This document shows, in pieces, positions 1-64,000 of a DNA stretch of 64,000 nt (its first letter is position 1; the number at the start of each line of letters is the position of its first letter). The notes beneath the pieces are model-generated. The model was not told where the DNA came from. It saw only the letters and a program-made list of their open reading frames with translations, and made no database searches. A program made the translations under genes and the position numbers. The DNA is from Hansfordia pulvinata (taxonomy: Eukaryota; Ascomycota; Sordariomycetes; Xylariales): assembly GCA_006538405.1 (NCBI GenBank), contig BJKQ01000008.1, positions 372,001 through 436,000 on the forward strand, written 5' to 3'.

Positions 1-218
1 TCGTGTGGGTATACTAGTAGGCTGTCCAGGGGCACTTAGGTAAGGTTTAGCGAATACACGACATCAGTAGATAATATGAGTCTACCACTTGCACAATCAC
101 CACGGGCAGCTCTTATGTACCACATGTACTCGTGTTTGCATGATTTCCCAATACTCGAGGCTCGCGTGAATGAAGCATTGCATTTCATCAAGACGTAAGA
201 AAGCTAGTATCATTCTCG

Positions 219-252
<34 letters not shown>

Positions 253-267
253 ACACACGCCACTCGC
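1..267. other. Intergenic, CT microsatellite
   Basis: This is the 3' flank of the minus-strand DyP-GRE gene. It contains a perfect (CT)n run at about 222-249, ending 20 bases beyond the stop codon. No other gene is visible. Confidence 0.6.
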
Positions 268-3200
268 TTAGTGGGAGCAGACGGCCCTGGCCACGTGGCC
301 CGTCTCACCCTCCTTGGGGGCGTCAAAGTACTGGCGGCGCTGCTGGTGCTTCTGGTAGGAGGGGAACATGACGCAGAAGAACTCGGACCAGCCGCCCAGG
401 CGGCAGCGGACGAGCTCGTACTTCTCCGTGTCGCGCACGGCGGCCTCGTAGGTCGCGAGGTCGGCGCACGTCAGCGTGACGTAGTTGCCGCCCGTCTCCC
501 CCTCGGCGAATCGGCGGACGAAGCGCTGCAGGTCCTCGAGCGGGAAGTCCTCGGGGATGTTCATGTCGACGGGCGCCGCGCTGGACACGCCGATCTCGAC
601 GGCCGAGTTCTTGTAGGTGCGCAGGGCGTCGTAGATGTTGCGGTGGGACGGCGCCGCCGCCAGGTCCTGCGGGGCCTGCACCGGCGAGCAGTCCGACGCG
701 ATGGGCTCGCCGCTCCGGCGCCCGTCGGCCGACGCCCCGATCCCTTCGCCCGCGCCCACGTAGCCCTCGAACGTGCCCACGCCCGGCTCGATCATCCACT
801 CGAACCCGGGCCCGTAGGCGTCGTAGACGCGCTGCAAGCCCTCCTTGAGGAAGGGCGCCGGCTGGCGGATGGCGTCGACCGACATGCGGACGCAGTTCTC
901 GATGAGCCAGACGCCCAGGTCGTTGAGCTCGTCGCCGCCGTCGCCGCTGCCCCACTTGGGCAGCGCCAGCGCCTCCTGCCGCAGCTCCTGGTACCGCACC
1001 GCCTTCTCGGCCGCGTTGGCCTCGCCCAGCGTGCTGTCCTGGAACGGCTCGCACATGTTGCCGCCCCAGTCGCAGAGCAGGCACATGACCAGCTCCTTGA
1101 GGGTGCAGCGCGCCGTCGCCGGGTCGAAGACGAGCTTCTTGATCGCGTACAGCGAGCTGATGGTGTTGGCGACGCCGACAAACATTTGGGAGACTTTTGG
1201 GGAGTTGATGTCAGTAACGTGTCAAGGAAAGGAGTGGAGATAAAAAGAAAAAAGAGAGAGAGAACGAAAGGGGAGGAAGAAAAAGGGGAGAAAAAATAAG
1301 GGGGAAAAAAAAAAAAGGGGGGGGGGGGGGGGGTATAATGAGAAAAGACATACTAATGTGGAATTTGGCGCCGCCGTTGGTCAGGTCGCGGCCGGACTCG
1401 GTGCAGCCGCCCAGCAGGGGCGACAGCAGGGGGGAGGGGCAGACCTTGGCCAGGTTGCCGTAGTCGTCAAACATCTGCTTGTAGCACTTGAGGACCAGCC
1501 ACCAGACGTGCTCGAGGAAGATCTCCTTGAGGTGTTCAAAGTCGCGGATGTCCTTGGCCAGCGGGGAGCGGAAGGTCTGCTTGAGGCCGTTGAGGTAGAT
1601 GGGGCCCGCGGCGCGCATGGTGGCGCCCTGGTTGAGGGCCTGCTCGAGGGCGGGCATCAGGTCGACGTTGTTGAAGACGAACTCGCTGGCGCCGCCCAGC
1701 AGGGGCTCGTAGCAGCCGTCGGCGGCGTAGTCGCGCGAGGCGGCGCGGGTGACGCTCTCGCCGGAGCGGAACAGGCCCTCGCACAGCTTGTCGTCGTTGT
1801 AGATGGTGGGCTGGGCGCCGCCGGCCAGGATGGACTTGGCGGCCTCGTCGACGTACTTCTGGTCGATGCCGCGGAAGACGCGCAGGGACAGGGAGGGGGC
1901 GTTGACGGGGATGCGGCGGGCGGCCTTGAGGCACAGCATGGTGACGGCGTTGCAGCCGTCCTCGGGGACCGGCGAGTCGGTGGCCTTGTAGCCGCCGACG
2001 GTGATCTGCTGGACCCACTGGTTGAGGGCGCCGGAGCGCGGGGCGTTGCCGCCGCGGCCGCTGACGGCGCCGGTGCCGTAGGTCATGTGGTCGTGGATGA
2101 AGGCGCGGTTGACAAAGGCGTTCTCGCCGATCTTGATGAAGAGGCAGTCGATGACCTCCTGGGCCTCGTCGAGGGTGATGGCCCCCCGGGCGATGTCGGC
2201 GTCGAGCAGGGGGCCGACGATCTGGTCGAGGCGGCCGATGGAGGTCAGCTCGCCGACGAGGTGCAGGCAGGTGTGGAGCGAGTAGACGAGCTGGACGGCG
2301 TCGTGGAAGGAGGCCGGGGCCTCGGTGGCGAGGCGGTCGAGGCGGTCGGCGACGGCGTGCATGTTGCGCTGGTCGTGGTCCATGTAGGCGTTGCTGTGCT
2401 CGCGGCGGCACAGGTCGGCCCAGTTGCGCAGGTACTCCTGGCAGCCGCGCAGCGAGTACTGCGCGGACCGGAAGAACTCGGCGCGCTCGGCGTCGCCCCG
2501 GCCCGACGCGTCGCTCTCGGAGGCGGCCAGCTCGGCGATCATGCGGCCCAGGCCCTTGGTGACGGGCGTCTGCAGGTCCGGGATGATGTGGCCCATGGCG
2601 GACCACTCGTGCAGGGCGGCCTTGAGGAAGGCGGCCAGGGCCTCGTCGTCGTCGAGGTAGGGGACGACCTCCTTGCCGCGGCCGAGGGTGAAGTCGGGCA
2701 CGATGCCGACGATGAGCTCCTTGCAGTTGATGCGCAGCAGGCCGTTCTTGCGGGCGACGGCGGACTTGCGGGACGACAGCAGGTAGCTCAGGGTGGCGAG
2801 GTCGGCGAGGCCCTTGCGCTCGGGGACCGAGGCGGGCAGCGCCGGCTGCTGGACGAGCTCGAGCATGTCGCGCAGGTGCGGCAGCGGGGGAAGACCTGGT
2901 TCTGCGTCCAGCCGTCGCGCCAGTGGGTGAAGGCCTTGGACATGAGGCTGAGGACGCGGGCCGAGGGCGGGTCGCCGCCGACGTAGCCGCCCTCGGCCAT
3001 GACCTGCATGTAGGTGATGGAGTTGTAGAAGAGCCAGGGGTTGCGCGGGTTCGAGACCTCCCAGTGCGGCTCGACGTAGACGCCGATGCCGCCGCCGACG
3101 CCCGTGATGCCCAGCTCGGGCGCCGACGGCACGTACCAGTAGTTGCCGCCCACGCCCTGCACAAAGTCCATCAGGCGGTCGATGGGCCGCGCCGGGTTCT

Positions 3201-4164
3201 TGCCGATCATGTTGTCGAGTATGTCCTCGAAGCGCTGCTGCTCGTTGCAGAAGCCGACAAACATGACGCCCTTTTCGCGGCTGGGCTTGCCCTTGACCGC
3301 GTCGGAGGACTGCTGCTGGGGAACATCCTCCTCTTCATCATCGCACTCGACGTTGTCATCATGAACGTGATTCTCGCTCTTGTTGTTGTTGTTGTTGTTG
3401 TTGTTGTTCTTCTTCTTCTTGTACGTGATAAAGGGCAGCGACTGGCGCAGGATCTTGCGCTGGTCGTGGTTCTTGTCGAGGACGTGGGCGCGGTGGATGT
3501 GGGCGCGGTCGGCGTGCTGCGACAGGACGGTGCCGTCGGGGCGGCGGCCGATGACGGCGTCGAGCGCGTGGCCCGACTGCGCCGACAGGTCGCCCCAGTC
3601 GAACTCGAACTTCTGCGTCAGCCCAAACGTCGCGCCGCTCGCCAGCTCGAAGCCGTCGCCCAGGATGTCCTCGGTCAGCCGGATCGGGTCGTTGGGGTTG
3701 GTGATGTGGTCCTTGTACCGGCCCCCGAACACGCGCCCGTCGCTGCGCTTGCCCAGCGCCAGCGCCTCGATCTTGGACGCGTGCGCCTCGATCGCCGGCA
3801 GCACCCGCTGCACCAGCGCGTCTGCCGCCGCAATGTCCGGCGCCTTGACGTACAGCAGCATCTCGCCCCCGCTCGCGCTGACGTTGGTGCCCTCGCTCAG
3901 GTGCTTCTTCGAGATGCAGAACTTCTTGCCCCCCGTCCAGTGCGTCCACAGGTCCGGCGCGAACCCCGCCACGAACCCGCAGTCGTCCCCGCACTCCGCC
4001 GTGATGTGCCGGTCCAGCGCCTGCACCGCCGACACCAGCGCCGAGTGCGTCGCCTTGTCCTGGTTCTTCAGGTGGATCGTCAGGATCTTGCCAAACATCG
4101 GCCTCATCAGCAGCCCACGCTGCGCCGACGCCAGGTGCGGGTTGCTCTTCGAGTTCAACGACAT
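268..4164 (-). CDS. DyP-type peroxidase fused to glycyl radical enzyme (one apparent frameshift)
   Basis: Two enzymes appear in one transcription unit. The start is ATG at 4164-4162 (AAG ATG T context). Exon 1 is 4164-1354, exon 2 is 1193-268 (stop TAA), and the intron is 1353-1194. Allowing one missing C in the run at 2886-2890, the product is about 1245 aa. Residues 1-400 match DyP peroxidases of the YfeX type: Asp152 in GRYKDH, IGR at 205-207, likely axial His222 in RAHIHR, distal Arg240 in LRQSLPF, then GVMFVGF and GGNYWYVPS. Residues ~434-1245 are a full glycyl radical enzyme: CKELIVG, GHIIPDLQ, NAPSLSLR, thiyl Cys818 and Glu820 in DGCYEP, NGGAKF, IKKLVF, and glycyl Gly1205 in CRLGGWS, 40 residues from the C terminus. 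The Cys-x-Glu pattern is that of GRE dehydratases and lyases; pyruvate formate-lyase has two adjacent cysteines. Substrate is unknown. The DyP half would reduce peroxides using heme. No activating radical-SAM enzyme is visible in the window. Confidence 0.83.
1194..1353 (-). other. Intron of the DyP-GRE gene
   Basis: This 160-base phase-1 intron has donor GTATGT (1353-1348) and acceptor AAAAG (1194). A branch-like ACTGAC lies about 15 bases upstream of the acceptor. Joining the exons restores the conserved GRE run GGAKF...VGVAN...IKKLVF without a gap. The intron holds a homopolymer block on the + strand of about 12 A followed by 17 G (1305-1333), which could cause assembly slippage. Confidence 0.85.
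2886..2890 (-). other. Frameshift point in a C5 run
   Basis: Upstream of this run (sense strand) the DyP frame has G or C at every third codon position. Downstream that property moves to the next frame, which reads PLPHLRDMLELV and runs into the GRE domain. One extra C joins both frames. An alternative is a 47-base GTCTTC...CCAG intron that also restores the frame, but its donor is poor and no branch site is visible. Confidence 0.75.
3378..3426 (-). repeat. AAC/AAG microsatellite coding Lys/Asn run
   Basis: On the + strand this reads as (TTG/TTC)n repeats. In the gene it encodes four Lys and nine Asn at residues ~249-261. An acidic, Gln-containing stretch follows up to about residue 295. It sits between the conserved DyP blocks RQSLPF and GVMFVGF, where YfeX-type enzymes have a short loop. 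It keeps the frame, so it is probably a surface insertion. Confidence 0.75.
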
Positions 4165-7100
4165 CTTGGTAGATGGAGGAGATCGATGGTATCTCAAAGA
4201 GAAGGGGAAAGGAAAGAACGGGAAAAGAGTTTCTCCTCAAAAGAGATGAGTTGTGTGTTGTGTGTTGTGTGTTTGGTCTTGTGTTGTTGTGCTGATCAGC
4301 AGCCAGAGGTCATGGAAAGGCCTGCCCTCTGCGTCCTGTCCTCGTCCCATCTTCTTCATCCAACGCGGACGACCGCCCCCTTTTTAACCTCGAGAAGCCG
4401 AAGACTGACTGACGGACCACGGCAACTCAGCAACACTGCCGAATAAACGTAGCGAATCCCCCCGCCCCCTCCTTGGGCCCCTCCCCCTTGAGTCAGCCAT
4501 CTCTTTACCTCCATCTGCAGCCATGAAAGCAATCCGAGTCCCCGGCCACGTCATCGGGGGTGTGATCCCTTCTCTCATTCGACAGAGCCATGCAGTCCCT
4601 TGTGTCTGGAGAGGTTGCGAATCGAGATGCGTCCATGGAACGTCGCCGTTGTCGTGGTCGTCGTCGTCGTGCAGTGGCACAGAAGCACGGGCTGGCTTCT
4701 TCCTCCCGTCCTATAGAGAAAATGAGACATTGGAGGGGCTTGACCTACAGCCCCTCGTCCAATAGACGGCCTCTCATCACTAATACCGGCCGAAGATCTT
4801 GTCTCATCTCGAAGCTATATCACCTTTTACCCCGCATACATCATTGCCACGCGGGGCATGGTCTTGTAGATGGTGAGATACCTGGAGTGCTCGAGAGTAT
4901 CGGCAACCGGACCTCGCTCGTCTTCGTTGGAACCTCTGGCTAGCAGTATGCTAGCGATGCCAAATCTTGTCGATGAGCCATTCCTGGCTTGCCTAGCTCG
5001 TCCCTGCCTGTCGTGACGTTAGCCCGTCGTCTTCTCACAGTCTCCAGCGCTGTCGACGACGCCGTTGACGAGGCGCCGCGAGTGGCGGTCGGATCAACCA
5101 GCCGTGTGTTGCCATCCTGCATGACGACGGCCACTTCTCTGCACCGGCAGAAGTACTCGTAGGTCAAACCAAGACTTTTCAGCTCATGTCGGGAAACATC
5201 GCATAATCCAGATCATCACGCGTCTGACTGGCCGATGCCTCTCCTCGGGACACCCCAAAAGCCGGGGCATATTGAGTTTGATGCTACGCCCCTGCCGTTT
5301 CGTAGTTTGGACCCGGCCCGAATCCCGCTTCCGATCTCTCTCGGGCGTTGGCCTACTCTCCCTCTCACGAGAGCCAATTGGGGTCGCCAGAGCGGAAATC
5401 GGGGCGCCAGCAAATCTAGCGTTGTACAGGACGATATCTGTGATCTAGAATTGAACGCACAAGACAGAGACGGGCAAAGTAGAAGCGAGGGCCACCCTGC
5501 TCGACGAACCTTGCTCGTCTCTGGTCTGAAAACAGCGTAAACCGGGTCACAGTTGACTCGGACAGCCGGCCGTGCACGAGGGCACAGCAAGTGCGCAAGG
5601 GCTCGACAGTTCCAACAGGTTCGACAACGGTCTAGAAACAGAAGACTGTGTGCTATCCAACTCGTACAGATTGGGGAACCGGCCTGCGCAGTACTAGGTG
5701 ATACCCGCGGGATGTCTCTGGCGGCCCTGAAAAGGCGGGGTTTGAGACGGCCAGCGCTCGGTTGCTGTTTTGACTGTCAAGAAATATCGCCCAGTGTCAG
5801 ACGGAGACTCACGAGGATCAACAGTGCCAACTCTTCGCGTCGGTCCCGGGCGATTGCGGGTACTCGTACACGCGCTCCCATCAACCCCCAACCCGCCCTC
5901 GCCGGTTTGGCTCGTTGCGACACTGGTCCACCAACCCAACATTGCCGTCTGTGTCCTGCGTCGAGGTCCAATCCACTATCCAAGAGAGAAAGAGAGACGG
6001 CCCGCGCAACGGCTTTGAAGTCACTCGTACTTTTTACAGACTGATATGAGACCATTTTGCATCGTGGTGTGCGTGTGTCCTCCCATCTCCTCCAGGCTCC
6101 AAGCATCCCACAACCAGGCGGGGGCTCATCAGGCTTGTTCAGCAGCGGCTCTCAGCAGCTCTCTGTGCTGTTCCCGTGGCGATTCTCTTGCGAGTTGAGA
6201 GAAGTCACGCTGCAGGCGGGGTTGTGCAACTGATGATCACTCTCACATTTCTCTCTCACACAGTCGAGTCTCGACCCACCACCAAGCCTAAGCCGCAGGT
6301 TGCGCGCACCCCTTAGCAGGGCGCATCTGCGGAAGTCCCTGCCGCAACTTGGCCGCCGATGACCTCTCACCCGCACCCGTCCGGGTCTGCATGGATAATG
6401 AAGGAAGGACCTTGGCTTGAGTAATCATCAGGTGGGGATCGAGTGGGCAATCAAATAAACTTTGCAGAGACACATCTGCGTCCGCTTACTCGTGGCTGGG
6501 GAGGGCTGTGGTCTCGGCTCTTGGCGCCCTCCTCCTTTTGGTTGTGAGAAACGTTGACTCTCAGGGCCCGGCTCTCTTCCCCCTTCCCCGTCAGAGGCTC
6601 AAACCCGGATGTCAACACCGGACCTCCGGAGGAGCCAAGGTGAGAGGAAAGGTGGGCCCCCCCGCTCCGACCGGCATCGTGGACCGGGACGGGCCGCAGC
6701 TGCATGATGTGCTTCCTCCCTGATTAATTTTCTGGGGCGTCGCCCCAACCGTTACCGAGCTAGCATGTCCACCGGGTCCGCATGGCATGGCCTGGGGATG
6801 GGCAGATCGTTGCGAGTAATCGTACTCGTAGGTGCAGGAAAGAAACTTGGACAAGGTTGGCCGTTGCCGATGGTCGCCTTGACTAGCCGGTGGCCCGCCG
6901 GGCTTGCGTGGGTCGTGGTGAAGAGGAGTGATGAAGGCGACACGAGCTGACCAATAGTCGATAGGGGCGTCCGTCTTGCTTCTTCTCCTGTCACCACCCT
7001 TGAATAGGGTCTCCGCGGTGCGTGTCTCACCCTTTCGAAACCCTGCCCATTTCAGCTCTGGTGAGCATCTCGGCCTAACCTCTCGGGGTGCCAGGCCTGC

Positions 7101-8815
7101 GAGTGCGAGCATTCGTATGGTTACGAACACTACCTTCTGCCGCCACGGGACAAGAAATGGGACCAAGCCGGTGAGTGAGTGGCCAAGGTTGGGTACCTAC
7201 GTGCACGAGTAAGGTAAACATGAGACCCCGATTTGAGAGAAGTGACGTCTGTGTGTGCGCCCGCGGCAGATGGTCCGCCACCGCCGCCTCTGGTTTGTTC
7301 GGCAAGGAGGAGATGGGGAGAGGGAAGAAAATGAAAATGAAAACGCACCCGCACTGGCGTCTGAGACCCGCTTACTGCAAGTGGAATCCGGCGTGGTCCA
7401 AGTCCAGCTGAAAAGGGGGGCCCCTCCGTCCGTCTCCAGTCTCTCCCTCCTCATCACGCCACGGGCTGCGATGTGATATTCCGAAGCCGTCCTGTCGAGT
7501 TGCGAGCTGAGCATGCGTGTGTACTCGTGTGTGTATGTATGTATGGGCATGCGGTCTTGCTTGGCCCGGCTGTCAGTGAGACATGGCAATGTCGGCCCCT
7601 CTTGGGTGTGTCTGTTTACCTTGCGTATTATTGTTTCCCTCGACATGTAATGCACACCCCAAAGGTCAGCATGAGCACGAGTAAATGTACCGCCTGCCTA
7701 AGGTACGTAAGTGTAGGTAAGTGGTCAGTTGAGTTTCGACGGGGAAAGGCAAGGAAGGAAAACAGAATTGAAGGGCATCACCTGCATCCCGCATCTGCCG
7801 GACGTCGGAATCACGGCCGCGGTTCATGATTGGGCGCCTGTCTCTCGCAGGTACGTCAATTAGATACCCGAATAAACATAAGCCGGGAATTTGGGTCGAG
7901 TGGCACCTTGGCATTCTGACCCCCGCAAGTTCATCGGTCGCTGGCTGGGGGACAGACACAGACAGACACAGACGCAGACAGACACAGACAGAGGTAGCAC
8001 ACGCTGGCTCCCGTCACCGCCTCGACTTGTCTGTCTGGTCTGCCTGCCTGCCGGTCTCATCTGGTCTGGTCTGGTCCGGTCTGGTCTGCCTGCCGTGTGG
8101 CTGTGGAACGCGGCCCCCCGGATTCAGTTGCGTGTGTGACAGGGGCTTGCGCGAGGCGTTACCTGAGCTGCGATGTGATGCAATGCGATGCTATGCGATG
8201 TAATGCTATGGTGCACTGCCTGAGAAGCAAAGCGAGGGCTGCCTCCATCCTAGGCGGAGTAGAGACAGACGGAACGGTGGACGCGAGACTGGTGGATGGA
8301 CGGGACCGTTCAGTCAGTCCGTCGGTTTGCACAGAATGTACCCGGGAGTGTGCGCGTCGGAGGAGTACTCGTACCTGCCTGACCCGAAGCAACAAATCTG
8401 TATCCAATGGATGTGTGGAAGGTGCAGCCAGTACGCGTCCGAGTGCCCAGGTAATGTAGGTACCAGATAGGTAGTTACATACCCCGTAAGAGTGGTAAGC
8501 TTCCAATGTTAGTAGGTGCGGTACCTACCTAACCTAAAGCCTCGATCGTCCTAGCTCGCCGCCGCGACGGCATTCGCGACTCAGGTCGTCGCTGCCAAAA
8601 CATCTCATCACAGCACAGAGAGAGGGCAGATCGTGATTTCGACATAATAGATCGGATTCAGGATGCCCCGGTCCGGGTAGCGTAAGCCCTCCATGATCTC
8701 GGATTGTTCCTATGGGGAGGCCTCTCCCCTCCTCCTCCACCACCATCCGTCTCTGCCTCCGCCTTCACATTTACATTCACTTGGATTCACGTCATTTTTC
8801 CTCCATCCTTTTTTT
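4165..8815. other. Intergenic stretch, no supported gene
   Basis: The first part is the promoter side of the DyP-GRE gene: GT-rich repeats on the + strand at 4249-4290 and a weak minus-strand TTAAAAAG at about 4380-4387. Beyond that I see only short overlapping ORFs without recognisable domains. Simple repeats include CAGACA-type at 7952-7996, TCTGG-type at 8059-8087 and a 5-base ATGCN-like run at 8170-8212. Copies of the TACTCGTAC motif lie at 5861 and 8366, and shorter TACTCGTA copies at 5154 and 6823. Confidence 0.5.
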
Positions 8816-9849
8816 TTACCCCTTCGTGAAGAATTGCGGGAACACAGACCGCAGCTCGGTCAGGTGCTCCACCTGGTGCTTGCAGGCTTGCTTCTCCGAG
8901 TGGTTGATGCCGTCCTCCTTGAGGTGCACCGCGTGCCAGCCCAGCCTCTCTGCCGTGGCGCAGTTGTTAAACGAGTCGTCTGTGATTTGCTCCCCCCATC
9001 AGTCAGTCATCCAGAATCTCCGCGATGGGTAGATCGGGAAGAGAAGAAGAAAAAGAGACAGCAGCAGCAGCGGAAGAAGAAGAAGAAGAAAAAGAATCAC
9101 TCACCAACGAAATAACAGTCCTCCATCCGCTCCACCCCCGCGTCCGCCATGGCCTTGGCAAACATGCGCTCCTGGGGCTTGCACATGAAGGGCACCGCCT
9201 CGTAGTCGCAGTACGTCAACCCGTCGAACATGCCCTCCAGCCCCAGGATCTTGACCACCCGCCGCGCGTGGTTCTGGTACGCGTTGGTGAACAGCCACAG
9301 CTTCACCTGGCTGCGGTCCACCGCCCGGATCATCTCCACCAGCTCCGGCCGGTACTTGATCAGCTCCTCCATCGGCAGCGTGTCGTCCACCTTGCTGTTG
9401 TACTCCAGCGGGTCCACCCCGTGGTGCATCACCAGCCCGCTGATCGCCAGCCCGTAGTTGCGGTAGTACTGGTCCCCGATCCGCGCCGCCTCGTCCGCCG
9501 GCAGTCCCAGCAGGTTGCCCACATAGGCATGCACCAGCTCCGTCATTCGCTCGTGTACTTGAGCGCCTGTTTTTTTTTTCTCTTAGCGTTCTACTTGGGG
9601 TTTTTTTTTTCTTTTCGGTCTGCTCTTCTTCACTCTCTCTCCTGTTAGTCGGGGCTTGAATGGATTTAACTAACTCTTAGGATATAGACAGTTGTCAATG
9701 TCGCTGTCTTCTCGTCAGCAAATCAATCACTCTTTCTCACAAACTCAATGTCGTGTTGGTCGTCGCCAGAGGCAGAAGAAGAAGACTCACAAGAAAAACA
9801 CCTTCTTCGGCGGCGGCTGCGTGTAGAACGACGAGAATATGGCCCCCAT
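8816..9849 (-). CDS. HAD-superfamily pyrimidine 5'-nucleotidase (SDT1/PHM8-like)
   Basis: A cytosolic phosphatase of the HAD superfamily. Yeast SDT1 and PHM8 relatives hydrolyse pyrimidine nucleoside monophosphates and some other small phosphates. Four exons: 9849-9791 (ATG), 9703-9675, 9566-9105 and 8979-8816 (TAA), giving 237 aa. The HAD catalytic set is complete: nucleophile motif FFFDIDNCLYP with Asp21 and Asp23, Thr123-Asn124 in LFTNAYQNH, Lys159 in MCKP, and the acidic pair Asp184-Asp185 in YFVDDSFNN. Intron donors are GTGAGT, GTTAGT and GTGAGT, and every junction restores family sequence (for example CLYPKS-AQVHERM and CYFV-DDSFNN). Length is typical of the family. No neighbour suggests an operon-like or cluster role, so this is probably housekeeping nucleotide salvage. 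Confidence 0.9.
8980..9104 (-). other. Intron 3 of the HAD nucleotidase gene
   Basis: Donor GTGAGT at 9104-9099 and acceptor CACAG ending at 8980. It contains a GAA/TTC-rich run (+ strand about 9071-9095). Removal joins YFV to DDSFNN across a split Asp codon. Confidence 0.88.
9567..9674 (-). other. Intron 2 of the HAD nucleotidase gene
   Basis: Donor GTTAGT at 9674-9669 and acceptor AACAG ending at 9567. A CTAAG branch-like site and A-rich tracts lie between. Together with intron 1 it brackets a 29-base exon. Confidence 0.88.
9704..9790 (-). other. Intron 1 of the HAD nucleotidase gene
   Basis: Donor GTGAGT at 9790-9785 and acceptor GACAG ending at 9704, with a GCTGAC branch-like site just upstream. 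It joins VFF to FDIDNC. Confidence 0.88.
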
Positions 9850-9850
9850 T

Positions 9851-12800
9851 TTCGTTTCGTTTCGATGTTTTCCGATCCGGTACGAGTAACTCGGGCTCTC
9901 TCCAGTTTCGGGGCTCGGGGTCTTTTGTGTTGTCTCTTCTTTGCGGAGGGAGGTTGTGGGCGCCACGGGGGGTTGCAAAGGGGACTGGACGAGGAATGTG
10001 TCCTTCTGGCGTCCGAACCTGGGCGGCAGGGTCCTGGACCTATATACTCGTCCTCTCTCTTCTCGCGGTAAACAAGCCACGGGGAGGGTGGCTCTCGGTC
10101 GGTGGTCTCTATTTCCAAGTCTCAAAAAAGTCGATCGTCCGCTACTGTCCAACCCGCCAGCCCGCGTCGTCTGTGTGGCCCAAAGTCTACCTGCCTCTCT
10201 GGCCGGACACCCGACCACGAAAAAGCACGCCGGCCCCCCCTGACCGACCGCGGGTTTGAGTCTCGTCAGCCCGGTTCCAAGATGCACCCCGGTGGGGCAA
10301 AGTGTCGTGGCACAGAGCTGGAGTCGTTCGCGGCTCTCCCCCTTTCACTCACCCATATGCAGGGCAGCCCTCTGTGCTTCCATTCTCCCCCCTTTGACAG
10401 AGACCGAGGGGGTTTGTCGCACCTTTCCTTCTCTCTCTCTCTCTCTCTCTCTCTTCCGTCCTCTGCCACTGCGGAACGTAGAATGCTTACAGGCCCGGGC
10501 CAAGAATCCCGGGGATGAACAATGTGACTGCCGCCCCGTGTCTCTCATTCTCTCCCGCCCGTCAAAGTCAGTACCTCGTCACATCGGAATCACAGCCGCC
10601 CAGCAACAAGTCCCCCCCCCTTCCCTCATCCGCCCCGCGAGGAGATGGCACCATTCAGCTCGCCACGCACACAAGCGAGAGGTGCGTGCTCGGATGAGTG
10701 CTCGCTCGCACGCCGGCCCGGATTAGACTTTTTCCCAACGTCCTGCCGTTGCAATGGGCTGCAAAGTGGGGGGACGGGACTGGAGGACGACGTCTTGGGT
10801 ACTCGTACGAGCCGGCCGGGGGGAGGAAGCGAGTTGTCTTCGTCTTGTTTCTTTTTTTTTTTTTTTCAGCGTTCTACCCCCAGCGAGCTTAAACCAAGTC
10901 TGGCCGACGCACGATCCGATGCAGTAGCGGTATGTAAGTCATGTGTGACACACAACACCCGCTCACCTCACCAACCAACTACCTAGTTAGTGGGAGAGAA
11001 GCGCGTGTGCTTGCGCGCGCGCGCATATCTGTACGAGCTATAGCACGCTCGTCAGGGATTGGGGGGGGGGCTTTCAGCGATCACGTACGACTGTGGGTGG
11101 CTGGCTGCATGGCGTGACGCGCACGCCCGCGGGCAAACCCACCCCCCGGATTCGTGAACGGCTGCAGGATGCGTCGCTCCATTGTGCTTCGCAGAAGAAG
11201 GGAGGGCCAAGTCTTGTGCAGCGGCCCTGTCGGGCTCGGCCCTCGAGCGGTCAAAACAAGACGGGCTGGGAACGCGCGACGCGTGGTGCCTCGATATATT
11301 GTGAAGCCGTCTTTTCACTCTACTCCGGGGTCTGCGCTCCCCGTCTTCTGTCCGTCTCCTGCGGCTTCCTCGTCTTCTCCCCTTTTCGACCATCGCAGTG
11401 GACTTTTTGCCGGAGCTCGAGCCATTGACACCGCGGACGGCACAACGCTGCTGGCAGTGCCCCTGGAGCTACCCCCTGTCTGCTGTGTTGATTTCGTTGA
11501 CTTGTCCACCACAGGTCGTGTCAAACGCTGCTCGCCTCTCATCGGGGAAGGATTGGATGTCAATGGGCCAAAACGGACTGTCCATAGGCCTCAAGCCCGA
11601 CACGAGCGACCCGCGTCTGTCTGATCAAGCGGCCCAAGTCACCGGCGCTTGAGAGCTGATCTCGGGAGGATGAGGCGTGACGCCTGCTTCCCAATCCCGG
11701 GGCCCTTCGAACACAGCCCCACAAACGGATGAAGATATTCAACGTCCACTTGCCGGTTATGATCTACAGGCCTTACATGTACCATGTCCGCCAGAAACTC
11801 CCCTGCTGTTCCGAGGTGCGTTCGGCACCTCAATTTGGCTCTCGGGATGCTGTTGTCTGGCCGTCTCCGTCTACTCAGACCTCGCTGCTGCTGCTGTTGC
11901 TGGTGCTGGTGCTATGCTCTCGGTGCCGATTCTACTACAACGACCAGAGCACAGTAGCGAGCTCACGAGCTCACAACCACGAGAAATGGTCCCCTACCTC
12001 GGAGAGCGCCGACACGCTCGGGGTCTGCTGCGTGCGTTCCACCGACGTACTCGTACGGCCACCCCCGGTAGCGCGCGAGAAAAGGTGAACCGCCCACTTG
12101 ACATCCCGGGCCGTTCTGCTCATGACAAGCGTCCCGCCAGTCAATCATGGCGCGGGTCATGTTCCCCGGTAGAAAATCTCAAAAATGTGCCCTGCTTCTG
12201 ATCTGAGCAAGCTCATTCTCAGCGCCGAGCCCTGCTGCACACGCCTCTGTCAGCCAGGCGTCGTGATGGGGCGACGAGAAGGGTGATGAGACCAACGCGC
12301 TTCGGAAAGCGCGGGGAACATCGCCTTGGACCTCCCAGCCAGGACAGGCCCCCTTTCCACCGTCGCCCTCGTCGTCGCCGTCGCCAATTCGTGAGCGAAC
12401 CAAAAGGAGGAAGGGAAGGCCCTCCAGACACACACCATCGCCTTGAGATCTGGCTGGTCTGAGAGAGGCCGCCTCCTCCGGTCCAGATCGGCGAAAACAA
12501 GAACCCACCCAGTAATAAGAGTACCGCTACTCGTACCCCTGGCAGCGGGTCTCGACACTGCCGAGAACCCCTGACATTTATGCGACCAAGTATCTGACCC
12601 CACGAGTAACTCGTGCGCGTATGTAGGCGAGACCGCCTTCTCTCTCGCAGGCCAAGCGGCGACAGCCTAGACCAGCCTTTTTCTTCTTCTTCTTCTTCTT
12701 TCCCTTTCCCCCGCTCCAGTCTGGTCTCACTCCCATCTGTAGCCGGCGATCGCTCTACCCGAGATTGGGAAAGAGGCCAAGTCCAGACCATTCGAGCTGG

Positions 12801-13446
12801 GAGACTAGTAGAGCGCCAGAAAGGGCCTACATGCATCTTACACTTCGTACGGATACCTACCTGATCTACAACTCGGGTCTTATTTATGCGCCCCCCTCCG
12901 TACGGCTACCAGAGGCTATCCTGGCACCTGGCTACTCTGGTTAGATCGCGATCTAGAATCGGCGCCTTATATCCGTTAGGTATGCTTGACATGTATGATC
13001 GTGGCAGCGCGGCAAGTCTTAGCTCACGCTAGCTGACTGCCGCGATTCTGGGGGTCACCTCTTCAGCAGAGACGAGATGCTTCCACGTGGGATCCTCCAA
13101 CCAAGTCCCACATGCATAGCAGGCTCACTGACTTGAAGGCCGGCAGACACGTACCACGTCAGATTTCGGATCAGCTAGCTACTCAAGCTATTCGAACCCA
13201 TTTTTGCAGATACACGGATAGTTGATCAACCCTGATTGGCGCTAGTTCAAGCAAGTCCAAAATTCCACTCACAACATTACAGAGGCACGAGGCACGAGGG
13301 AAACGCAGTTTCAAATCGGCTCAAAGGACGTGCGGCCCCTCCCCACTACTCATACACGACACTAGGGAAATGCCATTCTATCAGCCCTGGCTACTCTACT
13401 CCACTACCCGTTGGACGACATGACAGTATTGAGAACACAAGGTAGA
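9851..13446. other. Intergenic stretch, no supported gene
   Basis: About 3.6 kb between the HAD gene and the end of the MATE gene. It contains a CT microsatellite at 10431-10455, T runs near 10851-10866, a GC-alternating stretch near 11011-11024 and TTC repeats near 12681-12700. TACTCGTAC copies lie at 10800, 12048 and 12528. The overlapping ORFs here have no recognisable domains or coherent intron structure. Confidence 0.5.
10041..10050 (-). promoter_or_regulatory. TATA-like element upstream of HAD gene
   Basis: On the minus strand this reads CGAGTATATA, about 190 bases upstream of the ATG at 9849. It is placed by composition and distance only. Confidence 0.35.
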
Positions 13447-15032
13447 TCAGTGACCCTCACGCACGGAAACCTTGTTCACACACTTCTGCCAGTCAAGCCA
13501 CCGGAGGTAGGTGCACTCGATAGCAGCAATGATAACCATGCCGCTCCCGAGGCCCGTCCAGACGCCGTTAAGCGCGAAACCGGCCGACCCCAGCTCCAGC
13601 CACACGGCCAAGGGCACGGCAGCAAGATAGTTGACCGAGATGACGACCCAGGCGGCGACGGCTTGCCTGCCTAGGCCCCTCAGCATGCCGTTGGTGAAGC
13701 AGATGAAAGAGTCGATGACCTGGTACAGAGCGAGAGCCAGGAAGGTCTTCTCAGCCAAAGCCCAGACCTCGGGATCCTGGGAGAAGAAGCGCGGCAAGCT
13801 CGCCCTAGCCAAGTAGATAAAGAAGCCGTCGATGGCGCCGACAGCAATGAAGACCACGGCGTACATGAGACAGGCGCGGCGAGCCGTCTTCTTCAAGCCG
13901 GCGCCGATCAGATTGCCGATGCGGGTGCTGATGCCGACGCTGATGGAGAAGGGGATGTGCCAGGACACGACCGAGATGGTCGTAAGGAGTGTCTGGGCGG
14001 CGAGGTGGGCGGTGCTGAGGTAGGACGTGGTGAAGGCGACAATCTGGAAAGAGCCCCATTCTGCCAGGTTGACGACGGCCCCTGCCAGGGACAGCTTCGC
14101 CATGGGCCGCCACTTGGAGATGGTGACGGCTTGGGCTGAGAAGCCACCCCAGCAACCATGCGACCAGCGGCCCATTGGGGACACAATGTAGGCCAGAAGC
14201 AGGGCAGGTCGCAGGTCGTTGGTCAGGGCGACGCCGAGGGCGGCGCCCGACAGACCCATGCCCAGCTTAAAGGCGAAGAACCAGCTCAGCAGCACGTTGA
14301 TGGGGTTGTGATGATCAGGACGACCATGGCTGGGCGGAAGCTGCCCTGGGCCTGTAAGAAGCGCTTGAGGGCCTCAAAGTAGGCGTAGCCAGGCATTCCA
14401 ATGATGCTCCAGCGCAAGAAGTTGCCGGCCATGGCGGGGAGATGTTGCTGCTTGACGACAAGGGACAGCAGCATGGGCGCCGTGGCCCACATGAGACCGA
14501 TGGGGACGGCGATGATGGTCATGAAGACCATCATGCACTGCACGTGCACGCCGACACCCGTGAGGTTGCCCGAGCCGTAGGCCTGCGAGCACAGCGTGTC
14601 GAGGGCGGTGGCCATGCCTTCGAACAAGGCCCAGCCGAGGATGTTCATGGTGGTCATGCCGATACTGGCAGCGGCGAGGTCGTCGGTGCTCAGGTGGCCG
14701 GCGGTGAAGGTGACGATAATGCACCACGCGTACTGCAGCAGATATGTGCAGATGAGGGGGAGCGAGTACTTGACGAGGATCCAGAGTTCGGAGCGGAAGA
14801 GGCCGGTTGTGTCGTCGCCGTCGATGAGGTCGTTGGCATAGTACCCCTCATCGTCGTCGTCGCTGTGGTCGGAGGAGGAATTCGAGCGGGAGGAGCAGCC
14901 GTTCTCGAGCAGCGGCGACGTCTCATCGGACGGGCCCTTGCGGTCAGCGACATGCTTCTGCTTCTGCTGGCGCCGCTGCTGCTTCTTGGCGTCCATGATG
15001 GAGACGTCGGACTTGGTCTTGGGAGAATCCAT
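13447..15032 (-). CDS. MATE-family efflux transporter (one apparent frameshift)
   Basis: A multi-antimicrobial extrusion transporter, a membrane antiporter that typically exports organic cations, drugs or metabolites using H+ or Na+ gradients. The start is ATG at 15032-15030 and the stop TGA at 13449-13447. With one C restored in the run at 14302-14305 the protein is about 528 aa. Residues 1-80 are a hydrophilic, acidic cytosolic tail (SSSDHSDDDDEG). About twelve hydrophobic segments follow. Characteristic stretches are AAASIGMTTMNILGWALFEG with TLCSQAYG in the N half, then TTPINVLLSWFF (split by the frameshift), NLAEWGSFQIVAF and GISTRIGNLIGAGL in the C half. MATE proteins of ascomycetes usually have this size and acidic N-tail. 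No biosynthetic cluster flanks it, so the substrate is unknown. Confidence 0.9.
14302..14305 (-). other. Frameshift point in a C4 run of the MATE gene
   Basis: The upstream frame reads IITTPSTCC and stops; the next frame reads NPINVLLSWFF and continues the transporter. One extra C gives the expected TTPINVLLSW. This is the same kind of break as in the DyP-GRE gene. Confidence 0.8.
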
Positions 15033-15095
15033 CACGTAGGATGTGAAAGAAGGAGGAAGTGGGAGAGTCGGGGTTGGTTGTGCGACAGACACGCA

Positions 15096-15150
15096 GGCAG
15101 AGACGGACGGATAGACGGACGGAAGGAACGACAGACGGACGGACGAATAG
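15096..15150. repeat. GACGGACG-type microsatellite
   Basis: Repeats of CAGACGGACGG lie just upstream of the MATE start codon, in its presumed 5' leader (CCGTCCGTCTG in the sense direction). Confidence 0.6.
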
Positions 15151-15390
15151 ACCGGCGAGCGGGCGGGCGTGGAGGAAGGAGCGACTCTCTTTTGGGTTTC
15201 GTAGTTCTTTCCACCTCTTGTGACGACAAGATCGCACTGAGGTACCTTACTTGTTGCGAGCAGGTAGGTATTCAGTCTGGAACACTCTGTCTCCTTCGAT
15301 GGACGGCCCTAGAATGGAACAGGAGGAACGCCGCCAACCCAATAACATCACCACCCGGCAGCCCGTCGCGATATCGGACGGGCGCTGTGG

Positions 15391-15400
15391 TTTTATATCC
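15391..15400 (-). promoter_or_regulatory. TATA-like element upstream of MATE gene
   Basis: The minus strand reads GGATATAAAA, about 360 bases upstream of the ATG at 15032. A long leader containing the GACGG repeats would separate them. Confidence 0.4.
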
Positions 15401-18400
15401 AACCAGGGCGCCCAGCTCAGGCCCCCTTTCACCATCCAGGACTGCCTATACCCACTCTGTCGATCTTCTCTACGAGCACTCCCTCTCTTCCTTCTCGAGC
15501 GCTCACGGTCCCTTTCCCTAAGTTAGGGATGAGAACCGAGAAACCAGGGCTCAATGGCCGACCCGGCATAACGACGAGCCCGCCCGCCCAGCACGCGTCG
15601 GTTTGGCCAGTCAGCCCGGCCGGCTGCCCTCTGTGACTCCAGCTCTTCGAAAGACACGGCACGGCATTTCGCTAGTCCCTCGTCAAGCCGCCGCTGGCGC
15701 AACGCTGATCACTCGATGTGTCACCGCACCAGCTCGCCCTGAGAGACACGGTCCCAAACGACCCTGGTGCCAGTCCCCAGTTGGCTGCTGGGCAGCGGTC
15801 TCGGGGATGCCAGGAGCCACAGCATCACATCATGCTGCACATATCCGCTCGCCTGACTATTGGCGACAGACTGGGCAGACATTAGTTCACCCGGGCCGCG
15901 GGGGCGTTAGAGCATCGATAGCCGCTGCGAGCCGCTGTCAACAAGCTTGCTTTTTTCTGTTCTTGGGCCTCCTCTCGCGGCCACCGATTTTCTCTTTTCT
16001 TGTTTTCTTTTTTTCTTTCTCTTTCTCCCGGTTCGCTCTCCCACGCTGAATTGGGCCTTGGCTTGCACGGCGTCTTCCACCTGACGGACCGGTTTCTGCG
16101 ACCAAAACCGGCCGGATCAGAGGCGCACATACAGGTAAGCGCAGGAGATCTTTCCCATGCAGCTACCTTAGGTTCAAGACATGGGGACTGACTGGCTGCC
16201 GCAGCTTAACCTTGCATGCAACCAGCGGCCACTAAGCAACCAGCAGCCACTAAGACGCACGTCCGCGGCTCTCACAACCGTGCATACGTTCCCGATGCAT
16301 ACGCGTACGAATAGCTGACGAAGACAAAGATCGCCCTAAACTAGACGAACTTGAGCGGGATACCTGACGGGCCCCCGCGGCGACAACGGACCAGCGCCGC
16401 CTGGCCGCCTCCCTTCGGGCCTTGGGGTTATTTAGGACCAGAAACTGCAGGCTCAGCTGCGCCACTCTGCCTTAGACAGCCCATTTCGGTCGGTGCCAGG
16501 ACGTGCGTGCCCGCCGTCGAGCCGGCCGAAAAGCGTCCTATTTGGTGGCTTCTGTCTGGATGGATGGCGGCGTTTCCGGGCCGGGCTCGACTCGGCTCGG
16601 GCCACCCCCTTCCCAGACTGCCCAATCTCGGCCAGCAACTCCCTGGCATGGCGACCGCTGGCATCTGCGCCTGCGGGGCAGGGCAAGGACGAGTACTCAC
16701 CCAATGTAAACAAACCGACTGACGCGACTGGGGCGAATAGAGTTCTGTAGGTCCCCTCGGCGTTGAACGCAGCCACCTGCAGAGTTTCTTGCCCGCTCGG
16801 TTGGCCACTGAGGAGTCCCCTACCCGTGGAATTACGTGATCGGATATGTGCTGAAACCATCTATGCAGGGCTCACACTTGCAGAGTTTCGGTGTCATCAC
16901 ACCGGACCAAGCGGCCGAGATCACGACCAGATCCCAGGATCGACATGGCAGATCGATCCCGTTTGGTGTGACGTTGCTCTTGCCGATGATTTGTGCGTGT
17001 GATTTCTATTCACGTCGCTTCGTCAAAAACCAAGACCGGCCCCAGCCATACAGCGAGTGCTGCCGGACTCGTGCAAGGCAGAGCCGTCTTGTGGCTGGAT
17101 CGGATGGCGTGTTGCCACAAGAAAAGCAGGAGGATGTCAGCAGCCCGCACGCATCTTGTCAGACCCCGCGCTGAATGAACGGTCCGGACGCAGGCATCCT
17201 ATTTCCCCTCGCACCACATGGAAGATCAAAGCTCGGACCTCTACCCACGGCACGGATGGACTCGTACCAGGTCTCTACTCGTACTTAGCGATGGCGCAAT
17301 GACTACCGCCTACAGTCTTCGTGGGGACGTCTCGGGGTGCGGACGGATCTTTGCGTGTTCTGGCGGCCGGTTTTATAAAAAAAAGCTTGAACACTGCGGA
17401 TACCGTGCCAATACGACTACACGAGAACTCGTCCATTGATGTCGATGATCCTGCACACACAGGATTTCTTCCCAGCTTCAGCTGGCGCACGCCCCGTGCT
17501 GTCTCTCCCTGCCCTTTTTGTTGCCACGCGGCAAGGCCCCTCCGCGCCTTTGGACTCACGATTCCATCGGATGCACCCCGGAGGTGGAGAGGAGGCCAGA
17601 GCTGACGAGCTAGAGGCCTCGCGTGCGCGGGGATGTCCGTGCCAGAAACGGAGGCGCGCTTTACCTCGGGCGTACCAATTGACTTCTGCAGGCGTGTTAT
17701 TCATTAGGTCTCGTGGCCTCCCGACAGAGGTGCCCATCGCATTCACGCGTTTTCGCTCTCAGTGGCCAGAGCTGAGAAGGGGTCCTGATTAGTATTCATC
17801 AGCTCTGGACCGTGCTGCCCGGCCTCTTTAGGAACCCCCCTAAGGGGATTTGCCCGAGGGCCAAGAGGCGCCAGCCGATGAATCACGTCAGTTGGCAGTG
17901 CCCAACTGCGCGTGGGACTCCTCCACAAGCCATCTCCGCACAGTATTGCTCGCCGCCCGCTTCGAGCAGCTTTTGTCGGATTCATGTTCAAACTGTGGCC
18001 GGGGACCTTGTCACTTCAGCTCATCGTTCGAGGCAGTTGTCAGTTTGCCACTGGCCAGGGTCTGTCGATGTCATTACGCAGGATACCTGGTAAAGAGATG
18101 TGCTCTTGAAAGTCCCTTATCGGTACTCACCTCTGCGCCCGTCCACGCCATCCTGTCTCGACCCCCCTGTGCATCGCCGGCTGGCCACGCGTGGCAAACT
18201 GCTCTGGGAGGCCACACATTCCCAGAGTCCCGGGGCTTCCTGGCCCCCTTCTGCCATTCACTCAAGACACTGCGTCACCGGGGCTGCGGTCCAATGCGGC
18301 TCGGTGCAGATCCCTCCTGGGAGCCATCGCCTGTGACCGGATCGAACCTTGCTCAAATGAATTCACACGGACAATCAATTTTCTTTTCTTCTCTTTTTGC

Positions 18401-20965
18401 CACAATACCCAGCTGGTTTCGAGCGCGACTTTCGATCCTTAGGAGCTGGACTTCCCAGGCCAGGGATGACGACAGGCCCGTGACACAACACACCATTCAG
18501 CTATCGTATCACAGCTTGCCCCGGACGCGGACCCCGCCTTTTTCACCACTGGATGAGTACGCACGAGGGGATCGTGTCTTAGGTTGTGTGATTGTGGCTC
18601 AGCTCGTCGCTTGGTTAAAAGGGGGGATGAGACGAGAGGGGTATCGACGCGCGCGTAAACATTCTCCCGAGAAGGAAAAAAAAGAATCTACGAGCGTACA
18701 CAGACCAATGTCTCGGCTTGGGCCGAATTTGGCGAATTTTGCTGGGCGGTGAGCGTGGAATGCTCCAAAGGCCACTGTCTTGTTTCCCGCAGACACTTGC
18801 CTCGAGCACTGAAATGCATCCGTGTAGCACCCAAGTCCAAGGGGAGGGGTCAAGGGTGAAGCGCCCCATTATTTGGACTATACTCGCCACGAGCGAACGC
18901 CCTTGTTGTAAGTCGACGCCGCCAGAGGCCCGGCTGAACATTCAGCCGCATTTATGATATTGTTGGGCCCGACCGTGTTGGAGGCTCGAGGTAGAACCAA
19001 GTCCAAGGGAATTTTGGCCCGCAGTCTGCGCCCTTCAGCCCCAGGTCTTCCTTTTTGCGGGGTTTAAGCCGCCGGGTGTTCGCGAACACAGGGTCGCTCC
19101 CGATGTTGATGCTACGGCGAGGATTGGAGCCATGCATAAGAGGCACTAACACCTGTCACCAAGTACCGGGCTACCTTATGTATATAGTTGCCAAAAAGGC
19201 GGGCCACACGAGAAGAAATATCCGTAGAGAGAGCATATCTCACGCATGGACTGAGCGTGATTCATGGCAGGCCAGGCTTTTTCTATAGACCTGGTACGAT
19301 ATATATATATATACATATATGTCAAAGAACCCAGTAGCAACCCACAGTCTTGCTGGCCTCGACAGGTCATAGACATGGTCATATGAGACGCAGGACCTCG
19401 AAGACTCCTCAGAGGACATAAGACATGAGCTACAGCGACACTCGGCCACGGGAATTCCTAGCCCAGGAGCCAGGCTATCTAGCTAAGAGGCAGCTCGACC
19501 ATGAGAACCAAGAAAGATGGCCCGTGTTCCTGTTGCGATATGTGGCAGCCCTGATAAGACCTTTCCTCGGGGCCTCACACGTCCATCAAGAGTGCTCTCG
19601 CTCCTTTTGCCAACAGCGGAGATGGAGATTCCATCCGGCAGTGCACCCGAGGTATTACCTTGATAGCAGCGCAGCTGACTTGGATTACCCGCCACCCAGA
19701 AGGTCAGCCAGGATGCCCGGTCGCTCGGTGGCGCAGAGCTCATTGATTCGCCCCCCCCCCCCCCGTCAGCTTCTCGTGGCCCGTTGCAGTAGCACTGTCC
19801 CCCTCCGCCAACGGGTCCGGGAGCGGGGATGGGAAGCCGTTGCAACTTGGCCCCTACCCAGCGGGCCTCCGTCTCGCTGCCCCCGGGACCATCACCTAGC
19901 CACCCGCGGAACTGGCCGCCGGCACCGCTGAATGACGCCGGAGGGAAATTCGTAGAACGGGTGTAGAATGCAGGAGAAGTCGTATTCTATTTATCCCGGT
20001 CCGTGATTGCGCTGCGATGAGAGAGACCGAGCCGATTGTTGTCTGTGACTCTGTTGTCTGTGACTCTGTTGTCTGTGACTCTGGGGCGACGTCTGTCAAG
20101 GAGGAGAAGAAGAAGAAGTGGAAAACCAGACGCCTTCGCCTGTAGCTTCTTGTTCCCTCAGCAAAGGGCCCCCCGATAACTCACTAAATTCGACATGGAT
20201 GGTGCGTTTGTCCTCGGCGGGCTGGAGAGTAGTGGATTGCTCTGGTACGAAGCGAGCAGATGCTTCGAGACGCTCACAGGATGCCGTTCGCACGCCAGGC
20301 AGGCCCTGAATGTGCTTGTTGGCGTCTGGCTCTCTGTAGTGCGACCGAACTCGGGTTGCAAAGGAAGCCAGATACGATGGCCGGGGCCCTTCGCCCACAG
20401 TCTCCATGGCGGCGCTGACGATGCTGCCATCCTATGCGGGCGACATCCTGAGTTGGTGACAAGAGTGTGACGCCGTGCACGTATTGTTGTATTTGGAGGG
20501 GCACTCGGGGTCGTCCTGTACGGGGCCAGTCTAGATTTTTTTTCTCTGCATCGCGCTCTTTCGTGCGTTAGCCAGCGCCTCGCCTCCCCCTAGGACGGTC
20601 ATCCACCGGGCACCATGACAAGGTCAGAGCTGCAATCAGACGGCGGCGAGTGGGCTCTTGATGTGCGTGCCGGGTTGATGGGGGTATTGGGTATATTCTG
20701 CTGCTCTATATTTCATCATCTAGTAAGAAGCGCCTTATGTAGGACAAAAACGAGAACTCGAGACCTTGTGGTAGTATTTTACAATTCTTCGGAAAGAGAA
20801 CAAGAACCAGAAGGAATACCCCCGCTCCCGCTCCCACGCCGACTCCGCCGCGCCCCATGGTACGAAATCAAAACATAACGTGAAAGACCAAGAAAGAGCA
20901 AACCAGGATCGAGGGAGGAAAAAGGGGTAAAAAAAATAGACAGCCGAGTCACCGCAGGCGCCTCT
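15401..20965. other. Long intergenic stretch, no supported gene
   Basis: About 5.5 kb with only overlapping ORFs lacking recognisable domains. The longest is on + at 17850-18752; its open frame begins at a non-ATG codon and resembles nothing I know. Visible items are a TACTCGTAC copy at 17276, an AT dinucleotide run at about 19300-19320, a C15 tract near 19750-19764 and the 3 x 15-bp minisatellite at 20039-20083. Confidence 0.45.
20039..20083. repeat. 15-bp minisatellite, 3 perfect copies
   Basis: The unit TTGTCTGTGACTCTG repeats perfectly at 20039, 20054 and 20069. It lies in non-coding DNA. Confidence 0.95.
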
Positions 20966-21484
20966 CTACAAGGCAATGATGCACCGCCGGGCGAGGTTCA
21001 GGTTGCCGACGCGGCCGCACCGGGAGTCGCTGGGGACGTCGATGTTGCCGTCGACGCTGGGGTACTTGATCCACATGTTGTCGAACTTCTCGCCGTAGTT
21101 GGTCGAGCCGGTGCACATGTTGCCGCCGTGCAGCTCGATGGTCGAGTTGAGGTGCGTCTCGCCGGCGTCCCACTTCTCCCAGCCCTTGGTGTCGTCGGAG
21201 CCGCCCGAGTCGGGGGGGCACGCGAAGCTGGCCGTGAACTTGTTGACGCCGTTCATGCCCAGGGTGCTGTTGAAGGAGCGGATGTCGATGTGCTTGGAGG
21301 GGCTGTTGGAGGTGTGCGGGCTGCCGAACACGACGCTGAACGAGCCGCAGTCCACGTCGCCGTGGTCGTCCTTCCAGGTGCACTTGTCGTCGCCGTCGTC
21401 CCGCGCGCCGAGCGCCGCCGAGGAGACCAGGCCCGCCCCGGCGAGGGCGAGCAGGGCGGCGACGGGGATGCGGGAAGTGAGCAT
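20966..21484 (-). CDS. Small secreted cysteine-containing protein
   Basis: 172 aa, start ATG at 21484, stop TAG at 20966, no intron. Residues ~1-23 (MLTSRIPVAALLALAGAGLV...) form a typical signal peptide with an Ala-rich core. The mature part is acidic and Gly/Ser/Asn-rich, with six cysteines (KCTW, VDCGS, FACPP, NMCTG, SRCGR and RRCII) and possible N-glycosylation sites (NST twice). The last cysteine is five residues from the C terminus. I do not recognise a family. Size, secretion signal and even cysteine number are those of a fungal small secreted protein or candidate effector, but a cell-wall or enzyme-like role is equally possible. A TATA box lies about 175 bases upstream. Confidence 0.8.
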   Translation of the reverse strand: MLTSRIPVAALLALAGAGLVSSAALGARDDGDDKCTWKDDHGDVDCGSFSVVFGSPHTSNSPSKHIDIRSFNSTLGMNGVNKFTASFACPPDSGGSDDTKGWEKWDAGETHLNSTIELHGGNMCTGSTNYGEKFDNMWIKYPSVDGNIDVPSDSRCGRVGNLNLARRCIIAL

Positions 21485-21654
21485 TGTCACAGGTCTTTTG
21501 CGGGTGTTTGGCTGAGGAAAATCTCCGAGGGGGGGGCCTTGTAATAAAAGGGGAAGAGGCCGGTGTAGAGATAGGAGATGGATGTCCAAGGGGACAAGAA
21601 GGTCAATGTTTCGAGTGAGTGATGATTCCCTCCTCCAGCCGGCAGGCTGCCCAC

Positions 21655-21662
21655 CTTATATA
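21655..21662 (-). promoter_or_regulatory. TATA box of secreted protein gene
   Basis: The minus strand reads TATATAAG within GGATATATAAGG, about 170 bases upstream of the ATG at 21484. Confidence 0.55.
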
Positions 21663-21669
21663 TCCCTCA

Positions 21670-24079
21670 ACACAGCTGGCATAGGTCGACCTCGTGCTGG
21701 GCGGCGATTCTGGTTTGGCAGAAGAGGCGATATGCACATTGGGTATGGACGACACGCCGCACTCGGCTGGGCGTGTCAACGTGAGCCTCTCCACACGCTG
21801 CTTATCGAGGGTCAGATTGGGGGCGAACAGATGGATGAATGAATATGGGGGCAGAGCATTCCAGGTGCCGAGACCACGACTCGAAATAGAAGAAGCACGC
21901 AAGAGATCCCTGCCGATTCCCAGTCTACTCGTATGGGTGAGTATCTGGCAGGGAGGAGTCGACCCGTGCATCGCCGTCGGGTCGGCCGTCTGATGCAGCG
22001 GCGTCCAGTGTGGCTGGTGGCGAGCGACGCCGCTTACCACTCGTCTGGGCACCGAGGTCTGGGCTGGATGAATGTCCAAGACCGCCGTCTCCTCAATATC
22101 TTGGCCAACGGCATGGCTCGTCGTCAGGAAGAGCAGCAGTCCGCGTTCTGGCCGGGGGGGGGGGGGGGGCGGACGTCGCCACCCAGCAGCTTGGGGGACA
22201 AGCTGACAAGTTGGCCGCCGGTCAAGCACTGGTCGCCTCGTTCCTCCGCCCTGGACGTGCCCCATGCCTGCGCAGCACAGCTCAGCAGCTGCTCGAGTGG
22301 CAAACGCGGTCAGCAGATATCAGAAGACTCTGGGGAGGCAGGAGGAGGGGGCTTGCCAGGCAGCAATTCGCCACCGGTCTGACGGTCGGGGATTGAGATC
22401 CCATAGAGGTGTTTGCGCCTATATTCTAGGACCTATTCAAACGAGAGCAAGGTAGAGAGGGGAAAGTTAGAGACGTAAAGTCCTGAATGGGCAGAGTGGT
22501 GGCAAAGAGGCGACATGGAGGCTTGGCGTCCGTCCAAATTGCGTGCCGAGCCGGCAACATTGAACATTGAAGTCGGTGCCACCAAATACCCAGCATACCT
22601 TATGTACCGTACCTAAGGTGATGGGTAGGTGGGTACTTTACTTTAGGTGCATACTTGAACATATGTATTCACGTAACGGATGTAGTTCCAAGATGCGAGT
22701 AAATGAGAGTAGGTACCTACGTACCTGTCTCGTTAGAGGCTGGGAAATCCCATGATGACAAGCATCCTTCACCTCTTACTACTTTGAGACTGAACCGCGC
22801 TCTTGGCCCAAAGCCAGCGCCCAAGATGCGGATTGCTGATGTAGGTACATACCCTGTACCTGATGACGAGACCCGAGCCAGGACACACAGCCCTGAGCGG
22901 CTCAGATTGGCAGCGCCGCAGCAACGCCCGCAGGCTTGGACCCTGTGGTCTCGGGCCAGATCTGCTGGCTGGCTGCCACAAAGTCTCACATAGACTCGTC
23001 TGGACGCAGGGCCAGTCGAGTCCTCCATCGCTGTTGCACAGGCTCTCTCTTTTTTTTTGCCTCTGATCACGTTCAGATCCACTTCAAGCCGCAGCATTCC
23101 AAAGCAGCCCACCCTGGTCAAGGGCCCGGTTTCCGTCAGCACGGCCGCACTCTTAAATCGAACATCGCCTTCTTGAATAGTATACTGATTCGTGGCAGCT
23201 CGCTGCCCCGCATAGAGAATGTCGAGCTGGGAACCCGGGATCTTCTTCCATGGCTTGGGTCAATCAAGTCGAGAAAGCCCTGGAACCCGCGAACTTCGGG
23301 CATCAGTGTCGAGATGCCGGAAGAGTTTGGAAGCTTTATCCCTTAAAGTGCGCTTGGTTTCCGGCGAGGTCCAGGCCGACTTTTCGGGCATCCGACTTAT
23401 AGTAAAGGGAATCCGTGAGACTGACTGCGGACACCACACATGGACTGGGAGCCAAGAAGGGTTCATGACCCAGTAAGATCTGAGAAAGCGACTGGCGCCG
23501 TTCTCCACGACCTTGGCCAGGCCTCAAAGGCGCGGTTTGAAAGCGGACAAGGGCATGGCGATGCCTGTCAAATACGCCACGGTTCAGGATGCGGTCCGCC
23601 CCATCTGCGGAGGGTTGATGAGCGCCATGTTTGATGCAGGCCCGAAGTCGATCCTGCATGGTCTCCATAGTTAACTGCCGGCCCGCTGCTAAACTCCCGG
23701 TCGTTAGCAAACTGGATCAAAGTATAAAGAACAGATACATCTTCGTCATGTATGAGTCACGTCACGAGGCAAAGACTGTTCACGTCACGGCCAGCCTAGG
23801 CCACCATCGACACCGGATTTGAAGACTTCACACTAGCTTGGTATAATGCGGCAGCCTGCAAGTGCTTTGTCTGTTGTGCAACCCAATCTAATGTTTTTCC
23901 AATGAGCGAAAAGCTCGATTGACCGAGTTCTATCTAGCCGAGTTCTATCTGTCCGAGCTCTATCTGTCCGAGTTCTATCCAGATTCTCAGGAGGGAGACC
24001 GCCCTCGTTAGGCATGAGAGTCCGCGTGTGTCCTGGTGTTGCCTTTGGCAGTCTGCCGATTCTCCAGAGCGCAGCCCTT
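21670..24079. other. Intergenic stretch, no supported gene
   Basis: No domain-bearing ORF. It contains a poly-G tract at about 22155-22169, a cluster of TAGGTACCTA-like words near 22600-22735, a TACTCGTA copy at 21926 and the 15-bp minisatellite at 23923-23982. Confidence 0.5.
23923..23982. repeat. 15-bp minisatellite, 4 near-perfect copies
   Basis: The unit CCGAGTTCTATCTGT starts at 23923, 23938, 23953 and 23968, with one to three differences between copies. It ends about 100 bases downstream of the stop of the cysteine-rich peptide gene (minus strand). Confidence 0.93.
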
Positions 24080-24376
24080 TCACGCCGGGAGGCAGATCCA
24101 ACCGTATCCGCGCCTGGGCTTGCACTTGGGGCAACGGGGATTCGTACAGTCCTCATGACTTTCGCAAGGTTCTCCACAATCGGCACGCTTCACAAGATTC
24201 TCCAGCGCGCGGCGGCGCTGCTTGTACTCGCGTGCCGCGCCGTCGGGGGCCCCGGCGACCTGTCCCGCGTCCCGGGCCGCCAGCTCGCCAGCGGGGCCGT
24301 CGGATGCGACAGGGCCGGCCGCGACGAGGTTGGCGCTGATGGCCGTGAGGATGGTGAGGAAGATCTGGGGCTGCAT
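24080..24376 (-). CDS. Secreted Kex2-processed six-cysteine peptide precursor
   Basis: 98 aa, start ATG at 24376, stop TGA at 24080. Residues 1-20 (MQPQIFLTILTAISANLVAA) are a signal peptide. Residues 21-64 are a propeptide without cysteine, rich in Ala, Gly and charged residues, ending in the dibasic site LVKR. The predicted mature peptide of 34 residues starts ADCGEPC and contains all six cysteines at mature positions 3, 7, 13, 18, 21 and 31 (C-x3-C-x5-C-x4-C-x2-C-x9-C). It is rich in Pro, Arg and Lys. Architecture and spacing suggest a disulfide-stabilised knottin-like fold. No activity can be assigned: antimicrobial, inhibitor or effector roles are all possible. A TATA-like CATAAATA lies about 175 bases upstream. 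Confidence 0.78.
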   Translation of the reverse strand: MQPQIFLTILTAISANLVAAGPVASDGPAGELAARDAGQVAGAPDGAAREYKQRRRALENLVKRADCGEPCESHEDCTNPRCPKCKPRRGYGWICLPA

Positions 24377-24550
24377 TCTGGCAGAGAGAGATGAAGTTGT
24401 TGATGTGTTTTTTCCCCTGTCGATGTTCCCGAGGACAAACTGGTCGTTCCTCGAGGTGTTCAAACTGAAGTGATGATTGTTGTTGTTGCTGTTGCTGTGA
24501 TGGTGGTGATGGTGATTGGAAAAGGGTTGGATAAACCGGCTGGTTTGGCA

Positions 24551-24560
24551 CGTATTTATG
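24551..24560 (-). promoter_or_regulatory. TATA-like element upstream of cysteine-rich peptide gene
   Basis: The minus strand reads CATAAATACG, 175 bases upstream of the ATG at 24376. This is the same spacing as for the secreted protein gene at 20966-21484. Confidence 0.45.
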
Positions 24561-24569
24561 TTCTTCTTT

Positions 24570-26415
24570 CTTGAGAGCTAGAAACCTTTGTCCTCCTCCT
24601 CTATACATACCGAGCCTTTCTCGCCATGGCCCATGTGTGCTTCTCAAAGAGTCGATCAGCCTTCCAACGCAGCTGCGAGACTGCCACCCATTTCAGCCGC
24701 GGCGGGCGGGCGTCGGTCGGCTCGATTCGCCGGGCTGGGCGGAAGGCTGAACGCTGAACGCTGAAGGCGGCGAGGCTGAAGGCGATCCCCGTCCGTGCCA
24801 GATTCGACCGGCAACAAAATGCGGATGCCACAGCTGCTGAGGCGAACGTGCGCCACTTGATGCTACGCCGGTACGTTTCTCGTCAGTAGACGTCAACCTG
24901 CCCGCTCCGCAGTGACAGTCTACCAGTGTCGGTGAAGAACTGCCGGGACCTGCACTGCAGCTGGCTGGAGCTCGCTCGCTCGCCCCAGCGTCCCCCAAGC
25001 CGTCGCAAGCCCTGGTCAAAACGCCACTTACATCCAGCCAGCCGTCACTTCTCCCGACGTGACATTCCCGGTGTCTACCTCTCGAGGGAGGGGGATGCGG
25101 GCCATGCCGCGGGTGATGGTCGGTCGTTGCCACTGAGCATCATCAAGAATCAGGCCAGTCCAGCCCGGCAAGTGCGCCCTCGGCACCCCCGAAGACAGAC
25201 AGCCTCGGTCTGGCTGGCCAGCATGTTGATCGTGCGGGTGACGCATTTGCCGAGGTGGCCCCGCCGCGTCAGGGTGTGATCCGCGGGGATAGGCTGTATC
25301 TGCGGAACTTCTGAAGGCCTGAGTGCTTGACGAGACAACAACTTGCGAGAGTCCCCAGTCCCCTTTATAGCCCCTGCATTTCCTTTTGAAATCCTCGTCT
25401 GCTTCATGGCGTCCAGGGCGGAAGCTCATAAAGACATCAATGATCAAGGTATCCAAAGGACGAAGCTATGTCGAATGGCAGTCAATCCTCGGCCGGGCAG
25501 ACTCCGCACTCGAGACCGCCGCACCTACCATATCGCGATGTGACAGATCATCCGTCAAGGCCTGCGAGATATAGCCCAGAAGCGCTTCGGCCGGGCCGGT
25601 GGCGTGGATAGGAAGGTAGATCTCGCAGGTTCTTACTCGGGTTGCTTTTTAGCTGCTGGACGATGGGTGCTCGAAAGGAAAAGCCCGCGGCGTATAGGGA
25701 ACCACCAGGGTTCAAACACCTATAAAGCCGACGGTGGGGGCAGAGATTCTGGTGATCCAGGCGGCCTCCACCCAAGTGGCGCAGTGGCAGCAGCGAGTGA
25801 CTGCGAGGCCGAGTTGTGTTCGTTTGTGGCAGCCACTGTTTCAGTAAAACATGCGTGGAAGAGAAGCTCATCACTGGTAACTGCACAAATCCTTACCTAC
25901 ACTCTTAGTGATGCGACTTATGCAGAAGGATGCTCATGCACTACCAAGAGGACCCCATGCGTAGCTTTTGGCGCCTTGGGGACAGGACCGGCATGACTAC
26001 ACGAACAGTGCTGTCTAATCTACATCCGAAATAGAAGTCGAGGTCGTTCCGCTAAGCATACCTATACGGCAGGGTCTGTTGGAAACAAGGGACAAGGAAC
26101 TGCTCTTATCCGTGTACGTAAGGGAGGCTCTCCGCCCGCTCTGTTCTCTTAGATGTCAAGCAATCAAGCCTTCTATTCCACACTATTATCATACACAGTA
26201 CCTGGCATTTGGCTCGGAAATCAGCACCGTACGGAGTGCCCAAAGCACATCTCATATCGCCACGAGGGACAACGATGGCGTTTTCCCAAAGTCTACACTA
26301 TGGTATTGGCCATCTACCAGCTACTTGACCGACACGATCAACTATCTTCTCTGTCTTGACTACTTCAGTCATCCTCGTCTTCACTCCCGCTCTCAACTCT
26401 GCTACCCCTTTAACC
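24570..26415. other. Intergenic stretch, no supported gene
   Basis: Only short overlapping ORFs without recognisable domains are present. Base composition drops in GC toward the right, ahead of the AT-rich compartment. Confidence 0.45.
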
Positions 26416-26856
26416 CTAGCTCCCGCCCTCCGATTCACACTCCGTGAAGACGTCGCTAATAAAATTATCGTGATAAATCATAGCACCCTTCTTATGCTTA
26501 ATAATAGCTTGGCGGCCTTCAAGTGTTTGGTAACAAAGATCGCTGGTGTCCCTGCATTCTTTGACGCCTTTGGGACTGAAGAAGTTCGACGAATAGGCCA
26601 ATCTCCCAGTGGTGCTCATCAAGACGGCGTCGCGCCCTTGGATATATTTGTAGCAAACGTGCTTGGTTTGGGTGGCGGTGCACGGAGAAACCGTTCTGTC
26701 CCCGAACATAGCTTCCTGCACGAAGAGCAAATCGTGTGTCTTGACATCCTGTATCACGTGCTCGTGACCTCCCAGGTCGATGTCGCATAGATCGGGGTGG
26801 GCTAACGCGGGAACAACCGCGCCGAGGCAGAGAAGAGCTAGGCTTATGGAGCGCAT
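26416..26856 (-). CDS. Secreted protein of three degenerate two-cysteine repeats
   Basis: 146 aa, start ATG at 26856, stop TAG at 26416. Residues 1-19 (MRSISLALLCLGAVVPALA) form a signal peptide. The rest divides into three repeats of ~35-38 residues, each beginning with a hydrophobic-Cys (DLCDID, HVCYKY, DLCYQT) and ending with Cys (VSPC, VKEC, FTEC). Each has a central Gly-x3-(V/A)-(I/V/L) core, and the two later repeats share SSNFF/HDNFI. This gives six cysteines, probably one disulfide per repeat. I do not recognise the family. Codon use is more AT-rich than in the other genes here. The gene lies only a few hundred bases from the RIP-mutated block, a position typical of fungal effector candidates. 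Function is unknown. Confidence 0.8.
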   Translation of the reverse strand: MRSISLALLCLGAVVPALAHPDLCDIDLGGHEHVIQDVKTHDLLFVQEAMFGDRTVSPCTATQTKHVCYKYIQGRDAVLMSTTGRLAYSSNFFSPKGVKECRDTSDLCYQTLEGRQAIIKHKKGAMIYHDNFISDVFTECESEGGS

Positions 26857-27054
26857 GTTGCAGTATTCAAACCGTACTCGCTCGTTCGTTTGGAGGAGGG
26901 ATCAGACGATGAGAGGGCTTTGGTGTGATCCCGAAGTGAATGGAGTGGATAGCGAGGAATGCAATGAGCGCCCCAAGGTTATATGGAACTTCTCTCTCGC
27001 GTGTGCGCTCACCTCACCTGTCAACGGACGGAGAGACACGTGCGTAGGCGAGCT

Positions 27055-27062
27055 CTTTATAG
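27055..27062 (-). promoter_or_regulatory. TATA box of three-repeat secreted protein gene
   Basis: The minus strand reads CTATAAAG, about 200 bases upstream of the ATG at 26856. Confidence 0.5.
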
Positions 27063-27333
27063 CTTCACTCGCCCCAGTTCCGTTCGGCCTCTTCTTGGGC
27101 CGCGGCGCTACAGGTCTCCATCAGAAGACCGATCCGTGTACTCGTCTTGATTCCCACGGCATTTATCCCGACGCCATCGCTAAGCACGTTAACGCCACCC
27201 CTTGCTGATGAACTTTTAGCTTTATATTAACTGCGAGCTACCTTAGTACGGTACGTGCACGGCAAGGAAACAAGGTACCGGATAGCTATCACGTAGGTAA
27301 ATAAACTGGTAAAAAGGGGCCCCCCGGACCTTG

Positions 27334-27408
27334 TCGGCGCCCCCCTCGTCGGCGACTCCTTTATCGGCGACCCCCTTATCGGCGACTCCTCTCTCGGCGC
27401 CCCCCAAC
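27334..27408. repeat. 15-bp minisatellite, 5 imperfect copies
   Basis: TCGGCG recurs exactly every 15 bases, at 27334, 27349, 27364, 27379 and 27394. The following nine bases vary between CCCCC-rich and ACTCC-rich forms. A related pair, TCGGCG at 27633 and 27645, lies beyond the AT-rich transition. Confidence 0.9.
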
Positions 27409-27540
27409 CCCCGGTCAATGTTAGTTACCGTTAAACGAAAGTTTGAAGTTCCAAATCAGGTAATACAGTCTTTTAATAGCGGTTCATACTACTCCTGTAC
27501 GGTTTCAATGGCCCGGTGTATGCTTTTTCTTTTTACAGTT

Positions 27541-27690
27541 TAAAATATTTTTAAAAATGCGCGATTCCTTGAAAGCACATGTTTGATAAGTCTGTTAATC
27601 AATATATATATATACATATTGATTATCTTCAGTCGGCGCCCCGGTCGGCGTATATATATAAGTAAGAAGTTAAACAAAATTGCTTTTAAA
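27541..27690. other. Transition to AT-rich compartment, with palindrome
   Basis: AT content rises sharply here. An inverted repeat, TAATCAATAT at 27596-27605 and ATATTGATTA at 27616-27625, could form a 10-bp stem with a 10-base loop. Confidence 0.7.
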
Positions 27691-28150
27691 TACATTCAAA
27701 AGGGGTAATAAAGTAGAACTGACGTCGAAGCCGGCCATGTAACTGAAGCCTGGCCGCGATAGTTCACTTCGGCCTCTCTGGTACTTGCAGTCTCACTCTC
27801 CAAGGTGTTAAGGAGCGGAAGTCAAGAGGCTAAAGAGAGCTAGAGGAAAAAATAGGGCCTTATTAGCAAGGGGTGACGTCGGGATAATTGTTGCCATCTT
27901 CCGCTTCCCGCATATCGTCTGGAATTTGTCTCCAAGCGGGTTCTGCGCCCCCTTTAAGTTCTCATGACTACCCTATCTTAGTAATCTGTCATCGCTCCGA
28001 GGACGTACCCTAACTGGAATCAGTTCGCTCTTGCACTACGGGGCGGCCTCTAACGGAGGAGCCGTCGGCATCTCGTATCGCATAACGTGAAAGACCCAGA
28101 AGCCTTAAGCCTACGACTAGCAAGGCCGACTCTTAACGACAGCCGCCATA
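27691..28150. other. Islet of normal base composition at the boundary
   Basis: About 450 bases with ordinary GC content and ordinary CA/TG dinucleotides, lying between AT-rich DNA on both sides. I see no ORF, tRNA or rRNA pattern in it. It ends at a short perfect palindrome, AACCCAC-G-GTGGGTT (28153-28167), beyond which the RIP signature is continuous. It could be a single-copy remnant, or a recent insertion not yet mutated. Confidence 0.6.
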
Positions 28151-28167
28151 ATAACCCACGGTGGGTT

Positions 28168-31100
28168 TTAAATTTCTACCTATTACTTAATACTTAATAA
28201 ACCTATTCGGACTTAAGGTATAAAGTACTTATAAACGTTAACCGTAAGGACTTAATTTCTTAAATAATTACTTATAAGCACCCATATTTTTTAAAGGGTA
28301 CCGTTAAGTACTTATAAATATTTAATTATTAAAAAGTTAACTTAATAAAACTTAGCCTTTATATTTCCCACTTATCACGACTTAACCCTTATATAAACTA
28401 CTTATTATTACTTATTAAAATTTAAGAAAAAGTGAAGTTATATTAAAATTATAATATAAGCTTATTAAGAAATATAAATAAATATAAAATATTAAATATA
28501 TAAAAGGGCGTATTATAAATATTATTTTAATAATTATAAGATATAAAATATATTTATATATAAGTAATATAAAGATAAATATAATTATAATATAATTATT
28601 AATTTAACTTATAACCACTTAATTTATTAAAGTTAACACATTAAGTAAAAACCGTATTCCTTAATAAAAAGTGGTACCTTTTCTTTTAAAAATTAAAAAA
28701 AAAGTAAATAAAATAAAATCATTTTTTAATATTTATAAGAAAGGTAATTAATATAAGAATTATAATAAGGTCTTATTTTAAGACACTTAAATAAATAAGT
28801 CTTAATATTTTATAATTACTTTTAAGCTTAAAACATTTTAAAAAAGGCTAAATTAATAATATTAAACCCTTTTTAAAAGAGTTATTAAGTAAGCGTATAA
28901 GGTTAAGAAAAAGGTCGATTTAAATATCTTATAATTAATTAAAGACTTAAGAAATATTATAAATAACTTATTTAATTATAATAATAATTAAAAAGGTAAT
29001 AAGCTTAATAATTATAAACGTGTATAATAAATATTTATATAAGTTAAGTTAAGCGATATTATAAATATTAATTAAATCGTTTAAGTTATAAATTAAGTGG
29101 TTTAAGTTATCGCCTTTTTTAATATAATATAAAATAAAACCGGAAACCTTTTAAAAATTAAAGATTTTAATAAAAAGATTAATACAGTGACCTTTAAAAT
29201 AACGCTTAAAATAAAATTATTAACGTATAATTATATATTAATTATATTAAATAAGCCTTACTTTAAGAAATACTTATAAAGCTTATTAAAGGCTTAATAA
29301 AATAATACGTAATAAGCCTTATATTTCTTTAAATTTAAAATTTAAAAGAACTTAAAACTATAAATCTTAAAATAATTAATAAATAAATAAATAAAAAAGA
29401 AAAACTTTACTTATAATTAAAGTTTCTTTTTACTTTATATATATTAATAACGTTATTTAAATTTAAAAAGCTTTTAAATCTTATAAAACCATATTATTTT
29501 ATATTTTAAAAAGTAATATATTAAACGTAATTAATAAAAGATCGATATAATATTAAAGAGATTATTAATATTACCTTTTATTAAAGCACTTTTATCCGTT
29601 TATAAGATTATAAAGGCGGCCTTTTAAATATAATACTTATAAGAATAAAAGCGAGTAAATAAGGTCTTAAAGTATAAGTGATTATAAATACCGGTTAAAA
29701 GGTTATAAAAGTTAATAACTTATTAACGAAAAGGCTTAAAGATTATTACTTAATAATATTAAAAATATATAATTATTATATAATAATAAAGGAAAAAAGA
29801 TTAAAACTTATTTAAGTAATAATATTATTAATTTATATATTCCGCTTTTATTTATTTTCTTTTAAAACGCGATAAATAATATAAGCGTTAAAGATATTAA
29901 TCTTATATTTATTTTTAATAACCTTATCTTTTATATAATTAATACGTAAATTATAAAGCTTTTTTAAAAAAAGTTAATTATTTTATTATAAATACGACAA
30001 CGCTCTTTTATAAAAGTATTAAAAAGAGGCGAAGTTAAGCGGTTTTTTTATAAGCTTTTTAAAAGAATATTTAATAACTTATTTTTATTATTATAAACCG
30101 GGATAAGTAATTAAATAAAGGTTAATAATATAATTATTATATAAATAATAAATAAATTACTTAATATATAAATTCCTTTTTAATAATAATAATTTAAAGG
30201 TTATTATCGCGAATAAAAAAGGACTTAAAAAGGTTAAAAAGAAACATAATTATATCGTGCTTACGCTTATAATCTTATTTTTTATTTTTATAATTATCTT
30301 TAAATTTATTCTTACGGTTTTTATTAGTTTCTTAATTAAAGTCATTTATATTATCCGGATTATTATAAATAAATAGCTTATAAGCGGAATCGCTTTATTA
30401 TTTAATTATAATTTAATTTAAATATTTTTTAAACGCTTAATTAATTAAGTTTTAATTAAAATATTAAGAATTAATATAAAAGGACTTATTATTTATCCTT
30501 AACTTATTATTTAATTTAATTTTTAATAATAACTTTATTCACGTTAAAATACTCGGTTATATACTTTTTAATATAACGGCGGATTTTTTAATTTATAAAA
30601 TCTTTTTAATCCTTAACTTATTTTTATTTTAAAGTTATTATATTTATTTTATTATATAAATAAATAATATTAAGGTTTATAAATAGCTCGCTTTTTATCT
30701 TATAACGTTTATTTAATTATTTAATAATTATTTAATTATCTTTTCGTTTTAATATTATCTTAAAAATATTATTAAATAATTATATAATAATTATATATAT
30801 AAGATTATATTCACTTACTTAATATAAAGCGTAAAAAGGCCTTAAACCTTTAAAAATTAAGAATCGGGTTAATTATAATTAATATATTATTTAAAGGACC
30901 GAAAATAAATTAAAAGGGATTAATTAAAATTAAGTTTATATATAAGTATATTATAATTAAGCCTTTATTATATTAATAAAAGAAAATTAAAGATAAAATA
31001 AGTAAAAATAAGGTTAAGGTTAATAAATTATACGTGTTTATAAAATAAGTTATAAATAATAAGAGTAATTAAAAGGAGTTAAATATTAATAACGTGTTAA

Positions 31101-34100
31101 AGGTCGATAATTATATAATAACTTTATATATAATATATAAAAGGTAATAAAAACTTATTATACGTAAAATTTAACGATAAATAAGCTTAAATTAAGTATA
31201 TAATTAATAACAGTATATAAAGGGGGTTAATAATATAAGTAAAGAAGGGTAAAAAAAGTTTAATAAATAATAAAGGAAAAAGTAAGTGTTATATAAAGTT
31301 AAAAGAAGTATAAAACGTTAATTAATTAAGAAATTTATAAGTGAAAAATTCTTTATAAGACTTTTCCTTTTTCGGTATAATTTATTTTTAAGAAAAATTT
31401 AATAATATTTAAACTCTTTTTAACCTCCTTTTTAATATAATAAAAAATAAAAGAATATAATTAATATATAAGTATAATTATATATAAATAAGCATATAAG
31501 CTTTATAAAAAGCGAACAGTATTATATATAATTTTAATAAGTTAAAAATCCTTAAAAAAACAGTGATTCACTTAATATAAATTACGTAATATTGCTTAAC
31601 CGTGAATAATAATATTAAAAGTACTTTAATTACCTCTTATAATATTAAAAGTGTAAAGGATTAAAAATAAAGGTCTTAAAAAAAGCTATATATATTATTT
31701 TTTAAATAAAGCGTTAAAAAGAAAGCTTTAAAAGTAAAAGGTTATATTAATTTTATAGCTTACGGATGTCTTATAAAGTATAAGTTATATTAAATTAATA
31801 TATAATTATTATATTTTATTTTAATTTAAATTAATACTTATTATTTAACTTAAAACGTTATTTCCTTTAAAGCGCGGCCTTTAATACTTAAAGCGAAGAT
31901 CGTAAAACCTTACGCGATATTATATAACGTTTATTTTATAGCTTTAACTTTATATAACCGGTCTTTTTAATAAGCTTAATAATAAACTTAATAAAGTTAT
32001 TTATTAATAGCCTTTACCGTTAAATTAACCGATTTAATATAAGAAAGTCTTAATAAGTTAAAAAAGCCGTATAATTTAAGTCCTTTTTATTATTAAAGAT
32101 ATTATTAATTATAAAGCCTTTATAAATAAGTGGTGATATAATATAAGGATAAAAGTAATAAAAGTGTATAAATATAAAAAGGAAAGAGCGGTGTAAACGG
32201 TTATACCTTAAAAAAAATTAATAAAGCTTAATCTTATTAATAAAAGAAAAGAATATAATAAAAGTGTAATTATTAACCGTTTTAATTAAAAAAGGAAGGT
32301 TTTATAAAATCTTTACTTAATCTTTATTATACTTTATATATACACTTTTATTAATTATTTTTATTATATAAAATAATAAGTTTATTATTTTATCTTTTCC
32401 GCTTATTTTAAAAACCCTCCTTTTTACCTTAAACCTTAATATTATTACTTATTTAAAGTAAAAAAAGGGAGTATATATATAAGTAAAAATAATATCCGCG
32501 ATCTTTTATTCTTAATATATTTACATGCTTTAATATATAAATTAAGTTATTAAGGGTTAAAAGTTAAAAATATATAAAAGGATATTTAAGTTTATTATAT
32601 AAAAAGGTAAATTTTAAGAAGGAACGGAAATAAATAACGGCCGGCCGGTTATTAAGTGTTATAAATATAATAAGGTTTTAACTTATTTAAGATTCTTAAA
32701 ATTAAATAGTATATTATTTATAAAAAAGCACTTAATATTTTTAATATATATTAAATTTAAGAATATAAACTTAAATAACGATAAGTCTAATTAATTATTA
32801 AGTGATAAAGTATATAATAATTATATAATTATTAAACTTTATTAATACTTATTAATAAGTTCTTTAAGGCATTAACCTTATAAGGCTATTATTTAAGTTA
32901 ATAAAACTTTAAATTATTATATAACTCTTAATAAATTAGTTTAAGAATAAGTTTTTTATTAAATTCTTATAAAGCTTAATTAACGATAAGTTAATCTTAA
33001 TAAACTTATTAACCGCTTATATTTAAAATTAAATATAAAAAGTATATTATTAATAAATTATTATTATAACCTTTAAAATTAAGTTAATAACGAATTATAT
33101 TAATATGTTAATTAATATTTAAGTTAATTTAAGCTTAAAGTATATATATTAAAGAGTATATATTTATTTTATTAATAAAGATTAAAAGATTTATTATATT
33201 TTAATAAATATGTAACTTTATTAAAATAAGATTAATTAAATTAATACTTATACGTTAATAAATCGTTTTTAAAAGCTTAACTTATATTAACACGTCCGTT
33301 ATATTATAACGGATAATAACGTTAATATAAACGTTTAATATATTAAATCTTAGCTTTAAAAGCGGGGTCTTAAAGAGAATATATTAAGTATAAATAATAT
33401 CTTATATATATTATACTCGCTTTAATATATATTTAATAATTTCTTTATTACTTTATATATCCGCTTTAATATAATAAATAAAGTTAAAGCGTTTAATCGT
33501 TTTTTAACCGTATTTAAGTATAATAAGCCGTTATTAACCTTTAAATTTAATTAATTTAATATTATCCTTATAATAAGCGATTTAAATATAATAATAATAT
33601 AATTATTAACGTAATATTAATTACGGTCTTTTAACTTATAAGTTAATGTTAACACCGTATAATAAATTAAAAGTATTAAGTAATAATAATATATTATAAA
33701 TAATAACTTATTAAGTTATAACTTAAAAAGACTTATTAAATTTATTTATAACGTGGTTACTTAATAAAGCTTTATAATATATTTTTTAATATAAATATAA
33801 AGGCTTTAACTTATTATTATATGGTTTTTTTAAAAGTATTATAAGCTTAAGGCAATTAATAAGTAAAAGTATTAACTTTTACTCTTTAATAATACTTAGT
33901 TATTTCTCGAGTTTTATATTAATATAATTAAGGTTTTTAATTAAGTTATTAATTAATTTAAAAGCTTAAAGGAGAGCTGCTTCTTTTATATAATAACGGG
34001 CTACCGGTGCGTGGTAAAGTATTTTATTAATTATAAAGAGTAATTAAAAGAGCTTTATTAATAATTAAAGCATTATATTAATTAAGTTTTAATTATAATT

Positions 34101-37100
34101 AATAATATTACCGTTATTATTAATAAGGTATAAAAGTATATTTATAAGGTGCTTTATAAGTATAATAACGTTATATTAATAATTATACTTTTATATCCGT
34201 TTACTTAATATTTTAAGTTATTATTATAATTATATTTTAATAAGTGGTAAAGGTACTTTTAAATTAAGGAAAATAATAATACGTTATATTTTAAAGTTAT
34301 AACCCGATTAAAATTAATTTATAAGTTATATTAAAAAATTATAATTAATCTTAAATAAAGGACACGTGATTATACGTTAACCTTATTAAATTAATTTATT
34401 TTAAGTTAAGTCCGTAAAAGGTAAGTACTTTATATAACGCTTTATTATAACTTTAACGTTACTTTTATTAATTATTTAAAGCATAGCTTTATATAAGATT
34501 AATTTAATTAAAAGCCTTAAAAGATTATAATCGATACTTATATTATAAATAATAATAAGTCCGTGTTAATTATTATATATTAATTATAATTTAATAATAA
34601 ATTTAAAGTATAACCCTGGGTTTAATATACTCTTTTTTTAAAAGTTAAAATTTAAGAATTACTTTAACCTTACTTATTTAACTTAAAATGTCTTATATAT
34701 TTAACCGACTTTAATATAAATTAAGTAAACTTAATGCTTTACACGCTTAATTTATAATTAAAATCGGTTAATAATTAATCTTACCGTTTTTAAAGATTAA
34801 TTAATAATCTTAACGTTCTTACACACTTTTAATTTAAATTAAAAAGACCTTAATATATTATAAGATTATAAAGATAAGGATTAAATTAAGTTATTTAAGT
34901 TATATAAATTAAAAGAGCTTTAAAAGGCGTTATAATTAAGCTGCTTTAACATATTATAATATAACGTGTTAATATTATTATTTAATAATAATTAAATAAG
35001 TGCCTTTAAGAATAAAGCTTTACTTATACGCCTTATTATAAATATAATTAACTTAAAGGTCGTATAAGATATTAATACTTTAAATCTTTTTTAAATTTAA
35101 TTTAAAGGTTTATTAAAGTAAAAGCGGAAAGGCTAATAAAAAGACTTATTAACTTATAAGAATTAACGGACTTATTCTTACTTATAATTATATATATATT
35201 TAACCCTTAATATTTTAATTAAGTTTAAGAATAAATCGGCTTTATTAACGATTAAGGTTTAAAAAGCTTTAAATAAAAGTATAATTAATAATACGCTTAA
35301 TAAAGATTTAAAAAGCGATTTAAGTAAAAAGGGTTTAAGCTTATCGTTTTTATTAAATAATTATAATAAATATAATATATAATATATCTTTTCTTTTACT
35401 TATATTTAAAATCTTCTATTATATTTATACACGTATAATTTAATATAATTAATATATAATAATTATTAAGTATTTAATCTTAACCGATTTTAAACCCTTT
35501 TTAAAGGGTATATAATTATTATATAATTATTATTTACATTATAATTATTTTTTTTCACCTTTTAACTTAATCTTAAAACCGTTAATATCGCTTTAAACCT
35601 TATTATTATTATTACCCTTAATTAAATTATTAGCTTTTTTATCTTTATTATTATTTTCATTATTATTAAACGTGGTAAGTGCCTTTATTCTTATTAATTT
35701 TAAGTAATATTAAGACTTTAAATACATTTACACTTAATTTTCTTATTTTTATTAAAGTTAAAGGTTATATTAATATATTATTAATAATTATTAAATATTT
35801 TATTAACTTATATAATAGCTTTATTTTTAATTAACCGATTTTATATATTACGATTTATCACGGTGTAATAACGAGTTTATAAGATTAAAGAGAAGAAGTT
35901 ACTTTATTTATATAAGTAATTATTAATACGTCCTTATATATTATAAGTGTGTAATTATTTATAAGTATTACACTTAATAAATATAATCTTATTAATAATT
36001 ACGCTTATATACGTAACGGTGTTACGTATTACTTTAAGGCGTGTTAAGTGCTGCTCTTTTAAAATTATATTATCCGCGATACGTAATAAAATCCTTTAAT
36101 TAATTAAATTAATTATAATATAAGAATAAAGCGCGCTGTAATATCGTGTAAAAAGTTAATTATAATAATTATTAATTAAAATAAGATATATAACGTAAGT
36201 TATATAAGCGTTAATAAAGTAAAATAAATAAAGAATTATAAAAGTTAATATAAGTGTTTATAACGTGTTATAATCACCGGGAAGTTAATTATAATTAAAT
36301 CGAAATTAATTAAAAACTTATTATAAGTATATTAAATCGTGTTAATTATAATTAAAACCTTAATCGCGCGCCGTATCGTTAATAAAAATTAATCGTAATA
36401 TTATTATAATTAAGTTTTAAGCTATATCGTAATATATAATTAATTAAAGTTAACGCGATATTATAATTATTAAAAAATCGAATTTATAAAGTCGATTAAT
36501 AAATAAAGTAATCGATATATATAAGCGCGTGTATTATAATATATATTAAAGTATCTTTATAATATATAATATATTAAAGTGTTTTAAAAAATATAAATAA
36601 CCGTAAAGTTAAAACCGGAAATATAAATAAGAATTATAAGTAAAGTTATTATTACTTAAATAAGTTAAGTTAAATAATGAGTTATACGATTTTAAACTTA
36701 TATATCGTTTTTAACTTAATTATAAAAGGGTTTAAGGTTAAGGTCGTAATATTTTTAATTTTAAATTTAAGCTTTTTAATAAAGGTGTTATTTATAAAGT
36801 TTATTACGGTTAATATTACGATTATTAATATTAAGGATAAGGCCGGTGTTAAAGTAAGCGTTATAGCCTTATTAATAAGGGTAAACGATCCGCTTTTTAA
36901 GTATATTTAAGTTAAAAGAGCGTTTTAATTAAGGTTTATAAAAATTTAATTAATTATAAAGTTTTAAGTAATTTAAAAAGCTGCTTTTATTACTTATTCT
37001 TTAATAATAAATAATAAGTTTAACGTTTATTACGCGGTTAATCGCTTAATTATTATAAATTATTAAAGCTTAAATTTCGGGTTTAATTATTAAATAAGGC

Positions 37101-39645
37101 TTATTATGCTTATATTATTATAAGGAATAATAAAAAATATTAAGCTTATTACACTTATAATATTATAAAGAAAGGTAAAAGTTATTTTAATATGTTTAAA
37201 CGGTAAAGATAAAGGTAATAATAAGCGTTTAATAAGTGTTTAAGTAATTTTTAAAGTTAAAGCGAAGCGTCCGGTTAAAACGGATAAAAATCTTTTAATT
37301 AATATAAAACCGGTTATTATATTAATTATTAACGTTATCGTGTTTATTATAATTACCGGTATAATTATTATATTAATAATTAATACCGTTATATTAAAGG
37401 CCGTCACGGTTAATACGTTTACGGTTAAAGCCGATATTATTATTATAAAAGTAATTATAACGGCTTTTATAACGATTATTTAAGTTTATAAGTCTTTAAT
37501 ATCGTGTTATAATTATTAAATCTTTTAATCGTAACGGTTACGTGTTATAAATTTAATTTTATAAAACGTAATAAAAAAAAGAATAACTTTTTAAAGAATT
37601 ATAAAGGTTATGTTATTAATATTATAATTAAGCTTAATAAGGATATAATATTATACTTTTTTAACCGCTTTTATAATAAGGTTTTAAATATTATCTTAAA
37701 TATAATATAATTACCGGTGTATATTCTTAAAAACAAGATCTTAATTATTTTTATCGCGAAATTAAAATATAAGGTTATTTAAATTAAGTATAAAAAGTTC
37801 CTTTTTTTAATTTTTAAAGGCGTGACGAAATAATATATCGATACTTAAGTAAGCGTTTTTAATTAAGTTTAAAATATCCTTTTAAGTAAACGGAATTTTA
37901 ACGTTAAATAATATAAAGCGATTAAATAAGGGTTTATCGATTTTTATAAATAAGTAAATAATTAAAGTATTTAAGTAAATTAAAAAAGAAAAGTGATTAA
38001 AAATTAAAGCGGTTTCGCGTGATTTAATTTTATATAAAATATAATTTCACTTATAATAATTATATTTTTAAACTTTATTAATTATTTTATAATAATAAAA
38101 TCGGATAAATCGGGTTATAATATAAGCCGGTTAATTCTTATATATAAAAGACCGTTAATAAAAAGGCCGAAAAAGCCGGTATATAAATCGTTAATTTATT
38201 ATTATTATACACCGTTAATAAATTATTATTATTATATATTATTAATAATTTATTATTTTTAAAAAACGCTTATAATTTATTATTATTTAACCGTTTATTA
38301 TTATATATTAACGGGTTACGCCGTTTATTATTATTATAATTAAATCCGTTACGGTTATTCTTATTACACACTTATAGGTTATACGCTTTATTATAATTAT
38401 AAGTAAGCTTATTATATAAGTTATATATTTAATAATAAGAGTTAAAAAAATTACGGTACGTGTTATATAAGTTACGTGTTAAATAATAAAAGTTATTATT
38501 ACGATAAAGGTTAAGCGGTTTAAACGGGTTACGTATTTAATAATAAAAGTTATTATTACGGTAAAGGTTAAATAAGTTATAAGTTTAATAACGGTTATTA
38601 TTAAGCACTTATAAGTTACACGTTTAATAATAAGAGTTATAATAACGGTTATTATATTTATTACGTGTGCGTGGGTTATAAATTTAATAATAAAAGTTAT
38701 TATTATAATAAAGGTTAAACGGCTTAAGGTTAAGTTAACGGTTATAATTATTAAGTGATAATTAATAAAATCGTTAATAATATCTTAATTATATTATTAA
38801 GCAAAATTATTTTATATAATATATTATTCTTTTACGTAACTTTAACTTAATATTAAAGAATAATTTTATAATAAAAGGGTGTTATTAATTATTATAAGCC
38901 GGTATAATTTAAGACCTTATAAATATTAATAAGTAAAACATTAAAACCGTTATTAATATTATTTAAAAAGCGAAGTATTTTAATAACTTTAAAGGTGACG
39001 TCCTTAAGTAAATTAAAAATATTAATATAATTATCCGCGGCTTAAATAATAAAGTTTAAGATAATAACGTCGCGGATACGTTAATAAAGCTTAATCTTAA
39101 AGGGTTTTTAATTAATATAATACTTATAAGTAATTAAGTGTTTTAATATAATTATAATATTATAAGTTAAGTTAAGTGGAATTTATTTAATAATTTATTT
39201 AAGATATATTTTAAGTATTTAAGATTAAACTATTATATTTTAAATTTCGATATTATTAATTTTTAACGGGTTTATACGAGCTTCGACGTGTTAACAAGGG
39301 CCTTTAGTTTAATTAATAAATTTATAAAAGTATAAAAAGTAAACCTTAATAATATCGTTTTATCCGTTAATAATTATCGTAATATTAATATAAGCAGCTT
39401 ATAAGGTTATATTAAAAACTTTATTATCGCTTTTATCTTTAAGTTTAATATATAAGTCCTCGATTTTATACTTAAAATTTTAAAAGAAGTCCTTATTTAA
39501 GAATTAATTTTTAAGAAGGATAATATTAAAGGCTATAATAATAACCGACTTACTTAAAGGCGTGGATATTAATAAGATAAGTTAATAATAAAAGGTAAGT
39601 AAAGTGGTAAAGCGGAAACGTAATTAAAACGAGACGAAATTAAGT
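28168..39645. repeat. RIP-mutated AT-rich repeat DNA, left block
   Basis: A gene-free block in which CpA and TpG are almost absent while CpG and TpA remain. Whole 60-base lines, such as 30001-30060, contain no CA and no TG. No ORF above about 80 codons survives and I see no intact gene. It contains a decayed coding tandem repeat at about 38420-38735. The original element identity is otherwise lost to me. Confidence 0.9.
38420..38735 (+). repeat. Decayed coding tandem repeat (GY-x-FNN-x-SYY type)
   Basis: Six units begin with GTTA at 38420, 38471, 38528, 38576, 38615 and 38675. The spacings are 51, 57, 48, 39 and 60 bases, all multiples of three. The core is GTTAYRYRTTTAATAATAA-R-AGTTAT. In the + frame the units read like GYVFNNKSYYYGKG, with the final codon often TAA where CAA may have stood. 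This indicates a former repetitive, Gly/Tyr/Asn-rich reading frame. Confidence 0.6.
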
Positions 39646-39650
39646 AAAGG
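39646..39650. repeat. Target site duplication AAAGG, left copy (candidate)
   Basis: AAAGG directly precedes the left 136-bp LTR-like repeat. The same five bases directly follow the right copy at 58858-58862. Confidence 0.6.
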
Positions 39651-39786
39651 TAAAACGGCACATTAATAAGTTAAAATTATAAAGAAGTAAAAGTTGCTTT
39701 ATTTACGTATCGTGCCGTACGACGAATTTATATAACGCGTTTATCACGCGCGCCAGCGGGCAGGCGTAAACGTCGTAACGCGTTAA
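39651..39786 (-). repeat. Left LTR (136 bp) of outer retrotransposon
   Basis: Starts TAAAACGGCACATTAATAAG and ends ACGCGTTAA. It matches 58722-58857 over exactly 136 bases with C/T and G/A transitions as the visible differences. Immediately inside, the minus strand has AAAGGGGG (39797-39790), a polypurine-tract-like run, so the element would read right to left and this would be its 3' LTR. The termini (TA...AA) are not a clean decayed TG...CA. Confidence 0.65.
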
Positions 39787-40239
39787 GTGCCCCCTTTAAA
39801 AAAGTAAGCATCGTTTCGATACCGATATAAAAGAGTTATCGTATATTAAATAAGATTAACCTTATAATTAAGTCTTTATAAAAGTCTTATTTTTATATAT
39901 ATTAATAAGCGGCGTAATTTCTACGCGTTAAGTTTTAATTTTTATTTTATCTTTTTTATTAAGTATCGTTACGGCCTTATTAATCAATTCGCGCGTCCCC
40001 GTTATTATTAATATATCGTGTTATCGTTATATCCGTAATTAAGCGATCTTATTAATATATTATTAATTAAAAAGTTAAGCTATTAAAGTTCTTAATCTTC
40101 TTTTTAATACGGTTATTACGTTTAAGGATAAGTGACTCCTTACGCTTAAAGTTAATAAAGGGGGAAGTGTTAAAAAACTAGGTTTACTTAGCACGTTTAT
40201 TTAAAACCTTTTTATAAATATTAAACTTATCTTATCTTT

Positions 40240-40535
40240 TAATCTTATTAGGCTTTTAAGTAATAAACGTGTTAACTATAAGCTTCTTAAAAATTACGTT
40301 TATAAACTTAATAATACCTTACTTATAAGGCTTTTAAATAATAAATATGTTAATAATTAACTTAATAATACCTTACTTTTAAGGCTTTTAAATAGCCGAC
40401 TTATTAATCGTAAGCTTTTAAATAATTAAGTTTATAAACTTAATTATATTATACTTTTTAAGCTTTTTAATAATTAAGCTTAAAGTAATAATCGCGTTAT
40501 TAATTTACTTTTTAATAATTAAGTTTAAGGCAGCT
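40240..40535. repeat. Imperfect AT-rich tandem repetition
   Basis: Words such as AAGGCTTTTAAATAATAA and TTTATAAACTTAATTA recur several times with ~50-70 base spacing. The repetition is loose and may partly reflect the biased composition. Confidence 0.3.
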
Positions 40536-40977
40536 CGCTTTACGCGCTTTTATTCGTAAGCGATTTATCGTTACGCGTAATCGAGGTTATTTAAAGCTAT
40601 GCTTATATCGTTAAAAGCTAAAATATTAAAGATAAAGGTGTTTTTAAATTTAATAAGTTAATTAAGAAAGTTATAAACTATTTTAAATCGTTAAGCCTTA
40701 TTAATAAGACCCTTTTTAACTTTAAAGGCCGCTTCCTTTACCGCGCGAATCCGGTTATATTTAATAAAAGGGCTTTCGCCTTTAAAGGTTATATTAATTA
40801 TTTTAAGTTATATAAAAGGATTATCGTTATTAATTTTATTAAATACCTTAAAAAAAAGGGATCGTACGGTTTAACGATTAATTAAACTTAATATAACGGG
40901 GACGATATAATAACGGGGTTAAATTAACGAAGATTTATTAAGGAAAGTAAACTTAAATTTATAAATATAAAAGGGTT

Positions 40978-40982
40978 AACGG
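40978..40982. repeat. Target site duplication AACGG, left copy
   Basis: AACGG abuts the left LTR of the inner Gypsy element and is repeated exactly at 48850-48854 after the right LTR. Confidence 0.88.
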
Positions 40983-41133
40983 TGTTATAAATTAACCATT
41001 AACGGTGCCCGCGTGAGTGCGTCGATATAATAATATTCTTTTTAAAGGAGGAAAAAAAAGGGAAGACGTCGGGGCCTGTAAGCTGCCGTAACTATATATT
41101 ATAAGATTAAGCTAAAAGATTAAGTTTATAATA
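40983..41133 (-). repeat. Left LTR (151 bp, 3' LTR) of inner Gypsy element
   Basis: Begins TGTTATAAATTAAC and ends TTTATAATA. It aligns without gaps to 48699-48849, and the differences I read are all C/T or G/A transitions. The canonical TG is still intact here but has become TA in the other copy. Ends are mutually inverted (TGTTATAAA / TTTATAA-T/C-A). Confidence 0.9.
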
Positions 41134-41405
41134 TACGGCCTCGCTTTAATAAAAATTCGCCTTATAATAAGCGTGACGGGCCGTACCCTTATATTATCCT
41201 TAAAACCTATATTAACGCCGTTAACCTCGTAATAAGTATAAAGCGGCTATACCTTCGTACCGTGCACAGGCCTTATATTAACGCTGTCGGCCTCGTAACA
41301 GGTATAAGGCGGTAAAACCCTAGGACCCGATTAATACGCGTTACGGCGTAAAAGCTTTTTTACCGGGCGGTAAGTAAGGCCTTTATTTACCCGCCCTTTT
41401 ATAAC

Positions 41406-42900
41406 GTGTTTATTACCTTACCTTTACTTATCCTTATCTTGAGTTTTATAAGCCTTTTTCCTTTTACTTTTCTTTTTATATCGCGTATTTATAACGCGCA
41501 CTTACAGCCCTTTAACCGTATCCTTACCTCCCCTGTATTAACTCCTCTTTTTACCGATACGGCCTTATCCTTTTCTTATATCGATATAACCGTTATTATT
41601 AACCTTACTTTAAAAGGCACCGCTTTAAGCGTTAATAACGGCCTTTTACTTAATAATAATAATAATAACGGTAAGCAACCGCCTCGCGATCGCGCCTTTA
41701 ATAATTACCTCCTCAACGGCGACTCGGATAATAAGGAAAGTTAACTTTTTATTAATATAAAGGCCACTTATATTAATTACGTTAATAAGTTCCTTTATAT
41801 TAAGGTTATATAATACACGCTTAATAACGTTACGAAGGGCTGTTTAAAGTATAAGTAAAATAAAAAAATATATAATTAAAAGTCGCACATTTACGTTAAT
41901 AACGCGAAGCTCCGCCGCGCTTTACGCGATATAATTAAGGTCGCCGATTAAGGTAAAGCTATTACGGTCTTAAGTTAAGGTCGCACCGCGGCTTAACTTA
42001 CTTTTAAGTTTAATTATATAATAAAGGCTTTTCGCGACTTCCACGCCTTTACTCGGTAAAACCTTAATATTAATTAATTTATATATAATAACGCTTTAAC
42101 CGACCCCGACCCTTTAACCATACTCGTCTTAATCTCGATTTATAACCGTAATAATTAATAATAACAGCTTATCGTCCCTGGTACGGCTTCCCTTAATAGC
42201 GATAACGCTACCGTTTTACGTTAAGCCTTTTCTTATATAATTTATAATTCGGACCGATAATTAACCTTATAAAAGGCCGTAAACGCCGCTTAAGCCGTTA
42301 AAGCGAGAGCCGCCGCTACACGTTATAAAGCCACCTTATAAGCGTTCTTTTACTTTACGTAAATCGCCGTTAACGCTACGAACTCGCTTAACACCTTTTT
42401 TAATCCCGCCTTAAGCACGCCTGGTTAAGCTTACACTTTACTTAATATTATGTCCGGCGTTAATATAAGTAATAATAAAAAGCGTAACCGGCTCTTTAAC
42501 CTTAATAAAACGCCTTTAAAACGCTCTTATTTCGTTAACGTGTCGAACACGGACCTTAACCGTAAGTGGCGCCGTCGTATAACGTAACGCCTTATCACCC
42601 TTTCCCCCTTTTTTAAGGTCGGTATCACCTTAACCTTAATTCGCTTTAATTTAACTTTTATTAATTCGGTTAAGTCGATTACTTTTAAGTCCCGTTATAA
42701 AAGGATAAGTAAAAGGACGACTCTAAGGACGACCTTAACGCTTAACTCCATTAAAAGAATAACGGCCTTAAGCAATAAGCTGGCCGCGATATAATAAGAT
42801 TTTAATAATATAAGGTTAAGAGAATTAAAAAGGAATAAAGTGGTTAATATAACGCTTAATTAAAAGCGTTTAATACCCGTTTTATAAAGAATTATATTAC
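41406..42900 (+). pseudogene. Antisense ORF relic between integrase and 3' LTR
   Basis: On the strand opposite to pol, one frame is open for 112 codons from ATG 41406 and then continues for about 385 more codons. It is interrupted, where I read it, only by TAA, as if from CAA codons. The conceptual product is Asn/Lys/Arg-rich with an Ala-rich helical-looking part near 42280-42350. It resembles no protein I recognise. In such AT-rich DNA TAA is frequent in any frame, so coding origin is tentative. Confidence 0.4.
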
Positions 42901-45900
42901 GTTATAACGCTTAATTAATTTAAATAACGGCCATTACAGCGCCGATTTCCTTAAATTAAGGATTATTATCCCTTTTATTTTTATAAATCGTAAGCCCCGT
43001 AACGTGTTTATATCCGCCCTTTATAATATCGCCTCGCCTTTATACGGGAGCGATCGTATATAAGCGTGTATAACGGACATAAAGTCACGTGTTACGTAAA
43101 GCGGCCTTACCGTTATCTTATCGGTTATACCTTTATACCTTAAGCGTAAAGACGCGTTAACATTACGGCCTTATAATAAGTATAAGGTAAATATACTTAC
43201 GTATTATACATAGGCCAGCTTATTAACGTTTTAACCTTATAATAGGTATAAAGGTAAAGTACTTATATACCTTACACGGATTAACTTATTAACGTTACGG
43301 CCTTATTACGAGCATAAGGTCGAGGTACCCGCGTACCGCGCACGTGTTAACGCGTTAACGCTTTAACTCCGCGCCGTATAAAAAGGCGATATACCTTTAT
43401 ATTATAATTAACTTAACGCGGTAAGCTGCTTACTCCCGCTGCTCTCCTTTTATAAGCGAAAAGTAAAACCGTTTACCGGATTTATAACCACCGCCCGGAC
43501 CGTTAACGCCTTACCCTGGTTAAAATATTAAAGGTTAACCGGTTACGGCCCGTTATTATATTTTATATTACTTTATACCGCCTTAAACACGTTTAAAGCT
43601 ACCGTGTCCGCCACTATAAAGAGCGGCTTTTAATTAAGGTTATTATACTTTACTTACTTTATTAATACTTACCGGTGCTCACCGCGGCCTCTTATATTCT
43701 TTACGTTAAGGATAGCCTTTATACGGAATTCCTCTTTTATAAACCCGTTCTTTTAAGTTATTTAAATCGTTAATAACCGTGAATCGGATACTTATTAACT
43801 TAAAAAGGGGTCGTTTTAAGCCTATTTTATTAAGTCCACGTAAAAGACCGGGTAAATCTCTTTAAAAATATTAAGCTCGACCGTAAAAAAGGATAAGACC
43901 GTTATTACCGTGTACTTTCCTTATACTTAATTTAACTTTTTATTAAGCCGAGCTATTTTAATATTATATAAGCTTAATCACACCTTATCTCCTTTACGAA
44001 ACTGCTTTATAAAGCGATAAGACCGATTCGCCGACTTTTATTAACGTTATTAAATATATATAATTACGGATTAAGCTTATTAATTACCCTTTTTTAAATA
44101 GGTTAAAAACGCGTTCGCGCGGTCCGCCGGGCTACGCGGCCCGACCTTATTATAATATAACACTTAAGATTGCACCGTTAATAAGTTAAAACTTAAAAAG
44201 AGGCGGTTAAAATTAACCTTTATAACTGTAAAGACCTGGTTATTTAAGGTTAATTAATAAGCTAATAAGTGGTTAGTTTAATTTAATTACGAGAAGGTTA
44301 TTATTAAGCGGAGCACCGATTAAACCTTTTAATTTATTCTCTTTATTTTATTATCGGATTATAAATGGTAAGCCGTTAAAAGGCATTATTAAATACTCGT
44401 TACGGTATATAACCGAGTTTAAAAGCGTCCCACTTAATCCGATCCTCGATCGGAAATAAGCTAATCGGGGAAGCCTTAAAAACGTTATTAATAATCTTAA
44501 AAGCGTTCCGCGCACGTCTTTACTATTATAAACGATATCGCTTTAAGTTACACGTACTTTAATAAGCGGTTTATAAGAATTATTAATTATTATAACGCGT
44601 CCGGATCCACTTATAAAAGGGGACTTATAAAGTCCACCGAGATTTACTTTTAAAAGCGGTTTATTAACGGTAAAGGTTAAAGTAAACCTTAAGGACGTTA
44701 CTTAAATTAATACGCTTTATAATAATAATAATTCCGTACGAACCTCTTCACGTTTTATAATATATAATCTTAATAAAAGTCCCGATATAATATAAAGAAC
44801 GTGCTTTATTAACTTAAATAGCCTATTAAAAGAGAGTTATAAACCCTTTAAATAAGCGTTATAATAAGCGGCTCGTGCTTTAAGATTTAAAGTCGTCCTT
44901 AAAAACGTAACGCACCGGCCGCTTTAAGTTAATAATCTTTAATTTAAACGGCTGCCTTTATAACTTAAAAAAACTTATATTCCTTTACTTATATCTCTTA
45001 TAAGCGTGTACGGTATAGGTCGTCCGTTAACACTCCTTTATTTTATAATCTTTATAACAACGCCTCCTTAAATAATTCCGCCCTTATTAAAGGTAAGGCC
45101 GGTCCCGGTATTACCCGGACCTTCTTTTACGTTAACGCCGTGCTAATTATATAACGCATAAAGATTAACCGTATAAGCGGGCCTTTTTAACCATTATTAT
45201 CTTTAATATCTTATTACCGGTAAAATAAGGTATTTAAGTAGGCCCTTAACGTACCGGGCTTATAATAAAGGTGGTAAAAGAATAAAGATAACGTTTTCGC
45301 TTAACGCGTTTACCTTTTACTTAATAACTTCGGCTTTATAAAGTATTTTAAGTTCTTATAATCGGTGAAGACCGTGAACGGATCGGTTATTAATCGTAGT
45401 TCCGCTTACCACGCCTTTAAGTATATAATAACCGCGAGGAGCTCTTTATTATAAATCTTATAATTACGCTACGCCGGCGTTAAGTTAACCGAGTGGTAAG
45501 TTATTAAATAAAGGACGGACCCGTGATATTACGAAAGGCACTTACTTAAGGCCCGTTTTAAGCAATCCGCTTTTATTATTATAAGCTTATTAAGGTCTTA
45601 TTAATAAAGGACCGGATACGTGATAAAAACGGACTTTAACGCTTAAAACGCCTCCTTTTACGCTTAACCTTATTTAAATAGCGCCCCCTTCTTTATTAAT
45701 TAATATAAAGGCTTTAATAAAGAAGAATAATCTTATATAAAATCCCGGTAAAAGTTAATAAATCTTAAAAAACTATAAAGCCCGCGTAGGTTCGTAAAGG
45801 GTTCTTATTCTTATATTGCTTAAACCTTTTTAAGGTCAAGGCGGATCTCCTTTTTTACCTTAATAATAAAGCTTAAGTACTTTACTTTTTTCACCGCGAA

Positions 45901-48588
45901 TTCACACTTTTTTTTATTTAAAAAGAGGCCCACCTTTTATAATAATTATAACACTTAACGTACCTTAATTATATAATCCTCTTTAAAGCTTAAGCTATAA
46001 ATAAGGATATCGTTAAGGAACGCCGTAATAAAAACGCTTAAAGTGTCACTTAATACCGTATTAATATAACATTAAAACGAAGCGGGAGCGCCCGTTAATT
46101 TAAAAAGGTATATTAATTATTTAAAAAGGCCAAAACGGGTTTTAAACGTAATTAAGTGCTTTTAACCCTTTTTTATACGTAAGTAATAAAAAGCAGCCTT
46201 TATATTAAACTTTAATACTTATTTCGCCCTTAAAAGGGACCGTAATATCTTTAAGATAAGTGGTAATAAGTAATTATTTTTCTTAATAACTTTATTTAAG
46301 GCCCGGTAATTAACGTAAAACCTTTACTTATTATTTAACTTTTTAATAAGTAGCACCGGCGCCGCGGTTAAAAAAAAGTTAACTTAAATTTATCCTTTAT
46401 CCTTTAACTCCGTTAATTAACATCGTAACTTTAAAAGTTACTCCCGCGGTATACTATAAAGGGGCCGTATAAAAGCTTAAAGTCGTTCCTTTTAACGTCC
46501 TTTTATAACCGGATTTAATGGTTTAAGCGCCCTTAATATAACGGTAGCTTATCCTTAACGGACTCGTTAAACAGCCTTTAAAAGTCTTTAACCTTTAAAG
46601 GGAAGGGGGGGGGTAAGGCTAAGTTAATAATATAAAGGCGGAGGACGCTTATAATTTCCCGTAAGTTAATAGTTATTAACGGCTCCGTAACTCCCCCGTT
46701 ACGTATTTCCTTAATTAAGCGTGCCCTTATTATAAGGACCGGGCCGTCCTTTAACCGTTACGTTTAAGAATCTTTAATTAATAAACCCTCGCCGCTTAAA
46801 TCTTAAGTTCCCTTTATCCCGTATTTATTATTATGCCGTGACGCTTTATAAAAGGCAGCTTTAATATAACGTTTTAAGTTAACCTTAAAATTATATAAAA
46901 GTATATTAATAACGATCACTTATCGATATTAATCGTTATACGTATTAAGCGTTATATATTATAAGACTTCGCTTTACCCGCGGTTAATTATAAGTCTCGA
47001 GGCTTAAATAAGTCGATTTATTATAAGCTTAAGGATTAAGCGCGTCGTTCGCTTATTACTTTATAATAATTATACTTTATATCGACTTATACATTTAAAG
47101 TAATAAAAGAATTAAAAAGGACCGGTATAAAGAAGGGTTTTATATTTATATATATTTAAATATCCTTAAACTCTTATACCTTAAACGCTTTAAAAAGGTC
47201 GATCGAGTTTAAGTGTAAGTTAAGCAGCCCTTAAGTAAGACTTAACTTAAAGGTAAGCTATTTTCCGAGTCGGTATTATTTTATAATAAGTCGTCCTTTA
47301 TATTAAGCGCTATTATAAAGCGAATCACCGTTAAAGGCCGTTACACCGGAAAAAAGGAATATTTATTCGCTTTATATCCGTCCTTTTTATAATAAAGGTA
47401 AAGGCCTTTTTTCTTACGCGCGTTAAGCTTAACTTAAAAGATTTAAAGCGCTTATTACCGGCCCTTCGCCCTCGCTCCACCTCGTTACGGTTACTTAAAC
47501 CTTTTTTTAAAGGCCGTTAAGGCCCTTATCTTATACACCCTTATTATTTAAGTGTCCCCGTCGCCGTCCCTTTTAATATCGCCTTAAAACGGTTACGGCA
47601 CCGCCGCGGCCTGGAACTTCTCTTTTAAGTCGTAAGATTTTAAGTTTAACGCGATAACCCGGTATATTATCACCGCTTTATTATAATTTATATAAAAGAC
47701 TTAACGATCACACGTGATTCTCCTTATCCGATTTAAAAAGGCTTATTAAAGGCGGTTAAGCTTAACCGAACCGTTTTAATCTTAGCCTTTTACCGTGAAT
47801 AACTTTTACTTAAAGCGAGAAAGGAACGTGGCGAACCTTTTTTTAACCTTTTACCATATATAATCGAGCTCGGTCTTAATTATTGCTTATCGATAAGGAT
47901 CTTTAAATAATAAAATAAGGTATTATAAAAAATAATTAAGGTTATAATACTTTAAGTCCGTGCGCTTTTTAAAGCCGCTTACTTTATAAAAGGGGGCCAT
48001 TTAAGCTTAAATTAAAAGGGAAAGGTTTATTTAAATAAAGACTTATTAATTTTAATTATTATTAATAAACTCTTAATCGGCCTTTAACTTATATGTTAAC
48101 GTTAAACGCTAAGCGGTAAATATAGCCTTATTACCGTTGAAAAGGCCCCTTTAAGGTAACGGCTTACGCTGTGGCGGCCTTACCTTAAATTACTGCCTGT
48201 TTAAGTCCGGCGCGACCGTGCGTAACGTTTAAAGGCCCCCCCCTTTAAATTAAACGCGTTCACGTTTATATTAATAATAAGATAAAGGCGTTAAGCTTTT
48301 AAAGCTTAAGTTAAGTTATTAAAAGCTAAGGTCGTATCGGTGGTAACCCGGGGAGGTGAAAAGGGTGATTACTCCCTTTTACGCTCTTTTAAGGCCGTTA
48401 ACGCGGCCGCGAGCCGGGCCAGTTCTTATTATTAACGTGCTATTTACTTAAATAACACGCTTTATTAAAAGTTCTACGATTTATATAAGTCTTAAAATTA
48501 TTATTAAAGATTTAAGCCTTTTATTATTACCGTTTCGGCTTAAAAAGGAGGTGAATTAATGTTTAATATCTTATATATTTAAAAGATA

Positions 48589-48682
48589 ACGGCTCGTGTT
48601 ATCGCCTTATTAATAGTGTCACGACTCGTGTTATTATCTTATTAACGGTGTTACGGCTCGTGTTATCGTTTTACCGGTGTTT
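48589..48682 (-). repeat. Three 32-bp tandem repeats in Gypsy leader
   Basis: Units begin ACGGCTCGTGTTATC (48589), ACGACTCGTGTTATT (48621) and ACGGCTCGTGTTATC (48653). The first two are 32 bases and the last about 30. The unit length is not a multiple of three. In element orientation they lie just downstream of the 5' LTR and primer-binding region, so they are probably untranslated leader. Confidence 0.7.
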
Positions 48683-48698
48683 ATTAAAGGAGAATATA

Positions 48699-48849
48699 TA
48701 TTATAAATTAACTATTAACGGTGCCCGCGTAAGTACGTCGATATAATAATATTCTCCTTAAAGGAGGAAGAAAAAGGGAAGACGTCGGGGCTTACGAGCT
48801 GCCGTAATTATATATTATGAGATTAAGCTAAAAGATTAAGTTTATAATA
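48699..48849 (-). repeat. Right LTR (151 bp, 5' LTR) of inner Gypsy element
   Basis: Begins TATTATAAATTAAC (TG decayed to TA) and ends TTTATAATA. It has the same length as the left copy and differs by transitions. Confidence 0.9.
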
Positions 48850-48854
48850 AACGG
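48850..48854. repeat. Target site duplication AACGG, right copy
   Basis: An exact repeat of 40978-40982. Confidence 0.88.
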
Positions 48855-51399
48855 TTATAATAATAAAAGGCGTTTAACTTATAATATTAATAATTAAGTC
48901 GGCGAGTATAATATAAAGATTAAATCTTTAAATAAGTAAAAAAGGTTTAATTAACGCGGCGTTTTAACCTGTAAAAACGGTAAGATATTACTTAATTATT
49001 TTAAAGCGTAAATCGGCGAAATTAACTCGGTCCTTTAATAAATTAACTTTATTAATTAATAAGCGGTTATTTTTTAAATTATTTATTATATTATTACTTA
49101 ATATAACGTTAACTTATTATTTTAATACGGTAACCTTATTATATAATCTTATATAAAGCTTTAACTCGATTACTTAAATATACGTGATTATATTAAGGAT
49201 ATAAAATATTTTTTTATAATTCCGATAAAAAGCAATAAATAATAATAAAAAGCCGTTTTTAAAGACTTATTAATAACGATACGTGTTTCCGCGAATATTA
49301 TAACGTGATTAAGTAATTTAACGATCCCTTTACGTATCGATTCGTTAAAGGTTTATATCGGTTATTAAAATTAACTTATTATAAAGTTATAACGAAACGT
49401 TAAATCGGTAAATAGCTTTTAAAGTATAACTTAATTTATAACTTAAGTATTTAAGTTATAAGATTCTTTAACTTATCTTAAAAATAAAAGGAGCGTTATA
49501 AATATAAATAACGATTTTATTATATCGGTTATATTTTAATTTAAAAAACGGATATCTTAAAAAGAAGGTCGGTCTTCCTTAAAGACTTTTTATTAAATAT
49601 ATAAAAAAGCTTAACGTATATCGAAGTTAAGCGGTGGCGATTAATCGCGGCCGATTATCGCGCGTAATTACTATTACGATAATTTTAATTATTATAGCTT
49701 TTACGATAATGCTTAATATTAAAGCTATTAATATTATTAAAATAAGTTTAATTATTATAATTATTATAATACCTTTTAATATTATAATTATTATTATTAT
49801 TACGATTAATATTATTAATACGTTTAATTTTATTACCGTATTTATTATTACTTTTACTTTATTAAAAAAGCGATAAAAAGGTAATAAAAATAACACGTTA
49901 TATTAAGCTTATAAGCGTTACTTTAAGTTTAATAAATATAATATTAAAAGTAATGGTTATATTAAGAGTTATAAATAAACGTTAAAGCGTAAGTAAGCTT
50001 AAGTAAATAAGGATTAAAAAGCGATAAAAACGTAACGAGTTTATAAAACTTATAAACGATTAAAAACCTATTTCCGACGAATTTCTGGTACTTAAATCGT
50101 TAAAAGAATTTAAAACAAGGAAGTTAACGTTAATAAATACGATTAAGGATTTAAGGATAAGTAATAAAAAAGACCTTAAAAGGGATCCGCTTATTAATAA
50201 AGTGCCTTAAACGGACAGCGTAAATATAACCTTATAATCGTTTAATAAAGTAAAGTAATAAAGGATCTTATACTCGTTAACGTATGCCTTTTAATATTTA
50301 AAAAGGATATAGCGTTTATATAGTATTATTAATTAAATTAAATTAATCTTATTAAAAAGTTCTTATATCTTATAAAGTATAATATTAAAACCGTTACGAT
50401 TATCGTTAATAAAACGTAAGGCTTTAAAGGCGTTAAAAAAGATAAGTTTTATTAATATTACTTTCTTTAAATAAGTCTTATTTTTAAAATTAATAATTAT
50501 AAAATAATAATAATATCTTTAATAAATTTATAAAAATTAAAGTTAAATAACTTTATTTTTATAATATACCCGTGGTTATAAAGTATCGTGAGCACCGCGT
50601 TAAAAGGCTTATTTTTAATAATAAGGAATTATAAATATAACTCTTTTATAAATATCGATAAGTCGTTAACTTTATTTACGGCGTTATATATAACTTAATT
50701 ATCGATTAAAAAAAAAAAGGTAACTTTAATAATATATTTATAAGCCGTTTTATCTCGGTTATTAATAAATATAAAGTTAAAGGCCGTTTTTTACTTTTTA
50801 TTAATTTATCTTATAATTAAAGATTTTTATTAACGCTTCGCTTCTTTAATTGCTTTAACGCGGGATATATTACGGTTATCGATTTCGTTAAGGAAAGGTA
50901 GGTTTAAGCCGAAAAGGGGGCCGGATTCTTAATTATAAAAAAAGTTAAGTTAAGAAATTCATTATTAAGATCGAGATCCGGTATAATAACGGGTTAATAT
51001 ATTTAAGTAATGCAGTTTTAAAGGTGGCGCTTTTATAATGGCTTTAAGGTTTAAGGTGCTTTAAAATGAATTATTAAGATTTAATAAGGGTTATATAATA
51101 AGTAAAGCATATAAAAAAGGTGTGATAATAAATTAATGAAAGGTGGTAAAGTAAAGGGAAAAGGTAAGGAAAACTTTAAAACGCAGTAAGTAAAAAGAGG
51201 AAAAAAATTTTTATTAAGCCTTTAAATCGGGCGTATAAGCGGTAACGCGTTATTATTACTTAATAATAACGACGTGCTAGTGGTAATAACGACGTGCCGT
51301 TAATTATATTTAATACTTAATATATTTTAAAAGCTTAATTTCGATATTTATTTTAAAAATTAAGTTTATTAACTTAAACTTAAGCTTTAATAAAACTTT

Positions 51400-54300
51400 A
51401 AGTAAAGGACTTAATAATGTTAAGATTACCGGGTTGTTTAAAGGGTGTTTTTAATCGAACTTTATAACTAGTTTTATAACGTTATATAATTCGTCGCGGT
51501 TATATTATTTATCGTGTTACGCTATATACTTAAGTTATTTAATAAAGTATTAAATAATAAGCTTACCGCTTAATTTAATAAGGCGTTTAATTATTAATCG
51601 CTTTATCTTAAAGGAGTGTTACTTATCGTTATCGCCTTTAATAATTACACGGCCCGGCTTAAAAGGTTATCTTTAAAATAAATCTTAACCGGATAAGGTT
51701 AAAAAGAGTTAAGTTATAAAAACGACTTTATAATTACGTTAATATAAAAGGAAATTTAATTTATATATTAAGTGCTTAATCTTATAAAGCACGGTAAAAG
51801 GACCGACGCGTTAAGTAAATTACTTACACGGCGGGTTATTTAATAAATTATACCCTTTATAAAGTTATAAGTAAACCTGTTCTTTTACTTAAAAGTCGTG
51901 TAAAATATATTTATTATCGTATTTAACCTTAACTTTAACCGTGGTAAAGGATGCCGTTACGTTTACCTTTTAACGGTAAAGACGTCGTGTGGTCTCGTAA
52001 TTTAACGCTATTTTTAACACGTTTAATAAAGATAAAAAACCGGTTAATTTAAAACCGAGAATAATCTCGTTAAGTGATTATTTAATAATTAAAGATATAA
52101 TATTATTTAAATTATATTATAACGCGGGAATAATTTAAGGCCACGGCACGTTTAAAGCTATTAAGTAAAAACGAAAAGCTATTTTTACCTTTTAATTATA
52201 ACGCTTTAATTAATTATTTATTTAATTATATTAAGACGTGGTAAATATTAACTTAACTTTTATTTTAAAAAAGAGTGTTTATTAAAATTATAAAATGAAT
52301 TTACGGTCTTTATTAAAGATGATTTTACATGGTATACTTTAATTAAATAATATAAAGGTTCGTAAAATTATATCCGCTTAATTTTTTATATTATATTTAA
52401 TATAATTAAGGATTAATAAACATTTCTTTAAAAACTTACACGTAATAATAAGTAACGAGTTATATTTTAATAAATATAATTATTAAAGGGTTTATATAAA
52501 CGGCGCGGCGGGGACTTTAATAATAAAGTTTTAATTAATTATATAAAAAGGGATAAGTTTAAGGATAATAAGCTGATATTAACTTAAAAGGAGTTATCGG
52601 TTAATCTGGTTTATAAGACACTTAAAGTAATAAGCTAAGTATTCTTCAAGTTAATAACGGAGGTTATAAATCGAGTAAAATAATAGTTTTACTATTATTT
52701 TATATCGGTTAAAGTAATGCTTTTAATCGTAGGTTAACGTAAAGAGCTTTTAATAATATGTGTTAAAGACGACCAGCTTTCGGCCGGTTAAAAAGAGTTA
52801 ATAAATAAGGCCGTCTTTAAATTAAAAAGGTAACCTTAATTAAGCGTGCCTTTATAATTAATAAGTGGATTTTAAAGATAAAACAGTATCTTATTAATAC
52901 GTTTATCGGAAGAGTAAGATTAAGTTAACTTAATCTTAAAGTTTAAGTAAAGGGATATATTAAAAGTAAAGTAACCGAAATCCATATCGTTAAAGACGCT
53001 CTTTTAAGTATTTACTTTCTTTATTTAATCTTTTATAATATCCGTAATAAGTAAATAAAATAAGGTATTAAGGACATAATTAATAAAGTTAAGGATATAT
53101 TATATCTTTAATTTAAATTAATTAAAATAAGCGGACGTTATAATAAAGCGTGTATTATTCTTAAGGATATCGATTAACTTAAAGCTGACTTACTTAACTA
53201 TTTATTTAATTAAGTTATAATCGGTGAAAACCGTAATAATAAGGTAATTACTTTAAATTTACGGCTTAAGCTATTTAATCGTTTATAAAAGGCATATTAT
53301 CTTAAGTTTTATTACTTAATATTTCGATTTTAACTTAAAGAGCACTTTATTAAAATATATAATTAATTATATATTATAAACGGGAATAAGGCCGTTAAAG
53401 GGTTCGGTTCGATCGGTTAAATAAAAAACCATTACTTTAAAGCCTTTTTAAAGCGCTATATTAAGCTTAATATAAACCGCCTTATTAAGGTCTTAATAAT
53501 AAAAGGTGTTATAATCGGTTAATTATTCTTATAAAATAATAAAACTATTAAGCTCCGATTAAGTTAACTCGAACGCTTTACTTAACATATATTTCTTATA
53601 AGCGGTGCTTAATAAGAGTGAGCCGTTATCGCGGCCGGCCGTTAATAACGCCGTTTTATATTATTATAAAAATAAGATCTTTTATTAATATTAAAGGATA
53701 AAGCGCCGTAATTAAGTTATTATATTAATATATGTTTTTAAAGCGGTTAATATTATAAGTATCTTAAGCTTATTAATAACTTTAATACGATTACGGGTCA
53801 CCGTAATACCTTAATTATTAATATTAAAACCGAGTAATTACACCGATAAGTAAGCGTAAAAGGATTTTATTAAGGAAAGGGTTAAATTAATTTATTAAAA
53901 TTTAATTAATATAACTTTAAAATAATAAAAATAATCTTCCTCCGTATCGTTAAAAACAGGAATATCGTTTATATAAGCGCGGGCAAATAAGCGGAACTTA
54001 TAAAGCGTATTATTTATAAATCTTTAAGCGTAAGTTAAATTATTATAATAACTTATAAGGGTTACCTTAAAAGACTTAAGGCTTTAAAAAGATATAATTA
54101 TTATACGATCTTAATATTTAAATTAAACCGGTAATTAATAAAAGAAAGCAGTTACGTTAAGTATAATAACGAGTTTTTTACCTTAAATATAAGTTATTAT
54201 ATTATCTTAAGTAAGTATAAAATAAACATTTAACACCGTGATCTTATTAAGGCCTTATAAATTAATAACGACTTTACTCTTCCTTTTTTTATTTATTATA

Positions 54301-55500
54301 TATTAAACGATAAAGATAAGGTAATTAAAAGGGGAGGGCTTAATAAGTTAATCGAGTTTACCCGTTTTATATATATTATTAAACGTCTTATTAACGACTT
54401 CTTAATCTTATAAATTAAGCTTATAAATTCGCGAGGTGTTAAGTTAATTTTATTATCCTTTTATAAGGTTTATTTATATTTTATCTTTTTTTAATATTTA
54501 TATTTAACCCTTATCGCGTTAAACGTTATATTTATTTAATAACCGTTAAATCTTAATTATTAAATCGGGGTTATTATTATAAATATATATATTAAATTTA
54601 ATAACGATTTTTAATATATTATTAAGTTTAACGAGTTTATTAAAGATGTTTTTAAACCGGTTAATAAAGGAAAAAGCTTTATTAAGGTTTAACGGGTCGG
54701 GCGCTTAAGGCTTAAAGATTTAAAATATCTTAAAATCGGAAAGCGTAATAACGTTAAAAAAGCCTGCTTTTATAATTAATTTATAAGCCATGTCTTAATT
54801 AATAATACGATTACCTTAAGCGTAAGTTAATTTATTTATTATTAAGAAAGCGTTATTATTAATTAACTTATTAATCTTATTAAAGCGTTTATTATATTAT
54901 AAACATAAAAAAATAAAAAAGGAATTAATAATCGGGATATAATAAAATAAGTAAAAGTTTAATTATATTATAACGGAGCCGTCGCTTACGTTAATCGTGA
55001 AGGTGAAACTGCGTTTTTAATTAAAAAAGTCGTCGGTTAATAAGTTATAATAATAAATTAAGATTAATATTATATTATTAAAAGTAATAATAACGCGTTA
55101 AATTATAATAACTTTACGGGATTTAAGCACGCTATATTAAATAAAGCGAATAGGTACGTATACGTTATCGGTAAAAGTAAAGGAAATAAAGTTAATAACG
55201 AAATCAATTTATACACCGTTAACGCTTAATTAATTAATCCTTAAAAGGATATTAAAGGTTAATTTAATTAAGTAAACTTATACTTTAACGTGAATTTTCA
55301 CTTAAATTAAGTAAAAGTCTTATTAAGTTAATATAAATAAATTAAAAAAAGCGACCTTAAAAAGGGATACTTAACCACCGATATTATTAATAAAGTAAGG
55401 GTTAATATCCTTAAGTTTATAAAGAACTTATTAAAGTTATATCGGGTTAATTATTATAATAAACGCTTTAATATTAAAATAAATAAAGGAAATAAGGTTA
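51400..55500. repeat. RIP-mutated repeat, copy 1 of a duplicated segment
   Basis: Colinear with 59250-63400. Anchors include AAGGTAATTACTTTAAATTTA (53241 and 61081), GGCCGGCC (53633 and 61473), ATTAAGTTATTATATTAATA (53711 and 61551) and TAAAGATAAG (54311 and 62151). All four have an offset of exactly 7840. The offset shifts to 7797 near 51727 and 7916 near 55215, so indels exist. No domain recognised. Confidence 0.8.
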
Positions 55501-56139
55501 GTTTTTAACGTTTAAACTATTAATTAAGTGTATATATATTTTTAACCGTTATTATTTTATAAGTCGTGTCTCGGCTTTACGATAATAAAGGGTGGTGATT
55601 ACTTAAAAGGGTCGGCGGGTTAAAAAAAGGAAGAATTAAAAGAGTGGTTATTAACTTAATTAAAGGACTTTATTAAAACGTTATATCCGCTTTTAACGTG
55701 ACGTATTAATTATAACTTTAAAAGGAAAGGCTTATAATAAACGAAGCAGTTAATATTTATAATTACTTTATTAAGTATAACGGGATTAAATATATTATTA
55801 AAAAAGGTAAGGTAAATAAACTTATTTATATTTATTACGTTCTTAAGCTGCTCCGTAACGTTATTATATTCTTTTAACTCGTTTTACTCGGCTTTAATTT
55901 CTTAATTAACGTATATAAAGTTAAGTTCCTTTAATTCGGTCTTAATATTAGCTTTATTAAAGGTATTTATATTTATTAAATACTCGTTTATTATATACGA
56001 TCTGTTTCCGTTTCTTCCCGGTTAAACTTAACGGTTTTAACGATAAGGCTTAAAGTTGCTTTTACCTTTAAAGCTTAAGCTATTATTTCCATAATTATTA
56101 TAAATAAGTTAATAATTATTATAATTATTATAACTTTAA

Positions 56140-56215
56140 CCACGAAAGCCGCCGCGACCGGATCCGCTGTAAAAGCCGGATTTACCACGGAAGCCGCCGC
56201 GTTTATAAAATAAGG
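56140..56215 (-). pseudogene. RGG-box relic (gag-like) of outer element
   Basis: The minus strand reads RGGFRG, then KSGFYSGSG, then RGGFRG: a Gly/Arg/Phe repeat of the RNA-binding RGG type. It stands out as a GC-rich patch in AT-rich DNA. Asn/Tyr-rich sequence follows. Fungal retrotransposon gag proteins can carry such boxes, but a captured host gene fragment is also possible. Confidence 0.45.
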
Positions 56216-58721
56216 TTAACTTAACTTATTATTAAGTTTATAAGTTAAAGCTTTTATTAAAAGGGTAAGGACCGGAATTAATAAAGGGTTAAGGAGTTAA
56301 GGCCGGCTGCACGTAATTACGGTTATATCGACCGCCGTATTAATACGCCTTTTAAGACTTATTATCCTCTTTATAATTAACGTGAAAACCAGTAATTAAT
56401 AATAAACCTTAAAGAGTAATAAATAATAAAGCCCTTTACTTTATCTTAAAAGTTAAGCCGATATAATTAAGCGATAAGCCTTTTTTAAAAAGGGTCTTTT
56501 CACGGTGAATTCGTTAACGCTATATAAAGGAGTATAAGAATATATTTAAAAAGATACTTAATCGAGTTAAATTACTTATTCTTATAAAAAAGGGTTAAAG
56601 GTATTAAATATAAAGGTTATATAATAATATAAATTATTAAAGCTTACATCTTAATAAACTCGGATAAGGCTTATAGCTTAAGTGTAAATAAATACATTTA
56701 TTAAAAGGTGTTCTTTAATATAAGATAAGGATTTCATCTTTTTAAGTGCCTTAATTTAAAAGGCTTTAAACGTGTCGATAAGTTTAAGTAATACGAATTC
56801 CGTGTCTTAAAGCATTACGTCTCTTATTATTTTATTGTATTACGTAGTTTATTAAGATTAAGTAGATCCTTAAAGAAGGGTATTAAAATTAACTTATATA
56901 GTTTTAACTTTAACTTTATATTTATAATATTAACGGATAAAATTAACGAAAAAATGCATATTATAATAATAAACGTTCTTACCACGATAAAACACCTCCT
57001 TTAAAGATATAATAAGGATAATTAAGGTTTTAAAAGGCTTAAAGTAACCGATATAATTAAGCTTTTAATTAAATAATAAATTAACCGTTTTTTAATAATT
57101 AATAAAAGCCTTAATAGCTTCGTTTTATATCTTTATTACTTTTTATTATTATATTATAAAGGCCTTAAAGGCCTTTATAATAGCTTATAAAAAGATTAAG
57201 CCTGCTCGCTTTTTATTAAAAAGGCGAACCAGTCCGATAAAAGGTTTAATAAGACTTATTAACCCGATAAAACGTAGGTAAAGTCATTTTAATTAAAGGA
57301 AGAACCTTAATTAATAAAGCCGTTATTAAGATAACCGTTATTATTAACGGTGAAAGGGCCGGTTATTAAAATATCTTAATTACTTATTATATCGGGTTAT
57401 TATAGCGGGGAAGATTATAAAGGTAAAGGGGACGGTGTTAAAGTTTAAATATAAGAGTCTTAATATAAGTTTAATAATATAAAAAGGGTAATTAAATTTA
57501 TAAAATCATGTATAACGCTTTTATTACGTTTTATAATATAAGCGGTTAATATATTAACGAACTTTATTATTAATATTATATTTATAAAGATTAAAACCGC
57601 TCGGTTAAAAGGGCCTTTTAATAAATAAATTAAGGAAAAGGAGTAAGGAAAAAAGGAGAGCGATAAATTTAACGAAATAAATATATATAAAGTTAATATC
57701 ACGTTTATAACCATGTTTATAAGTAAAAGGGTACGTGGCACGTTTTAAGTTAACCTTACTTTTAGTTCTTCCGACTCTTACTTAATTAAGTGAATAAAAG
57801 GGTTAAAGGTGAAAGATTTATCGTTTATAAATAAACGTTTTTAACTTAAAGGTTTTTTAAGAGTTATTAACACGTGTTATTCCGAAGTTATAATTAAGCC
57901 TTTACTTTTAAAGGAAAGTACGGTTAAAAGGTCGTAATTTTATAAACTTCTTATTAATTCCTTTCCTTTAAGGGAAGGTGCGTCTTAACGCTCCTTTTAT
58001 TATTATAGGTTTAATTTTAAAGATAAATTAATAAAAGATAAGGCCGTAAATATGGCTTATAATAAAGCTAGTAAAAGGAAAGGAGAGGGTAACGGTTAAT
58101 TTTTATAATATATTTCTTTATTAACTTAAATATAAGCGTGAACACGGGTAATACTTTATTTTTAAGCTTAAGCCGGAGAATCTGGCGGTGGTTATTTCTT
58201 TTTATAAACGGTAACGAACCGAGCCGCTTATAATAATACTTAACGGAATTCTTAAGTGCTGATAATTCACTTAATTAAATACGTTAATAACGCGATTTAT
58301 TTTATATATTATATTATTCGACTTATTTATTAAAGGCGAAAAGGTAAAAGTATAAGACCGGCTTTTTAAATATATTACTTTATAAAGGTGTAAGATTAAT
58401 TTTAAAGAGCTGTTTTAATATACGGTAAATCCGGGTAAACGTTAATAAAAGCGATAACGGCCTTATAATTTTATTAACTTTAAATAAAGTAAGATTAAGC
58501 TTTAATATTTATAAATAACTCGTGAAGTTAACGTTAATATTAATATTACCGTGTATAAGGGGTGGGTCGGCGCGCTGGATCGGCGGTTAATATAAGGCGA
58601 AGCGGGGCGATAAGCTTAAAGGTCGGAGGTTTAATAATGCCTTAATTAAATAAGAGGTTAAAGAGGGAAAAAGAAAATAAAGTTAAACTTTTAAATCATA
58701 AGACTTAAAGATGTTATTAAT

Positions 58722-58857
58722 TAAAACGGTATATTAATAAGTTAAAATTATGAAAAAGTAAGAGTTACTTTATTTACGTATCGTGCCGTATAACGAATTT
58801 ATATAACGCGTTTATCACGCGCGTTAACGGGTAAGCGTAAGCGTCGCGACGCGTTAA
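58722..58857 (-). repeat. Right LTR (136 bp) of outer retrotransposon
   Basis: Starts TAAAACGGTATATTAATAAG and ends ACGCGTTAA. Pairs with 39651-39786 at equal length. In minus orientation this would be the 5' LTR. Confidence 0.65.
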
Positions 58858-58862
58858 AAAGG
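58858..58862. repeat. Target site duplication AAAGG, right copy (candidate)
   Basis: Matches the five bases before the left LTR-like repeat (39646-39650). Confidence 0.6.
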
Positions 58863-59249
58863 AAAGTTAAGATTTTAAATTTAATAATAAATATAAAATT
58901 TCGATAAGATAAGTTTTAAAGGGCTTATTTATAATAAATAAAGATAAAGGGTTAAACGTATAAAGTTAATAAAAGGGGAAAAAAGGTAAGGTAAAAAAGG
59001 AAAAAAAGATTAAAAGGTAAGGTAAATAAAGGTAAAAGGCTTAAATATAAAGGTAAAGTACTGGTAATAGCTATTTATTAACTTATTAAGGTAATTAAAT
59101 TTAAATATTTATAAGTGGTATTTTATTAACTTTTTAATAATTATTTTATTATAAATTTAAAATTAAATTTAAAGCGTGTTTTAATTACGGTGCCGGCTTT
59201 ATTTATACTGCGAAACGTAATTCGATTAAAATAAAAAGGTAATAAGAAT

Positions 59250-62200
59250 CGTACGTGTTAAAAAGTTATTAAGCGTTTTAAAGTAAAAGATTACGGTTTA
59301 TTCACTTATTATATTAAGTAAAGTAACCTTTTTAATATATAAGGTACTTTAATATAAGCTTACCGCTTAAACGGGCAATACAGCGGTTATATAAAGACTC
59401 GATTTTAAACGAAACTTATTTATTTATATCTTTTATAATAATAACACGGCTTAATTATAATTAATAACGGGTAAAAGGGTTTATTTTAATAAAGGCAAGA
59501 GTTAATTACGTAACCGAAACGATTTTATAATTACGTTAATATCTTAAGAAGTTTAATTTATAAACTTAATAATTAACTTTTTTAATAACGGTGAAAAAGC
59601 TTACTTTTTATTTTAATTACTTATATAATAGCTTATTAAATAAATTATAACCTTTATATAATTTAAAATAAACTTTTTATTTAACTTAATACTTATTAAA
59701 GGCGTGCTTACCGTTATAATGGATTTTATCTTTCACGATAATAAATAAGGTTATAACTTAAGCTTTTAATTAATATAATTTTTAAGTTATTTCGAAATTT
59801 AAAGCGGATATAAGTATTTTTAATAAGGTAAGGAAATTAATAAGCTTAAAATTAATTACGATTTTATTAAATAAGAATCTTAAGGCGTTAAATACGTTAT
59901 TAAGGTTATATTATAAGGCTAAGAGTATAATCGGTTAAAAAGTGTTAAATATTATAATATAAAACTTAATTATTATTTCGACTTTTTAATTATATCGTTT
60001 TACTTACTTATTAATTTAATTATATTAAGATATTAAGTAAGTTAATTTTATACTTATATAAAGAAATAAAGTTTATTAAAATTTAAAAAGGAACTTATTA
60101 TCCTTATCCGAAATGATCTTTTACGATATGCCTTAATCGAAGAGTATAAAGGTGTAAAGAATAATATTTACTTAATTTATAATAAAATATTTAATATAGC
60201 TTAAAATAAAAAGGCATTTTTTAAAGAATTTATAAGTAACGATAAGGATTTAATTATATTAAGTAAATTTTAAGAGTTATTAAAGGGTATAAACGGATAA
60301 AGTTATTAATACACCGATAATAAAGTCTTAAAATATAATATAAAAGGGTATAAGCGTCGGTAATATAAGTTAATACTATTTTAATTACGGTTTATAGCTG
60401 GTTTAAGTAATTAAATAAGTAAAATAATATATTAAATATTAATTTAAGCGATAATAAAGGTTATAAATAAAGTATAATATAAGTTCCGTGGTTATATATT
60501 AATGGTTAAAATAATGTTTCCGGTTATAAGCTAATTTAAATAACTTATAATAATAAGTGTTTAAAATCACGAGCTTATAAGATTAATCTTTTATAATTTA
60601 ATATAATAAGCCGTTATTTAAAAGAAAAGGGTAGCCTTATAAAGGAGGTTTACTTTAACCGGCTCGTTATTTAATAATTACGGTTTTATTTATAAAGTTT
60701 TAAAGGATATAATTATATATATAATTAACTTAAGTATTAATTTTATAAGCCGTAATAATTTTATTTTTAAAATTAAGGTGAAGCGAAATAATAAAAGAGA
60801 GTTTTATATAATTAAAGTCTTTTATATTATTTAAGGTACTTTTTTAAAGGTCGGCTTTCTTTATTAAATCGGTAAAGGTATTAATTATAAGTAAATAAGA
60901 AAGGGCGTTAAGTACGTAATTAATATAATTAAGTATATACTTAACTTTAAAGCGGAATTAACTTAAGTATATAAACGTTATAATAAAACGTAAGTTATTT
61001 TTAATAATATTAATAAACTTAAAATTAACTTACTTAATAATTTACCTTATAACGTTATAATTAATAAAAACCGAAATAATAAGGTAATTACTTTAAATTT
61101 ATAATTTTAATTATTTAATAATTTAAAGTAAGTAAGCTATTTCGAGTTCGGTGGCTTTATATTTAACTTTAATATAAGATAAGGCTTTATTTAAATATAT
61201 AATAAGTTAAACTTTATTTATTAAGATAAGACCGTTAATAAGTTCGTTAATACCTTTAAAATAAAATATTATAACGTTAAAACCACGCTTTTAAACAGTG
61301 TTTAATTTAATATAAACGGCTTAATAAGGGTTTTAATAATATAAAGTGTTATAATTAAAGAGTTACGCTTATAAAATAAAGAAATTATTAAGTTTTAATC
61401 AGGTAAGCTTAAAGGTTTTTTTATTAATATACTTTTTATAAGCCGTGTTAAGTTAAAGTGTGCCTTCTTTACGGCCGGCCGTAAGTAAAGCAGTTTTACG
61501 TTATTATAAAAGCAGAATTTTTTATTAATATTAAGGTATAAATCGATATAATTAAGTTATTATATTAATATAAGTTTTAAGGGAATTAAGAGTTATAAGT
61601 ATTTTAATTTTTAATATTACTTTTATACGGTCTTATGTAATTAAAATGCCTTTCTTATTAACGTTAAACCTTAAAAGTTTTATAAAAAGGTAAGTATAAA
61701 ATGATTTTATAAGCGAAAGGGTAAGGTTAATTCTTTAAAATTTTATTAAAACTGCTTTAACGTGTTAAAGGTGTTCTTTAAGGGTATTATTAAAGATAAA
61801 AATATTATTTATATAAGCGTAAATAAAAGGGCGGAACTTATAAAGTATGTTATTTATAAATCTTTATATATAAGTAAGGTTATTATAATAACTTATAAAG
61901 GTAATTTTAAATACTTTTAAACCGTAAGATAATATAATTATTATATAATTTTAATACCTTTATTAAATAAGTAATTAATAAAAAAAGGTAATTATATTTA
62001 ATATCGTAACGTAAGCTTTATTATAAATATAAGTTATAATATCGTTTTATATAAATATAAAGTAAATGTTTAAGATTATAATTTTATTAAAGCTATATAA
62101 GTCGATAACGACCTTACTTTTACGTTTATCGTTTACGGTACGTTATATTATAAAGATAAGGTAATTAAATAAAAAGGGTTTTATAAGTTAAAACAATTTA

Positions 62201-64000
62201 TTAACGGCTTATATATTATTAAAGGTCTTATTTATAACTTTTTAATCTTAAATATTAAAGCGGTAAATTCGTGAAGTTTAAAGCTAATTTTATTAGCCTT
62301 TAATAAGGTTAATATATATTTTATCGTTTTTAAGTATTTTAATAAGGCTTTTATTAATTTAAACGTTATACTTATAAATTAAAGCGCGAATATTATCGGT
62401 TAAGGAAAGGTTTTTATTATAAATATAAATTTTAAAGTCGATTATAATTTCGAAAAGGCCTTTAAGTTTAATAAGATTATTATAAGTGTCCTTTAACCAT
62501 TAATTAAACGTAACGGGAAAGGGTTTTAAGGCAGCGTTAAGTTATAAGTTTACCGTTAATTTTAATCTTTAATTTAAGTCTTTATTTTATTTTATTTTTA
62601 AAGTTAATATTAATATAATAAGGTCGGCCTTAAAAAGGTTTAAGTTATAAAAGGATTAATTTACGGTGGTTATAATTACGATAACGTGTTACGCGATAAG
62701 TATTATACTTTATAAAACGGATAAGTTTATTACGGTTTTATTATTAATAACCGTTAAAATAACGAAAGCGTCGTTTTTTATTTACTTATAAAGTTTATTT
62801 AAAAAAAGGTTTTTATAAATACGTAATAGCTTATTAATTATATTAATAATAAAAAAAAGGATAATTAATATAATTAAATTAAATTTAAACGGAATTAAAT
62901 TTAAAGGTAATAAAAAACGTAAAGGACCGTGTTTAATTAATAAAGTTACGTTTTAATAAAAGATAATAATTAATAAGAATAAAAGCGGTAAAATAAAAAG
63001 GAATAATAATATAAGTAATTATTATAACCTTATAATTAATAAGAATATTACGCCGGAGAAACCGTATTAATATAATTACGCTTACGGCGAAGGTTAAAGA
63101 AATAATAAACTTAATAAAATCGATATTAACACCGTTAACACTTAATTAACCGGTGTTAAAAAGGACGTTTAAGGCCAGTTTTATTAAGTAAACTTATCCT
63201 TTTATTTAAGCTTATATATAAATTAAATCGAGGCCTTAATATATTAAAATAAAAAGGTTAAAATTAGCTTTCTTTAAAATTATAATATAATTATTAATAC
63301 CGTTAATAATATACGGCTTAATATTATAAATAATATAAGGAATACTTTATAATTAAGTTACGTTTATTAAAATTATAAAGGTACTCGTATTAAAGCATAT
63401 TAAAGTAAACTCGTTATTAAGTAAAGTTAAAACCGAGAGTTAAGTATAAGTGTATTAAGTGTTATTATTAAATTATATATTTTAATAAGGTTTCGTTATA
63501 ATAATAAAAGGAGGGGTTTACTTATTTATTATAAAGTAAACTTAAAAAGGAAAAGGTAAAATTATAATAAAATAAATAATAAAGTAATATTATAATTAAG
63601 TGTATAATAATAAGATTATATAACATGAATCGTAATTAATTTATATTACGGCGGTGTCGATAATATATTTTAAAGGTTTATTAAAAAAGGCGAAATAAAT
63701 AAACTTAATAATATTCTTTATATTAATTTCGGTATTATTATTAAGGGCGAACTCTTTATTAAATTCCTTTTTATTTATTTAAACCTTAAAATCGATATAA
63801 AGGTAACCGTTAATAATTAATTAAGCTTTTTTATCGGCGTAAATAAAAGCGTTTACGTTAACGAAAAGCTTATCGGTTAAGTATACTTTTTAAGCGTTAT
63901 AAACGGTTTTAATTTAACGATTAAATTAACGCGGGCTAAAGTTTCGACCTCCGCGATTATTATAACCGAACCCGCCGTGATTATTACTTTTTTAATTAAA
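59250..64000. repeat. RIP-mutated repeat, copy 2 of the duplicated segment
   Basis: Colinear with 51400-55500 (offset ~7.84 kb). At 63945-63998 the minus strand reads HGGFGYNNRGGRNF-like sequence, at about the place expected for the RGG relic of copy 1. The similarity therefore probably extends through the gag-like part and past the window edge. No functional ORF. Confidence 0.75.

Follow-up and report, generated by a model that had tools for sequence, protein, structure and literature searches.

A DyP peroxidase-glycyl radical enzyme fusion gene of Hansfordia pulvinata, and relatives whose radical half seems orphaned of its activase in some bacteria

Organization of the fusion gene

The window, that is, the whole 64-kb stretch of Hansfordia pulvinata DNA analyzed here, carries on its minus strand (4164→268) a gene in which a DyP half precedes a glycyl radical enzyme (GRE) half, as read from the translated ORFs of the window (Table 1). 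An earlier note on this DNA proved largely right in what it had observed. All six motif blocks that it reported are present: LRQSLPF, GVMFVGF and GGNYWYVPS in the DyP part, and GHIIPDLQ, GCYEP and CRLGGWS in the GRE part. The single intron that it placed inside the GRE part was also found; it is of the GT..AG type, and removal of its 160 nt keeps both GRE exons in frame. Long C/T homopolymer runs occur within this intron. The low-complexity insert in the DyP half is composed of a Lys/Asn run, an acidic stretch and Gln/Ser, is open in frame and is absent from the aligned relatives shown. This stretch may be an intron or a real insert.

Table 1. Features of the fusion gene (window coordinates)
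Feature	Position	Strand	Remarks
DyP-type heme peroxidase half (predicted)	2890..4164	-	ATG at 4164; PF20628, TIGR01413, aligned residues
Low-complexity insert within DyP half	3295..3429	-	~45 aa; coordinates hand-counted
Frame switch, DyP to GRE	2880..2900	-	within and beside a short C run
GRE half, exon 1	1354..2890	-	presumed thiyl-radical Cys and Glu in DGCYEP; PF02901
Intron, 160 nt, GTATGT..CCCAAAAG	1353..1194	-	hand-counted
GRE half, exon 2	268..1193	-	presumed glycyl-radical loop RCRLGGW; stop codon 270-268; PF02901

The two halves had been described as one unit with no room for a promoter between them. This stands because the full-length relatives among the matches listed are single proteins, mostly of about 1,160-1,250 aa. 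What had been missed is that no single frame spans the unit: the DyP frame is closed by a stop at 2788, that of the GRE is open from 3334, and the switch lies near 2890. A P-x-LPHL-like block is found at this position and is uninterrupted in the alignment of fungal and bacterial relatives. Since the relatives read through this block, the switch is, as judged from the alignment, a frame break in the H. pulvinata sequence (an assembly slip or a real lesion) and not a gene boundary. Two separate genes are ruled out by the full-length single-protein relatives and the conserved junction. A 47-nt GT..AG pair at the switch (counted by eye) could bring the frames together as well. This solution is not favored, because it deletes the P-x-LPHL block, which bacteria encode. 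Around the junction, mean column identity is 0.71 (columns 306-375), 0.51 in a looser segment (376-400) and 0.75 (401-470); outside it, values are 0.55 for columns 1-140 and 0.70-0.79 elsewhere.

Domains and catalytic residues

The DyP half is matched by PF20628, Dyp_perox_C (E 1.6e-17, 64.2 bits, cut-off 20), and comes slightly below the cut-off of TIGR01413 (4.8e-27, 95.1 bits against 100.5). Its best solved relatives are bacterial B-type/encapsulin-associated DyP peroxidases (DypB). The motifs GGRYKDH, DRAHIHRAH and ILRQSLPF provide an Asp, a His and an Arg, which we take to be the distal Asp, proximal His and distal Arg, and the aligned row of the window gene carries all three. In Andreprevotia numbering these are D145, H213 and R231, which are the same in all 36 family members chosen for alignment; among the fused rows of another selection, His and Arg were kept in 43 of 43 and Asp in 40, with Glu in the other three. 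The family shares the DyP profile with DypB and differs from it by the GRE fusion and by the Asp motif GGRYxD(H/G/S) in most rows. By profile and catalytic residues, this half is a predicted DyP-type heme peroxidase, which presumably binds heme.

In the GRE half both exons are matched by PF02901, PFL-like (exon 1, E 1.2e-74, 252.6 bits; exon 2, 1.1e-13, 51.1 bits; cut-off 24.3), and the fusion gene is the only PF02901 match in the H. pulvinata genome. The domain assignment by Pfam was thus borne out for PF20628 and PF02901, but the glycine radical profile PF01228 was not reached, either by the window proteins or elsewhere in the genome. The fusion proteins of Andreprevotia, Paracidovorax and Asticcacaulis also fall below this profile, and an unfused GRE of Hymenobacter barely passes it (22.7 versus 22.2 bits). 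Solved relatives in the PDB are choline TMA-lyase and diol/glycerol dehydratase. With the exon-1 piece as query, TIGR01255, the PFL equivalog, gave 21.3 bits versus 136.2 for PFL2-3 and 109.9 and 98.3 for two lyase/dehydratase models, all of these scores being under cut-off. Pyruvate formate-lyase proper carries an adjacent Cys-Cys pair, and the motif here is GCYEP instead. On these sequence features, the GRE half is assigned to the GCxEP eliminase type and not to the true pyruvate formate-lyases.

Cys759, Glu761, Gly1143 and Trp1144 are found in 44 of 44 aligned rows, which span fungi and three bacterial phyla and include the window gene and the unfused Hymenobacter GRE; we take Cys, Glu and Gly to be the thiyl-radical, partner and glycyl-radical residues. 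Catalytic residues of both halves are therefore kept almost without exception. The family has in common with choline TMA-lyase and the B12-independent glycerol/diol dehydratases the GCxEP Cys/Glu motif, the glycyl loop and the PF02901 core. The loop reads RCRLGGW in the window and RVRMGGW in most relatives, and aligns to RVAGY of solved GREs. Unlike the CxE eliminases, the fusion family has an extra stretch ahead of the Cys loop, and Trp1144 follows the radical glycine where the usual residue is Tyr. The His in the G-H-S segment of glycerol dehydratase is replaced by Glu, or in three rows by Asp or Thr.

Distribution, origin and the described fusion

Among 8000 scored candidates, 232 relatives were found at E<=0.001, the best 120 of which were listed. 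The top relative scores 1648 bits at 59% identity, the alignment covering 99% of the query, and on such scores the match of the window to the family is judged not to be due to chance. Fusion carriers include many Sordariomycetes, so the two-domain order does recur in other ascomycetes, as well as lichen MAGs, Proteobacteria and Chloroflexota; these hosts are presumably aerobic. A FastTree tree of 43 chosen rows groups all 27 fungal rows, the window among them, with support 0.992, and the seven nearest rows are, as we assume, Xylariales. Bacterial contamination is ruled out by the GT..AG intron, by the 2.8-Mb contig of a 46.8-Mb genome and by the place inside the fungal clade. The fusion gene is likely of bacterial origin. 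In Hymenobacter, 11 nt separate the unfused GRE, which shares the GGW motif, from a DyP gene. Ten chosen ORFs around six of seven genome loci fell into different families, except for two unlike aminotransferase-fold proteins, and the annotated neighbors in Asticcacaulis and Hymenobacter likewise differ, with incomplete plasmid gene tables.

The architecture had been thought undescribed in the earlier note. Our literature search for a DyP-GRE fusion found one description (PMC5041501), whose sections on the fusion report in 2016 an N-terminal DyP/C-terminal PFL protein, "DyP-PFL" (Ccochdyprx), in Chaetomium cochliodes and cite Strittmatter 2014 as an earlier notice of it. According to the same sections, H2O2 raises the dyprx transcript 3-fold and peroxyacetic acid 18.5-fold, a putative PFL activase is named in Chaetomium, and the purpose of the fusion is left open (PMC5041501). 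Ccochdyprx resembles the window gene in its N-terminal B-type DyP, its C-terminal PFL/GRE, its ascomycete host and the bacterial origin proposed there (PMC5041501). Set against the relatives, and not against the C. cochliodes sequence itself, the window gene has as its own the frame switch at the junction, the low-complexity DyP insert and RCRLGGW. Two other Chaetomium proteins (P0035 and P0037) are among the fusion matches listed.

Activase genes in carriers of the fusion

A GRE-activating radical-SAM enzyme elsewhere in the H. pulvinata genome had been proposed as something to look for. One candidate was found, L035, a PflX-like radical-SAM protein that we take to be PflX/COG1313; it is widespread in ascomycetes, and sources label its homologues 'pyruvate formate lyase activating enzyme'. 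TIGR02494 gave no candidates in the H. pulvinata genome, and this null and that of PF01228 say little, because PF01228 misses the fusion gene itself. Several fungi hold both an L035-like protein and the fusion, for example Ustulina deusta, Poronia punctata, Bombardia bombarda and Neoarthrinium moseri. Since L035 is present and several fungal carriers hold both genes, the GRE half may be activated in trans by an L035-like activase in fungi. L035-like proteins also occur in Trichoderma, Colletotrichum and Apiospora, genera not seen among the named rows of the 120 fusion matches listed. None was found in seven bacterial carriers, while the same query, run on 398 genomes of the phylum, detected homologues in 4, strongly in 3, which rules out L035 as a universal partner for the bacteria tested.

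In nine bacterial loci no radical-SAM gene was seen beside the fusion or GRE gene, which sets the family apart from the CxE eliminases. TIGR02493 passed its cut-off in three of nine bacterial genomes (G001, G002 and G242), and in G001 and G002 a second PF02901 enzyme adjoins the activase. In G005, G006 and G212 the sole GRE activase found was NrdG2, the activase of class III ribonucleotide reductase, whose partner NrdD is present. G003 had zero activase-profile matches, and those in G004 and G007 were PqqE, QueE and MoaA; models identified 5 of the 49 radical-SAM matches in these three genomes, which are also without NrdD and without a second PF02901 enzyme, the fusion being the only GRE detected. 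The bacterial carrier genomes are drafts, and only three are without every activase candidate. TIGR02494 is a poor guide, since none of 7 genomes exceeded its cut-off though a real PFL activase is present in two of them. PF02901, TIGR02494 and TIGR02493 each passed their cut-off in three of 14 control genomes, the three being identified for PF02901 only. Thus, the GRE half looks orphaned of its activase in some bacterial carriers, which seems to be unreported.

Possible mechanisms

The earlier interpretation is borne out in part: the enzyme does have two domains, each with a conserved active site. The peroxidase might protect, supply or regulate the radical half, as suggested there, and failure to find an activase in several bacteria leans towards 'supplying'. 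We tentatively propose, from sequence features, a bifunctional enzyme that links a B-like DyP, across a conserved junction, to a GRE of the eliminase/dehydratase type, with the peroxide-driven heme half starting the GRE radical. H2O2 or a peracid would bring the heme half to a ferryl/porphyrin-radical state, and the oxidizing equivalent would migrate within the protein and reach the GRE half, a transfer whose direction we infer. A glycyl or cysteine thiyl radical would form there and turn over a substrate, probably a small one. The peroxidase would so replace the usual radical-SAM activase and allow the GRE to be switched on in peroxide-exposed aerobic organisms. Prostaglandin H synthase, whose heme peroxidase site generates a protein radical by which the reaction at another site is started, offers an analogy from an unrelated protein with a tyrosyl, not glycyl, radical. 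We know of no GRE started by a heme peroxidase. Set against peroxide initiation are the three of nine genomes with a PFL activase that possibly acts in trans, three more with NrdG2, the L035-like proteins of fungal carriers, and the profile PF01228, which neither the window gene nor three bacterial fusions reach.

The three genomes with a PFL activase fit with an ordinary or cryptic radical-SAM protein that activates the GRE in trans, the fused DyP only clearing peroxide near the radical site. Such a division of labor is a real possibility, given also the PflX-like L035 of H. pulvinata and the fungal carriers of both genes. The putative Chaetomium activase and the peroxide induction, as reported in the sections on the fusion, fit it as well (PMC5041501). 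It is opposed by the bacterial carriers with no L035-like protein, by the fungi in which such proteins occur outside the named fusion matches, and by G003, G004 and G007, without an activase over cut-off or by model name. Furthermore, O2 is the main poison of glycyl radicals, and a peroxidase does not remove it. It is improbable that the halves act as consecutive catalysts, the DyP oxidizing a GRE product (an aldehyde or alkene, for example) or feeding its own product to the GRE: consecutive steps are often joined by fusions or adjacent genes, as the Hymenobacter neighbors could illustrate, but no shared third gene was seen at the loci described above, and the missing activase would be left unexplained. 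A GRE half that has lost radical formation and serves the DyP as a scaffold or binding domain is very improbable. The unreached PF01228 in the window gene and three bacterial fusions, the Trp in place of Tyr and the missing activase would fit such a half, but Cys, Glu and Gly, needless in a dead scaffold, are kept in all 44 aligned rows from fungi and three bacterial phyla, and the Hymenobacter relative barely passes PF01228.

The best reading is the weaker form of our proposal, in which a heme domain supplied with peroxide would start, or at least guard, the radical reaction of the half fused to it, initiation being the conjectural part. No usual activase was found in some bacterial carriers, and therefore the peroxidase half may itself switch the GRE half on. 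A peroxide-activated GRE, in which the fused heme peroxidase stands in place of the radical-SAM activase and H2O2 or a peracid gives the start in aerobic fungi and bacteria, perhaps via the family-specific Trp beside the radical glycine, is a more doubtful proposition.

Biological meaning

The architecture itself was already known, and what appears new is the orphaned GRE. In textbooks, GREs are anaerobic catalysts that depend on radical-SAM activases for their start. If true, peroxide initiation would give GREs a second mode of starting and open an oxygen-era route to lyases of this kind. With the activase missing, a single purified protein and H2O2 would suffice for a direct test of what the fusion is for.

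Structure of the fusion gene

The fusion of a DyP heme peroxidase with a glycyl radical enzyme (GRE) is translated in three pieces: the DyP half, the GRE half in a different frame, and a second GRE exon (Table). Pfam profile searches matched Dyp_perox_C in the DyP half (E 1.6e-17) and PFL-like in both GRE pieces (E 1.2e-74 for exon 1 and 1.1e-13 for exon 2), as the earlier note had anticipated, and its six motif blocks were all recovered by translation. The Asn run lies in an apparent insert, absent from the relatives shown in the alignment of the DyP half.

The DyP frame ends with a stop codon at 2788; that of the GRE half is already open at 3334, and the change between them falls at about 2890, at a short C run. 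The P-x-LPHL-like block at the junction is uninterrupted in the fungal and bacterial relatives aligned, so the switch would be either an assembly slip or a lesion of the window copy. The earlier note described one unit; the relatives are continuous across the junction, whereas in the window sequence the halves lie in different frames.

Features of the window and of related loci
Feature	Position	Strand	Remarks
DyP-GRE fusion gene	window 4164 down to 268	minus	Translation and Pfam
GRE intron, 160 nt	window 1353..1194	minus	Starts GTATGT, ends CCCAAAAG; GRE exons joined in frame
Long homopolymer runs	window 1248-1340		Inside the GRE intron; stretch prone to sequencing slips
Perfect trinucleotide repeat	window 3380-3408		9.7 copies; encodes Asn run within the DyP half
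MatE (MATE transporter)	window 13450-15308	minus	Two adjacent matching frames; likely one gene in parts
Viperin-like radical-SAM protein	L032 (fungal locus) 1237-2610		NF038283 over cut-off; TIGR04278 E 2.6e-100, yet below cut-off
Asticcacaulis fusion locus	L036 (plasmid) 9484-15582		Longer form, 1326 aa; preceded by a SUMF1/EgtB-type nonheme iron enzyme and a DUF2278 gene
Hymenobacter unfused GRE with DyP gene	L037 (plasmid) 11590-14929		GRE split into two overlapping frames; short DyP gene follows after 11 nt
G242 fusion piece	L041, C9:91738-92667		C-terminal only; one internal TGA

Distribution and phylogeny

The fusion is real, the earlier note had misread it in part by missing the frame switch, and the architecture, which that note believed undescribed, was known before: PMC5041501 reported it in 2016 from Chaetomium cochliodes. 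Literature searches found no further papers on it. With the full-length query, 232 relatives were recovered at E<=0.001 from 8000 scored candidates, and 120 of them were listed. The matches listed include Xylariales, Chaetomium, Fusarium, Cryphonectria, Lindgomyces, lichen MAGs, and bacterial relatives from Andreprevotia, Collimonas, Chromobacterium, Janthinobacterium, Massilia and Chloroflexota. Scanning of genome contigs gave seven bacterial fusion loci, including Paracidovorax, Azohydromonas and Pseudomonas cichorii. Of the 399 genomes examined from a single order, four contain a match to the fusion at E<=1e-100; two (G005 and the Andreprevotia genome G002) were previously known carriers, and another, G242, matches only through the C-terminal piece with its internal stop.

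A tree was built from 43 chosen rows and rooted by us on those of Asticcacaulis and G212. All 27 fungal rows, including the window gene, cluster as a single clade (support 0.992), which a node of 0.995 unites with a clade comprising 10 rows from proteobacteria. The window gene groups with seven rows (support 1.0), which we take to be Xylariales. The tree agrees with a bacterial origin of the fusion, the position taken by PMC5041501.

Active sites and enzyme type

A 36-row alignment of a chosen subset of matches shows no variation at DyP Asp145, His213 and Arg231 or at GRE Cys759, Glu761 and Gly1143 (Andreprevotia numbering). In a second chosen set, of 44 rows and including more distant bacteria, the GRE Cys, Glu and Gly, together with the Trp that follows this Gly, were found in all 44, and the DyP His and Arg in all 43 fused rows; the DyP Asp is present in 40 of these 43 and Glu replaces it in three. 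The family loop VRMGGW aligns to VRVAGY of solved GREs; therefore, the radical Gly is retained and Trp stands in place of Tyr.

The GRE half is of the eliminase type, as judged by its GCxEP motif and by the solved structures closest to it (choline TMA-lyase, glycerol dehydratase and diol dehydratase). The exon-1 piece scored 21.3 bits with the PFL equivalog, against 136.2 with PFL2-3 and 98-110 with lyase/dehydratase models. Profile PF01228 was unmatched by the window gene and by three bacterial fusions, which counts against this assignment. Where glycerol dehydratase has His in the aligned G-H-S segment, members of the fusion family carry Glu, or in three rows Asp or Thr.

Search for an activase

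GREs depend on a radical-SAM activase, whose gene in bacteria usually lies next to that of the enzyme. At seven genome loci (L003 with 1.5 kb on one side only), CxxxCxxC matches in long frames were, by eye, unlike radical-SAM proteins, and the incomplete gene tables annotate no radical-SAM neighbour of the Asticcacaulis and Hymenobacter genes. In whole genomes, TIGR02494 gave weak matches in six of seven bacteria and none above cut-off. The genuine PFL activases of both Andreprevotia genomes likewise fall short of this cut-off, so TIGR02493 was preferred as yardstick. Among nine genomes with the fusion or a piece of it, TIGR02493 exceeded its cut-off in three: G242 and both Andreprevotia (G001, G002), where a second PF02901 enzyme adjoins the PFL activase. 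Lower matches were NrdG2 in G005, G006, G212 and G242, PqqE in G004, and PqqE, QueE and MoaA in G007; a few weaker ones in G001, G002, G005, G006 and G212 scored 24-37 bits, and G003 had no match. NrdD is present in five of the nine (G001, G005, G006, G212 and G242). By whole-genome profile search, the fusion is the sole PF02901-family GRE of G003-G007. No activase was found in G003, G004 and G007, where 5 of 49 radical-SAM matches (12, 21 and 16, respectively) were named by model; the bacterial genomes are drafts. Of the whole finding, the point worth following is that some carriers apparently lack an activase.

In the 46.8-Mb fungal genome, read without regard to introns, PF04055 has seven matches: MoaA, BioB, LipA, viperin-like, TYW1-like, Elp3 and locus L035. 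The last, a PflX-like protein weakly matching NrdG2 and PFLA models, is the one candidate for the GRE-activating enzyme that the earlier note proposed to seek elsewhere in the genome. Its homologues in many ascomycetes are labelled 'pyruvate formate lyase activating enzyme' (120 of 7994 matches listed); they also occur in Trichoderma, Colletotrichum and Apiospora, genera unnamed among the fusion matches listed. Since several fusion carriers also have an L035 homologue (Ustulina deusta, Poronia punctata and Bombardia bombarda, among the matches listed for each), L035 is a candidate activase for fungi, and may be the putative activase named in PMC5041501. No match to L035 was found in the seven bacterial carriers; this absence carries weight, since across 398 genomes from the phylum to which these carriers belong the identical query detects homologues in four.

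Proposed mechanism

Intact DyP and GRE sites, a junction largely conserved in the family alignment, hosts that we take to be mostly aerobic, the failure to find an activase in several carriers, and induction by peroxide and peracid together point to a peroxide-driven start, in which the radical of the GRE half would be started by peroxide via the fused heme peroxidase. The induction was described for the Chaetomium fusion gene in PMC5041501. Nearly as likely, a radical-SAM protein would activate the GRE half in trans and the DyP would only remove peroxide near the radical site. A Hymenobacter plasmid gives further support for a working link between the two enzymes: its unfused GRE has the GGW motif common to the fusion family, and a short DyP gene, apparently cut short and of another subtype, begins 11 nt behind it.
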